Below, one piece after another: positions 1 through 64,000 of a stretch of DNA of 64,000 nucleotides (positions are counted from its first letter, which is position 1; the number at the start of each line of letters is the position of its first letter). Made by a program: the position numbers and the translations under genes. Origin of the DNA: Thiothrix litoralis (GTDB taxonomy: Bacteria > Pseudomonadota > Gammaproteobacteria > Thiotrichales > Thiotrichaceae). The stretch lies in contig NZ_CP072801.1 of the NCBI RefSeq assembly GCF_017901135.1, positions 2,973,501-3,037,500 of the forward strand. Reading direction: 5' to 3'. Below the pieces are notes generated by a model. The model did no database searches and had not been told where the DNA came from. It saw only the letters and a program-made list of their open reading frames with translations.

Positions 1-271
1 TCGCCGCACCCCGCGCCTGCCCTAATTTTAGTGCAGATGCGGCATTATTGGAGACGAAAACGTTTTCAATCGCCATTTCAATCGGCTGGTATTCGCGGAT
101 AATGCGGGTGAGTTCGGTGAAAATCGTGCCAAGCCGTTCGGGGAAAGCAGCATCGCCCAAACGCAGGCAAGTGCTGAAAACATGCTGGGTATGCCGCCCG
201 TCAGTGTCGATAATGCCGATTCCCGTCTGGCGGGAACCGGGGTCAATGCCAAGGATGCGACGTAGTGTCAC
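1..271 (-). CDS. ruvC: Crossover junction endodeoxyribonuclease RuvC, N-terminal 90 residues (cut by window edge)
   Basis: Holliday-junction resolvase of the RuvABC recombination repair complex. Only the start is inside the window. The reverse-strand reading begins with GTG at 271, directly next to the yebC stop codon, and runs open to the edge. It shows the family start LGIDPGSRQTG with the first catalytic Asp at residue 10, the second acidic residue as Glu69 in AIENVF, and the conserved ALKLGQARGAA segment. The order yebC-ruvC is the usual gammaproteobacterial one, and the zero-base spacing suggests translational coupling. No ATG is available close by, so GTG is the probable start. Confidence 0.93.
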   Translation of the reverse strand, partial: MTLRRILGIDPGSRQTGIGIIDTDGRHTQHVFSTCLRLGDAAFPERLGTIFTELTRIIREYQPIEMAIENVFVSNNAASALKLGQARGAA

Positions 272-1021
272 TTAACCATGCGCCGCAAGGTCGTCATCGT
301 TGAAATCGGCATTGGTGAAGACTTCCTGCACATCATCCAGATCTTCCAGCATGTCGATCATTTTCAACAATTTGGCGGCAGTATCGCCTTCCACCAACGT
401 GAGATTGTCGGCACGCATGGTAACTTCATCGTGATCCGGGGTAAAACCGGCGGCGATCAGCGCAACTTTCACCGCAGCGAAATCTTCCGGGGTAGTCACG
501 ATTTCAGCAGAACCATCGTCGTCCATCTGGATATCATCAGCGCCTGCTTCGAGGGCTGCTTCCATCAGCTTTTCCTCGTCAAGGCCGGGGGCAAAGTTCA
601 TCACACCAATTTTCTTGAACTGGAACGCGACCGAACCGTTCGTGCCCAAATTGCCGCCGTGCTTGGTAAGTGCGTGGCGCACTTCACCAACCGTGCGGTT
701 GACGTTATCGGTCATGGTTTCGACGATCACCGCAATGCCGCCGGGGCCGTAACCTTCGTAACGCACTTCCACGTAATTGTCGGTATTGGTTTCACCTGCA
801 CCGCGTTTGCAGGCTTTTTCGATGGTGTCGCGTGTCATATTAGCACTCAAGCCCTTATCCACAGCGAGACGCAAGCGCGGATTGGCGCTAGGGTCGGACG
901 TTTTGCCTTCACGCGCTGCGACGGTAATTTCACGGATGATTTTTGTCCAGATTTTGCCACGTTTCTTATCAACGGAAGCTTTCTGATGTTTGATGTTTGC
1001 CCATTTACTATGACCGGCCAT
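272..1021 (-). CDS. yebC: YebC/PmpR family protein
   Basis: 249-residue cytoplasmic protein with the family N-terminus [14 protein letters not shown] and the following KKRGKIWTK segment; length is the usual 245-250. Members are described as DNA-binding regulators and, more recently, as factors that act on stalled ribosomes; the sequence alone cannot decide between these roles. It lies immediately upstream of ruvC with no gap, the standard operon order. A 262-residue open frame on the opposite strand is a shadow of this gene. Confidence 0.95.
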
Positions 1022-1083
1022 GTCGAACTCTCGTTTTCAGTCTCAAAAAAGTGCGTTGAAGTTTAACACAGTCATCAAAAGTT

Positions 1084-1248
1084 TCAGACTTCGATCATCT
1101 CAAAATCCGCTTTGCCAACACCACAATCGGGGCAACGCCAATCATCGGAGATGTCTTCCCAGCGCGTACCGGGCGGGATACCTTCATCAGGCACGCCAGA
1201 CGCTTCATCGTAAATCCAACCGCACACCACACACATCCACGTTTTCAT
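1084..1248 (-). CDS. Rubredoxin, 54 residues
   Basis: Small one-iron electron carrier. The reverse-strand frame starts with ATG at 1248, preceded by AAGG about 11 bases away, and ends with TGA at 1084. The product [15 protein letters not shown] has the first CxxC pair at Cys6/Cys9 and a second CPDCG pair at Cys39/Cys42, with the aromatic residues and Pro/Gly turns typical of rubredoxins. Residues 19-37 carry the family spacing between the two pairs, including the [10 protein letters not shown] stretch. It is upstream of yebC on the same strand with a 62-base gap. Short size and clear motifs make the call firm; its redox partner is not visible here. Confidence 0.93.
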
Positions 1249-1335
1249 TTGTTAGTTACCTTTTTTGACTGATGATACGTTATCTTGAGCAATGCTACGC
1301 TGGTAAGCAAAAAGGTCTGGAATACCAAAGGATTT

Positions 1336-1344
1336 TGCTAAAAT
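1336..1344 (+). promoter_or_regulatory. Extended -10 element TGCTAAAAT
   Basis: A TGC followed by TAAAAT lies about 53 bases before the start of the small membrane protein gene at 1397. No good -35 is seen at the matching distance, as is usual for extended -10 promoters. The leader that follows contains a short GGGG-AATAAA-CCCC hairpin. Functional assignment is inference. Confidence 0.45.
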
Positions 1345-1396
1345 TCTGGGGGAATAAACCCCGTTATCCGTAGCATACAGAGGAATCCGTGTTGTC

Positions 1397-1792
1397 ATGA
1401 GTGTTATTGTGTTTGCCGTATTGATCGTCGTGGTCGCCGGGCTAGCCTATACCGGAGGGCGCAAACGTGGACAGGTGGAAGGGTATCGCGCTGGCATCGG
1501 CGATGGCATCAAGCAGGGCAAGGAAGAAGGGATGAAAGTTGGCCTGAAAGCAGGCATCAAAGAACACATGCTAACCACGCTGGTGGACGCCAAACCCATC
1601 CCCGGTATGCATGAAGACTTGCATCAGCAGGTCAAGGATGAATTGCTCAAAGCCATTACCGCCAAACCCGAACAAAAAAAAACGCACCCTCCTAAGCACA
1701 GTGTGCTCAACATGCTGTGGGAGGAGTTCGGCGGCTGGCTACTGATCGGCCTGTTTATTTTGCTGCTTGTATACCTGTTTCAATCAGGGTAA
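1397..1792 (+). CDS. Unrecognised membrane protein with two terminal transmembrane helices
   Basis: 131 residues. Residues 2-19 form one hydrophobic helix and residues 112-128 another at the C-terminus. Between them lies a Gly/Lys-rich stretch (residues 20-55) with a repeating G-x3-G pattern, as in GKEEGMKVGLKAGIKE, followed by a charged segment. The pattern resembles glycine-zipper-like packing, but no family is recognised. ATG at 1397 is the only reasonable start, although the nearest AGAGGA is 13 bases away. It is followed by the 393-residue gene on the same strand with a 47-base gap. No function proposed. Confidence 0.7.
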   Translation: MSVIVFAVLIVVVAGLAYTGGRKRGQVEGYRAGIGDGIKQGKEEGMKVGLKAGIKEHMLTTLVDAKPIPGMHEDLHQQVKDELLKAITAKPEQKKTHPPKHSVLNMLWEEFGGWLLIGLFILLLVYLFQSG

Positions 1793-1839
1793 AAAAAGCA
1801 CTGAACTTTCCCTCCCTATAACAAAGTGATGCCGCACCC

Positions 1840-3021
1840 ATGAAAACAGCACCCCGTGAAATAGCCACCCCTTGCCCGCAAATGTCCCTGAAAGTGCCGG
1901 AAGGCATGACGCAGGTCGAATTCTTCAACAGCCCCGCCAACCTGAAAAATCTGGCGGAAGAAAATGGCCTGTTCCGTACCCCCGAAGATTTGCTGCTGTA
2001 CCGCAAACTGGTCGGGCACAGCGTCGAATTTGACACCTCGATCATTCTGGATTCTTCCCGCCGTATCCTTGACCCGCTGGGTCGCCCGGTACGCCGTGAC
2101 CAGATGAAGCGTCAGGAAAAAAAGGTCTGGTCGAAGATGACGCAAATCATCTGCGATTACATGTTTGAAAAATACCCCGATCCGGCGGAACACCTGATCC
2201 TCTGCGGGGAAGCCAGCCTCGATTCCACTTGGCCGCTGAACAAACCTGGCGTGCCCAGTATCCGCATGATTCACAACCATTTCATGGTATTCCCGATGGC
2301 GCAATTGCGTGAGGCCGGGGAAGCGGATGCCAATAACCCCAACCTGACCGACAGCGGGCATAACACCCTGTTTTTACGTCAGTTAAGCGATGCTTACGGC
2401 AAGTTTCTGGAAGTGCTGGATTTGCAAATCCTCAAGCTGCTGCCTACCGAAGACGCCTCCCTGAAACTGACCGGCTACCCGCAGGGCTTACCGTGCTGGG
2501 AAGTGGTCGGCGGGGCAGAACGCCTGAAAGACCAGTATTTCTGGTACGAATACGAGCAGGTATTACGCGGCTTTCTGGATTTCTACCGCACCTTTTTCTC
2601 GATGGTCGCCACCGGGGAAGTCCGCGTGCCGGACAATACCAATTTCGCCAACCAGATTGATGACGTGCTGCTGGGCAACCAGCGCTTTGTGCGGGTAGCG
2701 CGGGATTTGCGCGAAAAAGTCATTCAAGACCCACAGTTTGCCAATGACATCCGCTGGCGTCCGGCTTACAAGCAAATCCTGTTCCGCGACGACAAAGGGC
2801 GGCTGGTGGTAACGATTTCGCAGAATTCTGTCGGCAATGCCATCACCGAATTGCTGGGGATTGTGGTCAAACGCAAGGTCGATTCTGAAGCTTACGCCGC
2901 CGTCGAAGAAGGGTTGGTGAGCCGTTTGCTGGAAGTGCGCGAACGCTTGCAAGCCGCCAATCTGGGCGAATCGTTGTCGTCACCGTGCTGGCCTAATGGA
3001 GCGTTCCACCCTTGCCGTTAA
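1840..3021 (+). CDS. Conserved-looking protein of unknown function, 393 residues
   Basis: Soluble protein with no signal peptide or membrane helices. A notable element is IRMIHNHFMVFP at residues 141-152, a His-x-His pair in a hydrophobic strand that superficially recalls histidine-triad folds, but the triad itself is incomplete, so I do not assign that family. Basic segments surround residues 74-98 (RRILDPLGRPVRRDQMKRQE). The 3' end overlaps the TauE-type gene by 10 bases, indicating co-transcription. Codon use looks like the neighbours. Function unknown. Confidence 0.7.
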   Translation: MKTAPREIATPCPQMSLKVPEGMTQVEFFNSPANLKNLAEENGLFRTPEDLLLYRKLVGHSVEFDTSIILDSSRRILDPLGRPVRRDQMKRQEKKVWSKMTQIICDYMFEKYPDPAEHLILCGEASLDSTWPLNKPGVPSIRMIHNHFMVFPMAQLREAGEADANNPNLTDSGHNTLFLRQLSDAYGKFLEVLDLQILKLLPTEDASLKLTGYPQGLPCWEVVGGAERLKDQYFWYEYEQVLRGFLDFYRTFFSMVATGEVRVPDNTNFANQIDDVLLGNQRFVRVARDLREKVIQDPQFANDIRWRPAYKQILFRDDKGRLVVTISQNSVGNAITELLGIVVKRKVDSEAYAAVEEGLVSRLLEVRERLQAANLGESLSSPCWPNGAFHPCR

Positions 3022-3794
3022 CTGTTTGGAATGCGTTCCCGTTTGACGGGCTGGCCTTGCTAATGACGGTGCTGGCGCTGCTGATCGTCGGCATCTCGAA
3101 AGGTGGCATGGGCGGCGGCTTGGGCGTGTTGGGCGTGCCCTTGATGGCCTTGACCATGCCACCTGCGCAAGCGGCTGCTATTTTGTTGCCTATCCTGTGC
3201 GTGATGGATTTGATGGCGCTGAAAGCCTTCTGGCAACGTTGGTCGCTGCAACACCTCAAGCAACTGATTCCGGCAGCCATTATCGGCATCGTGATTGGCG
3301 CGTTCACCTTCAACTATTTTCGTGCCAGTGATGTGCGCTTGCTGGTCGGGTTGATTGCGGTGGGGTTTGCGCTGAATTATTGGTTCAAGCCCTTCCAGCA
3401 TTTAGCCGGACGCAAGCCGGGCGTGAAATCGGGGCTGTTTTGGGGAAGTATCGCGGGCTTTACCAGTTTCGTCGCCCATGCCGGGGGGCCACCGGTGAAT
3501 ATTTACCTGTTGCCGCAAAAGCTGGATAAGACCGTGTATCAGGCGACCACAGTGCTGTTTTTCACCACCGTCAATTACGTGAAACTGATCCCTTATGCGG
3601 CACTGGGGCAATTCAATAGCACCAATTTGGGTACGTCAGTCTTGTTGTTGCCCGTGGCTGCATTCGGGATTTGGCTGGGCTACAAGCTGCATCACCGCGT
3701 GCCGGAAAAGCAGTTTTTTCAGGTGGCTTATGTGCTGTTGTTTATTACCGGCAGTAAGCTGCTGTACGACGGTGTGGCAGGTTTATGGGTCTGA
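3012..3794 (+). CDS. TauE/SafE family membrane exporter
   Basis: 260 residues with about eight hydrophobic segments and the family features: an N-terminal GISKGGMGGGLGVLGVPLM loop after the first helix and the second-half counterpart AHAGGPPVNIYLLPQ. Members export sulfite, sulfoacetate or other small organic anions; in a sulfur-metabolising host a sulfur anion is plausible but not shown. The chosen start is TTG at 3012, with GGAG 10 bases upstream inside the preceding gene; an ATG at 3063 would cut into the first helix. It overlaps the upstream gene by 10 bases, and its 3' end overlaps the convergent CorC-type gene by 12 bases. Confidence 0.87.
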   Translation: MPLTVWNAFPFDGLALLMTVLALLIVGISKGGMGGGLGVLGVPLMALTMPPAQAAAILLPILCVMDLMALKAFWQRWSLQHLKQLIPAAIIGIVIGAFTFNYFRASDVRLLVGLIAVGFALNYWFKPFQHLAGRKPGVKSGLFWGSIAGFTSFVAHAGGPPVNIYLLPQKLDKTVYQATTVLFFTTVNYVKLIPYAALGQFNSTNLGTSVLLLPVAAFGIWLGYKLHHRVPEKQFFQVAYVLLFITGSKLLYDGVAGLWV

Positions 3795-5093
3795 AACTGG
3801 CTCGCTTTTCACAGAGGCCAGCGGGGTAGCCAAGACTTTTTCAAGGCGCGTGCCATCCATATCCATCACTTCCAGCCGCCAACCTTCCCATTCACAGGTG
3901 TCAGCGGTTTGGGGCAAACGCCCCAACAGCAGCATGAACAGGCCGCTCAAGGTCTGGTAACGGCCTTTATCTTCCTCGGGAACTGTGCGTAAGCCCAGCC
4001 GATCCTTCAATTCCGGGACAGGGATAAAACCATCCAGCAACCAACTACCATCAGCACGGGGCACGGCCCAAGCGTCGTCCTGATGTTGGGGTTTGAACTC
4101 GCCGGTAATCGCCTCCAGCATTTGATGCAGGGTAACGATGCCTTGCACCTCGCCGTATTCGTCGATAATGAAGACCATTTGCCCACCAGAGTCCTTGAAG
4201 TTTTCCAGCAACGCCATGCCAGTCAGTGATTCGGGCACGAATACCGCAGGCTTGAGATGCTGGGTCAGGCTAGGTTCTTCGCCACGCAACACTTGGTTGA
4301 GCAGGTGACTGGTGCTGACAATGCCGAGAACTTCCTTCCAGTTACCGCGCACCACCGGGAAACGCGCATGGCGGTGGTGTTCAATCCGGCTGAGGTTGTC
4401 TTGCAGCGACTTTTCCACATCCAGATACACCACGTCGTTACGCGGTACCATCAGGGATGTAATCTGGCGGTCATCAAGGCGGAATACATTGCGCACCATC
4501 TGATGTTCCTGCGCTTCAATCACACCTGTGCTGGAACCTTCACTCAAGAGCAGGTGAATGTCTTCTTCCGTCACACCAGCATTGCCGTCATTGTCCATCC
4601 CCACCAGCCGCAGCAATAGGCGAGTGGAACCGGAAAGCAGCAACACAAACGGTTTGGCGACAATCGCCAGCCACAACATCGGGCGAGCCGTCAGGCGGGC
4701 AATGGTTTCCGGGTACATTTGCCCCATGCGCTTGGGAACGAGTTCCCCCAGCACGATGGAAAAATAAGTGATGCTCACCACCACCAAACCAGTTGCCAGA
4801 TAATCAGCCAGTTGATCCGCCACTCCCCACCCTTGTAAGCAGACACTGAAGGGTGTGCTAAATGCCGCCGCCCCCACGATGCCATTGAGGATGCTGATAG
4901 ACGTAATGCCAATCTGTACCGCTGACATGAAAAAGGTCGGGTCTTCCCCCAGCTTCAAAGCCATGACAGCGGCACGATCCCCCTCTTGGGCAAGGTTTTG
5001 CAGCCGTGCTTTACGGGCAGCCACCAAGGCTATTTCCGACATGGCAAAAAAGCCGTTCAATAAAATCAGGCCAAACAAAATGGCAATGTCCAT
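3783..5093 (-). CDS. CNNM/CorC-type hemolysin-family transporter (DUF21, CBS pair, CorC_HlyC)
   Basis: 436-residue integral membrane protein. Residues 1-180 form the DUF21 region with about four hydrophobic helices, including the NGFFAMSEIALVAARKARL start and LGELVPKRMGQ. Residues 200-330 form a CBS-domain pair (TSLMVPRNDVVYLD, then FIIDEYGEVQGIVTLHQ). Residues 345-425 are the C-terminal CorC/HlyC domain with DGFIPVPEL. Family members are implicated in Mg2+ or Co2+ efflux. The stop overlaps the convergent TauE-type gene by 12 bases. It is divergently arranged with the beta-CASP nuclease gene; no clear own promoter was found. Confidence 0.9.
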   Translation of the reverse strand: MDIAILFGLILLNGFFAMSEIALVAARKARLQNLAQEGDRAAVMALKLGEDPTFFMSAVQIGITSISILNGIVGAAAFSTPFSVCLQGWGVADQLADYLATGLVVVSITYFSIVLGELVPKRMGQMYPETIARLTARPMLWLAIVAKPFVLLLSGSTRLLLRLVGMDNDGNAGVTEEDIHLLLSEGSSTGVIEAQEHQMVRNVFRLDDRQITSLMVPRNDVVYLDVEKSLQDNLSRIEHHRHARFPVVRGNWKEVLGIVSTSHLLNQVLRGEEPSLTQHLKPAVFVPESLTGMALLENFKDSGGQMVFIIDEYGEVQGIVTLHQMLEAITGEFKPQHQDDAWAVPRADGSWLLDGFIPVPELKDRLGLRTVPEEDKGRYQTLSGLFMLLLGRLPQTADTCEWEGWRLEVMDMDGTRLEKVLATPLASVKSEPVSDP

Positions 5094-5166
5094 GTTTGAA
5101 AAATCCTGTTATTGAAGAACATGCCGCTATTGTACTACGTGAGGTCAACTTGTACGGTCACAACGC

Positions 5167-5195
5167 TTGCCAGCCACCATGCCCCCCCCTACACT
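5167..5195 (+). promoter_or_regulatory. Sigma70-type promoter for the beta-CASP nuclease gene
   Basis: TTGCCA at 5167-5172 and TACACT at 5190-5195 with a 17-base spacer that contains a run of nine C. A start site around 5202 would give a leader of about 43 bases to the ATG at 5245. Pattern match only. Confidence 0.55.
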
Positions 5196-5244
5196 GAATA
5201 CACACCACCACGTTAACCCCGATTATCGGCCTGATGGAGGAAGC

Positions 5245-6675
5245 ATGAGTATCGAACTACAAATTCTTGGCGCGGCTGACGAAGTGACCGGCTCTTGCCA
5301 CCTGCTAACGGTTGGGGAGTACAAGGTCTTGCTGGATTGCGGCCTGATACAAGGTTCACGCAAGGATGAAGCCCGTAATAGCGCCCCGTTCCCGTTCGAC
5401 CCGGCGGCGATTGATGCGGTTATTCTCAGCCACGCCCACATTGACCATTCCGGGCGCTTGCCCTTATTGGTAAAGCAGGGTTTCAATGGCCCGATTTATA
5501 CCCACAAAGCAACCACCGACCTGTGCAAAATCATGCTGCGGGATTCCGCTTTCCTGCAAGAAAAGGATGCCCGTTGGGAAAACCGCAAGCGTGAGCGCAA
5601 GGGCTTGAAACTGGTCGAACCGCTCTACACCCTTGAGGATGTGGAAGCCGTTTTTGAACTATTCCAACCACTCTCCTACAATGAGCGGATTGAGATCCTG
5701 CCGCTGGTAGCGCTTAGGCTGCAAGATGCCGGGCATATCCTCGGTTCTGCCATCGTCGAATTGTGGCTGCACAGTGGCAAGCAAGACCGCAAACTGGTCT
5801 TCAGCGGCGATCTGGGGCGTTCAGGAATGCCGGTGCTGGAAGACCCCGCCATCATCAAACAAGCGGATATGGTCTTGTTGGAAAGCACCTACGGCGACCG
5901 CCTGCACCGTGACTGGGAAGCCACCCGTCAGGAACTGGCTGATCTGTTTCAGGAAATGACCCGACGGCAGGGCAATATCCTGATTCCCGCCTTTGCGGTG
6001 GGGCGCACGCAGGAAATTCTCTACCTGTTTGCCAAATACTATGACGAATGGGGTCTGTCGCGCTGGCACATTTTTCTCGACAGCCCCATGGCGATTGAGG
6101 CCACCGATGTGTATGCCCGCAACTGCGAACTGTTTGATGACGAATCCTCGCAATTGTGGCGCGAAAACCGCGTCACGCCGATGTTGCCCAACTTACGCTT
6201 TACCCGCACCCCAGAGGAGTCGATGAGTATCAACCAGATACACAGCGGCGCGATCATCATTGCAGGCAGCGGCATGTGTAACGGCGGGCGCATCCGTCAT
6301 CACCTCAAACACAATGCTTGGCGGCGCGATTGCCACATTCTCATCTCCGGCTTTCAGGCTCGCGGCACCTTAGGCCGGACGCTGGTGGATGGGGCAAAGC
6401 ACATCCGCTTATGGGGTGAAACCATTCGGGTGGCGGCGCAAGTCCACACCATTGGCGGGCTGTCTGCCCACGCAGATCAGGCCGGGCTAAGCCACTGGTA
6501 CAGCCAGTTTGAAAACCGCCCGCCGGTGGTGCTGGTGCATGGGGAACAGGAGGCTAAAACCACCTTGGCAGAACATTTGCGTAACACCCTGTCCGCCCCG
6601 GTGCGAATGCCAACATACACTGAAACCCTGTCCCTCACCGCTGACGACCAAGCACACAAGGATGCTTTTAAATGA
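5245..6675 (+). CDS. Metallo-beta-lactamase/beta-CASP family ribonuclease (CPSF-like)
   Basis: 476-residue cytoplasmic protein. It has the zinc motif SHAHIDHSG at residues 62-70 (His63, His65, Asp67, His68), a further metal His in DAGHILGSA, and the Asp of VFSGDLGR. The beta-CASP part follows with IPAFAVGRTQEIL, SGMCNGGRIRHHL and the late SAHADQ, and ends with an HGE motif. Such bacterial CPSF73-like proteins are RNA endo/exonucleases. The start at 5245 is preferred over an upstream in-frame one because GGAGG ends 4 bases before it. The stop overlaps the next gene's start (ATGA), so both are co-translated. Confidence 0.9.
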   Translation: MSIELQILGAADEVTGSCHLLTVGEYKVLLDCGLIQGSRKDEARNSAPFPFDPAAIDAVILSHAHIDHSGRLPLLVKQGFNGPIYTHKATTDLCKIMLRDSAFLQEKDARWENRKRERKGLKLVEPLYTLEDVEAVFELFQPLSYNERIEILPLVALRLQDAGHILGSAIVELWLHSGKQDRKLVFSGDLGRSGMPVLEDPAIIKQADMVLLESTYGDRLHRDWEATRQELADLFQEMTRRQGNILIPAFAVGRTQEILYLFAKYYDEWGLSRWHIFLDSPMAIEATDVYARNCELFDDESSQLWRENRVTPMLPNLRFTRTPEESMSINQIHSGAIIIAGSGMCNGGRIRHHLKHNAWRRDCHILISGFQARGTLGRTLVDGAKHIRLWGETIRVAAQVHTIGGLSAHADQAGLSHWYSQFENRPPVVLVHGEQEAKTTLAEHLRNTLSAPVRMPTYTETLSLTADDQAHKDAFK

Positions 6676-7556
6676 AACTTGGAACCTGCCTGTATAACAA
6701 CCAAACGTTCGTCTGCATTGCCCAAACAGAAGGCGTGCTGCTCCCCGCCCTTGACCCAGCCTTTGACCAAGCAGCATGGCGCGACATGATTTCGCTAATT
6801 GAGAGCGGAACCGACCTGTCAGCCATGCTTGCCAACGCCACTGACGCCATGCGGGTAAAGTTCGCAGACATTACCCTGCTAGCGCCGATCCCGCGCCCGC
6901 GCAAAAACGTGATGTGTTTAGGGCTGAATTATCTGGAACACGCCGAAGAAACCGCCAACCAAATCGGGCGTACCGGCAAAGCCCCCCAATACCCCATCGT
7001 GTTCACCAAATGCCCGACCAGCGTGATTGGGCAAGATGCGACCGTGCCGTTTGACCCGGATACCTGTTCCCAACTCGACTGGGAAGCAGAACTCGGCGTA
7101 GTGCTGGGCAAAGGCGGTAAAAAGATTGCCGCCGCCAACGCGCTGGATCACGTGTTCGGCTATACGGTCATCAACGATTTGAGTGCCCGTGACATCCAGT
7201 TGAGCCACAAGCAGTATTTTCTCGGCAAAAGTCTGGACGGTGGCTGCCCAATGGGACCCTGGATTGTGACGGCTGATGACATTGCTGACCCGCAAAACCT
7301 CGCCATTGCCTGCCGGGTGAACGGTGTCACCAAACAGGCTTCCAACACCCGCAATATGATTTTCAACGTCGCCAGCATTATTGAATGGCTGTCACGCGGC
7401 ATGACGCTGGAAGCAGGCGATGTGATCGCCACCGGCACGCCCAGCGGGGTGGGCTTTGTGCGCGAACCGCCCGAATTCCTGTTACCGGGCGATGTGGTGG
7501 AATGCGAGGTGGAAAGCGTTGGGGTGCTGCGCAATAGTATTAGCGCGGCGGGGTGA
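6672..7556 (+). CDS. Fumarylacetoacetate hydrolase (FAH) family protein
   Basis: 294 residues. The C-terminal two thirds carry the family fold: CLGLNYLEHAEE, DWEAELGVVLGKGGKK with the metal-binding acidic residues, VINDLSARDIQ, and KSLDGGCPMGPWIV. This set is typical of the FAHD1-like hydrolase/decarboxylase branch acting on acylpyruvates or oxaloacetate; the exact substrate cannot be read from sequence. It overlaps the nuclease gene by 4 bases. Its stop lies 3 bases from the convergent rnd stop. Confidence 0.88.
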   Translation: MKLGTCLYNNQTFVCIAQTEGVLLPALDPAFDQAAWRDMISLIESGTDLSAMLANATDAMRVKFADITLLAPIPRPRKNVMCLGLNYLEHAEETANQIGRTGKAPQYPIVFTKCPTSVIGQDATVPFDPDTCSQLDWEAELGVVLGKGGKKIAAANALDHVFGYTVINDLSARDIQLSHKQYFLGKSLDGGCPMGPWIVTADDIADPQNLAIACRVNGVTKQASNTRNMIFNVASIIEWLSRGMTLEAGDVIATGTPSGVGFVREPPEFLLPGDVVECEVESVGVLRNSISAAG

Positions 7557-7559
7557 ACT

Positions 7560-8702
7560 TCACCCCTCGACGACCACCTGTTGATCCCGTACCCGGATAG
7601 CGGCTTTACCCGTTAACACGGCGGTGAACACATCATTCACCAAAGCGCCACGCCAGTCGTCTGACAACGTGGTGCGGCCTTCTTCCAGCATCTTTTCAAG
7701 CTGCTGGCGGGTGGCAATCATCTGCGCGGAAATGCCATGTTCGTTGGCGACCTGATTCAACAAGGCGGTCAACACATCGGCAATCACGCTCATATTCGCA
7801 TCCAGCTTGCGTCGGCGTGGCAATTGCGGACATTCGCTTTTCGGTACGGCTAAACCACGTGCAATACAGGCCAGCCATTCGCTTGCGCCACGTTCAATTT
7901 GCTCGTCGCTCAAACCCCGGATTTGGCGCAAACCGGCTGGGCTATCTGGCTGCATCCGCGCCATGTCCAGCAGGATTTCATCCGACAAAATCCAGCGGCG
8001 CGGAATGTCTTTCAGCAACGCACGCTGTTCGCGCCACGCCGCCAGTTCACGCAGGATAGCCAGTTGCTGCGGCTTGAGGACTTGCAAGCCTTTCACCCGC
8101 TCCCACACGGTTTGTGGGTCAACCGTATACGTTGCCGGATCGGCGAGTTTCTGGAAAGGCTTTTCCAGCCATTTGGTGCGCCCTAAAGTTTCCAGTTGTT
8201 CGCGTAACAGCTTATAGGCATCGCGTAAGTGGCGCACATCGTCAATGGCGTATTCAAGCTGGGCGCGAGTCAGCGGGCGGCGTGACCAGTCGGTGCGTGA
8301 TTGGGATTTATCCAGCGACAAACCCAGTAAGGCTTCCACCAAACGTGCGTAACCCATTTGGTCGCCCATCCCCAAGACGGCTGCTGCCACTTGGGTGTCA
8401 AACAACGGGGTGGGTACAGTGCCGTTACCGAGATGATGGAAGATCTCCATATCCTGCCAAGCAGCATGCAGCACTTTCAGGCGGTGCGGCTGCTTGAGCC
8501 AATCCAGAAACGGTTTCAGGTCAGAAATTGCCAGCGGGTCGATGCAAGCCAGCGTGTCTTCGCTGGCAATCTGGATCAGGCACAAACGCGGGTAATAGGT
8601 TTTTTCGCGAATGAATTCTGTATCGAGGGTAATCCACTCAGCCTTATCCAGACGGGCAAGCAAAGCGGTGAGCTTTTCGGTGTTATCAATATAATCAAAC
8701 AT
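7560..8702 (-). CDS. rnd: Ribonuclease D
   Basis: 3'-5' exoribonuclease for tRNA 3' end maturation. The N-terminal DEDD domain shows the LDTEFIREKTYYPRL motif with Asp and Glu, the HAAWQDMEIFHHL segment with the second Asp, and YAIDDVRHL with the DEDDy Tyr/Asp. An HRDC domain follows at about residues 205-290, plus a C-terminal helical part. The reading frame opens earlier at 8735, but the start MFDYIDN at 8702 matches the family N-terminus better; neither start has a clear ribosome binding site. It is convergent with the FAH gene. Confidence 0.9.
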   Translation of the reverse strand: MFDYIDNTEKLTALLARLDKAEWITLDTEFIREKTYYPRLCLIQIASEDTLACIDPLAISDLKPFLDWLKQPHRLKVLHAAWQDMEIFHHLGNGTVPTPLFDTQVAAAVLGMGDQMGYARLVEALLGLSLDKSQSRTDWSRRPLTRAQLEYAIDDVRHLRDAYKLLREQLETLGRTKWLEKPFQKLADPATYTVDPQTVWERVKGLQVLKPQQLAILRELAAWREQRALLKDIPRRWILSDEILLDMARMQPDSPAGLRQIRGLSDEQIERGASEWLACIARGLAVPKSECPQLPRRRKLDANMSVIADVLTALLNQVANEHGISAQMIATRQQLEKMLEEGRTTLSDDWRGALVNDVFTAVLTGKAAIRVRDQQVVVEG

Positions 8703-8866
8703 AATAATCGTGGTGCACTTAACAAGGACACCCATGATTGTACGGTAAACTGGGAATTAATCCATTTCTATACAAAATCCGTGGGCGTTGCTGCATTGCA
8801 ACGTTAGTGTTTAAGAATATTTGCATAATCAACTGCTTATTGACATCCTTTGCGTTTTTCTGCACA

Positions 8867-8908
8867 TTGATAAATATCAAATGCATTTACCCCTTTAATG
8901 TTTATGAA
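8867..8908 (+). promoter_or_regulatory. FNR/ANR-type operator with class II promoter geometry
   Basis: TTGATAAATATCAA at 8867-8880 is a perfect match to the FNR consensus TTGAT-N4-ATCAA. A -10-like TATGAA sits at 8903-8908. With a start site near 8915, the box is centred at about -41.5, the classical class II activator position. What follows on this strand is a structured segment with a terminator and no convincing reading frame. The box is palindromic, so an effect on the divergent rnd gene is possible, but no -10 sits at the matching distance on that side. Confidence 0.65.
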
Positions 8909-8913
8909 CCGCT

Positions 8914-8998
8914 AGTGAGGGTAGTTGCCATGTACAGTATTGCTAGGTTGTACATGGCCTGAGCGGGATGCCCGGTTACATCAACCGGGCTTTTTTTT
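8914..8998 (+). ncRNA. Candidate FNR-activated small RNA, about 85 nt
   Basis: Downstream of the FNR-type promoter lies a 9-bp perfect stem, 8927-8935 pairing with 8950-8958 (GCCATGTAC/GTACATGGC) around a 14-nt loop. CCGCT (8909-8913) could additionally pair with AGCGG (8962-8966) if transcription starts slightly earlier. A Rho-independent terminator at 8970-8998 closes the unit. No open frame in it has a ribosome binding site. The overall plan (FNR box, short transcript, U-tract) is that of enterobacterial FnrS, but I see no sequence likeness to it. Targets unknown. Confidence 0.55.
8970..8998 (+). terminator. Rho-independent terminator of the candidate small RNA
   Basis: Stem GCCCGGTT (8970-8977) pairs with AACCGGGC (8983-8990) around ACATC, followed by eight T. 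The T-run is on the plus strand only. The next gene on the right is on the minus strand, so the terminator serves a plus-strand transcript. Confidence 0.85.
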
Positions 8999-10739
8999 AG
9001 AGGGCGGGGTTCAGGATGGATTCAAGGTAAGTGCTAATGGCGCTGCTCGTATTCCGCTTGGACGTGCTTAACGTCACCCCCTGTACCAACGGCGCACTGC
9101 GCAATCCCAACAAGTAACGCATCAGCAACAAGGCATCCTTGCCTGCATCCTCATTGCCATCATTATCCACATCCATCACGGTTTGCACCGCTGCAAGCTG
9201 GGTTTCCAGTGCCGCCGTATCCAGCGCCTGCGTCGTAACCCCCTCCAGCAACGCTGCCCCGCGTACCCCTTGCAGGTAACGGGCAATGATCACACCTTCC
9301 ACCAAAGCCGTGGCTGGTTTGCTAGCACCACGCAAGCGCAGCGAAGGCGCTGTGCCAGACGTATCCAGCCAAGTGCTGATAAACGGCCAAATACGCTCAA
9401 AGCGACTGTATTCATCCGCTGCCCCCATGTTTGAACACTCGGAAGAGCCACCCAACAGCGAGCCATTTAGGTAATGCACCCCGCCTTGCTCAATCCATAT
9501 GCCCGAACCACTACTGCCGGGAGCGGTAATTCCGGTATGCCACACCACTTGGGAAAAATCACCGTTAGCGTCGGCTGTCACCGTATAACCGCCACTTGCT
9601 GTATCAACCCGCGCATAGCTCTCGAAATTACCGAGGGCGTATTTTTTAGGTTGCCCCAAGGCATGGTGGATACCCGCAACCGCCTGATTCGCTACCAAAG
9701 GCGTGGTCGTCCACCCTGACATCGTGACACCCGTAGGCGGATTATTGTTCAAACGCAGTAAAGTCGTGTCCAGCGCAGGCTTGGACACTAGCAATTGCGC
9801 CCCGCCGCTGGTCTGGGTAAAGCTGCTATCCGTTCCGCCGCAAGTCGCATTGGCATACAACCAGAACATATCCATGCTGCTGGCGGCCTGCTGATTGCTG
9901 ACGCAATGCGCAGCGGTAAAAAAATACGGGATTTGCGTGTACACATCCTTGTCCGCCAAGACTGTGCCGGAACACATGTAACTCAAACCATCCGTATCAG
10001 TGAACACATAACGCGCCACCGACTTGCCCGTTTCCTGCCACGCCGGGCTGGCACAAGCCAGATCCTGTTGGCAACTGGTGTATTCTTCCTTGAAAATACT
10101 GCTTTTCAGGGTGTTGCTGGCTGGGTCAACCACCAGATGCGACAACTGGGGAATTGCCAGCTCCACTTGTGCTGCCGTCACCCCATCAGGTAAGAACAGC
10201 TCCAGCCCCAACGTGTCACCTTCCAGCGTCGGCGACCAGAACAGGCTGTTAGCCTCCGTGTAAGGGCCAAACACATGGGCAGTATCCGTCGGCGAATAAA
10301 AGCGCAGCTCCACACCCGCCGGAACCTTACCCAGTTGCACCTGCGCCCGCACCCGCAACGCCCCGGTGGAACGCAGCGTAAAATGTGCCACTTTACCGCC
10401 ACTCACTGCCGTCCATTCCCACGCCGCCAAATCAATCGGCTGGCTGAGATTCGCAGGTAAAGTACGCCCCACCCCGACACGGAAAGCCTTTGCCCCCGTA
10501 GTCTGTTGCAGGAACTGGATTTCACTGTCATCCAGCTCAGGCAAAGTCAGTGTATTGGTGGCGCTTACAACCATGCCGCGCTTGGTTGTCTCCAAGGGCA
10601 AGCGTAGGGTGACGGCTGCCGTTGCCGGAGCAGCAGCATTTTCCTGAAATGTTTCCGGCTCGGCTTGCACTGCGTCATTCGAGTTAGCCAGCACCGCGTT
10701 GGACAGCAGCAATAAACAAGCAAACAGTGTTTTTTTCAT
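8997..10739 (-). CDS. Secreted trypsin-like serine protease with C-terminal dockerin-like repeats
   Basis: 580 residues with a signal peptide at 1-18 (cleavage near VLA-NS). The N-terminal 210 residues form a non-catalytic region. The protease domain at about 220-460 shows the catalytic triad: His278 in FFTAAHC, Asp324 in ALDTTLLRL and Ser410 in APGSSGSGIW, a layout like lysyl-endopeptidase-type enzymes. Several Cys suggest disulfides outside the cytoplasm. Residues 475-570 contain a repeat with a Ca2+-loop-like DVDNDGNEDAGKDALLLMRY, resembling a dockerin or EF-hand-like module. It is the second gene of a two-gene unit, overlapping the cohesin-like gene by 4 bases. Confidence 0.82.
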   Translation of the reverse strand: MKKTLFACLLLLSNAVLANSNDAVQAEPETFQENAAAPATAAVTLRLPLETTKRGMVVSATNTLTLPELDDSEIQFLQQTTGAKAFRVGVGRTLPANLSQPIDLAAWEWTAVSGGKVAHFTLRSTGALRVRAQVQLGKVPAGVELRFYSPTDTAHVFGPYTEANSLFWSPTLEGDTLGLELFLPDGVTAAQVELAIPQLSHLVVDPASNTLKSSIFKEEYTSCQQDLACASPAWQETGKSVARYVFTDTDGLSYMCSGTVLADKDVYTQIPYFFTAAHCVSNQQAASSMDMFWLYANATCGGTDSSFTQTSGGAQLLVSKPALDTTLLRLNNNPPTGVTMSGWTTTPLVANQAVAGIHHALGQPKKYALGNFESYARVDTASGGYTVTADANGDFSQVVWHTGITAPGSSGSGIWIEQGGVHYLNGSLLGGSSECSNMGAADEYSRFERIWPFISTWLDTSGTAPSLRLRGASKPATALVEGVIIARYLQGVRGAALLEGVTTQALDTAALETQLAAVQTVMDVDNDGNEDAGKDALLLMRYLLGLRSAPLVQGVTLSTSKRNTSSAISTYLESILNPAL

Positions 10740-12034
10740 GGGGTGTTACCGGATTCTGGCAGGCTGCCGGGCAGGATGTAATTGGTGCTGGTCGTGGTAT
10801 TGTCAGGAGCCAACAGAATATTCCCCAACAAGGCATTCACATCGTTATCGGGGCCAACGTAGAGGGTTTTACCATCCAGATTCAGGTCGGAAGCGTCATA
10901 GCCCTCCAACTGGAAATTGGTATACGCCCCCGAATTGTCAGGGGCGGTCAGCACCGTACCCAACACTGCGTTTTTATCATTGTCAGGGCCATCCGCAATC
11001 AGCTTGTTATCGTGATTGGCATCCCCGGTCGGCAGCAAACGCGCAGAACCTTGCGCAATACGCACATCCTTCCCGTAAATCTGAGTCGTTGCTTGTGAAA
11101 AATCCAGCACGGTCGGCGTAGCGCTCAGGCTTAATGACTTAGCACTCAACAAGCCCAGATGATTACGGTGGCGCAAAGCCACGTAGTAATTACCCGCAGT
11201 CACCCCGGCAAAGCTCAAGGTATTGCTGTCGGTGGCGGCATCCACCACATCACCATCCCGTTGCAACAGCCCCACCTTGCTGACCAGAAGCTTTTTGGCA
11301 TCAGCTGTGTCACGCAATTCCACTAGCACCCAATCGACAGGTGCATTCGCACCCGTGGTCGCAAGCTGAGCAGATGTGGTGGTTTCCTTGCCTGCATACC
11401 CCCACGCGGCATACGGTTGCGCAGTGGGAATCAACCCGGCTGCCCGCAAGTCATCCCGCATCAACCCAGTGGCTGACACGTAAGCGCCTTGCAGCAAGCC
11501 CTTGAGCTGGAGTTTGAGTTCTGATGGTGGTGCAACCGCACTAGCCAGTTGCATCGGGGTACTTTGGAAAGCCGTGCCAGCAGCGGTATCGGTGGCGCTG
11601 GTACGCACATACGTCGTGCCTGTAAACCCGCTTTTCACACTGAATGACAGCGTGCCCAGCGTCAGCGGCAATGCATCCGTACCCGGCCATTGCGCGGTAA
11701 TATCCACCCAAGCAAGGATCACATAACGGTCAGTGGTGGAGTCAGCATCGAAATTTCCGGTATCCACCATCACCTCACTCACTGGCTGGACGCCATAGGC
11801 AAAGGGGCTGCTGACACCATTAAACTGCAAAGCACTGGCATTGAAATGAACACGCAAGCCCAAGCCTGTTTCCAGACCATTCTCAGGCGCTGTCACACGG
11901 TACACCGGCACAAACGCCACAACATCGCCACTACTGACAGCGAGACTGGTTTTAGCAGGGGTAATAATTTGTGTGGCATGGACGGGCATTGCCAGAGACA
12001 ATAGTGCGGTCGCCAAGCGGACGGAATGCTTCAT
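10736..12034 (-). CDS. Secreted protein with cohesin-like domain and Ca2+-loop repeats
   Basis: 432 residues with a signal peptide of about 20 residues (AMPVHA-TQ). Residues 22-165 look like a cohesin-type beta sandwich: it opens with a VSSGDVVAFVPVYRV segment, has LGLRVHFNASALQFNGV and ends with LGTLSFSVKSGF. A middle region follows. The C-terminus has two copies of a GPDND-x-NA-x-LG...APDN unit introduced by GDANHDNK and DLNLDGK, which look like calcium-binding loops. It is upstream of, and overlaps by 4 bases (ATGA), the secreted protease gene, so the two products are made together. Binding between them through cohesin/dockerin-like modules is inference. Confidence 0.72.
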   Translation of the reverse strand: MKHSVRLATALLSLAMPVHATQIITPAKTSLAVSSGDVVAFVPVYRVTAPENGLETGLGLRVHFNASALQFNGVSSPFAYGVQPVSEVMVDTGNFDADSTTDRYVILAWVDITAQWPGTDALPLTLGTLSFSVKSGFTGTTYVRTSATDTAAGTAFQSTPMQLASAVAPPSELKLQLKGLLQGAYVSATGLMRDDLRAAGLIPTAQPYAAWGYAGKETTTSAQLATTGANAPVDWVLVELRDTADAKKLLVSKVGLLQRDGDVVDAATDSNTLSFAGVTAGNYYVALRHRNHLGLLSAKSLSLSATPTVLDFSQATTQIYGKDVRIAQGSARLLPTGDANHDNKLIADGPDNDKNAVLGTVLTAPDNSGAYTNFQLEGYDASDLNLDGKTLYVGPDNDVNALLGNILLAPDNTTTSTNYILPGSLPESGNTP

Positions 12035-12140
12035 TCTTTACGGCTATCCATGTTATTTTTTATGATTAGCGATAAACTTATCAGAACTCTATTCGCAAAT
12101 AAAACTCCAATTAACTGAACGGTATCTTAAAGGGCAAAAA

Positions 12141-12488
12141 ATGAACGATTATCCTGTTAACACAACTTCCTCCATCGACTTCCTGTCATCCGGCTTCCTG
12201 ATGGGCAATGTCGGTGCACCTTTTGTTATTGGCCTTGCTGTCGGCTATTTCGCCAAGAAAATGTTACGGCTCGCCTTGTTTCTAGGGGGTGCTGCCATCG
12301 TGCTGCTGTTTGTCACCGAGTATTACGGCATTACCGAAATGACTGACGAAAAGCTGCAAAGCGCTGCCCATGCGGCCACAGGCATTGCCCAGCAATCCGG
12401 CGGCTTTCTGATGGAACGCCTGTCACACATCACCAGCAAAGGTGTCAGCGCAGTTGGCGGGTTCTTCGTCGGACTGAAAATCGGCTAA
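12141..12488 (+). CDS. FUN14-like small membrane protein
   Basis: 115 residues. Three hydrophobic stretches are visible: residues 16-33, 41-60 and the C-terminal 95-113. The GLAVGYFAKKMLRLALFLGG segment is the glycine-rich, two-Lys signature of FUN14-domain proteins; the C-terminal GVSAVGGFFVGLKIG fits the second half of that domain. Bacterial members have no settled function. It is divergent from the cohesin-like gene, with a 106-base AT-rich intergenic region. Confidence 0.65.
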   Translation: MNDYPVNTTSSIDFLSSGFLMGNVGAPFVIGLAVGYFAKKMLRLALFLGGAAIVLLFVTEYYGITEMTDEKLQSAAHAATGIAQQSGGFLMERLSHITSKGVSAVGGFFVGLKIG

Positions 12489-12551
12489 TACTTGTGTTTC
12501 CACGAAACAGGCTCCATATTTAATGTTTGTGTCAAAAAAAGGTTAAGCATC

Positions 12552-12947
12552 ATGAAATACCTACCCACTCTGCTGACTCTTGCCACACTCAGCATTAGCC
12601 CGACCCTGTTGGCGGGTGAAGCTGATACGGCACCCACCACTAATACTACCTCGGTCATTGCCGAGGAAAACAATAATTCAGCACTGACTGAATTATGCAA
12701 TACCTATGCGGAAGAGGACGGTCTGACCGAAAGCAAAAAAGCCGCCTACCTGAAAGAGTGCATGAGCAACATGACCGACCTGAGCGAAAATATGCAGGAA
12801 GACTTGCCCGTCACCTCCGCAGAAACCGGCGAAGTGCTAGCCACCCCGGCTTCCGAACACCTCAATAGTAGCCCTGAAAAGCTGGTACAAAATGAGCTGG
12901 TTGAAAGCCCTGACCCAGCCGCCGAACAATTAACTGCTGAAAAATAA
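12552..12947 (+). CDS. Secreted acidic protein of unknown function
   Basis: 131 residues starting MKYLPTLLTLATLSISPTLLAG, a clear signal peptide cleaved near residue 21. The mature part is Thr/Asn-rich at first, has two Cys (ELCNTYAEEDG and LKECMSNM, 21 residues apart, a likely disulfide), and ends in a Glu/Pro-rich low-complexity tail. AAGG lies about 10 bases before the ATG at 12552; the reading frame opens upstream, but the signal peptide fixes this start. No family recognised. Confidence 0.7.
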   Translation: MKYLPTLLTLATLSISPTLLAGEADTAPTTNTTSVIAEENNNSALTELCNTYAEEDGLTESKKAAYLKECMSNMTDLSENMQEDLPVTSAETGEVLATPASEHLNSSPEKLVQNELVESPDPAAEQLTAEK

Positions 12948-13057
12948 AACACTTATGATCCATAAATAATAATTAATAAAAAAAATTTATTTTACTTGAT
13001 AACGTGATTAACTAATAAATAACAATATTCGATTAACTTATCGAGCGGGCAAACAAT

Positions 13058-14662
13058 ATGATTGGGGTATTTATTACCTTTTGGCGGCATCAGCAAGCAA
13101 AAAATGACTTGGCTTGCCTGCAAATTAGCACTAAAGGATTCGTGGCACGCGAACGCGAACTATTGGCATTGGATCACGCCTGGCACGACGATGCCACAGG
13201 CGTATTCCTGTTAAATGCACTGGGTGGAACCGGCAAAACCTCGCTGTTACAAGCCTGGCTAAGCAAGCTGGAAGCTGTTAACTGGTTAGGGGCAGACAAT
13301 GTATACGCTTGGTCATTTCCAGACGTGACAGACGAAGCTGAAGTACAGGTACTGGCTGATGAATTCGTCGAACATGCCCTGCAATGGTTTGGCAACCCCC
13401 TCAAATTACCCAGCCAACCGCTCGAACGGGTCAACCTGCTGGCCAAACTCATTCAACGGCAACGTACCCTGCTGGTACTGGATAATTTCCCCGCATTCAC
13501 GTTTGAGGTTGACGCTGAACCAAGCACCACGTTGCCCCCTTCGCTAGGTATTTTAATCAATTGCCTCGCCGCCTATAATTCTGGCTTATGCGTAATTGCC
13601 CGCCGACAAGCTATTCCTGCCAGTGAACTGTTCCAGCAAAATATCACCCAGCACACCTTGCCGGAGCTGAGTGATGCCGAAGGCGTGGACTTATTGCGCC
13701 AGCGGGGTGTCATGTTACCGCCTGAAACCCTACGTAAAATATCCCATAACTTTTGCGGTCATCCCCTGACACTGGATCTGCTAGCGTCACACCTGACCCA
13801 CGGCGGACGGATAGAGGAAGTCAATGCCATCCCCACCTGGCGTGATAAGGAACGCGAAGGCTTGCAAACCCGCCGGGTACTTACCCTCGTTGAGCAATGG
13901 CTGTGGAAAACCCCAGAATTGCTGTTACTCTACCTGATTGCCCTGCTGGATCGCCCAGTTACGCCAAAAGAACTGTTCTTGCTACTGCATAGCCAACGCC
14001 AAGCCTGGTTCCAACGCTGGTTAAAGCCTGATGAAACCCTGAAAGCACTCGAACCCCTCAGCAAGCTGAGCATCCGCGACTTTACCAAGCTGCAACGCCG
14101 TCTGTACCAGATGCGCCTGATCACTTCCGCACCCGATAGCGGGGCGCTGGATGTCCACAGCCTGTTACGCAGCTACTTCCGGGAACGGGTCAGGGCACGG
14201 TTTCCGGGCATCCCCAAACGCCTGCACGATCTGCTAGAAAAATGCACCCAAACCTTATCTGCCATCCTCCCACCGGATACCCCGGCAATGCCAAGCAACG
14301 ACCAGCGCTACCTGCGCATCGGTCACGCCGATATGCAGTCGGCAGTCAAAGCCACCCGCACATTGGGTGTCAAGCTGGAAAAATCAGCCCTGCAAAAGCA
14401 CTGGTATCGCGCCTCGATCATTGCCAATCACCTGTGCGAACACCATTTGATTTTGGGCAATATGTCCGCCGCCATGTATTGCGCCCGGCGCGGTGTTGCC
14501 TATGCGGAACTCAGCCACGACCAGCCCAGCCTGTTACAAAACATGAAGCTGTTAACACGTTTATTGCGGGTGACCGGGGGAACCCGTGAAGCCTCGCTGC
14601 TGTTACAACGTGCCTGCCAAACCTGCAATCAGGGCGTGTCAGCCAGACGCCTGACAGCTTAA
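13058..14662 (+). CDS. STAND-type P-loop ATPase, first of a tandem pair
   Basis: 534 residues. Walker A is GGTGKTS at 56-62 and Walker B is LLVLDNF at 138-144. A GHPLTLDLLASHL motif later in the protein matches the GxP motif of NB-ARC/STAND ATPases, followed by winged-helix-like and helical repeat regions to the end. No effector domain (nuclease, TIR, protease) is seen at either end; the first 25 residues are short and weakly hydrophobic. It shares architecture with the gene at 14782: FVARERELLALDHAW aligns with LFGRTHEIGLLNQVW, and HALQWFG with HALYWFG. The region before it is very AT-rich. Signalling or defence are both possible; unproven. Confidence 0.75.
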   Translation: MIGVFITFWRHQQAKNDLACLQISTKGFVARERELLALDHAWHDDATGVFLLNALGGTGKTSLLQAWLSKLEAVNWLGADNVYAWSFPDVTDEAEVQVLADEFVEHALQWFGNPLKLPSQPLERVNLLAKLIQRQRTLLVLDNFPAFTFEVDAEPSTTLPPSLGILINCLAAYNSGLCVIARRQAIPASELFQQNITQHTLPELSDAEGVDLLRQRGVMLPPETLRKISHNFCGHPLTLDLLASHLTHGGRIEEVNAIPTWRDKEREGLQTRRVLTLVEQWLWKTPELLLLYLIALLDRPVTPKELFLLLHSQRQAWFQRWLKPDETLKALEPLSKLSIRDFTKLQRRLYQMRLITSAPDSGALDVHSLLRSYFRERVRARFPGIPKRLHDLLEKCTQTLSAILPPDTPAMPSNDQRYLRIGHADMQSAVKATRTLGVKLEKSALQKHWYRASIIANHLCEHHLILGNMSAAMYCARRGVAYAELSHDQPSLLQNMKLLTRLLRVTGGTREASLLLQRACQTCNQGVSARRLTA

Positions 14663-14712
14663 GGTTAACAAGCAAGCAGCCAAGGAACGTCGACCGCCGG
14701 GAAGTTGGCAGC

Positions 14713-14740
14713 TTGACAAGCTCAGGTGATTTGCTACCGT
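14713..14740 (+). promoter_or_regulatory. Sigma70-type promoter before the second STAND gene
   Basis: TTGACA at 14713-14718, a 16-base spacer, then TACCGT at 14735-14740 preceded by TGC (extended -10). The -35 lies inside the palindrome AGCTTG-A-CAAGCT, a possible operator. The gene may thus be transcribed independently of its tandem neighbour. Confidence 0.5.
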
Positions 14741-14781
14741 GTAACTGATAAAAATATTTGACGGGTATTGGGGAAAAACAG

Positions 14782-16386
14782 ATGACCAGGATCTTTATCC
14801 GGGATGAATACCATTGCGGGCAGCACCATAGCTCTGCCGAAGAATACGTCAGCCAATTTGAGGCCACTCAATTGTTCGGGCGCACCCATGAAATCGGCTT
14901 GCTCAACCAGGTGTGGACTGCCCCCCAATCACGGCTGTGTCTGCTACACGGTGCTACCGGTATCGGCAAAACCACATTAATACACAAATGGTTGCACAGC
15001 CTGCAAAAAAAGCACTGGCATGATGCCGAAGCCGTATTCCTGTGGACGTTTTACCCGCCCGACCTTGCCCATGCCCCCCAAGACCCGGTAGCCGAATTTT
15101 TCCATCATGCCCTGTACTGGTTTGGCGGCGAAGAAGCCTTGCGCTGCCCCAACCTGTTACAAGGTGAACATCTGGCAAAACTGGTGCAGTCCCACCGCAC
15201 CCTGCTCATTCTGGACGGGCTGGAAAACCTGCAATTCAAAAATGGCAGCCTCGCCAACCAACTCGGCGACCCACGCCTGAATGTGCTGCTGGAACGGCTG
15301 GCAACACGTAACCCCGGTTTGTGTGTTGCCATCAGCCGCACCCCGCTGGAAGGCCATTTCAACAAGGCAGACGTACTAAGCCACGAGCTAGGTAAGTTGT
15401 CGGTGGATGCCGGTGCCGAATACTTAAGCTACAAAGGCGTACAAGCCGACACCGACAGGCTATGCCAAATCGCCCTTGATTACGGGCAAAATCCCCTGAC
15501 ACTGGGTTTGCTCGGCAGCTACCTGAGCGTTTGGCATCAGGGCGACTGGCGGCAAATGGAAAAAATCCCGGTATTGATGGACCAGCAAACCGACGGTCGC
15601 CAAGCCCGGCGCATTCTGGTCGCCAACGCCACCGAACTGTATGGCAAACCCGGCGAAGCCATCCTCTACCTGCTGAGTATGCTCTATCGCCCCACCCACT
15701 GGGAAACCTTGGAAGCCCTGCTGGGCAAAGAGCGCCACTGGTCACTGTTCAGCAACAAGCATCAGGACACCTATGCCAGCCTGATCGGCTCCTTTGCACG
15801 CCTGAACCAACAGAAACGCTACCAAACAATCCTACAATTACGCGAGCTGGGGCTGCTGGAATTATCCGGGCGGTGCTTCTGGCTGCCACAATGGGTCAGG
15901 GAGGCTTACCAGCGCCAACTCCGCTATGACTGGCCAGTCGCTTGGAAAGAAACTAACCAGCGACTCATGCAATACCACGCCACCCTGCCCAAAACAGTGG
16001 AAGACCTGAGCAAGATCACCCCGCTAAGTAGCACCCACAAAGTCGCCAAGGTCGCCGAGCCGGTATCCGTGGAAGCTCAGCCAGCCATCACCGCAACCAT
16101 GTTGACTGAAACCATGATCACCACCATGATTGCCAACCTGGCAACCGACGTGATACCTGAATCTGAACCAGTCGCCGAAACCATCACGGAGGCCAGCGCC
16201 CCAACCCTGACCCGTCACGACCTCGACAACATGATCGACCTGATGACGCACCTGAAACGCTACCAAAATTCCCTGCAAATACTACAAATCCGCACCAAAA
16301 AATACCAAAAACACGTCAAGCAACTGGATAAAGAAGTACAATCCATGCACTATCCATTCGCGCAGACAGGTACAAACTCCCGTTAA
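14782..16386 (+). CDS. STAND-type P-loop ATPase, second of a tandem pair, with C-terminal coiled coil
   Basis: 534 residues from the ATG at 14782, chosen because GGGGAAAA precedes it; a TTG at 14758 is in frame but has no better signal. Walker A GATGIGKTT is at 57-65, Walker B LLILDGL at 141-147, and the NB-ARC-like motif is QNPLTLGLLGSYL. Residues 400-470 are Thr/Ala/Glu-rich and low in complexity; the last 60 residues (from about 475) form a basic coiled coil (QNSLQILQIRTKKYQKHVKQ), absent from the first paralogue. The different tails suggest the pair has split roles. No known effector domain. Confidence 0.75.
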   Translation: MTRIFIRDEYHCGQHHSSAEEYVSQFEATQLFGRTHEIGLLNQVWTAPQSRLCLLHGATGIGKTTLIHKWLHSLQKKHWHDAEAVFLWTFYPPDLAHAPQDPVAEFFHHALYWFGGEEALRCPNLLQGEHLAKLVQSHRTLLILDGLENLQFKNGSLANQLGDPRLNVLLERLATRNPGLCVAISRTPLEGHFNKADVLSHELGKLSVDAGAEYLSYKGVQADTDRLCQIALDYGQNPLTLGLLGSYLSVWHQGDWRQMEKIPVLMDQQTDGRQARRILVANATELYGKPGEAILYLLSMLYRPTHWETLEALLGKERHWSLFSNKHQDTYASLIGSFARLNQQKRYQTILQLRELGLLELSGRCFWLPQWVREAYQRQLRYDWPVAWKETNQRLMQYHATLPKTVEDLSKITPLSSTHKVAKVAEPVSVEAQPAITATMLTETMITTMIANLATDVIPESEPVAETITEASAPTLTRHDLDNMIDLMTHLKRYQNSLQILQIRTKKYQKHVKQLDKEVQSMHYPFAQTGTNSR

Positions 16387-16439
16387 GACCAAGGGGAAAA
16401 CACCTGTCGCTTTAGCGGCTTACTATTTCGACAGGTATT

Positions 16440-18242
16440 ATGGCTCTACTTCACTTACGCAATATCCATCTGGAAAACGGCGACAATCGCCTGTTTGACG
16501 GCATCGACCTCACCATTGAACCGGGCGAACGCTTGTGTCTGGTCGGGCGCAACGGCACGGGGAAATCCACCCTGATGAAACTGCTGTGCCGCGACATCCA
16601 ACCCGACGATGGCGAAATGATCCATCAACCCGAACTCAAGATTGCCCGGCTGCAACAAGACGTGCCCCACGATCTAGAAGCCCGCATCTTCGACATCGTA
16701 GCCGAAGGCTTGGGCGTGGTAGAACCCGAAGACGAATGGCAAATTCAATGGAAAGTCGAAACGGTACTCTCACGCATCCAGCTTGACCCCGACACCCTGT
16801 TTGAAAGCCTCTCCGGTGGCTGGAAACGCCGCGCCCTGTTAGCCCGCGCCCTCGTCGGCGAACCCGACCTGCTGCTGCTGGACGAACCAACCAACCACCT
16901 CGACATCCCCGCGATCGAATGGTTGGAAAACTTCCTGATGGGTTTCAAAAGCACCCTGCTGTTTGTCAGCCATGACCGCTCTTTCGTGCAAAAACTGGCC
17001 ACCCGCATTATCGAACTCGACCGGGGCAAACTCACCAGTTGGCCGGGCAATTTCCAGAAATACCAGGAAAACAAACAAGCCGCGCTCGATGCTGAAGCCC
17101 AACAAGCCGCACTTTTCGACAAACGCATGGCAGAAGAAGAAGTCTGGATCCGCCAAGGCGTCAAAGCCCGCCGCACCCGCAACGAAGGCCGCGTGCGCCG
17201 CCTCGAAGCCATGCGCGAAGAATTCAAGCAACGCCGCAACCTGCAAGGCAAAGTCACCGCCCAAATCGGTCAAGCGGACAGTTCCGGCAAAGTCGTCGTC
17301 GAAGCTGAACACCTCGATTACGGCTGGGATGGCACACTGCTGATTCAAGACTTCAACACCACTGTATTACGTGGCGACAAAATCGGCATTATCGGCCCTA
17401 ACGGTGTCGGTAAAACCACCCTGATCAAGCTACTGTTGGGGCAATTACAACCCACAGCGGGCAAGGTTAACCTCGGTACCCGCCTGCAAATCGCCTACTT
17501 CGACCAACACCGGGCGCAATTCGACGGTGAAAAGAACCTGCGCGATAATATCGCCTCCGGCTCGGATTTTGTCGAAGTTAACGGCCAAAAACGCCATATC
17601 ATCAGCTATTTACAAGACTTCTTGTTTACCCCGCTGCAAATCCAGAAGCCAGTGAAAGTGCTATCCGGCGGCGAACGCAACCGCTTGTTGCTGGCACGCT
17701 TATTCGCCCAGCCTTCCAACCTGCTGGTACTGGACGAACCGACCAACGACCTCGATGCCGAAACGCTGGAACTGCTTGAAGAACTGCTGATCGACTACCA
17801 AGGCACCTTATTGCTGATCTCGCATGACCGGAGTTTCCTCAACTCAGTCGTCACCCGCAGCATCGTGTTTGAAAATGATACCGTTGGCGAATACGCCGGT
17901 GGTTACGACGACTGGCTGTTACAACGTCCAACGCCATTATCCGACAAAGACAAGGCGGCTGCCAAAACGGAAAAAGCCGTAGAAAAGCCGGTGGAAGCTG
18001 CAAAACCTGCACCGAAAACCAAAAAACTCAGTTTCAAAGATCAGCGCGAACTGGAGCAGCTGCCTGCTCGTATTGAACAACTGGAAACCGCGATTGCCGC
18101 CCTGCACGAGCTGATGAGCCAACCTGACTTTTACCAGCAGGACAATGCACAAGTGGTTGCGCGGCAGGATGAGTTACAAGGGTTGGAGAGTGAACTGGAA
18201 ACCGCTTTTGCCCGCTGGGAAAACCTCGAACAACAGGCTTGA
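16440..18242 (+). CDS. uup: ABC-F family ATPase Uup
   Basis: 600 residues, cytoplasmic. Two ATP-binding cassettes: the first with GRNGTGKST and LSGGWKRR, LLLLDEPTNHLD; the second with GPNGVGKTT, LSGGERNR and LVLDEPTNDLD. The linker between them is basic (ARRTRNEGRVRRLEAMREE). The C-terminal 90 residues are Lys/Ala-rich then a coiled coil, the Uup-type C-terminal domain. ABC-F proteins act on the ribosome; Uup also affects precise transposon excision. A palindromic repeat and gene fragments follow. Confidence 0.93.
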   Translation: MALLHLRNIHLENGDNRLFDGIDLTIEPGERLCLVGRNGTGKSTLMKLLCRDIQPDDGEMIHQPELKIARLQQDVPHDLEARIFDIVAEGLGVVEPEDEWQIQWKVETVLSRIQLDPDTLFESLSGGWKRRALLARALVGEPDLLLLDEPTNHLDIPAIEWLENFLMGFKSTLLFVSHDRSFVQKLATRIIELDRGKLTSWPGNFQKYQENKQAALDAEAQQAALFDKRMAEEEVWIRQGVKARRTRNEGRVRRLEAMREEFKQRRNLQGKVTAQIGQADSSGKVVVEAEHLDYGWDGTLLIQDFNTTVLRGDKIGIIGPNGVGKTTLIKLLLGQLQPTAGKVNLGTRLQIAYFDQHRAQFDGEKNLRDNIASGSDFVEVNGQKRHIISYLQDFLFTPLQIQKPVKVLSGGERNRLLLARLFAQPSNLLVLDEPTNDLDAETLELLEELLIDYQGTLLLISHDRSFLNSVVTRSIVFENDTVGEYAGGYDDWLLQRPTPLSDKDKAAAKTEKAVEKPVEAAKPAPKTKKLSFKDQRELEQLPARIEQLETAIAALHELMSQPDFYQQDNAQVVARQDELQGLESELETAFARWENLEQQA

Positions 18243-18261
18243 CAAACACCGTGACCACCGC

Positions 18262-18313
18262 CTTCGACTGCGCTCAGGCTACGGTCGTGCCCGTTGGCTG
18301 AGCGTAGCCGAAG
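18262..18313. repeat. Intergenic inverted repeat of the CTTCGACTGCGCTCAG type
   Basis: CTTCGACTGCGCTCAG at 18262-18277 is an imperfect inverted repeat (14 of 16) of CTGAGCGTAGCCGAAG at 18298-18313, with a 20-base centre. Palindromic units of this kind (TTCGACNNNGCTCAG) are dispersed in many bacterial genomes. It lies just after uup, at the edge of a decayed region. Confidence 0.65.
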
Positions 18314-18332
18314 CCAACACACGGCTGGTCAA

Positions 18333-18449
18333 TCACGCTGCGTGTTTCAGATTCAGCTTGATGTCCAGATCGTCCCAAGGCACATACACCAGATCACTGT
18401 CATCTTTTTCAATCAAACCTTGGGCACACAAGGCATGGATTACTTGCAC
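18333..18449 (-). pseudogene. C-terminal fragment of an HTH-type regulator or antitoxin
   Basis: On the reverse strand the frame ending with TGA at 18333 encodes VIHALCAQGLIEKDDSDLVY followed by VPWDDLDIKLNLKHAA. This reads like the end of a winged-helix DNA-binding protein of the MarR-like/HVO_A0114-like antitoxin type. There is no start codon or N-terminal half upstream; instead the sequence runs into an unrelated fragment on the other strand. Assignment to that family is from memory of the pattern. Confidence 0.5.
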
Positions 18450-18669
18450 ACTGGATTATCAAAGCGTGAACGGTCAGCGAGTGAAACGTCAGATTTTCAG
18501 CCCCGGCAGTTATTCCGAACTGTTTTTTCTGGATGAAGCCACCGCTTTCACGGCTGGGCATCGACCTCGTGCCCAATGCCGCCGAGAACGTTTCAATACT
18601 TTTAAAGCGGCGTGGTGTAAAGCCAATCGTGGGGATGAATCAGCAAAACTGTCTGTTACTGAACTGGAT

Positions 18670-18700
18670 AAAAAAACCGGCTTACTCGAAAGTAAGCCGG
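18670..18700 (-). terminator. Rho-independent terminator, minus strand
   Basis: Perfect 10-bp stem with a TTCG tetraloop on the minus strand, then a run of seven T (plus-strand A at 18670-18676). On the plus strand no T-run follows the stem, so it is not the uup terminator. Confidence 0.8.
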
Positions 18701-18743
18701 TGAATAGATGCCAGTGGTCAGTTGAGGGGTCTCTCTGGCATTC
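18670..18743 (-). ncRNA. Candidate small RNA with UUCG-loop terminator, about 74 nt
   Basis: On the minus strand an extended -10 (TGC then TATACT, 18749-18757) is followed, from a start near 18743, by a hairpin with a perfect 7-bp stem ATGCCAG/CTGGCAT around a 20-nt loop, then a 10-bp stem CCGGCTTACT/AGTAAGCCGG closed by TTCG (18677-18700), then seven T. No gene on this strand lies upstream before the plus-strand cmoM, so the unit stands alone. No start codon with a ribosome binding site is seen. It could instead be the leftover leader of a lost gene. Confidence 0.5.
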
Positions 18744-18748
18744 TTAAA

Positions 18749-18757
18749 AGTATAGCA
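18749..18757 (-). promoter_or_regulatory. Extended -10 element TGCTATACT
   Basis: TGC-TATACT on the minus strand, 6-7 bases before the proposed small RNA start. Upstream lie two ACCGCTG direct repeats and a GTAAAC-AGCG-GTTTAC palindrome (about 18766-18781), a possible regulator site. Confidence 0.45.
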
Positions 18758-18854
18758 AACCAGCGGTAAACAGCGGTTTACACGTCAAGATTTTTTTGTC
18801 ACTTTTTTCAAAAAAATCGGTGAAATAACCTAGTAATCACCATAGGCTCCCAGG

Positions 18855-19628
18855 ATGAAGCAAGACCGTATTTTCGATGGGCTGGCACAACGCTTCCAGC
18901 GCAGCATTTACGATGACCCGCGAGGCGTGATCCGTCTCGCCATTTTGCAAGACGATTTGCAGGCATTGGTAGTGGATAGCGGCACGCGCCCCTTGCAAAT
19001 TCTCGATGCAGGTGGCGGCTTGGGGCAAATGGCTATCTGGCTGGCACAACAAGGTCATCAAATCGTGCTAGCAGAACCTTCCGGCGACATGTTGCAACGC
19101 GCCGAAGCCACCATTGCCCAACAAGGTTTACAAGACTCCATCCACCTGCTGCAAGCCAGCGTGCAAGAGTTGGTCAGTAAAGGTTGCGGCCCCTTTGACC
19201 TGATCACCTTCCACGCCGTGCTCGAATGGCTGGCGGAACCACGCGCCGTGCTGGAGCAATTACTGCATTGCCTGAAACCGGGTGGCTCGCTGTCACTGAT
19301 GTTTTTCAACCACCATTCCACCGTCATGCGTCGCCTGATTGCCGGGGATTTGGACACGGTAAGCCGGGGCAACATCGCCAGTGACGGACGCCAAGGGCTA
19401 GCCCCGATTTCCCCCCTGAAACCCGAGGAAGTGCTCGTCTGGCTAGCCGAACTGGGGCTGGAACTGGACACTTGGTCAGGGGTGCGCTGTTTCTACGACT
19501 ACATGTACCACGGCGTGCGCAAAACCGCCAAGCTGGAAGAAGTACTGCCGCTGGAACGCCTCTATTCGCGGCAGGAACCGTGGCGCTCCCTTGCCCGTTA
19601 TCAGCACATGCTGTGCCGCAAACTGTAA
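18855..19628 (+). CDS. cmoM: tRNA 5-carboxymethoxyuridine methyltransferase CmoM
   Basis: 257-residue SAM-dependent methyltransferase that methylates the cmo5U wobble nucleoside of certain tRNAs. It begins MKQDRIFDGLAQRFQRSIYD, closely following the family start, and has motif I ILDAGGGLGQMAIWLA and FHAVLEWLAEPRAVL. The C-terminal segment has TWSGVRCFYDYMYH and ends SLARYQHMLCRKL as in E. coli CmoM (from memory). A TAGTAATCACC leader and weak GGAG precede the ATG. It is convergent with the SCO1 gene, 3 bases apart. Confidence 0.88.
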   Translation: MKQDRIFDGLAQRFQRSIYDDPRGVIRLAILQDDLQALVVDSGTRPLQILDAGGGLGQMAIWLAQQGHQIVLAEPSGDMLQRAEATIAQQGLQDSIHLLQASVQELVSKGCGPFDLITFHAVLEWLAEPRAVLEQLLHCLKPGGSLSLMFFNHHSTVMRRLIAGDLDTVSRGNIASDGRQGLAPISPLKPEEVLVWLAELGLELDTWSGVRCFYDYMYHGVRKTAKLEEVLPLERLYSRQEPWRSLARYQHMLCRKL

Positions 19629-19631
19629 ACC

Positions 19632-20228
19632 TTACAACCAGCGGCGGATAGCGGCGGCCAATTCTGCGGGCGGCACGGCGTGTTGTACCTGTTCCTGTAC
19701 TTTGCCTTGCTTATCCAGCACGTACAGGATCGCGGAATGGTCAATGGTATACGCCATCGCCGACCCCGGCACTTCCACCTTGCGGTAAAACGCACCGTAA
19801 CGCCGGGTAATTTCCTGCAACTCTGCCTGCGTGCCGCTCACACCGACCAAGCTCGGGTGAAAATAACCCACGTAACGCTGGATGTGTTCCAAGGTATCGC
19901 GCTCCGGGTCAACCGAGACGAACAAACCTTGCACTTTGGCGACTTCTGCCGAGGTCAACAGCGCCAATGCCGCTTTCAGGGTCGCCATCGACGTCGGGCA
20001 AATATCCGGGCAGGCGGTATACCCAAAATACAGCACCACTACTTTGCCCCGAAAGTCCGCCAGATTAACCGCACCCTTAGCGGATTGCAGGGTGAAATCC
20101 CCGCCTTGTGGCAGGGGGAGACCGGATTTATTTGCATCCGAGGCTAGCCACCCGCTTGAGGTAAATAACCACGCGCCACCCACGCCCAGCACCACCGCCA
20201 GCAACAACCCGAGCATTTGTTTCCACAT
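19632..20228 (-). CDS. SCO1/SenC family copper chaperone
   Basis: 198 residues with one N-terminal membrane anchor (residues 5-25) and a thioredoxin-like domain outside. The copper ligands are visible: the CPDIC motif in YTACPDICPTSMATL and the distal His in TIDHSAILYV. SCO proteins deliver copper to the CuA centre of cytochrome c oxidase. No oxidase genes lie in this window. Length is typical. Confidence 0.93.
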   Translation of the reverse strand: MWKQMLGLLLAVVLGVGGAWLFTSSGWLASDANKSGLPLPQGGDFTLQSAKGAVNLADFRGKVVVLYFGYTACPDICPTSMATLKAALALLTSAEVAKVQGLFVSVDPERDTLEHIQRYVGYFHPSLVGVSGTQAELQEITRRYGAFYRKVEVPGSAMAYTIDHSAILYVLDKQGKVQEQVQHAVPPAELAAAIRRWL

Positions 20229-20362
20229 AAGGCTCTACTCAATTGACTCATTAAAGTGTTAAGATACCCCTAATCACAGGGGCTTTCCTTGAAAAAAAAC
20301 AAGCAGGATAATATTAAAAACAATGTCCTGTCCGTGGAAAACATTATCTGCGTATTATAAAA

Positions 20363-21235
20363 ATGTCTGTATTACCCATGAATCTGGCGAATGAGCCGCT
20401 AGCAAAAACCTTCCCCATCGCCGCAGTACTGCACCTGCTGCTGATTTTTGGCGTTGGCTTCTTGCCTGAAATCAACCAGAACACCAAGTTCGCGCCCGTG
20501 CTGGATATTACCCTCGTGCAAACGCATTCCGACGTTGTGCCCGAGGTGGTGGATTTTATTGCCCAAGCCAACCAGCAAGCCAGCGGCAGCAGCGATGAAA
20601 AGAACCGCCCACAAAGCCCGCTTTCCTCGTTGTTACCGATAGAAAGCAGTGGTGAATCACCGCTCCAGTCGGAAGCTGGTTCGCCCGACACCCCGCTCAA
20701 GCTCACCCCACAAATCCTCACTACCAAGGGTGAAACCTTCAAGCGCGTCGAAAAACTGCCCGAGCAGCCTGAAGAGAATGAGGATGTGCCCGTCGCCGAC
20801 GAACGTACCGATGCCACCGAAGAAATTGCCCAATTACTCACCGAAATGGATGAAGATGAAGCCCGTTACGCCCGTCGCCCACGTATCCACTTCATTGACG
20901 CGGTAAGCGCCAAAAGTGCCGTGGAGGCCGAATACATCGACACCTGGATCAAAAAAATCGAGCGCATCGGCAATATCAACTTCCCCGAAGAAGCCATTGC
21001 CCGCAACCTCAGTGGCAAACTTATCCTGAATGCCACACTGGATCATGAGGGACGTGTCGTGGATGCGCAAATTAGTCTATCATCAGGGTATGACGTGTTG
21101 GACAAAGCGGCACTGCGCATTATCAAACTCGCAGGCCCTTACCCCGCACTCCCCGACGAAATCCGCCGCAAGTGGGATCAACTCAACATTACTCGCACGT
21201 GGATTTTCCACAGCGGCATCCTGAATACCCAGTAA
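20363..21235 (+). CDS. TonB-family energy transducer
   Basis: 290 residues: short cytoplasmic start, one hydrophobic helix at about 17-35 (PIAAVLHLLLIFGVGFL), a long periplasmic linker rich in Glu, Ser and Pro (60-165), and a C-terminal TonB domain at 195-290 (NLSGKLILNATLDHEGRVVD, then SSGYDVLDKAALRI). TonB couples proton motive force to outer-membrane receptors such as BtuB at 31811. The linker is less Pro-Lys-rich than in enteric TonB. No exbBD genes adjoin it. The 127 bases upstream are AT-rich and hold the promoter, not resolved. Confidence 0.87.
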   Translation: MSVLPMNLANEPLAKTFPIAAVLHLLLIFGVGFLPEINQNTKFAPVLDITLVQTHSDVVPEVVDFIAQANQQASGSSDEKNRPQSPLSSLLPIESSGESPLQSEAGSPDTPLKLTPQILTTKGETFKRVEKLPEQPEENEDVPVADERTDATEEIAQLLTEMDEDEARYARRPRIHFIDAVSAKSAVEAEYIDTWIKKIERIGNINFPEEAIARNLSGKLILNATLDHEGRVVDAQISLSSGYDVLDKAALRIIKLAGPYPALPDEIRRKWDQLNITRTWIFHSGILNTQ

Positions 21236-21258
21236 GCCCAGCATTAACCGGAACAGCC

Positions 21259-21825
21259 GTGACCCAAGACATACTCAACCTGCGTAACCATCTGCTGATC
21301 GCCATGCCCAATATGGGCGACCCGAACTTTGACCATACGGTCAGCCTGATCTGTCAGCATGACGAATTCGGCGCGTTTGGCGTGACCGTCAACCGCCCGC
21401 TGGGCATGACGGTCGGCGAATTGTTTGAGCAACTCGACATCAATATCGACGATCCGCACATTGCCGGGCAATTTGCCCTCAGTGGTGGGCCGGTGCAGGC
21501 CGAGCAAGGCTTCGTGCTACACGACGGCTCACGCAATTGGGAAAGCACCTTGCGGGTCTCGGATGAATTGGCGCTAACCTCTTCCCGCGACATCCTGCAA
21601 GACATTGCCCACGGCAACGGCCCTGCGCACTTCTTGCTGCTGCTGGGCTGTGCAGGCTGGAGCCCCGGTCAAGTGGAACACGAAATCAAGGAAAATACCT
21701 GGCTCACCTGCCCATGTACGCCCCCCATCCTGTTTGAAATGCCGTATCAGGATCGCTGGCAAGGCGCGGCACGGACACTGGGTATCGACGTTAACCTGCT
21801 GGGCATTGCCGCAGGTCACGCATGA
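21259..21825 (+). CDS. YqgE/AlgH family protein
   Basis: 188 residues from a GTG start at 21259. The reading frame opens earlier, but the VTQDILNLRNHLLIAMPNM start fits the family, and GGAA lies a few bases upstream. Family motifs: DPNFDHTVSLICQHDEFGAF, NRPLGMTVGELF, SGGPVQ, GCAGWSPGQVEHEI. Function is not established; it is usually next to ruvX/yqgF, as here, with a 4-base overlap. Confidence 0.92.
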   Translation: MTQDILNLRNHLLIAMPNMGDPNFDHTVSLICQHDEFGAFGVTVNRPLGMTVGELFEQLDINIDDPHIAGQFALSGGPVQAEQGFVLHDGSRNWESTLRVSDELALTSSRDILQDIAHGNGPAHFLLLLGCAGWSPGQVEHEIKENTWLTCPCTPPILFEMPYQDRWQGAARTLGIDVNLLGIAAGHA

Positions 21826-22268
21826 GCCACATGACTATCTTAGGCTTTGATTACGGCAAGGCACGCATTGGCGTTGCCATTACCAATACCCTCACCGGTA
21901 TCGCCACCCCGCAATCCACCGTGCAAGCACAGGATGGCGTACCTGACTGGAACGCCATTACTCGCTGCCTGCAAGAATGGCAGCCCAAGCGGCTGGTCGT
22001 GGGAATGCCCCGCAAGCTGGATGGCTCGGATAGCGCCATGCAGGAACCGATTTTACGCTTCATCCGCCAACTGGAAGGCCGCTACGGTCTGCCAGTGGAC
22101 GTGGTGAGTGAACAACTGTCTTCCCTCGAAGCCGAGCAACGTCTCAAGCAGACACGGCAAGCGGGGCGTAAACGTAAAGTGCGCAAAGAAGAAATTGACC
22201 AAATAGCAGCAACCATCATTCTGGAAAGCTGGATTCAGGAATACCATCATGGACAACAAAAATTATAA
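21822..22268 (+). CDS. ruvX: Putative pre-16S rRNA nuclease / Holliday junction resolvase-like RuvX (YqgF)
   Basis: 148 residues, RNase H-like fold. It shows the family start ILGFDYGKARIGVAI with the catalytic Asp, and VVGMPRKLDGSD and VVSEQLSSLEAEQRL further on; it ends IDQIAATIILESWI. YqgF proteins mature the 16S rRNA 5' end. ATG overlaps the algH stop (ATGA), and its end overlaps pyrR by 20 bases, so the three genes form one transcription unit. Confidence 0.93.
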   Translation: MSHMTILGFDYGKARIGVAITNTLTGIATPQSTVQAQDGVPDWNAITRCLQEWQPKRLVVGMPRKLDGSDSAMQEPILRFIRQLEGRYGLPVDVVSEQLSSLEAEQRLKQTRQAGRKRKVRKEEIDQIAATIILESWIQEYHHGQQKL

Positions 22269-22755
22269 CGTTACCGCGCTGCTCGACCAACTCGAACAGC
22301 AGACTCGCCAATGGATACAGAACCATCACATTACCGACCCGGTAATGGTCGGCCTGCACACCGGCGGCGTCTGGGTGGCACAAGCATTGCACCAGCGCCT
22401 CCATATCCCGGAAGAGCTGGGCGAGCTGAACACCACCTTCTACCGTGACGATTTTAGTCAGGTTGGGCTGCACCGCCAGCAAAAGCCTTCACGCCTGCCG
22501 TTTGAGATTGAAAATCGCCACGTCTTGCTGGTGGATGACGTGATCTACACCGGGCGCACCCTACGCGGCGCGATGAATGAGCTGTTCGATTTCGGCCGCC
22601 CTGCCAGCATCACCGCCATCGCGTTGATTGCCCGCGAAGGCCGCGAACTGCCGATTGAACCGCAAATCGTCGCGCTGCACGAAGAGCCTGGCAGCGCTTT
22701 CCGCTACCAGATTTCCGGCCCGGAACCGCTGACCCTGCAATTGCTGGAAGCCTGA
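22249..22755 (+). CDS. pyrR: PyrR: pyrimidine operon regulator / uracil phosphoribosyltransferase
   Basis: 168 residues, type I phosphoribosyltransferase fold with the PRPP loop VLLVDDVIYTGRTLRGAM and an N-terminal GLHTGGVWVAQ segment. In Gram-positives PyrR binds pyr mRNA leaders; in proteobacteria the RNA-binding role is less certain and enzyme activity is more likely. It starts inside ruvX, overlapping by 20 bases. pyrB/pyrC, its common neighbours, are absent; cobalamin genes follow. Confidence 0.9.
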   Translation: MDNKNYNVTALLDQLEQQTRQWIQNHHITDPVMVGLHTGGVWVAQALHQRLHIPEELGELNTTFYRDDFSQVGLHRQQKPSRLPFEIENRHVLLVDDVIYTGRTLRGAMNELFDFGRPASITAIALIAREGRELPIEPQIVALHEEPGSAFRYQISGPEPLTLQLLEA

Positions 22756-22760
22756 AACCC

Positions 22761-23291
22761 TTGCAAGCCTTAATCCTTGGCGGCGCACGCTCCGGCAAAA
22801 GCCGCCACGCCGAGACCCTTGCCCAGCAGTCCGGGCGTGAGGTGATCTACATCGCCACCGCAACCGCGCACGATGCCGAAATGCACGCCCGCATTGCTCA
22901 CCACCGCGCTTCACGCCCCGCCCATTGGCAGACCATCGAGGAACCGCTGGCACTGGCAACCACCCTGCAACAATACGCCGCCCCCGGACGCTTGCTGCTG
23001 GTCGATTGCCTGACCCTATGGCTCACCAACCTATTATGTCAGGAAGATGCCAACCGCCTGCCCACCGAAACGCAAGCCTTGCTGGAATGCTTGCCACAAC
23101 TGCCCGGTGATCTGCTGCTGGTCAGCAACGAAGTCGGTCTGGGCGTTGTACCGTTAGGCGAACTAACCCGGCGTTACGTCGACCACGCAGGCCAGCTTCA
23201 CCAGCAACTGGCAGCGCAACTGGCAACGGTAGTATTCATGGTGGCAGGTTTGCCGCACCCACTGAAAGGAATCATGCCATGGAATGGTTAA
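22761..23291 (+). CDS. cobU: Adenosylcobinamide kinase / guanylyltransferase
   Basis: 176 residues, nucleotide loop assembly of B12. P-loop GGARSGKS at 7-14, the catalytic His region ARIAHHRASRPAHW, and VDCLTLWLTNLL with the Walker B-like Asp; SNEVGLGVVP completes the signature. The start is TTG at 22761, 5 bases after pyrR; no ATG gives the intact P-loop. The end overlaps cobT by 13 bases. Confidence 0.93.
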   Translation: MQALILGGARSGKSRHAETLAQQSGREVIYIATATAHDAEMHARIAHHRASRPAHWQTIEEPLALATTLQQYAAPGRLLLVDCLTLWLTNLLCQEDANRLPTETQALLECLPQLPGDLLLVSNEVGLGVVPLGELTRRYVDHAGQLHQQLAAQLATVVFMVAGLPHPLKGIMPWNG

Positions 23292-24322
23292 AGACCCCCG
23301 TAAAAGCCCCCAACGTGGCGGCGATAGCAGCGGCACACTTACGCCAGTCGCAACTCACCAAACCCCCCGGCGCACTGGGTGAGCTGGAAGCGGTTGCCAT
23401 CCGCCTTGCTGGATTACAAGGCAGTGAACAACCCGCTGTCGACAAGGTACACATCAGTGTCTTCGCCGCCGACCACGGGGTGGCCGAAGAGGGTGTCTCA
23501 GCTTTCCCGCAAGCCGTTACCGTGCAAATGGTGCACAACTTTCTGAATGGCGGCGCGGCCATTAACGTGCTGGCACGCGCACTGGGCGCAACCTTGGAAA
23601 TCGTCGATGTCGGCGTCAAAACCCCGATTACGCACCCCAAGCTCATTAGCCAACGGTCAGGTAATGGCACGGCGAACAGCGCCCTCGATGCCGCCATGAC
23701 CAGCGCCCAACTCAACCTTGCCCTACAAGCCGGGGCGGATGCCGCAGAACGCGCCCACGCCAGTAATGCCGAGCTATTCATCGGCGGAGAAATGGGCATT
23801 GCCAATACCACCGCCGCGACCGCGATGTATTGTGCCTTGCTGGATGTGGCGATACTCGATGCTACCGGCTCCGGTACAGGTCTGGACCACGCGGGCATCG
23901 AGCACAAGGTAAACGTGATTCGCCGCATCCTCAACCAGCACCGCAGCCATTTCGACGAGCCGCTGGAAGTGTTGCGCCGCTTGGGTGGCTTTGAAATCGC
24001 AGCCCTGACTGGCGCGTATCTGCGGGCTGCCCAGCTTGGCTTGCCCGTGCTGGTGGACGGTTTCATCAGCACTGCCGCCGCGCTGATTGCTAGCAAGGTA
24101 CAGCCCAGCGTGGCAGACTGGTTATTCCTGTCGCATACCTCGGCAGAACCGGGGCATTTCTTTGCTGTTGCCGCATTAAAACAGCGCCCTCTGCTAGACT
24201 TAAACTTACGCTTGGGCGAAGGCAGCGGTGCTGCGGTTGCCGTCCCCCTGTTACGCTTGGCCTGTGCCTTGCACAACCAGATGGCAACCTTCGCTGAAGC
24301 GGCTGTGGCCGGAAAACTGTGA
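23279..24322 (+). CDS. cobT: Nicotinate-nucleotide--dimethylbenzimidazole phosphoribosyltransferase
   Basis: 347 residues; activates the lower ligand to alpha-ribazole phosphate. Motifs include LTKPPGALGELEAVA, FAADHGVAEEGVSAFPQAVT, GEMGIANTTAATAM and the C-terminal catalytic-Glu region LRLGEGSGAAVAVPLL. Length is typical. It overlaps cobU by 13 bases and the next gene by 4 bases (GTGA). A long open frame on the opposite strand is a shadow. Confidence 0.95.
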   Translation: MEWLKTPVKAPNVAAIAAAHLRQSQLTKPPGALGELEAVAIRLAGLQGSEQPAVDKVHISVFAADHGVAEEGVSAFPQAVTVQMVHNFLNGGAAINVLARALGATLEIVDVGVKTPITHPKLISQRSGNGTANSALDAAMTSAQLNLALQAGADAAERAHASNAELFIGGEMGIANTTAATAMYCALLDVAILDATGSGTGLDHAGIEHKVNVIRRILNQHRSHFDEPLEVLRRLGGFEIAALTGAYLRAAQLGLPVLVDGFISTAAALIASKVQPSVADWLFLSHTSAEPGHFFAVAALKQRPLLDLNLRLGEGSGAAVAVPLLRLACALHNQMATFAEAAVAGKL

Positions 24323-25026
24323 GTACCGCGATGCAAAACGACACTGACGCAAGCAACACCAACCCGGAAGTGGTTCCTGACGAACCGCAGGAAACCGTTG
24401 CGCCCCCTGAAGAACAACCGCCTGAACCCATCACCATACCCACCACGGTGGACTTGTTACGCCACGGACAAGTGGTTACGCCGAACCTGTTTTGCGCCCC
24501 CAGCAACGAACCACTCGGCAACCATGGCTGGAAGCAACTGACGTTAGCAACCCAGCGCGGGCAGTGGGATATGGTCATCAGTTCCCCCAGTCGTCGCTGC
24601 CATGACTTTGCCCGCCTGTTGGCACAACGCCTGAACTGCCCGTTTGGAGTTGACCCGCGCTTTGGGGAAATGGATTTTGGTGACTGGATCGGTAAACCCC
24701 AAACCACCATCTGGGAAGAATACCCAGAGCTGATGCAACAACTGTGGTATCAACCACGCCGTTTTGTCGCGCCTAATGGCGAGGCGATGGAAGATTTCAT
24801 CGACCGGGTACAACAAGCATGGGATGAATTGCAAACCCTCTATGCCGGGAAAAACATCTTGCTGTTGACTCATGCAGGCGTGATCCGCGTGGTACTCGCC
24901 AAGGTGCTGAATATCCTCTACCAGCGCAGTTTGCGGTTTGAAGTCGGCTACGCGCAGATTACCCGCGTGCGCACTTACCCGGATGGCGAAACCTCATTGT
25001 TGGCGCACGGTTTGCCGCACGCTTGA
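24319..25026 (+). CDS. cobC: Histidine phosphatase, probable alpha-ribazole phosphatase
   Basis: 235 residues, GTG start overlapping the cobT stop. After a Pro/Glu-rich, probably unstructured extension of about 45 residues (unusual), the phosphoglycerate-mutase-like domain has the RHG motif (VDLLRHGQVV), SSPSRRCHDFA, FGEMDFGDWIG and the second His in LLTHAGVIRV. Placement between cobT and cobS supports removal of phosphate from alpha-ribazole 5'-phosphate or adenosylcobalamin 5'-phosphate. The extension and divergent body leave some room for another phosphatase role. Confidence 0.82.
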   Translation: MSTAMQNDTDASNTNPEVVPDEPQETVAPPEEQPPEPITIPTTVDLLRHGQVVTPNLFCAPSNEPLGNHGWKQLTLATQRGQWDMVISSPSRRCHDFARLLAQRLNCPFGVDPRFGEMDFGDWIGKPQTTIWEEYPELMQQLWYQPRRFVAPNGEAMEDFIDRVQQAWDELQTLYAGKNILLLTHAGVIRVVLAKVLNILYQRSLRFEVGYAQITRVRTYPDGETSLLAHGLPHA

Positions 25027-25754
25027 TACCAACCCACCTGTTCCTTGCCATTGCCTTCCTCACCCGCTTGCCTGTGCCTGTGCTGGGTAAGCTGGAAGCG
25101 CCTGACTTTGCCCGTGCTGCCTTGTATTACCCGCTGGTTGGCTTGCTGATTGGCGCTTTATTGTACCTGCCGGTACTGGTATTTCCTCATGCCCCCCCCT
25201 TATTACTGGCAGCCATCCTCACCGTACTATGGGCAGCCTTGACAGGGGGCTTGCACTTGGATGGTCTGGCAGACAGTGCCGATGCTTGGCTCGGCGGCTT
25301 TGGCGATGCGGAAAAAACCCAGCGCATCCTCAAAGACCCGCTGGTTGGTGCGGCGGGGGTGATTGCCTTGGTGGGAGTGTTACTGCTGAAATTTGCGGCC
25401 TTGGCAGTCTTGCTGGAGCATCACCACTGGCAGGTTATCTTGCTCGCCCCCGTGATCGGGCGCACCTTGATCCTGCTGCTGTTTTTAACCACGCCGTATG
25501 TGCGGGCAGGCGGCCTTGCCAGTGCGGTCACGCAACACCTGCCGCGCACCGCCGCGTGGTGGATAACGCTGGGTGGTTTGCTGCTGGGGCTAGCCGTTTC
25601 CAGCGCTGCTATCAGCTTGACCTTACTGGGCTTTTGGCTACTACGACGGCTCATGTTGCAACGTTTGCAAGGCTGTACCGGGGATACAGCGGGTGCAAGT
25701 GTGGAAAGCGGCGAAATGTTCTGGCTGCTTGGGGCTGCATTGTCATTTTCTTAA
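25023..25754 (+). CDS. cobS: Adenosylcobinamide-GDP ribazoletransferase (cobalamin synthase)
   Basis: 243-residue membrane protein with six or more hydrophobic helices and the family elements FLTRLPVP, YYPLVGLLIG and the metal-binding GGLHLDGLADSADAWLGG, followed by KDPLVGAAGV. It catalyses the last joining step of B12 assembly. The start is TTG at 25023, overlapping the cobC stop by 4 bases. It closes the algH-ruvX-pyrR-cobUTCS run. Confidence 0.93.
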   Translation: MIPTHLFLAIAFLTRLPVPVLGKLEAPDFARAALYYPLVGLLIGALLYLPVLVFPHAPPLLLAAILTVLWAALTGGLHLDGLADSADAWLGGFGDAEKTQRILKDPLVGAAGVIALVGVLLLKFAALAVLLEHHHWQVILLAPVIGRTLILLLFLTTPYVRAGGLASAVTQHLPRTAAWWITLGGLLLGLAVSSAAISLTLLGFWLLRRLMLQRLQGCTGDTAGASVESGEMFWLLGAALSFS

Positions 25755-25915
25755 AGCAAGGATTATCCCGGTAAATGGTAGCTTCCCACAAATGAACGGT
25801 TATTGTGGCTAAAAAATAACATGGCGAAAATGGCTACGCCCATCTAACTTTAGAGAGACATGTTGGTCTATCTAACTAGAAAATGGGCAAAAATAACTCT
25901 TTGGGGAGCCTCGCC

Positions 25916-27241
25916 ATGCCACAAACTATTACTACCAGCACCGATGACCGTGCTGTTGTCAAAGCCAAAATTCTGGAATTGAACCGTCTGGCGCTGGATG
26001 CTGACACACGAATGCGCGCATCCTTGAAAGTCAGCAATACTGCGTCGGCTTATGTCTGGCGTGACCGCCGCGACAGTTACAATGCCGAGTCCAAACGCTT
26101 AACCGACTGGTTGAACGCGCCAGCACCGCGACCTGTCCCTGCGCCAACACCAGTAATAACGCCGCAACCGGCTATCAGCAGCAATGATTTCATCACAACC
26201 ACAGCAGATGCCTTCAATGCCAGCGGTGGCAGTCAGGATTACGCCCACAACGCCATTCTCAAAGCTTTGCTGGATGGTGAATACAGCAGCTCCAGTATCC
26301 CCGCCAACGATGCCAAGGCGGCGGCTTATGATATTGTCCGCCAAAACAACGGCTCACCGCTGCACTGGATTCGTAATCAGGCGCAGTCGCAAGCCTTGAA
26401 CAATAGCTTGCCACACCCCGGCAGTGCCGACCAACGGCGCTTCCCCACCCTGAATACCCGTGGGCTACACGCGGGGGAAACGTTCTTTATCCGCGACTTT
26501 ATGCAGGTTTACAGCTCGGGTAACATTACCATCGGCAATTTGATGATCGTCGATGACACCGTTTACTCCGAATTTGCGCAAGATTTTAATCGACTGGTCA
26601 ACAGCATCAACGAATACCAGAAACAGCAAGGACGCCCCTACCGGGTTTTCCCCTTCCTGCGCATGGCGCACCGTGATGCCGTGCAGTTGATTCCCGGCAT
26701 TAGCGACGGCATCAACCAGTTCGGTGGGGCAGTCATGAACAATGTTAGCGTAACCGGCAACCTGATTTATTCGGATGGCGCATTGCAAGGTGTCTTTGCG
26801 ACGGATGGCGCATTCCGTAACCTGCACATCCGCAGCAACAGCCTGCAAATCGGCGGGGAACACACTATTTCCATCAATGGCATGTTGAGCGGCTCGATCC
26901 TCGGTAACACTGACATCAACAATCGTCCCTTGGCGGATAGCAAAATCGCGTTGTATCCTCTACGCTTGGGAGGTGGTGCTAATATTTATGTGCTGGGTTT
27001 CAGCAATAAAGCATCCATCCGCTCAACGGATGCGCGGTACTACCAATACGAAGCCATTTTAGGCGTACCGGCTACGCGGGATTTCCGGCAGCAAGTCATT
27101 CCGAACGGGACTTGCTACCGGAATGTCGATATGGTTGAACTACTAACCCTGTTGAAGGGTCAATATCCACAGACGCCCGCGCAATGGCAAGCCGTGATGG
27201 TCGAGCTGTCACAACGCGGTTTTGCCCAAGTGGTGAGTTAA
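25916..27241 (+). CDS. Unrecognised protein, 441 residues
   Basis: The start at 25916 is chosen because GGGGAG ends 7 bases before it; an ATG at 25883 is in frame but has no ribosome binding site. Residues 1-60 are helical and charged, 62-85 a Pro-rich linker (APAPRPVPAPTPV), then a globular part. Residues 240-340 are rich in Gly, Asn and Ile with alternating hydrophobic residues (NVSVTGNLIYSDGALQGVF, IRSNSLQIGGEHTISINGML), which suggests a parallel beta-helix. No signal peptide. Followed by another unknown gene 51 bases on. Not part of B12 assembly as far as seen. Confidence 0.65.
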   Translation: MPQTITTSTDDRAVVKAKILELNRLALDADTRMRASLKVSNTASAYVWRDRRDSYNAESKRLTDWLNAPAPRPVPAPTPVITPQPAISSNDFITTTADAFNASGGSQDYAHNAILKALLDGEYSSSSIPANDAKAAAYDIVRQNNGSPLHWIRNQAQSQALNNSLPHPGSADQRRFPTLNTRGLHAGETFFIRDFMQVYSSGNITIGNLMIVDDTVYSEFAQDFNRLVNSINEYQKQQGRPYRVFPFLRMAHRDAVQLIPGISDGINQFGGAVMNNVSVTGNLIYSDGALQGVFATDGAFRNLHIRSNSLQIGGEHTISINGMLSGSILGNTDINNRPLADSKIALYPLRLGGGANIYVLGFSNKASIRSTDARYYQYEAILGVPATRDFRQQVIPNGTCYRNVDMVELLTLLKGQYPQTPAQWQAVMVELSQRGFAQVVS

Positions 27242-27292
27242 TCGGTTAAAGACCGATCAAATCACAGGATTATCATGGAGGATGAAGACCTG

Positions 27293-28138
27293 ATGGTGTG
27301 TCACACAAAAACGCTAACCCCTTTACTGTTGGCATTAGGGTGCTGCTTCAGTGCCAGCAGCTTCGCCGCCCCCGACGCTCAGGCGGTCAAGCTGGGGAGT
27401 AGCTGGTATAAAGCCTTCTTTGAAACCCGTTTTCCCCCCTTGAGCGCATCCCTGCCACCCGCGAATGGCTCGGTAGTGCTCTATAAAAACAAAGCTGACC
27501 TCGTGGGCACAGCCTATGCCGATGCCTTCAAGCCGATTTCCCGTGAACTGAAAGCAGCGTTGGCAGCATCAACTACCACCAACCCGTTCCGCCCGCTATT
27601 CCCGACACTGTATACCCCGGAAAACCTTGCCAAGCGCACTAACTGCCCGATGCTTGCCGTGCCGTTTGAGCTGGATGATAAAAGTGCTACCCAGGAATGG
27701 ATGGTGGCCTTTTCAGCCAAGCAATGCCTGAGTGCCGACGCATCCGAAGCCTTACGCAGCGGTGACACCGAACCCCATTATTGGGTCGTGCAAAAAACCG
27801 CTAACAGCAAATACCGGGTACTGGCAGAAGGTGACGGCAATGTGTACGTCACCAACCAGCAAAAGGAACAGGGTTACAAGGAAATCCGCACCCAGTTATT
27901 CCTGAAACGCGCCTTCCCGAAGAATGCACTGCAATGCGGTGGGGCAGAATTCACTTGGCGTTACCGTAACAAAGGCTATTACCTCGCCGACACCGACATC
28001 ATGGCGCAAGATTGCCAGCCCTTGTACTTCCCGGAACTAACCGGGAAAGACTGGAAAAAGGCGTATGACGAATATGCACGCCGCGCCAAAGTCTTGGTGG
28101 ATCAGTGGGTTACAGATCAACCCCCTTTTGTGCCATGA
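27293..28138 (+). CDS. Exported protein of unknown function, 281 residues
   Basis: Signal peptide MVCHTKTLTPLLLALGCCF continuing to ASSFAA, cleaved near residue 25. An in-frame ATG at 27275 would add the acidic MEDEDL in front, unlike a signal peptide; GGAGG lies 11 bases before the chosen start. The mature part has Cys pairs (RTNCPM, AKQCLSAD, LQCGGAEF, QDCQPLYF), suggesting disulfides in the periplasm. The 3' end overlaps the convergent cobO by 29 bases. No family recognised. Confidence 0.62.
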   Translation: MVCHTKTLTPLLLALGCCFSASSFAAPDAQAVKLGSSWYKAFFETRFPPLSASLPPANGSVVLYKNKADLVGTAYADAFKPISRELKAALAASTTTNPFRPLFPTLYTPENLAKRTNCPMLAVPFELDDKSATQEWMVAFSAKQCLSADASEALRSGDTEPHYWVVQKTANSKYRVLAEGDGNVYVTNQQKEQGYKEIRTQLFLKRAFPKNALQCGGAEFTWRYRNKGYYLADTDIMAQDCQPLYFPELTGKDWKKAYDEYARRAKVLVDQWVTDQPPFVP

Positions 28139-28715
28139 TGCCCTCGCGGTAAGCGTGTTTCACATCGGCAATGTCTGACACGGTGTCAGCAAGGTCGCGT
28201 AAGGCTTCGCTGGCTGCCCGCCCTGTGACTACCACATGCTGCATCGCTGGGCGGGCGGCGATGTCATCCAGCACCTGATCGGCATCCAGATAGCCGTAAT
28301 TCAACAGGTAGGTCAGCTCATCCAGCACCACCATCGCGTAACTGGGATCGGCCAGCATCCGCTGCGCCACTGCCCAGCCGCGTTGTGAAGTGGCAATATC
28401 CTGCTCGCGGTTCTGGGTTTCCCACGTAAAACCATCGCCCAGCACATGCCATTCCACCTTGGGGTCGCGGCTAAAAAATGCCTCTTCACCCGTATCGGTA
28501 CGGCTTTTGAGGAACTGGCAAACGCCCACCTTCATGCCATGCCCCAAGGAACGTCCCACCATGCCAAATGCCGAACTGGACTTGCCCTTGCCATTGCCAG
28601 TCAGCACCAGCAGCAAACCTTTTTCCTGATCCGCACGCGCAATGCTGGCGTCAATCACGGCTTTTTTACATGCCATGCGGGCTTGGTGGCGAGTGTTTTT
28701 GGCGGTGTCAGTCAT
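28110..28715 (-). CDS. cobO: Cob(I)yrinic acid a,c-diamide adenosyltransferase
   Basis: 201 residues; adds the adenosyl group to cobalt of corrinoids. P-loop GNGKGKSSSAFGMVGR, then VGVCQFLKSR, VVLDELTYLLNYGYLD and VVTGRAA, the CobA/CobO/BtuR signature. Start MTDTAKNTRHQ at 28715 with AAGG nine bases upstream; a longer frame to 28763 overlaps dusC more deeply and is not the family N-terminus. Its start lies 8 bases inside the dusC end, so they are co-transcribed. Confidence 0.94.
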   Translation of the reverse strand: MTDTAKNTRHQARMACKKAVIDASIARADQEKGLLLVLTGNGKGKSSSAFGMVGRSLGHGMKVGVCQFLKSRTDTGEEAFFSRDPKVEWHVLGDGFTWETQNREQDIATSQRGWAVAQRMLADPSYAMVVLDELTYLLNYGYLDADQVLDDIAARPAMQHVVVTGRAASEALRDLADTVSDIADVKHAYREGIMAQKGVDL

Positions 28716-29673
28716 AGTCGTTACCTTGGTGAAAAGGCGAGATGATAGCGGCTTTGATCTCACAAGGCAGTTTCATGCGTTTTATGTGCTGGAACAGGCT
28801 TTCCGCTTCGGGGTATTGGCGGCGCAAATAGGTAAACCATTGCTTGATGAAACTAGCGGCGTATTTCGGCGCACGTTGCTCAAGCTCTCCGGCGTATTGC
28901 ACCACCAGCGGCAAGACCTCCGCCCACGGCAGCGGGGTGTAGGCTTCCCCGGCCTGCTGGGCGTGAATGACCCGCGCCAGATCAGGGAAACTCAACGCGC
29001 CACGCCCCAGCATTAAATCAGTACAACCGCTGTCGGCCTGCGCTTGGCGGGCATTCGCGCCTGACCAGATTTCGCCATTGGCAATCACCGGGATACTGAG
29101 TTTGGGTTTTACCTTGCCGATTTCTGCCCAATAGGCTGGGGGCAAGTAACCGTGCTGTTTGGTACGGGCGTGGATGCACAACTCGGTTGCCCCGGCCGCT
29201 TCCACCCCCAGCGCAATGTCTTCAAACAGGCTGCTGTCCTTGAAACCGAGACGGATTTTGGCGGTTACCGGAATGTGCGGGCTGACCACTTCGCGTACTG
29301 CTCGAATGATGCCGTGTACCCGATCAGGTTCACGCAGCAGCACCGAGCCGCCATCGCTTTTATTCACGGTTTTGGAGGGGCAGCCGAAATTGATGTCGAT
29401 GCCGGGTGCACCCAAACGTTCCAGCACTTGCGCATTCAGCGCCATGCTCTCTGGGTCGCCGCCGAGGAGTTGCACGTAAACCGGCGTTCCCGCTGGGGTT
29501 GTTCCACCGTTGCGTAATTCCGGGCAGGCGCGGTAAAACACCCGCGAGGGCAATTGCCGATCCACCACGCGCACGAATTCGGTCACGCAGCGTTCGTAGC
29601 CACCCACGCGGGTCAGCAGGTCACGCATGGTGTGATCCATCACGCCTTCCATTGGGGCAAGGATTAAACGCAT
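28708..29673 (-). CDS. dusC: tRNA-dihydrouridine(16) synthase
   Basis: 321 residues, FMN-dependent. N-terminus MRLILAPMEGVMDHTMRDLL, catalytic Cys in NFGCPSKTVN, ARTKQHGY and ANGEIWS, with the GRGALSFPDLARVI region. The DusC branch is suggested by the start and the RTKQHGY and LPCEIKAAI segments; other Dus types are less likely. Its ATG overlaps the stop of the BTAD gene (TAATG), so the two are translationally coupled. Confidence 0.9.
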   Translation of the reverse strand: MRLILAPMEGVMDHTMRDLLTRVGGYERCVTEFVRVVDRQLPSRVFYRACPELRNGGTTPAGTPVYVQLLGGDPESMALNAQVLERLGAPGIDINFGCPSKTVNKSDGGSVLLREPDRVHGIIRAVREVVSPHIPVTAKIRLGFKDSSLFEDIALGVEAAGATELCIHARTKQHGYLPPAYWAEIGKVKPKLSIPVIANGEIWSGANARQAQADSGCTDLMLGRGALSFPDLARVIHAQQAGEAYTPLPWAEVLPLVVQYAGELEQRAPKYAASFIKQWFTYLRRQYPEAESLFQHIKRMKLPCEIKAAIISPFHQGNDYD

Positions 29674-30938
29674 TACAGGTCAACCGTCGTCAATGGCGCA
29701 CCCCGCATTGCCCCCCGCCAGACCGGATCCAGCGGTTCACCTTCAAAGCAGGAAGTCATCACCAACAGGATCGCACCATTACCCGCTGCGGCAATCAAGC
29801 CAGCCAGTAATTTCAGTGTTCCCAGACTGGCAAGATGGATGTTTTCCACCACCAATAACACCGGCTGGTTCAGCAAACAGGCTGACGTACCACGGGTGAA
29901 CGCTTCCCAAAGCGCATCATCCTCCGCATTGGCAAAGCCGGGTACTTCGCGCTGGCAACAGGAAAAACCACGGGAGGTCGCCAAGGTAGTAATGCTATCA
30001 AGCAAGGCGGTTTTTTCCGGGGTACTTTCACCGCGTATCAGGAAACCTTGCCCACCGATATTGTCCAGAATGCCTTCAATCGCCGTTTCGACCAGATAGA
30101 GGATACGCGCCGTTTTTTTAGCGGAACAGGTAAGTGCGGGGGGCTTGGTCGGCAAGGCGGGTTTCACGGGTGCTTCGGCTGACTCTGCTACCCAGCCAGA
30201 CAGGAGTTCAGCGTACAGTGCCTGGGTTGCCGGGTCAGGTTCCACCCCCAGTTCGCGCTGCAACACGTTCTGGCAACGCCGATACCAGCGCAGGGCAGCG
30301 GCATGGTTCCCCAGCCTGACATGCGCCCATAACAAAGCCCGGTATGCCTGCTCCCGCAAAGGGTCAATCCCCAACAAACGCACCGCAAAATAAGCCACCC
30401 GCTCATCCTCCCCTTGCTCCAGCAGGCTTGCTAGCCGTTGCTCCAGCGCGGCGGAAGCGCGGATGCTGTAATCATTACGGTAGGTTTCCAGCCATTCATC
30501 AAAGGAATCCGAGTGCGGGTTACAGCCTTCCAGAAACGCGCCGGTGTACAACTCAATCGCACGATCCAGCGCCATATCCGTGCCGCTGGTAAGCTCCTTG
30601 TCAAAATCAATGACATCGACAGCAATCTGCTCGCTGTCGAGCACAATCCAGTCCTTGGTGGTATGCAAGGGGCCGGCATCATCCGGCAACACCTTGCGCA
30701 ACTCAGCCAATGCCTGCCGCAGGCTGTGCCTGCCCTGAATTTCATCACTGTCAGGCCAGAGTACCGCTGCCAGTTGCTCACGGGGATGCTGCCTGTCCGG
30801 GTTGACTGCCAGCCATGCCAGTAACGCCTTGGCCTTGCGGGAATTAGGCGCAAGTGTTTCGCCATTGATATTTATCAAGCGAAAACCGCCAAATAACATG
30901 AGCTTACATTTTTTCACTGGGGCTTCTACCTTGACCAT
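29673..30938 (-). CDS. BTAD-type (SARP-like) transcriptional regulator with degenerate NTPase part
   Basis: 421 residues. Residues 11-100 are an OmpR-like winged helix (LMLFGGFRLININGE; LLAWLAVNP; RHSLRQALAELRKVL). Residues 110-250 are a bacterial transcriptional activation domain (AIELYTGAFLEGC; RHQ-like YRRCQNVLQRELGVEPDP). The remaining 140 residues align in layout with an AAA-type module, but the Walker A position reads RGESTPEKTAL, lacking the GxxxxGK pattern; LLVVENIHLASLG is a Walker B-like strand. It ends early compared with large BTAD ATPases. Overlaps dusC by one base. Confidence 0.77.
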   Translation of the reverse strand: MVKVEAPVKKCKLMLFGGFRLININGETLAPNSRKAKALLAWLAVNPDRQHPREQLAAVLWPDSDEIQGRHSLRQALAELRKVLPDDAGPLHTTKDWIVLDSEQIAVDVIDFDKELTSGTDMALDRAIELYTGAFLEGCNPHSDSFDEWLETYRNDYSIRASAALEQRLASLLEQGEDERVAYFAVRLLGIDPLREQAYRALLWAHVRLGNHAAALRWYRRCQNVLQRELGVEPDPATQALYAELLSGWVAESAEAPVKPALPTKPPALTCSAKKTARILYLVETAIEGILDNIGGQGFLIRGESTPEKTALLDSITTLATSRGFSCCQREVPGFANAEDDALWEAFTRGTSACLLNQPVLLVVENIHLASLGTLKLLAGLIAAAGNGAILLVMTSCFEGEPLDPVWRGAMRGAPLTTVDL

Positions 30939-30998
30939 TGCTTGACGCTAGGTCTGTATTCTGCGCCCATCGTCAATGGAAACAAAGAGGTGAATGTG

Positions 30999-31160
30999 AT
31001 GAAAAAGATGCGTGGTTTTGCAGACCCCATAACCCTTGGTTTTGTACTGGCCGCTTTGATTACCGCAGCAGGTGCGACAACAGCAAACCGGATTGCGGCT
31101 CAGGAAAAGTTGGCAAAAGCCCCCGTGCCCACGGTGAGTGTGGCACTGGTGGATAAATAA
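30999..31160 (+). CDS. Small single-helix protein, 53 residues
   Basis: ATG at 30999 with AGAGG eight bases upstream. MKKMRGFADPITLGFVLAAL continues into a hydrophobic segment ending near residue 28, followed by a short polar tail. It could be a signal peptide or a membrane anchor. Divergent from the BTAD gene (60 bases). Similar tiny hydrophobic proteins exist in related genomes as far as I recall; function unknown. Confidence 0.6.
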   Translation: MKKMRGFADPITLGFVLAALITAAGATTANRIAAQEKLAKAPVPTVSVALVDK

Positions 31161-31180
31161 GGGGCAAATGAGCATCCCAT

Positions 31181-31214
31181 CCGTGCATAACCTGCCAAGA
31201 CGGGTTATACACGG
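31181..31214. repeat. Long hairpin between convergent genes
   Basis: CCGTGCATAACC (31181-31192) pairs with GGTTATACACGG (31203-31214), 11 of 12 positions, followed by the palindrome GGGGTTAACCCC. No T-run follows on either strand, so a bidirectional transcription barrier is possible but not certain. Confidence 0.5.
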
Positions 31215-31224
31215 GGTTAACCCC

Positions 31225-31791
31225 TCAAACGGCTAGGTCAGACTGCGTTACCTGACGTAATGCAACATGCAGCAAAGCCGCAATCGTCACGTACAGGCTC
31301 ATGATGTACAAACCGTGCGGAGAATACTTCAGCAAAGATTCCATGAAACCCGCCAGACTGACATCAGTCACTGTCCCGGAAAGCGCATAAAAGCTGCCGC
31401 TGGAAATCAATTCCGACACCGCGAAACCAACCACAACCGCCAGCATCAGTTTGCCCAGTGATGCCAGCGTTTCGCCCTGATATTGACCCGCAAACCAACG
31501 CCCAGCCATAAACAACGCACCGTAAGCCGGAACCAACGCCACATACGCCTGCGACACACAGAAACTGCTGACACCAAACTGATTGATGGCCATGTAATCA
31601 ATCGCCACAGCGGTCGCCATGAATACGCCAAACGCCAGCACCTTGCGCAGATAAAAACCTGCCAGCAAGAACACCGCCCACGACGCATCCAGCAAATGAT
31701 CGCTCACATGCGCACGGGTAACGAGCATGGCTGCTAGCAATACGCCGCCCACCAGCCATTGGTTTTTGGTTGAAAGTGTGAACATAAACAT
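31225..31791 (-). CDS. btuM: BtuM-like cobalamin transporter (solitary ECF S-component type)
   Basis: 188-residue inner-membrane protein with about six hydrophobic segments. It is the last gene of the riboswitch-btuB unit, 19 bases after btuB. Size, topology, context and a Cys at residue 78 within QFGVSSFCVSQAYVALVPAY fit BtuM, whose single conserved Cys (Cys80 in the Thiobacillus denitrificans protein) binds the corrinoid cobalt and removes cyanide. Identification relies on recalled family features and context rather than alignment. Confidence 0.75.
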   Translation of the reverse strand: MFMFTLSTKNQWLVGGVLLAAMLVTRAHVSDHLLDASWAVFLLAGFYLRKVLAFGVFMATAVAIDYMAINQFGVSSFCVSQAYVALVPAYGALFMAGRWFAGQYQGETLASLGKLMLAVVVGFAVSELISSGSFYALSGTVTDVSLAGFMESLLKYSPHGLYIMSLYVTIAALLHVALRQVTQSDLAV

Positions 31792-31810
31792 CTCCTGTTA
31801 GGTGGGTAAA

Positions 31811-33652
31811 TTACTTCGGCGCGTACTTAACTGTCACTAAGCCATTAACACCGTCTTGATTATAGCCGTTGCTGGTTTGGTAATCCTTGCCCAGTACGTT
31901 GCCGACTTTTGCGCCCACTGTCCAGTCTTTCGACACCCGATAATCAGCGCGTAAGTCCAGCGTGCCATAACCCGCCAGTTTTTTGCTCTCGGTATTAGTA
32001 TCGTCGGTGTAACGCTGGCTTTCGGCATGGACACTGCCGCCCACGCGGAATTTGCCCATCGCACGGTCAACATCCACATTGGCAAACTGCTTGGGGCGGT
32101 AAATCAGGGTCTTGCCGGTATTCGTACCGCTGCGGTTTTCCGGCTGCTGCACGGTAGCATTGGCGTTGATGTCCCAGCCTGCCACTTGCGTAGCAGCACT
32201 CAGTTCCAGCCCACGAATTCGCGCCTTATCGGTCTGGCTAACGGCGTAATCGGGTGGAGGGTAGCTAATCAAATGCTCAATCTCATTGCTGAAGGCATTG
32301 GCTGACCACTGCACTCTGTCACCAGCCAGTTTCCCAGAAACACCCAGTTCCACACTTTGGGAGGTTTCCGGCTGCAAATTCGGGTCACCACTGAACGGGT
32401 AATACAGGTCATTGAACGTCGGTGCTTTAAACGCCGTGCCATACGCTGCCGTTACCCGCATCCCGTTGTTGAGATCACGCCCCAGCGCGATGTTTCCGGT
32501 ATTGTGGCTACCAAACTGTTCATTCTTGTCATGACGGGCAGAAACATCCAGCCGTATTGCGCCAATATCTGTCTGGTAATTGGCAAACACGCCGGTATTG
32601 TCGCGGGAAGTGCGCTCGTAGGCACTGTCACTGATTACCTTGTCCTGTTGCTGATCAAGCCCCAGCGTTGCCGTTCCCTTCGCACCCACGACCATATCGG
32701 CCTGAAGTGTGCCTGTATTACGCTGAGTATTGTAGGTGCGGTAAGCCGTCAGCGGGACACCGTTGAGGTAATTGTCAGAATCGTCCCGTGCCTGCCCCAG
32801 TTGTGCAGTCAGTAACACATTGTCATTCAGTAAACGCTGTAACTTGGCATTCAGCACCTGCTGGGTAAAACGTGACTCATTATTGAAGCTGCCATCGAAA
32901 TGGTTTTCACCCTTGGCGTGCAAGGCAGACGCTTCCAGCATCGTACCATCAGCAAAACGGTGTCCGGCACGCAAGGTAACGCTGTCACGTTTATAACCAT
33001 CCCGATCCGGTTCGCTGTTATTGGCAGTAACATTGATGCCGTCGGTTTTGTCCTTGCCAGCATTCAGGTTGTACCACGTTGTGCCATCACCGCCCGCAAG
33101 GTTTGCATGGGCTTGTTGAGTATTGTGGCTACCAATGCCTACACTGACTTCTGGCTGAAAACCTTTGCCGCCTTTGCGGGTGAAAATCTGGATCACGCCG
33201 CCAATCGCTTCCGAGCCGTACAGACTGGAACGCGGGCCACGCACGACTTCGATACGTTCCACTTGATCCAATGGCAGGTCTTCAAACGCTACGCTGCCGG
33301 TGGTGGCGGAACCGACTTTAATACCATCGACTAAGACCAGTACATGACTGGAATGAGTGCCGCGAATAAACACCGACGTTGTTTTACCAACCCCACCGCT
33401 ATTACTGAGGGTAATGCCCGGTAAACGCCGCAAAACCTCAGGCAGGCTGCTCGCCTGATATTTTTCAATAGCGGCGCGGGTAATAATGCTGACCGGAGCA
33501 AGGGTTCCGTCTACCGTCTGCGCCTTGCGGTCAGCGGTAACAACGATGTCATTAAGGGAGGTGGGTGTGGCGTCTTCCGCCAATACCAGCGGGGATGCCG
33601 ACAGGCAAACAGCAGCAGTGCCGAACACTACGGCAAGAGGGAATGATTTCAT
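31811..33652 (-). CDS. btuB: Vitamin B12 TonB-dependent outer-membrane receptor
   Basis: 613 residues: signal peptide of about 25 (ending VLA-ED), TonB box near LNDIVVTADRK, plug domain (LPEVLRRLPGITLSNSGG; VLVLVDGIKVG; VERIEVVRGPRSSLYGSEAI) and a 22-strand-type barrel to the C-terminus ending in the expected alternating LVTVKYAPK strand. The cobalamin riboswitch directly upstream sets the substrate. Expected to be energised by the TonB protein encoded at 20363. Start ATG at 33652. Confidence 0.94.
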   Translation of the reverse strand: MKSFPLAVVFGTAAVCLSASPLVLAEDATPTSLNDIVVTADRKAQTVDGTLAPVSIITRAAIEKYQASSLPEVLRRLPGITLSNSGGVGKTTSVFIRGTHSSHVLVLVDGIKVGSATTGSVAFEDLPLDQVERIEVVRGPRSSLYGSEAIGGVIQIFTRKGGKGFQPEVSVGIGSHNTQQAHANLAGGDGTTWYNLNAGKDKTDGINVTANNSEPDRDGYKRDSVTLRAGHRFADGTMLEASALHAKGENHFDGSFNNESRFTQQVLNAKLQRLLNDNVLLTAQLGQARDDSDNYLNGVPLTAYRTYNTQRNTGTLQADMVVGAKGTATLGLDQQQDKVISDSAYERTSRDNTGVFANYQTDIGAIRLDVSARHDKNEQFGSHNTGNIALGRDLNNGMRVTAAYGTAFKAPTFNDLYYPFSGDPNLQPETSQSVELGVSGKLAGDRVQWSANAFSNEIEHLISYPPPDYAVSQTDKARIRGLELSAATQVAGWDINANATVQQPENRSGTNTGKTLIYRPKQFANVDVDRAMGKFRVGGSVHAESQRYTDDTNTESKKLAGYGTLDLRADYRVSKDWTVGAKVGNVLGKDYQTSNGYNQDGVNGLVTVKYAPK

Positions 33653-33724
33653 GGGATATGGGTTCCGTCCGTAGCGATGCGCCCGTCGCGCACGTATACC
33701 AAGCGACCGAGGTAAGGTCGCACC

Positions 33725-33842
33725 TTGTCAGGCCGGTATCGGACTTACAGCTTATTTAAACTGCTTACCGTTGCGAGGGCAGTGTTGGTCTTACACCAAC
33801 TTCCCGTTTAACGCCCGCAACAAACGGGCAGCACCTGAACAG
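33725..33842 (-). ncRNA. Cobalamin riboswitch
   Basis: Read on the minus strand, the leader of btuB has the aptamer landmarks in order: AGGTGCTGCCC, then GCGGGCGTTAAACGGGAAG, GGTGTAAGACC, ACTGCCCTCGCAACGGTAAG and the B12 box AAGTCCGATACCGGCCTG. Downstream, GCGACC/GGTCGC (33703-33721) makes a hairpin in the expression platform, about 50 bases before the btuB ATG. There is no T-run, so control is more likely at translation initiation than by termination. Excess B12 should lower btuB-btuM. Confidence 0.93.
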
Positions 33843-33848
33843 TGCTGC

Positions 33849-33877
33849 ACGTTACGGGATTAGGCTTAGGCTGTCAA
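33849..33877 (-). promoter_or_regulatory. Sigma70 promoter of the btuB-btuM unit
   Basis: On the minus strand TTGACA (33872-33877) and TAACGT (33849-33854) with exactly 17 bases between, ending just before the aptamer. The -35 overlaps the stop codon of cpdA, which reads in the same direction. Confidence 0.75.
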
Positions 33878-34701
33878 ATCGAGGATTTGATGGCCTCTTC
33901 ACGCACCACAAAAGGCAGGTAATGTACCTGCGTTTGCACACGACCATCCGGCAACAGCACAATATCACGCCACGCCGGGCGCGTGTGGTCGAACTCGATA
34001 TTTTGGCGTACCGGCTTCATCTGCACACACGTTGCCGGTGTACCGTGGACAGCCACCGTGCGTCCACCAGCATACTCATGCTGACCGTTGAATTCCTGAT
34101 GGATATGCCCATTGAAGACCACTTTCACCTGAGGGAAGTGTTCCACCAGATTCCAGAAATAGGTTCTTTGTCGCAACCCCATCACATCCATCCACTCGCT
34201 GCCGATAGGAACGGGGTGATGGTGCATGAAAACAGCCACGAAATGGTCTTCCCGGATACTCACCAGCAATTTTTCAAAGCGCTCGAATTGCTCATCCGTC
34301 AAACGCCCGTCGGGTTTGCCGTCAGCATGGGTATCCAGCAATAACAAATGCCACTTACCCACTGCCACATGTTCCGGCATTTGCACATTACCACTGAGAT
34401 TTTCCTGCATCATCTTGGGAATATCATGATTACCCGGAATGGTATACACCGGCAACGGAAAAGCATTCAGCATCGTATTGACACGCTGATAGGTCGCGGG
34501 AGTCTCTTCCTGCGCCAAATCCCCGGTCAGCATCAAGGCACTGTAACCAACAACACGCGTCCGCAAATGTGCCAACATGGCCTTCAACGACAGATTCGGA
34601 TAAATAGGCATATCCGTCCAGGTCAAACGGGAATCATCGCTGGCGTAGCAGTGACTGTCGGTGACCTGAAACAGGCGTACCGTGTCAGGTATTTTTTTCA
34701 T
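33874..34701 (-). CDS. cpdA: CpdA-type 3',5'-cyclic-AMP phosphodiesterase (calcineurin-like metallophosphatase)
   Basis: 275 residues. Metal ligands are in place: FQVTDSHCY (Asp, His), MLTGDLAQEETP, IPGNHDIP, FMHHHPVPIGSEWMD and FNGHIHQEF. The TSH/DSH start and the MHHHP motif match CpdA, which lowers cAMP and thereby CRP signalling. GAGGGG precedes the start. Other class III phosphodiesterase substrates remain possible. Confidence 0.88.
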   Translation of the reverse strand: MKKIPDTVRLFQVTDSHCYASDDSRLTWTDMPIYPNLSLKAMLAHLRTRVVGYSALMLTGDLAQEETPATYQRVNTMLNAFPLPVYTIPGNHDIPKMMQENLSGNVQMPEHVAVGKWHLLLLDTHADGKPDGRLTDEQFERFEKLLVSIREDHFVAVFMHHHPVPIGSEWMDVMGLRQRTYFWNLVEHFPQVKVVFNGHIHQEFNGQHEYAGGRTVAVHGTPATCVQMKPVRQNIEFDHTRPAWRDIVLLPDGRVQTQVHYLPFVVREEAIKSSI

Positions 34702-34875
34702 AATTTATAGCCCCTCACGAGCCTATCTTAACGCAACTGACCACATAACCACATTTTATAGTTATTTTCATTTGTTTGGCTAGCTCCTTTTTCAGGCAAC
34801 AACAACCAGCAACACAAGTACTGTTAAACCGTCACATCCTGTTCATTACACTGATAATCTTGTATTTTACTGCAA

Positions 34876-35646
34876 ATGAAACTGATCGACACACATTGCC
34901 ACTTCGACGAGCCTGATTTTACTGATGACAGGTCATTATTAGTCGATAAAATGCACGAACGGGGGGTCACTGATCTTATATTCCCGGCAACCAGCGCCAA
35001 ACATTGGCCGCGACTGCGCGATATTTGTTCTGAATCCCCACATTTTCATGCGACTTATGGTCTGCATCCGGTATACCTGGCAGAACATACCCCTGAAGAT
35101 ATCGTGGCTTTACGCCACTGGCTGGAACAAGAACAACCCGTTGCCGTTGGCGAATGCGGATTGGACTTTTTTCTGCCACATCTGGATATCCAGACGCAAG
35201 AAGACCTCTTCACTGCTCATTTGAAGCTTGCCCGTGAATTCGATCTGCCGCTGATTATCCATGCAAGACGCTCGCTTGACTGTGTTCTGAAACACATTCG
35301 GCGCTTCTCTGGTGAAAATAATTTAAAAGGTGTCATTCACAGCTTCGCGGGTAGCCAGCAACAAGCCAACCAACTGATCGAACGCGGGTTTTATCTGGGT
35401 GTTGGCGGCACATCAACCTATCCACGCGCCCAACGCTTACGTACTATCCTTGCCAATGTACCGCTGGAAGCCCTGTTGCTGGAAACTGACGCCCCCGACC
35501 AGCCGGATAGCGCCTGGCGTGGCAAACGCAATGACCCCACCCGCTTGCCGGTCATCGCCGCCACCTTGGCTGAACTACGCGGCGAAAGCCTCGCACGGAT
35601 TGCTGAAGTGACCACCGCCAATGCGGTACAATTATTCAAACTGTAA
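34876..35646 (+). CDS. TatD-family metal-dependent hydrolase (YjjV-like)
   Basis: 256 residues, TIM-barrel DNase/hydrolase. Motifs: DTHCHFDEPDF, VGECGLDFF, IIHARRSLDCVL, VIHSFAGSQQQAN and LLETDAPDQPDS. LIFPATSAKHWPRL fits the YjjV branch. The leader is short: a GATAAT -10 at about 34852 would give only a dozen bases before the ATG, and no ribosome binding site is seen. Confidence 0.9.
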   Translation: MKLIDTHCHFDEPDFTDDRSLLVDKMHERGVTDLIFPATSAKHWPRLRDICSESPHFHATYGLHPVYLAEHTPEDIVALRHWLEQEQPVAVGECGLDFFLPHLDIQTQEDLFTAHLKLAREFDLPLIIHARRSLDCVLKHIRRFSGENNLKGVIHSFAGSQQQANQLIERGFYLGVGGTSTYPRAQRLRTILANVPLEALLLETDAPDQPDSAWRGKRNDPTRLPVIAATLAELRGESLARIAEVTTANAVQLFKL

Positions 35647-35657
35647 TGTGAGTCCTT

Positions 35658-36152
35658 ATGAAATACTTTTTTCCCTTCATGATGGTGCTGGTCATCCTTT
35701 CTGGTCTCAGCCTGATCGTAACGCCTTACATTGGCGAGTACATTTTCCCGGCCTCAAAAACCACACTGCGGGCGGCTGATCCTGAGCAGGCCAAGCAGGC
35801 ACTTGCCGACTGGTTCAACACTTCCCCCGCAAGCCTGAGTGATGTGCAAGCCATCAAACAGGTTTCCGCACAAGTCAACAACTCATGGTTCACCTTCAAA
35901 GCAGATGCCCCCCCTGTGAAAAATTTCATCCTTCAGAACCGGCTCAAGCAACAGGATTTAACCCCTGAAACCCTGCAAAAGGTATTCATGGCACAAACCC
36001 CGGCAATCCCCTGGTGGCAACCTGCCGCACTGGAGCGCCAAACCTGCTTCATCGGCACCGACGAAGGTCAGGAAATTGGCCTGATTTACCACGCTGAACT
36101 CAGGACAGGGTTTATCGTCATCCGCACCCGCACAAAACCAGCCAAGTTTTGA
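35658..36152 (+). CDS. Single-pass membrane protein of unknown function
   Basis: 164 residues. One N-terminal helix (residues 4-23, FFPFMMVLVILSGLSLIVTP), then a soluble part of about 140 residues predicted outside the cytoplasm, with one Cys near residue 128 (LERQTCFIGT). It follows tatD by 11 bases, so is probably co-transcribed. Family not recognised. Confidence 0.65.
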   Translation: MKYFFPFMMVLVILSGLSLIVTPYIGEYIFPASKTTLRAADPEQAKQALADWFNTSPASLSDVQAIKQVSAQVNNSWFTFKADAPPVKNFILQNRLKQQDLTPETLQKVFMAQTPAIPWWQPAALERQTCFIGTDEGQEIGLIYHAELRTGFIVIRTRTKPAKF

Positions 36153-36181
36153 GTTGCACGATCTAATACCAACAGCAAGGC

Positions 36182-36874
36182 TTATGCCTGCAAGGGTGGG
36201 GATTGTTGCTGGAAGAGCGAGTGGGCACTCTGCACCCACCCTTCGGGTACAGAGGAAAGTTCAGCGCCAAGAACGCGCTGAATGGAATACAGATCATCTG
36301 AAGTAAATTCAGCCACCTGACGGTAGGTGACAATCCCCAGCGCCTGTAACTTGCTGGCGACACGCGGGTTGATACCCTGAATGCGCGTCAAATCATCACG
36401 GTTGGCAGCGCTGAAGGTATCCTCACGTAACGGCACGGAAGAACTAGTGGTAATCACGCCCTGCTGCTGGCTCAAAGCTGCCTGCAATGCCGCCAGTTCC
36501 TGTTTGTTACCTTGCAGTTCAGCCGTCAAATTGCCCAACACCTGTTGCTGCTGATGACATTTATCCAGCAAGCTCTGGTATTGCAGCCGGGTTTTTTCCA
36601 GTGTTTTCCTGACTTGCAAGAATTGACCGTACTCGGTATCCGAAGGCGGCGTGCCAATCTTGCGTAAAACGCCTTCCAATTGCCGTATCGTGTTACGCAC
36701 ATTAACATTTTCCCGTGCCGAATCCTCATAATTCCGCCGCAAACCCGCCAGTTCGATGCGACACGCCGTAGCAGCCTGATGATAGATAAATCGGGCAACC
36801 CACCAGCCAACCAGCCCACCCACGACGATAGCGCCCCCTAACAACACCGACATCTGGATGGCAAGATATTCCAT
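36182..36874 (-). CDS. Membrane-anchored coiled-coil protein with C-terminal helix-hairpin-helix domain
   Basis: 230 residues. Helix at 5-27 (LAIQMSVLLGGAIVVGGLVG, WW following), a coiled coil at about 35-135, and a helix-hairpin-helix domain at about 160-215 with LTRIQGINPRVASKLQALGI and YRQVAEFTSDDLYSI, the type seen as a C-terminal add-on in many proteins. The anchor resembles that of the gene at 44119. It is the last gene of the minus-strand polarity-like cluster, 3 bases after the OmpA-family gene. Confidence 0.72.
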   Translation of the reverse strand: MEYLAIQMSVLLGGAIVVGGLVGWWVARFIYHQAATACRIELAGLRRNYEDSARENVNVRNTIRQLEGVLRKIGTPPSDTEYGQFLQVRKTLEKTRLQYQSLLDKCHQQQQVLGNLTAELQGNKQELAALQAALSQQQGVITTSSSVPLREDTFSAANRDDLTRIQGINPRVASKLQALGIVTYRQVAEFTSDDLYSIQRVLGAELSSVPEGWVQSAHSLFQQQSPPLQA

Positions 36875-36877
36875 ACA

Positions 36878-37627
36878 CTACTCCTCCAACACGGTAATAT
36901 CGACACGCCGATTCTTGCTGGAATCTTCAGCACTATTGTGATCAACAACCGGGCGGGTAGAACCATAACCTTTAGCCACCACCTGTTTGGCATCCACGTT
37001 CTCGGACAGCAAATAGTTACGCACCCCTTCAGCACGCGCCTGACTCACCGCCAGATTTCCCAGTGCCGTTCCCTCATTATCGGTGTGGGCTGACACCTCA
37101 ATCACCATGCCAGAGTGTTTGCGCAGCTCCGCCAGCACTTGCCCCAACACGGCAATACTCTCTGCATCCAGCTCGGCGCGGGCATACTCAAACTGGATAG
37201 GACTCAAGTCGATCTGTTCAATAGGATATTTCTTGGAGGGGATGTACAACTTGCCGGTAGGTACTGGCGGTAAAACGTTAGACACATCCAGCGCTTGTTG
37301 CGCCGTGCTGCTACTCACGGGAACCAAGCGATTTTCTACCTGACGTACCCCGTAAACATTGCCAACCAGCGCCTGTAAACGCTCTGCTTCGGCCTCACCC
37401 ACCACGGTTCCAGACAAGATGCCATCCCGACCGTTAAAACGCACCATATGCGTAGGCAGCCCGGCCTCCGCCAATGCTTGACGGGTACGCTGCAATAAAT
37501 CAGTTTCGATGGTGGGCTGTCGTACCAGCAGACTCAACAAGGTCAACAGGGTAACCGTCACCAATAACAGTAACGCAGCGAAAGGCAGTAATTGCTGTTT
37601 GCCTACAGCGAAAGCAGGAAAAGCCAT
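36878..37627 (-). CDS. OmpA-family protein with N-terminal anchor and BON-like domain
   Basis: 249 residues. A hydrophobic helix at about 14-36 anchors it in the inner membrane or acts as a signal. Residues 45-105 look like a BON-type domain (RFNGRDGILSGTVVGEAEAE). The C-terminal OmpA/MotB peptidoglycan-binding domain has PIQFEYARAELDAESIAVL, VIEVSAHTDNEGTALGNLAV, SQARAEGVRNYL and AKGYGSTRPV, then NRRVDITVL. It should tie the envelope to the wall. A strong hairpin lies just before its start. Confidence 0.86.
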   Translation of the reverse strand: MAFPAFAVGKQQLLPFAALLLLVTVTLLTLLSLLVRQPTIETDLLQRTRQALAEAGLPTHMVRFNGRDGILSGTVVGEAEAERLQALVGNVYGVRQVENRLVPVSSSTAQQALDVSNVLPPVPTGKLYIPSKKYPIEQIDLSPIQFEYARAELDAESIAVLGQVLAELRKHSGMVIEVSAHTDNEGTALGNLAVSQARAEGVRNYLLSENVDAKQVVAKGYGSTRPVVDHNSAEDSSKNRRVDITVLEE

Positions 37628-37646
37628 TCAACACTCCAAAATCATT

Positions 37647-37680
37647 GCTCAGACCATTGAATATAGTTCAATGGTTGAGC
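37647..37680 (-). promoter_or_regulatory. Strong hairpin in the leader of the OmpA-family gene
   Basis: GCTCAGACCATTGAA pairs with TTCAATGGTTGAGC across a 5-base TATAG loop: 14 bp with one bulged G. It ends 20 bases before the OmpA-family ATG on the minus strand and has no T-run. An operator for a dimeric regulator or an mRNA structure are both possible. Confidence 0.45.
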
Positions 37681-37745
37681 ATTGAGATTAAGAAGTTTGA
37701 TGGTTGTCAGCCAGCAACAGCCGGATGGAGGGGAAGAACCAGCAG

Positions 37746-37771
37746 ATTAGCAGGATAACCTGCTAATTTTT
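37746..37771 (+). terminator. Hairpin with T-run between fimV-like and OmpA-family genes
   Basis: ATTAGCAGG (37746-37754) pairs with CCTGCTAAT (37759-37767) around ATAA, followed by TTTTT on the plus strand. The flanking genes run on the minus strand, where only an A-run precedes the stem, so its role is unclear; it may attenuate antisense transcription or act as a weak terminator of the upstream part of the cluster. Confidence 0.4.
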
Positions 37772-37801
37772 AATGATTAACGGCTAATAGCCCGCCAAGC
37801 G

Positions 37802-38839
37802 TCAGGTAATGAAGGAAAGGATTTCACGGGCTTCCTGACGTTGTTGCCCAACGCCTTCCACCAGTACATCCTTCAAAATGTCTGCTGCGGCAGGCGCATC
37901 ACGCAAATCCAGATAAGCACGGGCAATATCCAGCTTGAGGGCAGCATCGGCATTGCCTTCCTCCACCTCCTCAACTACCGTGGTTACCATTTCTGGCACA
38001 TCATCCGGCGAGACAGCGGCGGCAACAGCGGGGCGAACATGGGCTGATGCCGGGGCAGGTGCATCTACCGCAGCAGTTGCCGTGGCAGTACCCGTAGGAA
38101 CCAATGCTACAGGTTCACGTTTGCGACGCAACAGCCAGATCAGGGGAATCGTCAATAAAGCCAGCAAACCCAACAGTATCCAGGGCAGGTTTCCTGCGCT
38201 GGCAGCATTATTTTCAGCCACCGCCACAGCGGCACGAATCTGTTGCAAATCATTCTGCAAGGTTTCGTTATCGCGCTTGGCGCTAGCTAACTGCTCTTCC
38301 AGCGTGCGTTTAGCAGCCTCACTTTCCTGAAGTGACTGCTTGGCTTCATCCAGTTGCTTTTGCAACGCATCAGTGGCGTTAGTATCCGGTGCGGGTGCTT
38401 CGACAGCCCCTTTGACCATTTCCTGCAAGCCTGCATTTTCTTCTTGCAGCATTGCAATCGTGTCTTTGAGTTCCGCAATCGCCGCCGGGTCAGCCCCTGC
38501 TTGCGGTGGAGAAGGATCTGGTGGCGGTGGCTCCAGCTCTGGAATATCCTTGGCATCCGGCAACGTCAGGGTTTTGCCAACAATCAGGCTGTTAACATCC
38601 GGCTTGCTGAACGCCGTCGGGTTACGCTTAAGGATTTCCTGCATGATCGCTTGAGTGTTAGCGTAGCCGGGGTAGTGCTCCGCAACAATTTTACTCAAGA
38701 CATTACCGGACTGGATTTCCCAGACCTTCTCTTCAGCCAGGGCAGTGCCAGACAAGCACACCCCGATGAATGCAGCAGTCACCAGCACACGCGGCAATCT
38801 GGCGTGCAATGGCAGGCTGAATAGGGTCAATTTTTTCAT
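37802..38839 (-). CDS. FimV/HubP-like protein (short form)
   Basis: 345 residues with FimV order but less than half the usual length: signal peptide (1-35, ending LAEE), LysM-like FimV N-terminal domain at 36-95 (EIQSGNVLSKIVAEHYPG; KPDVNSLIVGKTLTLPD), Pro-rich linker, coiled coil at 115-205, a membrane helix at about 215-233, a low-complexity linker, and the C-terminal FimV helical domain (LDIARAYLDLRDAPAAADIL; QEAREILSFI). FimV/HubP proteins mark cell poles and help assemble type IV pili. The long acidic repeats are missing. Confidence 0.83.
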   Translation of the reverse strand: MKKLTLFSLPLHARLPRVLVTAAFIGVCLSGTALAEEKVWEIQSGNVLSKIVAEHYPGYANTQAIMQEILKRNPTAFSKPDVNSLIVGKTLTLPDAKDIPELEPPPPDPSPPQAGADPAAIAELKDTIAMLQEENAGLQEMVKGAVEAPAPDTNATDALQKQLDEAKQSLQESEAAKRTLEEQLASAKRDNETLQNDLQQIRAAVAVAENNAASAGNLPWILLGLLALLTIPLIWLLRRKREPVALVPTGTATATAAVDAPAPASAHVRPAVAAAVSPDDVPEMVTTVVEEVEEGNADAALKLDIARAYLDLRDAPAAADILKDVLVEGVGQQRQEAREILSFIT

Positions 38840-38841
38840 GG

Positions 38842-39588
38842 CTAGCTAACCAGTGTATCCATCAGGTCAATCATAAATTCGGTGTCTTCCTGTTCCTGTA
38901 TTTCCCAGCCCAGCAAGCCGAGGCTTTCCAACACACTTTTACCTTTGGCATCATTCCCCATTGCTGGCAGAAGTTGCTGCAACTCTGGGCGTAGTGCCTG
39001 CATTCGCGGACTTACCAACAACACATGGCGGATCACGTGTATTTCACTGCGGATCAATTCGCGCACCTGACGCTGGATCACCCCGGAAAGTGCCTCAAAG
39101 GCATCCCGCAGGAAAAATCCCACATCCGCTTGCCCCTGCAATAATTGCTTGGCAACCAGCACATAAGTGTCAACCGCCTGTGTCTCGACATTATCGGCTG
39201 ACAAATCCGCCGGTTCCAGCATGATCATGGAGATCAGGTTCACATCCGGGTCATCTGTGGTAGCAATCCGAATCCCTGGTTTCAGGTCTTCGATATGCCG
39301 CACTGCTGAATCTACCGCAACCGCAATAATGGCTTCATCCGATTTGTGCAACGGGGTAGCAATTGCCGTAAAACCTTTTTCGCGCACCAACATGGCGGCA
39401 TCGAAAGGGTTGGCGTAAATCAAATCAATGCTATCGTTCTGGATGGCTGTCCGCTGGTTGGCAAAGTTCTGGTACAACTCCACATGAATCTGCACCCCCA
39501 ATTGGCGTTGCAGCCAGGTATTAAAGATATACCAGCCTGCAATCTGGGCAGGGGGGAAATCAGGGCTGACCGTCATCACATAACGCAT
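38842..39588 (-). CDS. PhnD/SsuA-like substrate-binding fold protein, apparently cytoplasmic
   Basis: 248 residues resembling phosphate/phosphonate-type periplasmic binding proteins: LGVQIHVELYQNFANQRTAI, DLIYANPFDAAMLVREKGF, and LLQGQADVGFFLRDAFEAL. It starts MRYVMTVSPDFPP with no signal peptide, and no ABC transporter genes adjoin, so it is more likely a sensor or adaptor than a transport protein. Located between the PAS and FimV-like genes, a few bases from each. Role in the cluster is inference. Confidence 0.7.
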   Translation of the reverse strand: MRYVMTVSPDFPPAQIAGWYIFNTWLQRQLGVQIHVELYQNFANQRTAIQNDSIDLIYANPFDAAMLVREKGFTAIATPLHKSDEAIIAVAVDSAVRHIEDLKPGIRIATTDDPDVNLISMIMLEPADLSADNVETQAVDTYVLVAKQLLQGQADVGFFLRDAFEALSGVIQRQVRELIRSEIHVIRHVLLVSPRMQALRPELQQLLPAMGNDAKGKSVLESLGLLGWEIQEQEDTEFMIDLMDTLVS

Positions 39589-39592
39589 AACC

Positions 39593-40078
39593 TTACACCT
39601 CTGCCTGCTTTAACTGAGAATAAAGCGTCATACATGCCTCCACTTGGGTACGGGAAGGTTTACGCCGCACCGAAGTACAGCTCACCGCTTCGCCGTTGCG
39701 CACATTCAGGATAATAGTGGCGTAGACCCAATAGTAACGTCCATCTTTGCACAAGTTTTTAACATAACCATGCCACTTTTGGCCTTGCGTCACAGTATTC
39801 CAAGCCTCCTTGAAAAGGGATCTTGGCATATCTGGGTGCCGCAAAATATAGTGTGGCTGACCAATCAACTCCGCTTCGGTATAACCCGACATCTCAACAA
39901 ATGCCTGATTACAATGGGTAATAACCCCTTGCAGGTCAGTCCGGGAAACAATCAACTTCCCTTCTGGGAAAGGAATTTCCTCGTCTTTCACCAGTACGCG
40001 CCGCGAAGTACCATCATAGTAATGCATCAGGTGCTCTCGGTAGGGTTCCTGTACATCCCGCGTAGTCATGTCTTCCAT
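39593..40078 (-). CDS. PAS-domain protein, Aer-like
   Basis: 161 residues from MEDMTTRDVQ at 40078; GGAGAG stands 5 bases upstream, whereas the frame opens 45 bases earlier. One PAS domain occupies residues 45-150: LIVSRTDLQGVITHCNQAFV, MSGYTEAELIGQPHYILRHPD and KNLCKDGRYYWVYATI. The YWVxA and HPDMP features are those of FAD-binding Aer-type PAS domains, so it may sense redox state. There is no output domain; it must act through partners, probably neighbours in the cluster. Confidence 0.85.
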   Translation of the reverse strand: MEDMTTRDVQEPYREHLMHYYDGTSRRVLVKDEEIPFPEGKLIVSRTDLQGVITHCNQAFVEMSGYTEAELIGQPHYILRHPDMPRSLFKEAWNTVTQGQKWHGYVKNLCKDGRYYWVYATIILNVRNGEAVSCTSVRRKPSRTQVEACMTLYSQLKQAEV

Positions 40079-40181
40079 CGCATCTCTCCGTGTTGACCCC
40101 ACGCAATCTGGTGCGCGGCACACTTACACCGCACACATTAAAAACTGCATTGACTGAGCAACTTTTTTATTATTATTTAAA

Positions 40182-40200
40182 TAAATAAACGGTTTATTTA
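40182..40200. promoter_or_regulatory. Perfect palindrome TAAATAAAC-G-GTTTATTTA
   Basis: 19-base perfect palindrome in the 135-base gap between the PAS and roadblock genes, in a very AT-rich stretch with no T-run after it on the minus strand. It may be an operator for the downstream part of the cluster. Confidence 0.35.
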
Positions 40201-40213
40201 GCGCTACTTATAC

Positions 40214-40576
40214 TTAAATGATTTTTCCAATATTTTCTGCGGCGCGTTTCACATCCAGGAAAATCAGGCCAAGACGGGCATTCGGCTTTGCGAGCACCGT
40301 CACCACAGCCTCATTACCGGCGTGCGTCATCAAAATATAGCCTCTGGCTCCCTTGATCAGCACTTGTTCGAGTGCACCACGAGCCAGTTCTTCAGCAGTG
40401 CGATCCCCCAATGACAACATGGCGGCACTCATCGCACCCACACGGTCTTCATCCATCCCGCCGGGAAGCATGGAAGCCATCATCAGGCCATCCGTGGACA
40501 GGACGGCAGAAGCCTCAATGTCAGCAGACGAACCATTCAGGTCACTCAGGATGGAGTTCAGCATTTCAGAGCGCAT
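40214..40576 (-). CDS. Roadblock/LC7-domain protein
   Basis: 120 residues forming a single roadblock domain: LNGSSADIEASAVLSTDGLM, MASMLPGG, AMSAAMLSLGDRTAEEL, GYILMTHAGNEAVVTVLA and ARLGLIFLDVKRAAENI. Roadblock proteins such as MglB are GTPase-activating partners of small GTPases such as MglA, and conservon CvnB proteins pair with CvnD GTPases. A small GTPase lies two genes upstream, so interaction is likely. Confidence 0.9.
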   Translation of the reverse strand: MRSEMLNSILSDLNGSSADIEASAVLSTDGLMMASMLPGGMDEDRVGAMSAAMLSLGDRTAEELARGALEQVLIKGARGYILMTHAGNEAVVTVLAKPNARLGLIFLDVKRAAENIGKII

Positions 40577-40614
40577 GGCGTTTTATCTCCTTGGTTATAA
40601 ATCTTCATTCACAG

Positions 40615-41262
40615 TTAAACGGGTATTTCAATATTGCCGTAACGCATTTCCAGCGCCCACACCAAACGTTTAAAATCAGGCTGATTGAACTGCGGGATAC
40701 CGCCGATAATCAGGGTAAAACGGTTCTGCCCGATATATAACGGCCAAAACCCCACCTCACTATTGCCACTAGCATCCACCAGACCCCAGGCACGCTGGCG
40801 GTAGCCCAAATTGCCGTGCAGTAATTCCTTATGGCGGGCATACACGGCTGTCAGGTTGGCACTCAATGCTGCCAGTTCTTCAGCCGCCTCATGGGTAAAC
40901 CCAGCGCTGCCCAGATACAAACCCCGACTTTCTGCCAAAATCGCTTTGCCCTCATCCGACAAGGTACGCAGCAGTTTGGGCAGCAAGCGCTCCAAGGTTT
41001 TTTCCGGGGCTGTTTCACTGTTTTCCTGCCCCAAAATCAACCCGGCCTCCTGCATCCAGTGAACAAACTCTAGTGCCCGTTTTTTCTTGTAACCGCTCAA
41101 CTCACAAGCCACATCCACCGTAAACAAGGGCGTAACAGCTTCTTGCAGCAAACGGTGTAAAAACAGTCGCCCTGGTTCTTCGGCATTATCCTGTACAGCG
41201 TAATAAGTACCCGCCGGGGTAATGCTTAAATGCAGGTTTTCAGTGAGTATGTATTCGCTCAT
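40615..41262 (-). CDS. Winged-helix plus roadblock-like protein (proposed), 215 residues
   Basis: No family recognised at first sight. Residues 35-75 (LFTVDVACELSGYKKKRALE, FVHWMQEAGLI) look like a winged helix. Residues 90-205 have a roadblock-like pattern: a start helix LLPKLLRTLSDEGKAILAES, then RGLYLGSAGFTHEAAEELAA, LSANLTAVY, and late strands ending FTLIIGGIPQF and a final helix. It lies between the roadblock and GTPase genes and overlaps the GTPase stop by one base, the position of CvnC in actinobacterial conservons. The fold reading is inference. Confidence 0.55.
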   Translation of the reverse strand: MSEYILTENLHLSITPAGTYYAVQDNAEEPGRLFLHRLLQEAVTPLFTVDVACELSGYKKKRALEFVHWMQEAGLILGQENSETAPEKTLERLLPKLLRTLSDEGKAILAESRGLYLGSAGFTHEAAEELAALSANLTAVYARHKELLHGNLGYRQRAWGLVDASGNSEVGFWPLYIGQNRFTLIIGGIPQFNQPDFKRLVWALEMRYGNIEIPV

Positions 41263-41804
41263 CAGTTGATCACTCCCGGATCCAGCGAGAACAGCAACGC
41301 CTGAAGCAGCATGGTGATATCTTTATGGCTACGCGCATCCACCTCGAAAACAGGGGCTTGCAACGACAAGGATTCCAGATAATGCCGGTATTCGGGCAAC
41401 CCTGGTTTGCGCTGCAAATCCATCCGGGTCACGCCCACCACCATTTGCTGTTTCTCGATAAAATCGCGGAATGCATTGGTGTAAAAGCGGATATCCTGAA
41501 AGGGATCATGGCGGGTATTATCCAGCAGCAGGATCAGGCCAATCCCGCCTTTGGTAAGAATGTCCCACATGAAATCGAAGCGCTCCTGACCGGGTGTGCC
41601 ATACAAATGCACCCGCTCGTTGTCACTCAGACGGATCAGGCCGTAATCCATAGCAACAGTGGTTTGCGGCTTGCGGCTCTTGGTCATGTCCGACGCGTAC
41701 TCATCGGTAGCAATCGGCTTGATATCACTGATGGAAGCAATAGCAGTGGTCTTGCCTGCACCCACGGGACCGGTAAAGATGATTTTACGGTTGATCATAC
41801 TCAT
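41262..41804 (-). CDS. Small Ras-like GTPase (MglA/CvnD-like)
   Basis: 180 residues. P-loop FTGPVGAGKTT at 10-20 (Lys18), switch region with TTVAMDYG, and switch II LYGTPGQERFDFMWDIL (GTPGQE at 69-74). LILLLDNTRHDPF follows. The base-recognition loop reads VTRMDL in place of NKxD, as tolerated in this prokaryotic group. The pattern is closest to CvnD-type conservon GTPases as remembered; MglA is more distant. With the roadblock protein it forms a probable nucleotide-dependent switch. Confidence 0.88.
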   Translation of the reverse strand: MSMINRKIIFTGPVGAGKTTAIASISDIKPIATDEYASDMTKSRKPQTTVAMDYGLIRLSDNERVHLYGTPGQERFDFMWDILTKGGIGLILLLDNTRHDPFQDIRFYTNAFRDFIEKQQMVVGVTRMDLQRKPGLPEYRHYLESLSLQAPVFEVDARSHKDITMLLQALLFSLDPGVIN

Positions 41805-41808
41805 AAGG

Positions 41809-43179
41809 CTATTTCGTCCCCCCTCCCAACAAACGCTTCAAGAAGCGCGAGAAGAAACCACGGTTTTCTTGCTTTGGTTTCTCTTTTTCACGGCTCTTGA
41901 GTTTGTTCTGATCCATTTCAAACAGGTTAAGTGCGCTGGCGGCAGTATGGAATGCGAATACATACCGCTGCGGGATATTCAGCGCCTTGGCGATCTCCAG
42001 CGCATTGGCTGGACGCTGATGCCACAGGGCAGCAATACGCATAACGTGAGGGAACTGCTCCAGACGGGTCAGATTGGGCCAATATTTCAGGGAAATATTT
42101 TGCTCAATATCGACACCACGTCCCAAACGTCCCCGCGCAGTCAGCAGACTGCTCACCCATACAAACGCCTCAATATCCAGCAGCAGAGCATCCGCATCAC
42201 CTTTAACGGGTGACTCCATTTGTTCAAGCTCTTTAGCGTCAGGTATATGTACCGCAAATTGCCCGGTTTGTACTGGATTATTGCACAGGGTGCGGAATTC
42301 TTCAGACCGAGTGTCCAGTGTACAGAAAGCCAACCCCTGTTTCGGCATCAGCAAGACGTAATCCTGCGAGGAAAACTTGAGATGAACGGTCTGTTGCGCT
42401 TCTCGCGCCTGCCGCCAAGCGTCCAATACAGTCGCTAATAAATAATTTTCTGGGGTAAACAGGGCAACCTCAGCCGCCGCGTGTACATCATCCTGCTCAC
42501 CGCACAGGGCTTTCCAACGCTGCTCAGCCTCTTCATCTGATAACCCAGGCTCAACCGGACGATCGATTTCTTCCAGCGGAATATCGGTTTCTGCCGGGTC
42601 AGAAATCCCTGTCGGGGCACTCACATCGGCTGGCACGCTGGGGAAGGTGGCCTCTTCGGCATCCTCATCATCGGGCAGGTTAATCACTAGCGACCGTAGT
42701 TTTCTGTCCACACGATCAGGGCGTGCAGGTATCCCGAAAGGTTGGGGAAGGTCACGAAAATGCTGTCCGACGGGTTTTTCCGGGGGGGGATCGAGGGGCT
42801 TTTCAGCAATATCAGCTACTACCGCCCGCGCAGCAACTGGCGGGGATTTCTCGCTCGCCACCAGATCCTGAACCCGATCTACCGCATCCGTTAACGCCCT
42901 TGAGGTTAATGGTTTGGGTATCCAGATGCACTGGGGTAACTCCACCTGATGCACCGACAGAATAATGCCAGGCTTGTGCAAGACAAGCTGTTTTTGCCAA
43001 TCTTCCTTGGCATCCGGGTGGTCATGGTCAAGAATAAAGGCATCAGCCTCGGCCTCTGTGACGACTTTGAATAAATTACGACCAGCGCCTGAGAAGAAAA
43101 ACTCAAGAATCGCCCGGTTATGCGGGCTAATCGCCAGCAGCGCCACTTTCAAAGGGCCTGATTTGGGGTGTTTCAACAT
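41809..43179 (-). CDS. Protein with receiver-like N-terminus and C-terminal helix-turn-helix (proposed)
   Basis: 456 residues. Residues 9-115 follow a receiver fold: LKVALLAISPHNRAILEFFF, ADAFILDHDHPDAKEDWQ, GIILSVHQVEL, and CIWIPKPLTSRALTDAVDRV with the Lys-Pro pair. An acidic linker follows (120-200). The middle part contains a beta-rich segment (VHLKFSSQDYVLLMPKQGL). The C-terminal 90 residues include a winged-helix-like RPANALEIAKALNIPQRYVF and a basic end. It is 4 bases upstream of the GTPase gene. RomR is a receiver-type partner of MglA; the parallel is inference. Confidence 0.58.
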   Translation of the reverse strand: MLKHPKSGPLKVALLAISPHNRAILEFFFSGAGRNLFKVVTEAEADAFILDHDHPDAKEDWQKQLVLHKPGIILSVHQVELPQCIWIPKPLTSRALTDAVDRVQDLVASEKSPPVAARAVVADIAEKPLDPPPEKPVGQHFRDLPQPFGIPARPDRVDRKLRSLVINLPDDEDAEEATFPSVPADVSAPTGISDPAETDIPLEEIDRPVEPGLSDEEAEQRWKALCGEQDDVHAAAEVALFTPENYLLATVLDAWRQAREAQQTVHLKFSSQDYVLLMPKQGLAFCTLDTRSEEFRTLCNNPVQTGQFAVHIPDAKELEQMESPVKGDADALLLDIEAFVWVSSLLTARGRLGRGVDIEQNISLKYWPNLTRLEQFPHVMRIAALWHQRPANALEIAKALNIPQRYVFAFHTAASALNLFEMDQNKLKSREKEKPKQENRGFFSRFLKRLLGGGTK

Positions 43180-43206
43180 AAATCCAGCCTGCGTCTCGTT
43201 ATTTTT

Positions 43207-44010
43207 TTACCATTGTTCTGATTCCTGCTGCTTTTCCAGCCACAGAGCCGAAACCTCGCTTCCATTTTCTTGTAGATGCCTAATCATGTTTGCCAGCCCA
43301 TCCTTGCTGCGCGTGTACTGATAAATGTTGACAAGCTCTTCTTCCATCGCCGCATCCGCCCGGCCAGCAATGACTTCTGTTTCCAGCAATGCCTGTGCGG
43401 TATCCACCTGACCATACTCCAAACAGGCGAAGACTTCTTCCATAACCGTGGAATACTCCGCTGTTTCCTGACTACGTTCAATCGCCAGTAACTTGATTGA
43501 TGCCGTATCCTGCCCTGTTGACAGCACTGAACCTTCGCGCCACTGCTGATACGCTTCAACACCCGCAGCATCGGCAGCCACCTGCAACCATTCCTGAAAG
43601 AACATCTCGTCGGCACGGCTCAAATCATCTTTCACCAAATGAAACAAACGCTCACGCAGCAGATGACCGGCATTACCCAAGGCAAGAAATAAGTCCTGTA
43701 AACTGCCAGCCAAACGGCTGCGCAAGACTTCTTGCTGCGCCAACAGGATGCGTTGGGTATGAGCACGCAAGTCATGCGGATAACGTCGAACATGATGCGA
43801 AAGAAAACGCCACGCCCTTAACGGCTCGGAATAGTGTTGAAGCCGGAGCTGGCGCTCAGACGCAAGACTAAAAGTTAAGGGCAATTCCGGCGGGGACTGC
43901 ACACTCCCACTGCGCAATAATTTTTCTAGCATAGTTTCAGGGTCATGCAAAATACTCAACAGGTTATTTATAGTATATTCTAACGGGATACTAGAAGACT
44001 TTTTAATCAT
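43207..44010 (-). CDS. Helical-repeat protein with FimV-like C-terminus
   Basis: 267 residues, soluble, helical and charged. The last 75 residues resemble the FimV/HubP C-terminal domain: VFACLEYGQVDTAQALLETE, VIAGRADAAMEEELVNIYQY and GLANMIRHLQ. It is the first gene of the minus-strand cluster, so the cluster starts and continues with proteins related to FimV. A start codon at 44010 is close to the divergent promoter region. Function unknown beyond this. Confidence 0.6.
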   Translation of the reverse strand: MIKKSSSIPLEYTINNLLSILHDPETMLEKLLRSGSVQSPPELPLTFSLASERQLRLQHYSEPLRAWRFLSHHVRRYPHDLRAHTQRILLAQQEVLRSRLAGSLQDLFLALGNAGHLLRERLFHLVKDDLSRADEMFFQEWLQVAADAAGVEAYQQWREGSVLSTGQDTASIKLLAIERSQETAEYSTVMEEVFACLEYGQVDTAQALLETEVIAGRADAAMEEELVNIYQYTRSKDGLANMIRHLQENGSEVSALWLEKQQESEQW

Positions 44011-44076
44011 AGTCCATAAATGCCCCTGAAAAATATTTTTCTGATGAAAGGCGAAGTTCTCTATTTGCGCGATACT

Positions 44077-44084
44077 GCTACAAT
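44077..44084 (+). promoter_or_regulatory. Extended -10 element TGCTACAAT of the divergent pair
   Basis: TGC (44076-44078) followed by TACAAT (44079-44084), about 35 bases before the ATG at 44119; no good -35. Likely drives the coiled-coil gene and bactofilin. Confidence 0.5.
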
Positions 44085-44118
44085 AGGGCAGTCAAATGAT
44101 TAAGGCGAGAGGGAGCCG

Positions 44119-44526
44119 ATGCTTTATCTGACCATACAAATTGCTTTCCTTTTAACCATTGCCAGCCTTATCGGCTTGGGAATTGGTTGGTGGCTATGCA
44201 ATAAAACCACACAAACCCGTAGCACGCGGATGCCAGAAACATCCGATAACCCTTTTGATGCCCGCTTCCGGCTGGAGCAATGCCACCGTGACAACGCCAC
44301 CCTGCGGCGCGACCTTAAGGAAGCGGAAGAACGTACAGAAAAACTCCAAGCGCGACTGGAAAACAGTTCCCAACAGGAAAGCGATGTGCTGGAACGTCTG
44401 GAAATGTATGAAATCCGCGTGCAAGCTTTGATGGACGACCTGCAAATGCGTGACGACACCATTGCCGTCCTAGAACATGAACTGGAGCAAATCCGTGATG
44501 ATGGTAACAGCAGTAATAATGCATGA
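44119..44526 (+). CDS. Membrane-anchored coiled-coil protein
   Basis: 135 residues: helix at 3-27 (YLTIQIAFLLTIASLIGLGI, GWW after it), a short linker, then an almost continuous coiled coil from residue 50 to 130 (ATLRRDLKEAEERTEKLQAR). The anchor follows the same pattern (YLxIQ, LL, GWW) as the helix-hairpin-helix protein at 36182 at the other end of the cluster. GAGGGAG stands before the ATG. Probably co-transcribed with bactofilin 72 bases on. Confidence 0.7.
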   Translation: MLYLTIQIAFLLTIASLIGLGIGWWLCNKTTQTRSTRMPETSDNPFDARFRLEQCHRDNATLRRDLKEAEERTEKLQARLENSSQQESDVLERLEMYEIRVQALMDDLQMRDDTIAVLEHELEQIRDDGNSSNNA

Positions 44527-44598
44527 TGTTTCCCATAACACCTGTTACTATCGCCCGATTATTCTGATTTTTCCAAACCCATTCATTAAGACGAACCC

Positions 44599-44961
44599 AT
44601 GACCACCAGAAACGCCTCTTCAGCCTCGTTGCTTGAAAAAGACTTGGAAATTGTTGGCAACATCTCCTTCCAAAATAATTTATATGTCCATGGCAAAGTT
44701 AATGGCAATATTGCAGCGCCGATGGATTCCCGTGCCGCCTTGTATATTCAGGGAGATAGCGAAGTTACCGGCGAAATCCGGGCACCATTGGTGATTGTTT
44801 CGGGCAAAATATCCGGTGATGTATTTGCCTCGCGACGCATTTCACTTAAATCAACTGCTCAGATAAACGGCAATATTCACTACCTGGAAATACAGATGGA
44901 CGAGGGAGCGGAGATTAATGGCGTGCTGGTTAGCATGAACAGTATATCTAATGCCCAATAA
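44599..44961 (+). CDS. Bactofilin (polymer-forming cytoskeletal protein)
   Basis: 120 residues. The beta-helix bactofilin core is visible with its periodic Gly and hydrophobic residues: EIVGNISFQNNLYVHGKVNG, LYIQGDSEVTGEIRAPLVIV, SGKISGDVFASRRISLKSTA and INGNIHYLEIQMDEGAEING. Both tails are short. Bactofilins self-assemble without nucleotide at the membrane and organise poles, stalks or cell-wall enzymes; in Myxococcus they cooperate with a small GTPase in pilus-polarity. Placement beside a GTPase/roadblock cluster fits that theme. Confidence 0.9.
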   Translation: MTTRNASSASLLEKDLEIVGNISFQNNLYVHGKVNGNIAAPMDSRAALYIQGDSEVTGEIRAPLVIVSGKISGDVFASRRISLKSTAQINGNIHYLEIQMDEGAEINGVLVSMNSISNAQ

Positions 44962-45011
44962 ACCTGTATTAACATTTCATTAAAAACTTATACACGAACC
45001 CAAAAACAGTG

Positions 45012-45176
45012 CTACGATTAGCAGAGTAGGAATCCCCATCATAGGGAAGCAAGGATTGCTCATATAGATAAGGCAGTTTTCAAGGAATAAGGAAAATTGC
45101 CGAGTGTCGCATTCGTTCACAACGCTGCTGATACTTAATTATTTTTTCTAAAGTCAACTTTTGTGGAGATAAAACA
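45012..45176 (+). promoter_or_regulatory. Promoter and long structured leader of the small lipoprotein gene
   Basis: TGCTACGAT (45010-45018) is an extended -10. From there to the ATG is about 150 bases without a gene, long for such a small product. It contains a GCAGTTTTC/GAAAATTGC hairpin (about 45070-45098) and an AT-rich stretch before GGAGAT. It may be a stable mRNA leader or a regulatory RNA. Confidence 0.4.
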
Positions 45177-45383
45177 ATGACTCAATATCGTCTGCTGATC
45201 GCTGCGCTGCTGGCTGCTTTCGCTCTGACCGCTTGTGGCGAAAAAGCTGCTGAAGCGCCTAAAGCTGAAGCTGCTGCTGAACAAGCTGCACCAGCCGCTG
45301 AGCAAGCTGCTCCTGCTGCTGAACAAACTGCACCAGCCGCTGACCAAGCCGCTCCTGCTGCTGACCAAGCTGCACCAAAGTGA
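45177..45383 (+). CDS. Small Ala/Pro/Gln-rich lipoprotein
   Basis: 68 residues. Lipoprotein signal ending LTAC-G (Cys20), then a low-complexity tail made of AAPAAEQ/AAPAADQ heptads repeated about five times. GGAG lies 7 bases upstream of the ATG. A strong terminator follows. Likely anchored in a membrane and abundant; the repeat may vary in number between strains. Confidence 0.8.
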   Translation: MTQYRLLIAALLAAFALTACGEKAAEAPKAEAAAEQAAPAAEQAAPAAEQTAPAADQAAPAADQAAPK

Positions 45384-45410
45384 TCACTAGCCGTTAGGCT
45401 GATGAGTACG

Positions 45411-45443
45411 AAACAGGGTGGATTTTTCCACCCTGTTTTATTT
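45411..45443 (+). terminator. Rho-independent terminator
   Basis: AAACAGGGTGG (45411-45421) pairs with CCACCCTGTTT (45428-45438), then TATTTTG. It closes the small lipoprotein gene. Confidence 0.88.
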
Positions 45444-45502
45444 TGTGGGTATCCCTCCCTCTGGCATAATCAAACCATTATCCTTCAGGCAGGCCACACC
45501 CC

Positions 45503-45820
45503 ATGAGTTATTACCAACACCACGTCTTTTTCTGCACCAATCAGCGTGAAAATGGCGAAGCCTGTTGTGCTACGTTCGATGCCCAAGCCATGCGTGATTA
45601 TGCCAAGCAACGCACCAAGGCACTGGGGTTGCACAAAGACGGCCAATCCCGCATCAACTCAGCCGGTTGCCTCAACCGTTGCGCCGAAGGCCCCGTCATC
45701 GTCGTTTACCCCGAAGCCATCTGGTATACCTACGTCGATCAAACAGACATTGACGAAATCATCGAAAGTCACTTGCAACACGGTAAACCCGTCGAACGCC
45801 TCATGCTTGACCCCCAATAA
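45503..45820 (+). CDS. Thioredoxin-like [2Fe-2S] ferredoxin
   Basis: 105 residues. Four cysteine positions expected of shethna-type/NuoE-like ferredoxins: Cys11 in HVFFCTNQR, Cys21 and Cys22 in GEACCA, and Cys56 and Cys60 in [27 protein letters not shown] matches the family (GPVVVVYPEGxWY). Acts as an electron carrier; partner unknown. It precedes ubiA by 11 bases. Confidence 0.88.
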
Positions 45821-45831
45821 GGGTGGCTGTC

Positions 45832-46686
45832 ATGGAAAAATTGCACCATTACGCCCGTTTGGTACGGCTTGACCGGCCTATCGGCATCTACCTGCTGTTG
45901 TGGCCTACCCTCTGGGCTTTGTGGATCGCTGCCGAAGGTGTGCCGGATCTGACTATCTTGCTGGTTTTCATGGCAGGTGTGGTACTGATGCGCTCTGCCG
46001 GTTGCGCCATCAACGACTACGCAGACCGCGAAGTTGACCCGCACGTTGCCCGTACCAAAACCCGCCCGCTCGCCGCCGGGCTGATTACCCCCAAAGAAGC
46101 CCTGGGCGTATTTGCTGTACTGGGAATCCTCTCATTTTTGCTGGCGCTGCTGCTGAATGGCCTGACCATTGCCCTGTCACTGGTGGCTGTACTGCTAGCT
46201 GCCACTTACCCCTTCATGAAACGCTTTCACCATTTGCCGCAGGTACATCTCGGGGCAGCATTTGCATGGGCCATCCCGATGGCCTTCACGGCTGTCACCG
46301 GGGAAATGCCGCCCTTGGTGGCATGGTTGTTATTTCTGGCAGCGGTGTTGTGGACGACCGCCTATGACACCATGTACGCCATGTGTGACCGCGAAGATGA
46401 CCTGAAAATCGGAGTGAAATCCACCGCCATCCTGTTCGGGCAACATGACCGCCTCCTGATTGGCGTACTGCAAGTGTTAACCCTGTTACTACTCGCGTGG
46501 GTAGGTATCCTCAGCAGCTTGGGTGGCGGGTATTGGTTCGGCTTGCTGGTGGCGGCAGGACTATCAGTTTACCAACAATGGCTGATCCGTCACCGTGAAC
46601 CTTTACCGAGCTTGCAAGCCTTCCTGAATAACCACTGGCTGGGGATGGCCGTGTTTATCGGGCTTGCAGTTGATTATGCTTTCTGA
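45832..46686 (+). CDS. ubiA: 4-hydroxybenzoate polyprenyltransferase
   Basis: 284 residues, integral membrane enzyme of ubiquinone synthesis with eight or nine helices. The two Asp-rich motifs are present: [11 protein letters not shown] and [33 protein letters not shown] at the start is typical. ATG at 45832 is used, with AAGGGTGG before it; a GTG at 45823 is in frame. Other ubi genes are not in the window. Confidence 0.94.
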
Positions 46687-46736
46687 GACAGATTCCGTTA
46701 CAATCTTTGCTTTAAAGACACTTTTGAGCTTGCATT

Positions 46737-47252
46737 ATGTCCAGACAATCCAGTTTTACCCGTGAAGAACTCCTGCAATGTGGCCGTGGCGAAATGTTCG
46801 GCCCCGGCAATGCCCAATTGCCCACCCCGAATATGCTGATGATGGATCGTGTTGTCGAAATCAGCGCTGACGGCGGTAAACACGGCAAAGGCCACATTCT
46901 CGCGGAACTGGATGTGACCCCTGACCTGTGGTTCTTTGACTGCCATTTCCCCGGCGACCCGGTGATGCCTGGCTGTCTGGGGTTGGATGCGATGTGGCAA
47001 ATCATCGGTTTCTACCTCGCTTGGCTGGGCAACCCCGGTCACGGACGCGCCTTGGGTGTGGGCGAAGTGAAATTCTTTGGTCAAGTACTGCCAAAAGCCA
47101 AAAAAGTGACTTACAAGGTTGATTTGACACGGGTCATTACCCGCAAACTGGTGATGGGCATTGGCGATGCCAGCATGGAAGTAGACGGTCGTGAAATTTA
47201 CACCGCCAAAGACCTGCGCGTCGGCCTGTTCACCTCAACGGACAACTTCTAA
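46737..47252 (+). CDS. fabA: 3-hydroxydecanoyl-ACP dehydratase/isomerase
   Basis: 171 residues, hot-dog fold; introduces the double bond of unsaturated fatty acids. The start [20 protein letters not shown] and the active-site strand [20 protein letters not shown] with the catalytic His are diagnostic; the second catalytic residue (Asp in GLDAMWQ) is present. Length matches E. coli FabA. fabB is not adjacent. Confidence 0.96.
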
Positions 47253-47278
47253 CAGAACGCTTCTACGGAGTATTCCTG

Positions 47279-47971
47279 ATGAAAAAGCCACTCGCTGCGG
47301 TACTACTGGGGCTAGCTGCCTTAAGCACCGCCCATGCTGAAGACAAGCCCGTTTACGACCGGATTGCTTTTGCCGTTACGGCAGAAAAAGAAGTAACCAA
47401 CGATATGCTGGCGGCGGTGTTATACGCCGAGCAGCAAGGGCAAGATACCGTCGCGATGGCAGATGCCGTCAATCAATCCATCACTTGGGCACTGGAACTG
47501 ACCAAACCGGAAACCGCCGTGGAAAGCCGCACCCTCAATTACACCACCAACCCGGTGTACACCGACGGGCGCGTCACCGGCTGGCAAGTCCGCCAAAGCA
47601 TCCAGCTAAAAAGCAAGGACAGCAAAGCCCTTAGCGGCTTGCTCGGCAAATTGCAGGAAAAACTGCGTATTGAAGGCATCAACTACAGCGTTTCCCCCGA
47701 AGTTAAAGCTGAAACCGAAAAAGCCCTGATCGACCAAGCGCTGAAAAATTTCAAAGACCGTGCCGAACAACTCAAGGCCGGGATGGGGCGGGCAGAATAC
47801 CGCGTAGTACGGCTGGATGTGCAAGCCGTTGGCGGCGAATCCCCTCCTATGCCGATGTACCGCATGGCAGCGATGTCAGCAGATGCCGCCCCCGCTGCCC
47901 CCTCGTTAGAAGGTGGCAAACAGAACTTGCAAGTCAATGTGCAAGCCGAGATTGAACTTTCACTGCAATAG
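47279..47971 (+). CDS. SIMPL-domain (DUF541) periplasmic protein
   Basis: 230 residues with signal peptide MKKPLAAVLLGLAALSTAHA. The SIMPL domain spans about 28-228: FAVTAEKEVTNDMLAAVLYA, ESRTLNYTTNPVYTDGRVTG, WQVRQSIQLKSKD, and ALIDQALKNFKDRAEQLKAG. Function of the family is not settled (one member, YggE, relates to oxidative stress). The ribosome binding site GGAG stands before ATG. Confidence 0.82.
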   Translation: MKKPLAAVLLGLAALSTAHAEDKPVYDRIAFAVTAEKEVTNDMLAAVLYAEQQGQDTVAMADAVNQSITWALELTKPETAVESRTLNYTTNPVYTDGRVTGWQVRQSIQLKSKDSKALSGLLGKLQEKLRIEGINYSVSPEVKAETEKALIDQALKNFKDRAEQLKAGMGRAEYRVVRLDVQAVGGESPPMPMYRMAAMSADAAPAAPSLEGGKQNLQVNVQAEIELSLQ

Positions 47972-47976
47972 CGTTA

Positions 47977-48000
47977 GTATGTTGCGCTTTTCGCACATAC
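47977..48000 (+). promoter_or_regulatory. Hairpin just upstream of the L31B gene
   Basis: GTATGTTGCG (47977-47986) pairs with CGCACATAC (47992-48000), 9 bp with one bulged T, ending 12 bases before the ribosome binding site. Ribosomal-protein leaders for L31 exist in several phyla, so autoregulation is a possibility; no consensus was checked. Confidence 0.35.
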
Positions 48001-48022
48001 CGAATAACTTGAGGATTTCAAC

Positions 48023-48274
48023 ATGAAGCCCGGCATTCATCCAAACTACAGAGAAGTCGTCTTTCAAGACCTGACTAGCGGCTTCGCGTTTCTGACCCGC
48101 TCCACGGTCAACACCCGTGAAAACATTGCTTGGGAAGACGGCAAAGAATACCCACTGGTCAAAGTGGAAATTTCTAGCCAATCTCACCCGTTCTACACCG
48201 GCAAGCAAGCTGTTAATACAACTGCTGGTCGCGTGGAAAAGTTCAAGAACCGTTATGCTCGTGGCGGCAAGTAA
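48023..48274 (+). CDS. rpmE2: 50S ribosomal protein L31 type B
   Basis: 83 residues. [20 protein letters not shown] and [13 protein letters not shown], then [15 protein letters not shown] and [13 protein letters not shown] are L31 signatures. The zinc CxxC pairs of type A are absent, so this is the zinc-independent form, commonly induced under zinc limitation. A terminator follows. Confidence 0.95.
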
Positions 48275-48310
48275 GCCCTAGCAGACTGTTCGAGAATCAT
48301 GCATTATTAA

Positions 48311-48337
48311 AAGGCGCTCGCAAGAGCGCCTTTTTTG
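48311..48337 (+). terminator. Rho-independent terminator of rpmE2
   Basis: AAGGCGCTC (48311-48319), loop GCAA, GAGCGCCTT (48324-48332), then a T-run. Confidence 0.9.
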
Positions 48338-48357
48338 TTTGTGATGGAGAATCAATA

Positions 48358-49341
48358 ATGCGGCTAACCACTCTATTTACTAGCATCCTCCTCAGCAGCG
48401 CAGTTGTGCTGGGTGGATGTTCCGCCAACCCAGTATCCGGCAAAAACGAACTTGCCCTCATGTCAGAGGCAGAAGAAATTCAGACCGGTCAACAAGCTCA
48501 TCAGGAAATGCTTGCGAAAAGCCCCCCCTACCAGAACGCAGCACTCCAAGCCTACGTCAGCCGGGTTGGGCAACTCATGGCGGCACAAAGCCCCCGCCAG
48601 AATATACGTTTTACCTTTACCGTACTGGATGACGTAGCAGTCAATGCTTTTGCCTTACCCGGTGGCTATGTCTATATCACCACTGGTTTAATGGCCTACT
48701 TGAATTCCGAGGCTGAACTTGCCGGGGTATTGGGGCATGAAATCGGTCACGTCTCAGCACGTCACAATGTCAGCCAAGCCTCATGGAGTACGGTGGGTGG
48801 CATTCTCACCACGATGGCAGGTGAACAACTGGGCAATAAAGAATTATTTAACACCATCGGCGAACTTGGTCTGAACAGTTACAGCCGTAATCAAGAACTT
48901 GATGCCGACGGGCTGGGGGCACAATTCCTCGCCCGTGCCGGTTATGACCCTGCCAACATGGCGAACGTCATTGCTACCCTGCAAGCCTACGATCAATTCA
49001 ATGGCAATACCTCTGACTCTTACCGCGACCTGTTTTCCACCCACCCTAACAATGACGTGCGCCTGCAACAACTGATCAGTCAAGCACGCCAATACGGCGG
49101 CGGTGGGCGCGACCCCGGTCGTGAAACCTACTTGCGCCAACTGGAAGGCTTGCGCCTGCCACTGGGTAACGGGCAAACCGTACAGGTACGGCTGATCACA
49201 GCAAGCCCCGGCGATAATTTTACCACATTGGCGCAATCCAGCCGCCTGAGCAACAACGCCGCCGCACATTTGCGGGTACTGAACGGCCTATACCCGAACG
49301 GCGAACCTAGCCCCGGCCAATTACTCAAGACCATACATTGA
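48358..49341 (+). CDS. M48-family metalloprotease lipoprotein (BepA/YggG-like)
   Basis: 327 residues. Lipoprotein signal with lipobox LGGC-S near residue 20. The zinc motif HEIGHVSARH is present and the third ligand Glu lies in NQELDADGLGAQFLARAGYDP. The C-terminal 100 residues are a LysM-like or PDZ-like extension ending in LLKTIH. Likely periplasmic, with a role in outer membrane protein quality control. The stop TGA at 49339-49341 coincides with the end of a TnpB element, so the original C-terminus may have been changed by insertion. Confidence 0.87.
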   Translation: MRLTTLFTSILLSSAVVLGGCSANPVSGKNELALMSEAEEIQTGQQAHQEMLAKSPPYQNAALQAYVSRVGQLMAAQSPRQNIRFTFTVLDDVAVNAFALPGGYVYITTGLMAYLNSEAELAGVLGHEIGHVSARHNVSQASWSTVGGILTTMAGEQLGNKELFNTIGELGLNSYSRNQELDADGLGAQFLARAGYDPANMANVIATLQAYDQFNGNTSDSYRDLFSTHPNNDVRLQQLISQARQYGGGGRDPGRETYLRQLEGLRLPLGNGQTVQVRLITASPGDNFTTLAQSSRLSNNAAAHLRVLNGLYPNGEPSPGQLLKTIH

Positions 49342-49480
49342 CATCCTCCCCTCCCTAAAGGACGAGGATTCCTCCTGCGAGACGGCTATGCCCAGCCGCG
49401 AGAATGTTGCGGGCTGCATTGACATCTCTGTCGTGCAGCGTGCCACAGTTGGCACACATCCACTCCCTTATTCCAAGCCC
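49342..49480 (-). ncRNA. Predicted omegaRNA (reRNA) at the tnpB 3' end
   Basis: TnpB elements make a guide RNA from the 3' end of the gene and the right end. The hairpin-bearing 3' part of tnpB and the GGGGAGGATGTCAA end fit this. The guide would be taken from the flank, TGTATGGTCTTGAGTAATTG on the minus strand, i.e. the end of the M48 gene. The 5' limit given is arbitrary. Confidence 0.4.
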
Positions 49481-50455
49481 TGCTCTACCTTTCGGACTGT
49501 TGACGGAAAGACTTCCGCAACACGAACAAGTCTGGGTACTGTACGCTTCGTTGACTTCTTCAAACACCACTGACCGCGCGATCGCTTTGTATTTCAGTTG
49601 GGTTTTAAGCATGAACCAGCCTGCATCCAAGACGCTTTTCGCCATCGTGGTTTTCGCTAGGCCAGCACTGCTGACGTTGCCGACGAATATAGCACCGTGC
49701 TGTTGCACCAGTGCTGTGGTGAATTTGTGGGTGTCGTCCTTGCGTTGGTGTTTGATTTTGGCATGAATGGCTTTCACTCGCCGTTTTTGTTTGGCGCGTT
49801 GAGCTTTACCGAGCTTCACTTCAAGATTTCGGTAACGCTGCTGGCGTTCCAGCACCCTGCCATCGCTACAAGTGGCCGTGGTTTTTAAGCCAAGGTCAAT
49901 GCCAATCGCGGTTTGGCTTTCATTTGTAACAACTTCAACCTGCACCACCACATTGAAATACCAACGTCCCCGTGCATCTTCGGAAAACGAGCCGGAACGG
50001 AAGGCGTATTGTGACAAACCGTAACTGTCCCACACTTTGAAAAAATGTTTGTTGTAACGGACTTGTCCGTCCTTCCAAACCGCCGCACCCGACTTGAAGG
50101 GAATCCAGCCCAGCGAACGTTGGGAGCCACCGGAAATCCGCCAGCGCAATTTGTCTTTTTTGAAATGTTTGCGGGCTTTCGCGTGGGCCTCAGTGACTTC
50201 TTGCACGGTTTGCGAATGCAGGTTGAAGCCGCGCTCTTTTTTGTACGCTGCCTGTTGTTTGGCTAGGTCGAAGGCGGTGATGTTACTGCGTAGCCAACCC
50301 ACGCCGGGAATGGCGATATTGCTGTATTCTGCTGTGTAAGCATTGGCGAAATTCCACACCTGATTGCACTCAAACGCCCACTGACGCAACACGGGCGCGT
50401 GTTTGTCGCGGATGCGAACTTTGAGCGTTTTCAAGGTGGTTGTGGCTGGATTCAT
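49355..50455 (-). CDS. tnpB: RNA-guided endonuclease TnpB (IS605 OrfB family)
   Basis: 366 residues from MNPATTTLKTLKVRIRDK at 50455; an in-frame ATG 36 bases earlier is less likely. RuvC-like catalytic residues are intact: Asp in GIDLGLKTTATC, Glu in VFEEVNEAYST and Asp in DRDVNAARNILA. The zinc ribbon CSCCG...CANCG is complete. The N-terminal region (RQWAFECNQVWNFAN) is of normal length. The gene seems intact and could give active protein with the RNA from its 3' end. Confidence 0.92.
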   Translation of the reverse strand: MNPATTTLKTLKVRIRDKHAPVLRQWAFECNQVWNFANAYTAEYSNIAIPGVGWLRSNITAFDLAKQQAAYKKERGFNLHSQTVQEVTEAHAKARKHFKKDKLRWRISGGSQRSLGWIPFKSGAAVWKDGQVRYNKHFFKVWDSYGLSQYAFRSGSFSEDARGRWYFNVVVQVEVVTNESQTAIGIDLGLKTTATCSDGRVLERQQRYRNLEVKLGKAQRAKQKRRVKAIHAKIKHQRKDDTHKFTTALVQQHGAIFVGNVSSAGLAKTTMAKSVLDAGWFMLKTQLKYKAIARSVVFEEVNEAYSTQTCSCCGSLSVNSPKGRAGLGIREWMCANCGTLHDRDVNAARNILAAGHSRLAGGILVL

Positions 50456-50638
50456 GGGGTAGAGTGTAGCGGCATGATGGCAAAAAACCACTGAGTGGAC
50501 GATACTTCATCAGAGAAAGCCGAAGACGCTTATATCCTCGCCCTGAAGGACGAGGTTTTACGCGATTACTGATAAGATCAGTACGCACCCAGTTAGCACG
50601 CACTTTATTACACCGGATCTCAGCAAGGCGGAGGAGCC

Positions 50639-51871
50639 ATGTCAAACTTGAAAGAAGATGCGTTGAAATATCACGCAGAACCACGTCCCGGCAAAATTGC
50701 TACGGCTATTACTAAACCCACTGTTACTCAGCGTGACCTGTCATTGGCTTACACGCCGGGCGTCGCCGAACCGGTACGCGAAATCCACAAAGACCCGGAA
50801 GCCGCTTACCTGTACACCGGCAAGGGCAATCTGGTCGCGGTCATTTCCGATGGTTCAGCGGTGCTGGGTTTGGGTAATGTCGGCGCACTCGCGGGCAAAC
50901 CCGTCATGGAAGGCAAGGGCGTCCTGTTCAAACGCTTTGCTGACATCGACGTGTTTGACATCGAAGTGGCCACGCAAGATGTGGAAGAATTCATCACCGT
51001 CGTCAAGAACATCGCAGGAACCTTCGGTGGCATTAATCTGGAAGACATTTCCGCGCCACGCTGTTTCGAGATCGAAAAGCGCTTGCAGGAAATGCTCGAT
51101 ATTCCAGTATTCCACGATGACCAACATGGCACGGCCACGATTATTTCTGCCGGGCTGATGAATGCACTGGAAATTCAGGGCAAAAAACTGGAAGACGTGA
51201 ATATTGTCTGCGTCGGTGCAGGTGCTGCCGGGGTAGCCTCCATGAACCTGCTGACGGCTCTGGGTGCGAACAAGCAAAAGCTGCTGATGGTGGATAGCAA
51301 AGGCGTATTGCACACCGGGCGTACTGACTTGAATGCATTCAAACGCGATTATGCGGTGGAAACGGACAAACACACCTTGGCAGATGCTTGCCGGGGTGCG
51401 GATGTGTTCATTGGCCTATCGGGTCCCAATGTCATGAGCGTCGACATGCTCAACAGCATGGCAGCTAATCCGATTGTGTTTGCCCTGTCTAACCCTGACC
51501 CGGAAATTGCGCCAGCCGTGGCACTGGCGGCACGTGATGACCTGCTGATGGCTACCGGACGCAGTGATTACCCCAACCAGATCAATAACGTGCTGGGTTT
51601 CCCGTTCCTGTTCCGTGGAGCGTTGGATGTACGCGCCCGCTGCATCAATAACGAGATGCTGAAAGCGGCGGTGTATGCTTTGGCGGAATTGGCACGGGAA
51701 CCTGTCCCCGCTGAAGTGTTGACGGCTTATAGCCTCGACAGTTTGTCATTCGGCAAGCATTACATTATCCCGACCCCGTTCGACCCGCGTTTGCGTGAAC
51801 GTGTACCGGCTGCCGTATCCAAAGCGGCAGTGGCATCCGGGGTAGCCCGTTTGCCTTATAACCCGTTGTAA
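50639..51871 (+). CDS. Malic enzyme, short form without phosphotransacetylase domain
   Basis: 410 residues. Decarboxylates malate to pyruvate with NAD(P). AYTPGVAEPVREIH, SDGSAVLGLGNVGALAGKPV, HDDQHGTATI, VCVGAGAAGVASMNLLTALG (Rossmann), ALSNPDPEIAP and SDYPNQINNVLGFPFLFRGA are all present. E. coli MaeB-type enzymes are about 760 residues with a C-terminal PTA-like domain; this one ends before it. GGAGGAG stands before the ATG. Overlaps the convergent hemY by 16 bases. Cofactor preference is not readable. Confidence 0.93.
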   Translation: MSNLKEDALKYHAEPRPGKIATAITKPTVTQRDLSLAYTPGVAEPVREIHKDPEAAYLYTGKGNLVAVISDGSAVLGLGNVGALAGKPVMEGKGVLFKRFADIDVFDIEVATQDVEEFITVVKNIAGTFGGINLEDISAPRCFEIEKRLQEMLDIPVFHDDQHGTATIISAGLMNALEIQGKKLEDVNIVCVGAGAAGVASMNLLTALGANKQKLLMVDSKGVLHTGRTDLNAFKRDYAVETDKHTLADACRGADVFIGLSGPNVMSVDMLNSMAANPIVFALSNPDPEIAPAVALAARDDLLMATGRSDYPNQINNVLGFPFLFRGALDVRARCINNEMLKAAVYALAELAREPVPAEVLTAYSLDSLSFGKHYIIPTPFDPRLRERVPAAVSKAAVASGVARLPYNPL

Positions 51872-53133
51872 GGGGTTAACGCTGGTGGCGCCTGCGGGTT
51901 AAGCTGCGGGCGCTGTGTCGGCGTCAGGCTTAGCTTTTCACCGTCATGACGAATACAGTAACGCAAGCCTAAACGGTAACAACGCTGGGCATTTTCCGGC
52001 TCTTTCATGGTTTCCAGCAATTCTGCCAGTTCCAGATAGCCTTCGGCATTCGGGGTCTGGTTAAGGCTGGACTCGTAATAGCTTTTCGCCATGCCCCACA
52101 GCTTTTGCTGGTTGTAAAGACGCGCTAACAGCAGCAGCAAAGCTGGGTTATTATCGGCTTGGCTGAGTTGCCATTTTTCCGCTTGCTGAATGGTGCTCCC
52201 CAAACTGTGGTGCTGGGTACGCCCGAATAAATCCGCCAAGCCATCATCCCAACGCTTATTGAGGATATTGCTGATCAGGCCATTGCAGGCCAAATCATCC
52301 CCAGCAGTGTGCAAGGCTTTGGCGTACAACAAAATCGCATCGTGGTTTTCGCGAATCGGAGTGGGAAGTTTTTTCCACATCGCTTGGAGTTTGTCGGTAT
52401 GCCCTTCTTTGGCATAGTGCTGGAACATGGCTTGTAAGGTTGCGCCTTGCACCTTACTCATCTCATCGTTTTTCAGCAGACTCTGTTTTGCCAAATCCGG
52501 TAATAAGCCGAGTAGCGCCTCCCAACTTTCCTGCCGATACAACACTTTTGCAAGCAACTTCAGTACATAAGGGTGCTTGGGTGACAGTTCACGCAACCGC
52601 ACCAAAGTGGCATGAGCTTGCTCAAATTGCTCGCTACCAAATTGCATTTCTGCTTGCGACACACCCACGGCAACATTGGCTTTACTGTCGCTTTCAATCG
52701 CCTGCTTGAGGAGTTCGTCACGGCGTTCGTAGGCTTCGCGCATGTGCGCCGCACGAGCCGCCGCCAAATAATTTAGCAGCGGGGTATCACTGTAAGGGGC
52801 ATGATCAACCAGTAGCTTTTCAGCCTTATCCCAATGGCCTTCGGTTAATTGGATCAAGCCTTGGGTCAAGGCACGGTTGGCCTTGCTGCCCAAACGCGCG
52901 GCACGGAAACGGCTGAAACTGCGGCGCATCCCGAAGCCGTGACGCAACAAGGCTACAAACACGTAAAAAGCCACACACGCCAGTAAAATAAGGGCGGCGA
53001 GGGTGGCGGTCTTCATTTCCAGACTCCACACCCCCCAGGTAATGGTGGTGATGCCCGGATTCAACAATACCCACTGCCCCAGCCAGAACACCACCGCCAC
53101 CACAATCAGCAACACGATCAGATAAAAGATCAT
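51856..53133 (-). CDS. hemY: HemY-like inner membrane tetratricopeptide protein
   Basis: 425 residues: two N-terminal helices (residues 2-21 and 42-65, family pattern GVWSLEMKTATLAALILLAC), then tetratricopeptide-type repeats. The RRSFSRFRAARLGSKANRAL segment is characteristic of HemY_N. It follows hemX by a 4-base overlap and is the end of the hemCDXY unit. Role in heme synthesis is genetic, not enzymatic (this HemY is not the Bacillus oxidase). Confidence 0.88.
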   Translation of the reverse strand: MIFYLIVLLIVVAVVFWLGQWVLLNPGITTITWGVWSLEMKTATLAALILLACVAFYVFVALLRHGFGMRRSFSRFRAARLGSKANRALTQGLIQLTEGHWDKAEKLLVDHAPYSDTPLLNYLAAARAAHMREAYERRDELLKQAIESDSKANVAVGVSQAEMQFGSEQFEQAHATLVRLRELSPKHPYVLKLLAKVLYRQESWEALLGLLPDLAKQSLLKNDEMSKVQGATLQAMFQHYAKEGHTDKLQAMWKKLPTPIRENHDAILLYAKALHTAGDDLACNGLISNILNKRWDDGLADLFGRTQHHSLGSTIQQAEKWQLSQADNNPALLLLLARLYNQQKLWGMAKSYYESSLNQTPNAEGYLELAELLETMKEPENAQRCYRLGLRYCIRHDGEKLSLTPTQRPQLNPQAPPALTPYNGL

Positions 53134-54377
53134 TCGTGTTTACCCCCTTCTTTTTTGGCCTTCTCGGTGGGTTCGTCGGCGGATTTTTCGGGAGCATCAA
53201 CCGCTACCGTCGCCTTTTGCTCGACAGCCTCGGTATGGCGGGCGCTTTCCAGTTGTTTGAGACTCGCGGAAATATCCGGGGTAGTCGGCTGCAATTCCAG
53301 CTTATCGAAACCTTCCAACTCAGTCAGCAAGGGCTTGGCCAGATCGGCAGGGTAATACGTGCTGACTGCATCACGAATCAGCCCAAGCTGGGCATGGAAA
53401 CCGGCATTATCACGCTCCAGCACCAGCAACCGTAAGGTCTCCAGGCGCACCCGTAACAGTTGGAACAGGTGCAAGCGGGCATCCGCATCCATCTGCATCT
53501 GAATAGGCTTGTCATGCTGGCGTATCACGATAGCATCATCAAACGCATCCGCCACTTTGCGCTTGTAATCAGCCCACAGGGAATTGCCATCTGCGGCGGC
53601 AGCGTCCTCAGTCAAGGCCAGCGGCTCACCCTGAGTCGGCGTGGTATTCAAGGCTGGCAAGGGTTTCAGCCCCAATATCAGCGCGTTGATGTGTTGGGAA
53701 GTACCCGCAATATCAGGAACAGCCGTAGCTTCCAGCGTGGAAATATCCTGTGCAATCTGTTGGCGTACCGGCAAGTAATTGACCGAGCCAACTTTCGCCA
53801 GCACCCCATCTGCTTCTTTCAGCGCAGCAGTAGCGGCTTTCACATCCCGTGCCAAATGCAGTTGGCGGCTCGCCAATTGCAACAGGAATTCGACTTCGGC
53901 AATTTGCCATTCACTGGCACTGGCAGGTGCGGCATTTTGTTGCATCTTGGCTTGCAAAAACGTGACCTGCTCCACCTGTGAAGCCACCGTATCAGCAAAC
54001 TGGCGGGTCTGGTTCTGGATGCGAGACATTTCCTGAATCATTTGATCGTTAGCCGCCAAGGTTTTCGAGGTTTTCGCTTCCAGATCCTTACGCAAGGTAT
54101 CGAGTGCATCACTGGCCGGTACAGACTGTAATTTCTCGCGTAATGTCGCAATTTCACTTGCATTGGCACGCGCCCGGTCATTCATACGCTGCCAATGTTT
54201 GTAACCTGCGGCAATGCCGATAACGGTGAAGAGTAGGGATAAAATCGCAATAAACAAGGCAAAACGCGCACTGGCGCTACGCGGGGAATCCGCTTTGGCA
54301 CTGAGATTATCGACGGCATCAACAGTAGTGTCGAAGGTTGTATTGTCAGCTTGGTGTGTCGCTGGTTTATCAATCAT
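53130..54377 (-). CDS. hemX: HemX-like uroporphyrinogen-III C-methyltransferase-related protein
   Basis: 415 residues from MIDKPATHQ at 54377, whose ATG overlaps the hemD stop (TAATG). One membrane helix (about residues 37-58, FALFIAILSLLFTVIGIAAG), a coiled coil (70-140) and a helical C-terminal part with EWQIAEVEFLLQLASRQLHL; a Lys/Glu tail ends it. It lacks SAM-binding motifs, so the methyltransferase label is historical. Between hemD and hemY as usual. Confidence 0.87.
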   Translation of the reverse strand: MIDKPATHQADNTTFDTTVDAVDNLSAKADSPRSASARFALFIAILSLLFTVIGIAAGYKHWQRMNDRARANASEIATLREKLQSVPASDALDTLRKDLEAKTSKTLAANDQMIQEMSRIQNQTRQFADTVASQVEQVTFLQAKMQQNAAPASASEWQIAEVEFLLQLASRQLHLARDVKAATAALKEADGVLAKVGSVNYLPVRQQIAQDISTLEATAVPDIAGTSQHINALILGLKPLPALNTTPTQGEPLALTEDAAAADGNSLWADYKRKVADAFDDAIVIRQHDKPIQMQMDADARLHLFQLLRVRLETLRLLVLERDNAGFHAQLGLIRDAVSTYYPADLAKPLLTELEGFDKLELQPTTPDISASLKQLESARHTEAVEQKATVAVDAPEKSADEPTEKAKKEGGKHE

Positions 54378-55153
54378 TATTGTCGTTCCTGTACCCAATG
54401 CGTGAGTGCTTGAAACATGGCCTCATCGCTGGGGTTATCTGCCATGACGAGGGTTCCGCTGAACCCGGCTTGCCGTGCCGTCTCCAGCATACGCTGGCTG
54501 CCAAGCAGCAGGGGAACCGTTTTTATCCAGTCAGGATTATCCAGCATAACGAGCAGGTTCAATATCCCCTCGCTGCTAGTGACGGCAATTATATCAAGCT
54601 GGCGCTGTTCATGGTGTTGTTTCAGGTGACTGGCATCAACTTTTGGGCAAATCCGTTGGTAAACGGCCACCTGATCGACGCTTGCGCCGCGTTCGCGCAA
54701 GGTATCCGCGAGCAATTCCCGACCTTCACTCCCTCGAAAGATCAGAATACGCCTACCCGCCAATGCTTGGGTTTGCGACAGCGCCAGAAAATCTTCGCTG
54801 GTAAACCCCGTTGCCGGAACCCATTGCACCGTAAAACCGTGCTGCTGCAAGGCGCTGGCGGTCTTTTTACCAATCGCCCCTAGCGTCATGGCCTGTAAGT
54901 GCTGTTGTTGGAGCGCATCCAGCAACTTCAAACCAAACGCCACCGCGTTAGCACTGATAAACAACGCAGTATCGTAGCGGGATAAATCAGCAAATTGGGC
55001 GCTGGCAACGCGCAAATCGTCGGGTTGACACACTTCCACCACCGGGAACAACAGCGCCTGCGCCCCCGCCTCTGTCAATAAATGCTGGAAACCGCTGGCC
55101 TGATGCGCCGGGCGTGTCACCAGAACCGTCAAACCGCGCAGGGTTTCAGGCAT
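54377..55153 (-). CDS. hemD: Uroporphyrinogen-III synthase
   Basis: 258 residues from [18 protein letters not shown] at 55153. The fold shows [20 protein letters not shown] (family ISxNAV), [34 protein letters not shown] and TSSEGI. The family is weakly conserved, but context is decisive: it overlaps hemC by 8 bases and hemX by 1 base. Confidence 0.93.
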
Positions 55154-56075
55154 GAATACCCAGTGACGCCAACACTTTGTCGCCACCCTGCGCCAGCAAG
55201 TCTTCGGCTACGGCGATACCCAAAGATTCCGGGTCAACCACACAGCCGCGCTGTTCACACGTGTACACGGCGGAACCATCCGGGAAACCGATCAGGCCAC
55301 GCAAGCGTAATCCGCCATCTTCCAGCTCGGCAAAACCGGCCACCGGCACTTGGCAACCACCGTTGAGGCGCTGGTTCATGGCACGCTCGGCGCGTACCCG
55401 CACGGTGGTTTCGGCATGACGCAAGGGCGCGAGCAGATTTTCCACGCGTGGGTCGTTACGACGACATTCAATGCCGACCGCGCCTTGCCCAATCGCAGGC
55501 AAGCTCTGTTCGGTCGACAGGTAAGCGGTAATGCGCGGCTGGAATTCGAGGCGGATCAACCCCGCAGCGGCGAGGATAATGGCATCGTATTCACCGTTAT
55601 CCAGCTTCGACAAACGTGTGTTGACGTTGCCGCGCAAATCCCTGATCTGCAAATGCGGGTAACGCGCCCGGATTTGAGTCTGGCGACGCAAGCTGGATGT
55701 ACCCACAATCGCGCCTTCCGGCAATGCATCGAGCGTTGAGTAACGGTTGGAAACAAACGCATCGCGGGGGTCTTCGCGCTCCAGAATAATCGGCAGGTGC
55801 AAACCTTCGGGGAATTCCATCGGCACATCTTTCATGGAATGCACCGCAATATCGGCTGTGCCCTCCAGCATCCCGACTTCCAGTTCCTTGACGAATAAAC
55901 CCTTGCCACCGATTTTGGAGAGCGGGCTATCGAGAATTTTGTCACCTCGCGTAACCATACCTACCATTTCAATCTGGAGGCCGGGGTGAAGTTCCTGTAA
56001 GCGGCGGGCAACGTGTTCAGCTTGCCACATAGCGAGGGGACTGGTGCGGGTTGCGATACGGATAATCTCGGCCAT
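55146..56075 (-). CDS. hemC: Hydroxymethylbilane synthase (porphobilinogen deaminase)
   Basis: 309 residues. [78 protein letters not shown] and the cofactor Cys in [16 protein letters not shown]. First gene of the hemCDXY unit; GCAGGA stands before its ATG. Confidence 0.96.
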
Positions 56076-56288
56076 GATTCCTGCGGGTGTCTGCTTCAGT
56101 AATACCTTGGCACTTTACGGCAAATGCGGGGCAACTTCCATCCTTGAGAAATATTTACGAAGAAACTTTGCACATAAGTCTTGTGTTTTTTCAGATTCAG
56201 GCTACATTAAGGTTACGACCAACGGAATGTAAAAATAACATGGAAGTTATCCTTATCTCTTCCTCTTAACGTGGTTGTTCAAGGACGG

Positions 56289-56354
56289 GTGAGATGATCA
56301 GCCCCCATAATGTCTCACTTGCAACGTGCCGGATCTTTAGCCCGGATCCGGCAC
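56289..56354. repeat. Two successive hairpins in a 330-base gene-free stretch
   Basis: The gap 56076-56405 holds no convincing gene. It contains GTGAGA (56289-56294)/TCTCAC (56313-56318) and, 7 bases on, the 10-bp stem GTGCCGGATC (56326-56335)/GATCCGGCAC (56345-56354). No T-run on either side. It could be an element end or a structured RNA; the hemC promoter must also lie in the gap. Confidence 0.4.
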
Positions 56355-56405
56355 ATCCTTGATTATTTATTCCATTCATGTTTCACAAGGCTCACATCTA
56401 AATCC

Positions 56406-56513
56406 TTACCACACCTGTGCTTGAAGAGGCTGGACTTCCCCGTCAGGCTTGCCCAGCAAATCTTTACAAAAAAAACCGAAGTCCGTCAGCAGGTTGGTGT
56501 AGGTGGCGGGCAT
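56406..56513 (-). pseudogene. N-terminal remnant of an Rpn-family nuclease gene
   Basis: On the reverse strand MPATYTNLLTDFGFF then KDLLGKPDGEVQ and a stop after 35 codons. It matches the first 14 residues of the complete gene at 57450 (MPATYINPLTDFGFK) and then goes out of frame in an A/T run. It is part of the 77-base direct repeat that flanks the complete gene. Confidence 0.75.
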
Positions 56514-56552
56514 AATGACCTCCCGGGTTGTGATGCTGTGGTCATTTTAGCA
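56476..56552. repeat. 77-base direct repeat, copy 1 (copy 2 at 57413-57489)
   Basis: 73 of 77 positions match by eye with 57413-57489. The repeat covers the first codons and the upstream region of the Rpn-family gene. Copy 1 also contains the stop codon of the intact gene, so its last codons come from the upstream region of the lost copy. Confidence 0.85.
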
Positions 56553-57450
56553 TAGCGAGTTGCTGGATAACCGCCAAGGGCAAACCCGCCACTTGAGCGA
56601 TTTCTTCATCCGACAAAGCCCCCAGTTGGAGCAGTTGACGGGCAATACTTTCTGCTTTGGCATAGGCACCTTCCTCTCGGCCTTCTTCTCGGCCTTCCTC
56701 CCGCCCTTTTTCCCGCCCGATCTGAATACCTTCCTGCCGCCCCTCCTCACGGGCAGTGACTTCCGAGTTCTTCAAATCCCGCAGATACTTCAAGCTTTCC
56801 TCGTAACGCTGCCGGTCTTGCGGGTCAAAGTGTGCCAGTTCCGCAATGGCGAACAGGCGGCGGAACACGTCCTCGGTAAACTGGTCGGGCACATCGGTCA
56901 GTTCTGCCAGATGGCGGAAGGTGTACAGCCATTTGTCTTGCAGGCTATCGAGCTGTTCCAGCGTCTTGGTAAAGCGCGGCAAGACCACATAAATGAAATG
57001 CAGCTTGTCGAAAAAGGGTTGGTTATCCTGATCCTTGAGTTGGGCGTAATACAGCACTTTTTGCGCTGCATCCTCCATCAAAAAGTCGAGGATGCCGATG
57101 GTGTAAACCGTGGAGAGTTTGTAATCCCATTCCCCCTGTTTGGCCTGCTCCTGAATCGCGAAGGTGGCGTAATACAAGCTACGATCCTTGAAATAACGTT
57201 GCTTGACCTTTTGCAGCTCAATAATGAAACGTTCGCCGCTGGTACTCATGCAATTAAGATCGAAAATGGCACGCCGATCCACCGGGCTGACGCCTTGGTA
57301 TTCATTCTTAGTGTATTGCAGGTCAGCAATCTGGTGGTGGTCGGGCAGCAGGGTATTGAGGAAACTGATCAACAGTTCTTTATTGGGTTCTTCGCCGAAC
57401 AGTTTCTTGAAACCGAAGTCCGTCAGCGGGTTGATGTAGGTGGCGGGCAT
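56542..57450 (-). CDS. Rpn-family recombination-promoting nuclease / PD-(D/E)XK transposase-like protein
   Basis: 302 residues. N-terminus TYINPLTDFGFKKLFGEEPN, the nuclease core with AIFDLNCMSTSGERFIIELQ (Asp and Glu-x-Gln of the PD-(D/E)XK motif), SLYYATFAIQEQAKQGEWDY, and the helical C-terminus with a GREKGREEGREEGREEG low-complexity run. Typical length. Members of this group multiply within genomes. It is flanked by 77-base direct repeats. Confidence 0.9.
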   Translation of the reverse strand: MPATYINPLTDFGFKKLFGEEPNKELLISFLNTLLPDHHQIADLQYTKNEYQGVSPVDRRAIFDLNCMSTSGERFIIELQKVKQRYFKDRSLYYATFAIQEQAKQGEWDYKLSTVYTIGILDFLMEDAAQKVLYYAQLKDQDNQPFFDKLHFIYVVLPRFTKTLEQLDSLQDKWLYTFRHLAELTDVPDQFTEDVFRRLFAIAELAHFDPQDRQRYEESLKYLRDLKNSEVTAREEGRQEGIQIGREKGREEGREEGREEGAYAKAESIARQLLQLGALSDEEIAQVAGLPLAVIQQLAMLK

Positions 57451-57659
57451 AATGACCTCCGGGGTTGTGATGCTGTGGTCATGTTAGCATGTTTGCCGTT
57501 CTGCCCGCCAAACCACAATCTTAGGGGCACGCGAGGGTGTGACCGGAAGTGATGCATGGTCTAATATCCGGTTAATATTCCCATTAAACGAGTACCTGCC
57601 TGTTAGACAAGCCAACGCAGATAGCCCAACGTCTTGCCCACCATCCCGCACTTCAGGAA

Positions 57660-58290
57660 CGGATGAATCCCTCTTGAACATCATGGAATCGAGTGGGGAT
57701 GACTTGAAACGCGCCGATGAAGCAGAACGGCAGATAACCGAAACCCTGCGCCAACTGGGACACGATGCGCTGTCCGGTTGGGCACAACGGCATGAGGAAG
57801 CCGCCGCCGACCAAAGCCGACAGGAAGCGGGTTGGCGTCCTATGGGGAAAAAAACGCTACTGGCACAGCACCTACGGATTGATTGAAGTGACCGAACGGC
57901 TGTTCCGCCACGGCGGGGGTACGTTGCCGGGGTGTGTCCGCGCCGCTGCAACGGGTGGTCACGGATTTTGGGGTGGATCATCCTTTCCGGCAGGTGAGTG
58001 AAAAACTTCAGGAACATTATGGCATCACCTTGCCCCCGGAAACGGTTCGGCAGACGACGGAACGTCATGGACGCCTGATGCTGGACAATACGGTACTGGA
58101 AACGGCTCGGCCTGAAAGTCCGGGAAAAGCCTGTGTGCTCTGTTTTGGCATTCAGGGCACTTACCTGGTGGATTTTTACCATCTGAGCGAATACCTAGCG
58201 GAAGCCGCCCCATCCTGTTCCCCTGACACCGCCGCAGGGCTGGAACAGCAGCAAGAGGAATTGAAAGCCAACCGTTCCGCCAAGGTACTG
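57660..58290 (+). pseudogene. Frameshifted ISKra4-like transposase remnant
   Basis: Three consecutive plus-strand frames give pieces of one transposase: AERQITETLRQLGHDALSGW (about 57720-57780), then after a shift near 57835 YWHSTYGLIEVTERLFRH, then after another near 57930 SAPLQRVVTDFGVDHPFRQ, EKLQEHYGITLPPETVRQTT and, after an internal deletion near 58155, YLVDFYHLSEYLAEAA and LEQQQEELK. The order fits ISKra4-family proteins as I recall them. No full element or ends found. Inactive. Confidence 0.7.
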
Positions 58291-58293
58291 TCA

Positions 58294-58447
58294 AGCGCTG
58301 TTGCAAAGCCTCAAAATTATTCGCCAGCAAAACACGCATTACCGGCAAACGTTCTGGCGGGCGCTCCAGCAAATAACGCCCCAGCACCACGCCCGCCGCG
58401 AACAGCGCCAGCAAACGCTGGGAAGTCATCCCTTTCAACATAAGCAC
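58294..58447 (-). pseudogene. Broken small membrane protein gene next to the transposase remnant
   Basis: The reverse frame starts MTSQRLLALFAAGVVL (58429; an earlier ATG at 58447) and then changes character (GRYLLERPPERLPVMR). The first 16 residues resemble the short membrane protein that often accompanies a sodium:solute symporter and DUF294 proteins; the rest looks like element DNA. The open frame runs on to 58025 through the antisense of the transposase, which is not a gene. Tentative. Confidence 0.4.
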
Positions 58448-58463
58448 TCCTCATGACGGCCAC

Positions 58464-59510
58464 TCAGTTCACGCAATAATGACGGAACATCGCCTCCTGC
58501 AAACCTGCCACCACCTTAAACATCACCTTCAGATGATGGCGCTCCTCACTCGATAAATCAGCCAATAGCAGCAAATTATCCGGCGCGATACCCTGCTGAA
58601 TTTGCCGTACCTGATGCTGCAAGCGCAAACCGCCGATGCAGTCCAACGCCTCAATCAGATCGTGGGCATCCCCTGCATTCATCACCCCGTGGCTTGCCAG
58701 TGCCAGCAGCCTTGCGGCGGTATTCACCTCCGGCAAACCCTGCGCCAGCGCATACACCCGTGCCATGTCGATTACCGGCACGACACCGCCTTTCTTCAAG
58801 TCTATGACCTTTTCGCCATTCGTGTTGCGCTGCGATGAAAATCCTCCCCAAAAACGCAGGGGTGGGTGGAATGACCGGGCGTTCTCTGCCAGCAAAATCT
58901 GAAACAATTCATGACTGTGGGTGCGTGCCAACAGATCATCCCGTAAGTCATGCCACAAACTGGCTTCCCCATAAATACCGCGCAAGTCAAAAAAGATGGT
59001 GGCATTCAACAAGGCCAGGGGTTCCGGCGTTTCGATCCAATGACGGAATTGCGCTTGCCATACATGCAGCGGTTGTCGCCATTGCGGGTTGGTCGCCATG
59101 ATATTGCCGGGGCAATACACATACCCACAGGCTGCCAGACCATCACTGACAAATTGCGCGACTTGCAAGAAATATGCATCGTGTCGTTCTGGCTGGAAGG
59201 TATCCGCCAGAATCATGGCGTTATCCTGATCCGAATGGGCGCTTTGCTCGTTACGCCCCATCGAACCCGCCACAATAAACGCATAGGGAATCGGTGGGCT
59301 GCCAAAACGTGCCTCCGCCAATACCAGCAGACGCTGGGTAATGGCCTGCCCGCATTGACTGAGGGTATACACGGCATCGCCAGAGGCAACACCATTCTGA
59401 ACCATCTGCACCAATACCGCTGGCAAACGCTGGCTAAAACCGACCAAAGCCGCCACATCGGGGGCTGCGCCAATATCGTTGCTTAACACCTGCGCATGAT
59501 GGGTATACAT
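58464..59510 (-). CDS. DUF294 nucleotidyltransferase-like protein lacking the sensory half
   Basis: 348 residues. GlnD-like nucleotidyltransferase core: PYAFIVAGSMGRNEQSAHSD then QDNAMIL, with the GS...D-x-D type active site; then CGYVYCPGNIMATNPQWRQP and a C-terminal substrate-binding-like helical domain. It aligns throughout with the last 350 residues of the protein encoded at 59532 but has no cyclic-nucleotide-like or CBS domains. AAGGAG lies 6 bases before the start. Probably a tandem duplicate. Confidence 0.85.
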   Translation of the reverse strand: MYTHHAQVLSNDIGAAPDVAALVGFSQRLPAVLVQMVQNGVASGDAVYTLSQCGQAITQRLLVLAEARFGSPPIPYAFIVAGSMGRNEQSAHSDQDNAMILADTFQPERHDAYFLQVAQFVSDGLAACGYVYCPGNIMATNPQWRQPLHVWQAQFRHWIETPEPLALLNATIFFDLRGIYGEASLWHDLRDDLLARTHSHELFQILLAENARSFHPPLRFWGGFSSQRNTNGEKVIDLKKGGVVPVIDMARVYALAQGLPEVNTAARLLALASHGVMNAGDAHDLIEALDCIGGLRLQHQVRQIQQGIAPDNLLLLADLSSEERHHLKVMFKVVAGLQEAMFRHYCVN

Positions 59511-59531
59511 GCAGCTCCTTGAGTTAGACCT

Positions 59532-61403
59532 CTAACGGAAACGGTCAGCCTGATAACGGCTTGCCATACTATCCTGCATGGTGGAAATCACTTCAAACGC
59601 GTCCTTCAAGTGGCGGCGTTCCAATGCAGACAGCTCTTCTGGCGGTACATGGTTATTGGGTTTCAGGCCATTTTCAATCTGCTTGGCCTGATGCTGTAAA
59701 CGTACCATACTGATGAATTCAAAGGCATCACGCAAATCATCCACCGTACTAGGGGTCATACCACCCGCTTCAGCAATCGCATCCAGCCGTTCCCACGTAT
59801 TGATCGGGGAAAGGCCACTCGCCAAGGCGTACAGCCGCGCCATGTCGATCACCGGCACAACACCGCGTTTTTTCATGTCCATGCCCTTTTCGGCGTCGGC
59901 GTCTTTGCTATCCTTATCCAGCACAAAGCCCCGGAAGAAACCCACCGGCGGTTTATGACTGAGAGCATTGCCCGCCATGAAAGCCTGGAACCGGGTCTGT
60001 ACTTTGGTTTTCACCAGAATGTCAGCCTGCAAATCCTCCAGCAAACGCTTGTCACCGTGCAGACAACGCAGGTCAAAGAAAATACTGGCGTACATCAACG
60101 CTTTGGGCTGCGGGCTTTCGATCCAGTTAGTGAAGTAATCGCGCCACACCGCCAACGGTTGCCGCCACTGGTCATTGGTCGCCATCACATTGCCGGGGCA
60201 ATAAATATAACCACAAGCATCCAGCCCATCACTGACGTATTTGGCAACAGCACGGAAGTAATCGCCATGTTCGGCTTCGTTGTAGGCATCCGACAAAATC
60301 ATGCCGTTATCCTGATCAGAATGCGCAGTCTGTTCGCGCCGCGCCATCGAACCCGCCACAATGAAAGCATAAGGCACGGGTGGTACACCAAACTTTTCTT
60401 CGGCCATCACCAGCAAACGCCTCGTAATAGCTTGACCAACCGAGGTAATCGATTGCCCAATATCGTTGGCGGGCAGGCTCTGTTTCACCAAACTCACCAG
60501 CATTTTCGGCAGATTTTTACTGAGTTCTGCCAGCCGCGCCACGTCGTTAGCCGCAAAAATATCGCCGACCAGATACACCGCACTGCTGCTTTGGGTACGC
60601 AACAAATCACTAGCCGACACCACGCCGACCACATCACCATTCTCCACCACCGGCAGATGGCGGATATTGCGGCGAGACATTAGCAGCAAAGCTTCTGATG
60701 CCTGATCACGCGGCGCAAGCGTCAAAGGGTTGAGGGTCATAATGTCAGCAATCGGTGCATCCACACTACGACCTTCTGCCACCACACGCTTGCGGAAATC
60801 CACATCCGTCACAATGCCGCATAAACCGCCATCATCGCCCGTCACCATCACGGTTTGGGTATCGAACTCATTCATCTGGCGGGCAACTTGCTGGATGCTG
60901 TCGCTTTTGCCCACCAGCATCGGCAGCTTCATCAGGTCACGCACGTGCATCGCCACCAGTGCTAAACCATCATTGCCCCGGATTTCCTGAAGCGCATGGC
61001 GCAAACGTTCTGGCTTGCGCTCAGAAAAATACTGGCGCACCCCTTCAAAGCGTTCCAACACAGACAAAAACAGCTCACCCGGCACGGCATACAGCAAGGT
61101 ATCTTCAATCGCCTGCACCGTCATGCTGACCTTGCCACCGCGCATTACCGAACGGTAGCCAACCCAGTCACCCTCGCCGAAACGCCCGTACCAATCGCCA
61201 CTTTGCAGCAGCACATCCACCGCCCCGGCTCGAATCAGGAAAGCGAAGGGGTTTTCTGCACCGATGCTCAATATATCCGTCCCTTGCGGGACACGCTGGA
61301 TTTGCACCGCACGGGTAAGCTCATCCAGCACATCCGCTGGAAGCTCGGTTAACGGGGAGCATTTCGCCAAATAATCACGGATCGCAAGCTGTTCAATATC
61401 CAT
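59532..61403 (-). CDS. cNMP-binding-like, CBS-pair and DUF294 nucleotidyltransferase protein
   Basis: 623 residues from MDIEQLAIRDYL at 61403 (GGAGG nine bases upstream; the frame itself opens at 61520). Order: cyclic-nucleotide-binding-like domain (15-145; FAFLIRAGAVDVLLQSGDWY), CBS pair (170-295; VMVTGDDGGLCGIVTDVDF and RNIRHLPVVENGDVVGVVSA), then GlnD-like nucleotidyltransferase (VAGSMARREQTAHSDQDNG) and helical substrate-binding domain. Such proteins often sit with symporters and an exonuclease; partners are lost here. The nucleotide ligand is unknown. Confidence 0.9.
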   Translation of the reverse strand: MDIEQLAIRDYLAKCSPLTELPADVLDELTRAVQIQRVPQGTDILSIGAENPFAFLIRAGAVDVLLQSGDWYGRFGEGDWVGYRSVMRGGKVSMTVQAIEDTLLYAVPGELFLSVLERFEGVRQYFSERKPERLRHALQEIRGNDGLALVAMHVRDLMKLPMLVGKSDSIQQVARQMNEFDTQTVMVTGDDGGLCGIVTDVDFRKRVVAEGRSVDAPIADIMTLNPLTLAPRDQASEALLLMSRRNIRHLPVVENGDVVGVVSASDLLRTQSSSAVYLVGDIFAANDVARLAELSKNLPKMLVSLVKQSLPANDIGQSITSVGQAITRRLLVMAEEKFGVPPVPYAFIVAGSMARREQTAHSDQDNGMILSDAYNEAEHGDYFRAVAKYVSDGLDACGYIYCPGNVMATNDQWRQPLAVWRDYFTNWIESPQPKALMYASIFFDLRCLHGDKRLLEDLQADILVKTKVQTRFQAFMAGNALSHKPPVGFFRGFVLDKDSKDADAEKGMDMKKRGVVPVIDMARLYALASGLSPINTWERLDAIAEAGGMTPSTVDDLRDAFEFISMVRLQHQAKQIENGLKPNNHVPPEELSALERRHLKDAFEVISTMQDSMASRYQADRFR

Positions 61404-61529
61404 CACACCATTCCTCCAAGCATTCATTTGTGCAAAGCAGCATACCATGCTGCGAAAGCGCTTCTTTTGCTTTATAGCAAGGAAATAGGGAAAATTGAAT
61501 TTGCCACAAATACTTCGCACGGAGCAATT

Positions 61530-62555
61530 ATGAATTACCGCAGGACATTGAGTGAGTTAGAGGTTAACGCCATCAAGTGGTGGCCTAAGGAATTGGAAGC
61601 CGAAGTGGCAAGCCAAAGCGCTGTACAGCTTTTGCTGGCAACCCAAGAAAAATTCCTCAGCATCCTGAAACTGTCCGGTAACTCACCCGAACAGATATTT
61701 GCTGTGCTGGAAGCCTCGGGGATGCCTGCCAATTTATTCCTAAAGCATTTGGTCACACTCGCAGACTACGGCGGAGAAGCTATCCAACGGCTAGGGAGGG
61801 AATTCGCGTCTGTATTTCCCACGAATACCGCCCAAGAACCGTATTTTGAATATTTCCGTCAAGGAGAGCGTCACGAGTATATTTTTAAAGCACTACCCAT
61901 CAAAGGTTTGGGTAATGCCAAACTCCATCTTGACGGCATTGCCATTTCCAAATTGACGGGGATGACCCCACTGCATCATGACATGATCATGATTTTGCTG
62001 TACGCAGCCACTTCGGAACAAGCTCATCTTGCAGCACTGGAAAAATGCGAAATTGGCATATTGCTCGGCGATGATGCCGCACTTGATAAATATGTACGCG
62101 AAAAATACATCCACGTCAGCCGCATAACTACCGGGGCAAATACCAATACACTCGGCCAAATTGCCCAGCGCTATGTTGTCGAGTTGCTTGAAAAGCAATT
62201 GCAAAACGGTTATAGCATTACCCGTAATGGCAAAATCCTCCTGCAAGGTTATGAAAAAACCGATGAAATGCCCTTTGATGCTGTTATCACCCGCAACGGC
62301 AAGAGCGTGGGCATTGAAGTCAGTTTTCAAGTGACCACCAACAGCGTTATTGAGCGTAAATCTGGTCAAGCTGATGCCCGTCAGCGCCTGATGCACCAAA
62401 ACGGTCATAAAATCGCCTATGTATTGGATGGGGCTGGTAATTTCCAGCGCTCATCGGCTGTAGGTACTATCTGTCAATTCAGCGATTGCACCGTTGCCTA
62501 CTCAGAAGCTGAAATAGGCGTTTTGGCGAATTTCATTCGGGAGGTTCTGGCATGA
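61530..62555 (+). CDS. Type II restriction endonuclease (family not named)
   Basis: 341 residues from MNYRRTLSELEVN at 61530 with GGAG before it; the frame opens earlier at 61428 but overlaps the divergent gene. The C-terminal part has a PD-(D/E)XK-like core: DEMPFDAVITRNGKSVGIEV then SFQVTTNSVIERKSGQADAR and AYVLDGAGNFQRSSAVGTIC. These segments recall type II enzymes paired with C5 methyltransferases. The stop overlaps the methyltransferase start (ATGA), which fixes it as its partner. Recognition sequence not readable. Confidence 0.8.
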   Translation: MNYRRTLSELEVNAIKWWPKELEAEVASQSAVQLLLATQEKFLSILKLSGNSPEQIFAVLEASGMPANLFLKHLVTLADYGGEAIQRLGREFASVFPTNTAQEPYFEYFRQGERHEYIFKALPIKGLGNAKLHLDGIAISKLTGMTPLHHDMIMILLYAATSEQAHLAALEKCEIGILLGDDAALDKYVREKYIHVSRITTGANTNTLGQIAQRYVVELLEKQLQNGYSITRNGKILLQGYEKTDEMPFDAVITRNGKSVGIEVSFQVTTNSVIERKSGQADARQRLMHQNGHKIAYVLDGAGNFQRSSAVGTICQFSDCTVAYSEAEIGVLANFIREVLA

Positions 62556-63862
62556 TGCGTTTTGTTGATTTATTTGCAGGCATTGGCGGTATCCGACTTG
62601 GCTTTGAACAGACCATGCAAGCATTGGGTATCCCCTGCGAGTGTGTCCTCTCTTCTGAAATTGACAAGCACGCACAAGACACTTACGCCCTGAATTTCGG
62701 TGAAAAACCGCAAGGGGATATTTACGCGATCCAGGAATTCCCTGAATTTGATTTCCTGTTGGCTGGTTTCCCCTGCCAACCATTTTCATACGCGGGCAAG
62801 CAACAAGGTTTCGGCGATACGCGGGGAACCCTGTTTTTCCAGATTGAACGGATATTGCGTGACTACAAACCCCAAGGCTTCTTACTGGAAAATGTGCGCG
62901 GGCTGACCACACACGACAAAGGCAGAACCTTCAAGACCATCATCCAGCATTTGGAAGCACTGGGTTATGGTGTCGAATACCTGTTACTGAATGGCTCCAG
63001 TTTTGGTATCCCACAAAATCGGGTGCGGGTGTATATCGTCGGTGTTTACCAAGGTAAGCCACGCTTATCGCTGCAATCCGATTTAGGGGCAGCAGATTCC
63101 CACAAATTCAAGGACAAACTGGCACAATCCAGCCTGTTTGAGCAAACATACCCGTTCAAAGTGGTACGGGATATTCTCGAACCGAACCCAAGCCCGGTAT
63201 ATGACTGCACACCTGATTTCGTTTCGCGGCTACTACGCATGGTTGATGGCAAGGCTGAAAACCTGCACGGCTACCGGATGATTGACCACCGTAATGGCAA
63301 TTCCATCCACTCGTGGGAACTGGGCATCAAGGGCGAGTGCAATGACGATGAAATTGCCTTCATGAATGCCCTGATTGCCAACCGTCGCAAAAAGCATTTC
63401 GGCGCAGACCAAGACGGCAAAAAACTGACGCTGGAACAAATCAAAACCTTTTTCAACCCACCCAACCTGTCTGCCGTTATGCAAGGGCTGCTGAAAAAGG
63501 GCTACCTGAAAGACCACGGCGGCACATTCAACCCGGTAGCAGGCAATATGTCATTTGAGGTGTTCAAATTCCTTGACCCTGAGAGCATTTCTATCACATT
63601 GGTGAGCAGCGACGCGCACAAACTGGGCGTTGTCCATAACGGTCGGGTACGGCGTATTACTCCACGGGAATGCGCCCGTTTGCAGGGTTTCCCGGATACG
63701 TTCACCCTCCATCCCCAAGATACCCATGCTTATCGCCAATTTGGTAACTCTGTTTCAGTTCCCGTGATCAAGGAAGTATTGCTCGACCTGTTTCAAGGGG
63801 CAGGTAAAAATCTGGGATCCACGACAGGGAAATCCATTGAGTTATGCGGCTTGGCTGCTTAA
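62552..63862 (+). CDS. C5-cytosine DNA methyltransferase
   Basis: 436 residues with the standard motifs: I FVDLFAGIGGIRLGF, IV GFPCQPFSYAGKQQGF with the catalytic Cys, VI LENVRGL, VIII QNRVRVYIVG, target-recognition region at about 190-360, IX RRITPRECARLQGFPDTF and X QFGNSVSVPV. An insert with NRRKKHFGADQDGKK and wHTH-like LKKGYLKDHGG lies in the recognition region. Protects the host against the overlapping restriction gene. Its last 21 bases overlap the convergent waaF end. Confidence 0.95.
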   Translation: MMRFVDLFAGIGGIRLGFEQTMQALGIPCECVLSSEIDKHAQDTYALNFGEKPQGDIYAIQEFPEFDFLLAGFPCQPFSYAGKQQGFGDTRGTLFFQIERILRDYKPQGFLLENVRGLTTHDKGRTFKTIIQHLEALGYGVEYLLLNGSSFGIPQNRVRVYIVGVYQGKPRLSLQSDLGAADSHKFKDKLAQSSLFEQTYPFKVVRDILEPNPSPVYDCTPDFVSRLLRMVDGKAENLHGYRMIDHRNGNSIHSWELGIKGECNDDEIAFMNALIANRRKKHFGADQDGKKLTLEQIKTFFNPPNLSAVMQGLLKKGYLKDHGGTFNPVAGNMSFEVFKFLDPESISITLVSSDAHKLGVVHNGRVRRITPRECARLQGFPDTFTLHPQDTHAYRQFGNSVSVPVIKEVLLDLFQGAGKNLGSTTGKSIELCGLAA

Positions 63863-64000
63863 ACGGGAAATGACTTGTGCGGGGGTAATCTTTTGCAAAC
63901 AGTCAAGATGACCCAGCGGGCATTCGCGTTTGAAACACGGGCTGCATTCCAGCCCAAGGTAGAGGATTTGCGCCTTGTCACTCAAGGGCGGGGTGTAAGT
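63842..64000 (-). CDS. waaF: ADP-heptose--LPS heptosyltransferase II, C-terminal end (cut by window edge)
   Basis: On the reverse strand the frame entering at 64000 reads YTPPLSDKAQILYLGLECSP then CFKRECPLGHLDCLQKI and ends RLSSQAA-stop at 63842. The LxCSPCFxRxCPLGH motif is diagnostic for WaaF-type heptosyltransferases of the LPS inner core. Its last codons overlap the methyltransferase gene by 21 bases, so the tail may have been extended when the restriction system arrived. Confidence 0.88.
   Translation of the reverse strand, partial: TYTPPLSDKAQILYLGLECSPCFKRECPLGHLDCLQKITPAQVISRLSSQAA

Follow-up and report, generated by a model that had tools for sequence, protein, structure and literature searches.

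What is encoded in the short intergenic stretch beside rnd in Thiothrix litoralis, how is it controlled, and on what does it act? A first-pass annotation of the window (the whole stretch of 64,000 nucleotides analyzed here) had placed at this locus a transcript of about 85 bases, activated by FNR from a class II promoter. Comparison of the locus across Thiothrix and sister genera points to a different answer: the RNA, here termed RNA A, is probably an RNA sponge.

The small-RNA gene and its fold

The element is flanked on one side by rnd (7560-8735, minus strand) and on the other by a trypsin-like gene (8997-10739, minus strand), in keeping with the intergenic position originally described. 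A covariance model built from 13 sequences returned one strong RNA A match in each of 16 Thiothrix genomes (E <= 4e-13), and a DNA search placed the element next to rnd in nearly all genomes of the genus. RNA A is a single-copy element beside rnd, without a co-directional downstream gene in most genomes; among named public genomes, it was found only in Thiothrix species and one gammaproteobacterial MAG. Its features are listed below.

8875-8998, plus strand: RNA A, predicted sponge small RNA of about 124 nt, with conserved promoter, structure and terminator (end points predicted)
8907-8924, plus strand: pairing site 1, AACCGCTAG-T-GAGGGTAG, complementary to the B RNAs; CCGCTAG and GAGGGTA are invariant in Thiothrix
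8909-8913, plus strand: 5' strand of P1, CCGCT, pairing with 8962-8966; 100% paired across 13 distinct sequences
8928-8936/8949-8957, plus strand: P2 hairpin; 7 of 9 pairs changed on both sides, 100% of cells paired
8940-8948, plus strand: pairing site 2, the apical loop TTGCTAGGT, whose GCTAGG is complementary to CCTAGC of the B RNAs
8962-8966, plus strand: 3' strand of P1, AGCGG, from the alignment of relatives
8970-8998, plus strand: intrinsic terminator GCCCGGTT-ACATC-AACCGGGC-T8, with a covarying stem (8970-8977/8983-8990)

The fold thus comprises three helices, P1, P2 and the terminator. The covariation analysis proposed in the first-pass annotation found 99.7% of alignment cells paired and 11 pairs with compensatory change, a result equaled by 0-1 of 500 shuffles; when the partners were slid by one base, pairing dropped to about 40%. 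Little covariation is seen in P1 because that helix is mostly invariant. The flagged transcript had a folding z of -2.45. The G-U pairs of RNA A are G-U on the plus strand, and the plus strand is therefore the transcript. The annotated 9-bp stem and strong terminator with eight T are both present, as P2 and the terminator listed above, and the proposal of a terminated small RNA is strongly supported by the matches in all 16 Thiothrix genomes together with the compensatory changes. Of the proposed length, what stands is a short terminated transcript; the conserved promoter gives about 124 nt rather than 85.

Other classes of element were considered. As the first-pass annotation had stated, there is no credible reading frame: the ten-codon ATG frame ATGTACAGTATTGCTAGGTTGTACATGGCCTGA inside the stem is lost in relatives, which show stops, frame shifts and a missing ATG. 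A riboswitch or leader was rejected on the grounds that most genomes lack a co-directional downstream gene and that no Rfam match was found; indeed, a search of RNA A, the loci of relatives and the B loci against Rfam gave no covariance-model match at the gathering score, FnrS included, and the weak hits below threshold covered only hairpin and terminator. Elsewhere in the window, a Cobalamin riboswitch was detected at 33714-33852 on the minus strand (RF00174, 68 bits). Titration of CsrA/RsmA was also rejected, in that GGA occurs in the sister-genus RNAs but no GGA motif is present in the Thiothrix RNA A core. The only visible feature bearing on Hfq is the T-rich terminator tail. With a conserved promoter, compensatory base pairs, an intrinsic terminator and no conserved frame, RNA A has the features expected of a small-RNA gene and, judged from its sequence, is a genuine, conserved one of Thiothrix-type sulfur bacteria.

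Conservation within RNA A peaks in AACCGCTAG-n-GAGGGTA (8907-8923) and in the GCTAGG of the P2 loop (8942-8947, invariant in Thiothrix), not in the variable P2 stem. Outside Thiothrix, the full covariance model matched terminators only, and sister-genus loci were for that reason sought by synteny with rnd. The RNA found beside rnd in genera g3, g4, g5 and g8 has a different local fold and keeps the seed AA[CT]CGCTAG; pairing site 2 was not seen as a second site in the sister genera. One genome of genus g2 carries an A-type RNA (CCCCTAACCGCTAGGAGGTTAG plus terminator; locus L186 of G023, C127) on a contig other than that of rnd. At four further loci (L118, L119 and L122 in g7, L126 in g4), a separate C-rich terminated element shares the strand of rnd and lies 100-450 bases upstream of that gene. 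It reads GTTGTTAGCCCC...CCCCCCTAGCG or CCCCCCTTGATG..., followed by GCCGGAC..GTCCGGC-T7, and looks like another anti-Shine-Dalgarno (anti-SD) type small RNA.

The promoter and its upstream elements

Upstream of RNA A, the following elements were recognized.

8792-8800, unstranded: PhaR-type box TGCATTGCA (consensus YGCRNYGCR), matching the Sinorhizobium PhaR core (PMC12542648)
8827-8839, plus strand: IHF-like site AATCAACTGCTTA (WATCAANNNNTTR), abutting the -35 element, with a consensus match in most Thiothrix relatives; putative in function
8840-8845, plus strand: -35 element TTGACA; TTGAC[AG] in 16 of 16 Thiothrix genomes and TTGAC at the corresponding place in sister genera
8863-8868, plus strand: -10 element CACATT after a 17-nt spacer, with a predicted start at about 8875; NANNNT at 16-18 nt in relatives
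8867-8880, unstranded: FNR-type dyad TTGATAAATATCAA, overlapping the -10 element and the start

Aligned relatives share TTGAC[AG], a spacer of 16-18 nt and a -10 element of the CACATT/CATATT type, and a similar promoter is found in sister genera. By these sequence features, the RNA A promoter is of the sigma-70 type, TTGACA-17-CACATT (8840-8868), with its start predicted near 8875.

This placement bears directly on the reading first proposed, in which FNR activates the small RNA at a class II promoter and transcription begins near 8915, with TATGAA as the -10; we now consider that reading highly improbable. The window does contain the reported perfect TTGAT-N4-ATCAA (8867-8880), correctly spaced from a TATGAA hexamer (8903-8908), and TTGA-N6-TCAA dyads occur, at changing positions, in the RNA A promoter of 17 of 25 genomes. 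However, TATGAA varies in both sequence and spacing, also in genomes that keep the box, and transcription from 8915 would omit the invariant CCGCT of P1 (8909-8913) and most of the seed. Moreover, the dyad shifts relative to the RNA: it lies at about -9 to +5 of the conserved promoter in the window, across the -10 element and start, and on the -35 element in several relatives. It is perfect in only two genomes, that of the window (G000) and G008, matches at 9 of 10 positions in seven other Thiothrix genomes, and is displaced or absent in the rest. No FNR box was found at -41.5 of the start in use with a correctly spaced -10, and the claim that such a class II transcript is present in all its parts is not confirmed. 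The first-pass annotation had made conservation in close relatives decisive for box and stems alike; the stems are conserved, and the box is kept, perfectly or at 9 of 10 positions, in some of the genomes only.

A role of a CRP/FNR-family protein at this promoter is possible. If such a protein binds the dyad, repression would be the more natural reading, since the dyad sits on core promoter elements, at positions typical of repression. Perfect copies of TTGAT-N4-ATCAA number two in the window, against 0.04 expected; the second, TTGATATTTATCAA at 30865-30878, apparently falls within a minus-strand coding region, in its 5' part, and is probably fortuitous. The IHF-like site AATCAACTGCTTA doubles as an imperfect TCAAC-N5-GTTGA dyad.

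Like the dyad, the PhaR-type box was followed across relatives. YGCRNYGCR occurs within 140 bp upstream of the RNA A seed in 16 of 16 Thiothrix genomes; G009 has it elsewhere, the other 15 at the aligned place. Such boxes also precede the listed B2 loci. Each of the 16 genomes encodes one PhaR-family protein (PF07879). The combination that would define a PhaR regulon, a promoter site predicted from sequence and a PhaR gene in the same genome, is present, which makes a link of these RNAs to polyhydroxybutyrate plausible.

The B RNAs and their complementarity to RNA A

Besides RNA A, every Thiothrix genome carries one or two further structured RNAs, B1 and B2. Their loci were found using RNA A's own sequence: CCNAACCGCTAGNNGG had 31 matches in Thiothrix, compared with 3 for the reversed control. 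On the opposite strand, the loci carry CTCCTAGCGGTT, in most cases CCTCCTAGCGGTT, with an intrinsic terminator following at once. Their positions in the window's genome are given below.

C1:2013150-2013160: B1
C1:3843726-3843736: B2

Because of this route of discovery, complementarity as such is not independent evidence. Independent support for the B loci comes from their own conserved structure, their terminators, their synteny and flanks that match genus by genus. The B1 and B2 folds covary, with compensatory changes, and leave the invariant CCUCCUAGCGGUU unpaired between hairpin and terminator; similar B RNAs occur in genera g2, g3, g4, g5 and g8. Two other elements were noted in the window's genome. 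A third element, resembling CTCCTCCTAGCGGTTGCCCTC-TTCG-GAGGGC-T7, lies beside a muramidase-like gene in a possible prophage (C1:1254853-1254863, L158) and is possibly a phage-borne imitation of the B RNAs. At C1:2411578-2411586 (L160), there is a CTCCTCCTCCTCCTCCTAGCGG repeat, possibly a further anti-SD RNA, with a PhaR-type box, TTGCTGCATTGCAAAAACG, ahead of it.

The B seed CCUCCUAGCGGUU is complementary, by sequence, to the invariant AACCGCUAG-n-GAGGG of RNA A, so that RNA A has the extended complementarity, conserved on both sides, that a sponge is expected to show towards its partner's seed. In place of unrestricted full-length duplex energies, which were uninformative, 22-nt windows of A were compared with 22-nt windows of B, with 12 shuffles of A as controls. 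For each of the 41 A/B pairs taken within one genome (26 genomes overall), the best local duplex was seed on seed, with energies of -22 to -37 kcal/mol against shuffled-A means of -14 to -22 (-26.6 and -26.4 kcal/mol in the window's genome); for 4 of these pairs, however, one of the 12 shuffled RNAs reached a lower energy than the real duplex. In Thiothrix, where a B1 copy reads UACCCUC or UAUCCUC before CUAGCGGUU, the duplex has a 1-nt bulge flanked by 9 and 7 pairs. Uninterrupted Watson-Crick complementarity reaches 16 nt in three g4 genomes, 17 in G023 and 14-15 in g3, and in two g8 genomes, where the A seed reads AATCG, its U still pairs as G-U. The bulge in Thiothrix and the partial occupation of CCGCT by P1 count against the pairing. 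For the second RNA A loop, GCUAGG, the B seed also offers a partner, its CCUAGC.

An alternative is that the GCUAG motif is a protein-binding site and the A/B complementarity incidental. A nearly palindromic GCUAG/CUAGC, an almost invariant loop and seed, and a motif retained when the local structure changes all speak for such a site. Nevertheless, the reverse complementarity of A and B is not confined to GCUAG but continues far past it, and in each genus the flanks of the two correspond (CCUAACCG/CGGUUAGG in g2, GCCCCAACCG/CGGUUGGGGC in g3, CCAACCG/CGGUUGG in g4), which leads us to regard this alternative as very unlikely.

Targets, direction and related circuits

The hexamer CCUCCU is the anti-SD of 16S rRNA. 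Given that the B seed contains it, the B RNAs would be expected to occlude CUAGGAGG-type ribosome-binding sites. Exact B-target sites, AACCGCTAGGA, number about 14 outside A and B in 16 genomes, which is not above the reversed control. The exact sites recur in 2-3 genomes each, before the genes listed below.

G000, G012 and G006: candidate B target, 72-aa protein
G010 and G014: candidate B target, sulfide:quinone-oxidoreductase-like protein (named by eye from sequence)
G000 and G014: candidate B target, hemerythrin-like protein

For the 72-aa protein and the sulfide:quinone-oxidoreductase-like protein, AACCGCTAGGA overlaps or directly precedes the ribosome-binding site in some genomes; most other orthologs of the 72-aa gene keep only CTAGGAGG or TTAGGAGG. 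Since the exact sites are not enriched and their conservation is partial, all three genes are treated as leads.

Direct mRNA targets of RNA A were sought through the complement of its seed and rejected. The complement of the 17-nt RNA A seed is no commoner elsewhere than the reversed control, and 14-nt matches to it, when 2 mismatches are allowed, do not exceed the control. RNA A could still be an independent small RNA whose main targets are other than the B RNAs, with or without binding to B, and its single copy beside rnd, mostly without a co-directional downstream gene, would suit that role. We judge this unlikely, in that pairing to the B seed accounts for the bases that RNA A conserves most strictly and the seed complement is not enriched elsewhere.

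As to direction, the sequence would fit either A sponging B or B titrating A. Roles could be reversed, RNA A being an mRNA-targeting regulator and the B RNAs its sponges: both sides expose invariant seeds, RNA A is the single-copy partner with two sites, and mutual effects of CrfA and SisA are known from Caulobacter crescentus (PMC12559287). Yet the ribosomal anti-SD CCUCCU within the B seed readily suggests which mRNAs it would target, in some genomes exact AACCGCTAGGA lies on or just ahead of the ribosome-binding sites of the 72-aa and sulfide:quinone-oxidoreductase-like genes, and the RNA A seed resembles a Shine-Dalgarno sequence and so would imitate a target of B. These points make reversed roles, in our estimation, improbable.

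We favor, with moderate confidence, the reading of RNA A as a stand-alone sponge small RNA that would pair with and sequester the anti-SD RNAs B1 and B2. Transcribed from TTGACA-17-CACATT on the plus strand, over about 8875-8998, it would present a seed, perhaps with the exposed loop making first contact, to the seed of B RNAs that may otherwise block ribosome-binding sites through the anti-SD CCUCCUAG; pairing would then release the mRNA targets. Less certainly, the boxes upstream of A and B2 may be where PhaR, which senses polyhydroxybutyrate, acts, and the dyad on the -10 element and start of A may serve its repression by a CRP/FNR-family protein. Extended to the whole family, the circuit would consist of anti-SD siblings (B1, B2 or more) checked by the two-site sponge A, with carbon storage, through PhaR, and oxygen or redox state, through CRP/FNR, setting the balance. 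Polyhydroxybutyrate status would in this way control how far genes of respiration and sulfur oxidation, sulfide:quinone oxidoreductase for example, are translated; this wider scheme is tentative, and we consider it doubtful as a whole.

The closest known arrangement is found in Caulobacter crescentus, in which CrfA sponges SisA-D of the alphaR8/MmgR family, RNAs built of a weak hairpin, a single-stranded anti-SD core UUUCCUCCCU and a terminator (PMC12559287). MmgR, the alphaR8 RNA of Sinorhizobium, limits polyhydroxybutyrate and is repressed by PhaR, which binds the mmgR promoter of Sinorhizobium meliloti; in most species, an alphaR8 copy lies beside a putative N-formylglutamate amidohydrolase gene (PMC12542648, PMC12559287). 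As in CrfA/SisA-D, a single sponge with a G/A-rich site faces several siblings with a single-stranded anti-SD core. The B RNAs have the alphaR8 architecture of hairpin, single-stranded core and Rho-independent terminator, the B2 core UUUCCUCCUA has the same first 8 bases as UUUCCUCCCU, and B2, like mmgR, has PhaR-type boxes. However, the core UUUCCUCCCU itself is not present, B1 having other bases upstream of CCUCC; the B seed continues as CUAGCGGUU; and B2 adjoins an nqrF-like gene. RNA A differs from CrfA in belonging to Gammaproteobacteria, in its two sites and in having no Rfam match, and the A/B pairing is predicted from sequence, whereas that of CrfA and SisA has been demonstrated. The Thiothrix circuit thus appears to be of the type of a small-RNA sponge with anti-SD siblings rather than a member of alphaR8, having a different seed, different neighbors and no Rfam relation.

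Other comparisons are looser. RNA A shares with FnrS and FNR-activated small RNAs an intergenic position, an intrinsic terminator and an FNR-type dyad near the promoter, but it has no Rfam match, and its dyad lies on the -10 element and start instead of at -41.5 and is not conserved in place. As far as their descriptions go, the B RNAs resemble the sibling small RNAs of Neisseria (PMC5362039), and RNA A resembles the sponges QrrX, SroC and AgvB and the RoxS sponge in occupying the seed of a small RNA; all of these are described from other bacterial groups. Our literature search found no regulatory RNA described for Thiothrix-type sulfur bacteria and no report, in this group, of a circuit that sets a sponge against ribosome-blocking sibling RNAs.

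With named RNAs, coordinates and pairing bases now given for the Thiothrix group, the prediction is testable. If true, it would add another case of a sponge set against anti-SD siblings, in a different bacterial class and with PhaR-type promoter boxes as at mmgR, and would suggest that circuits of the CrfA/SisA/MmgR type are a recurrent form of carbon-storage control and not a peculiarity of Alphaproteobacteria.
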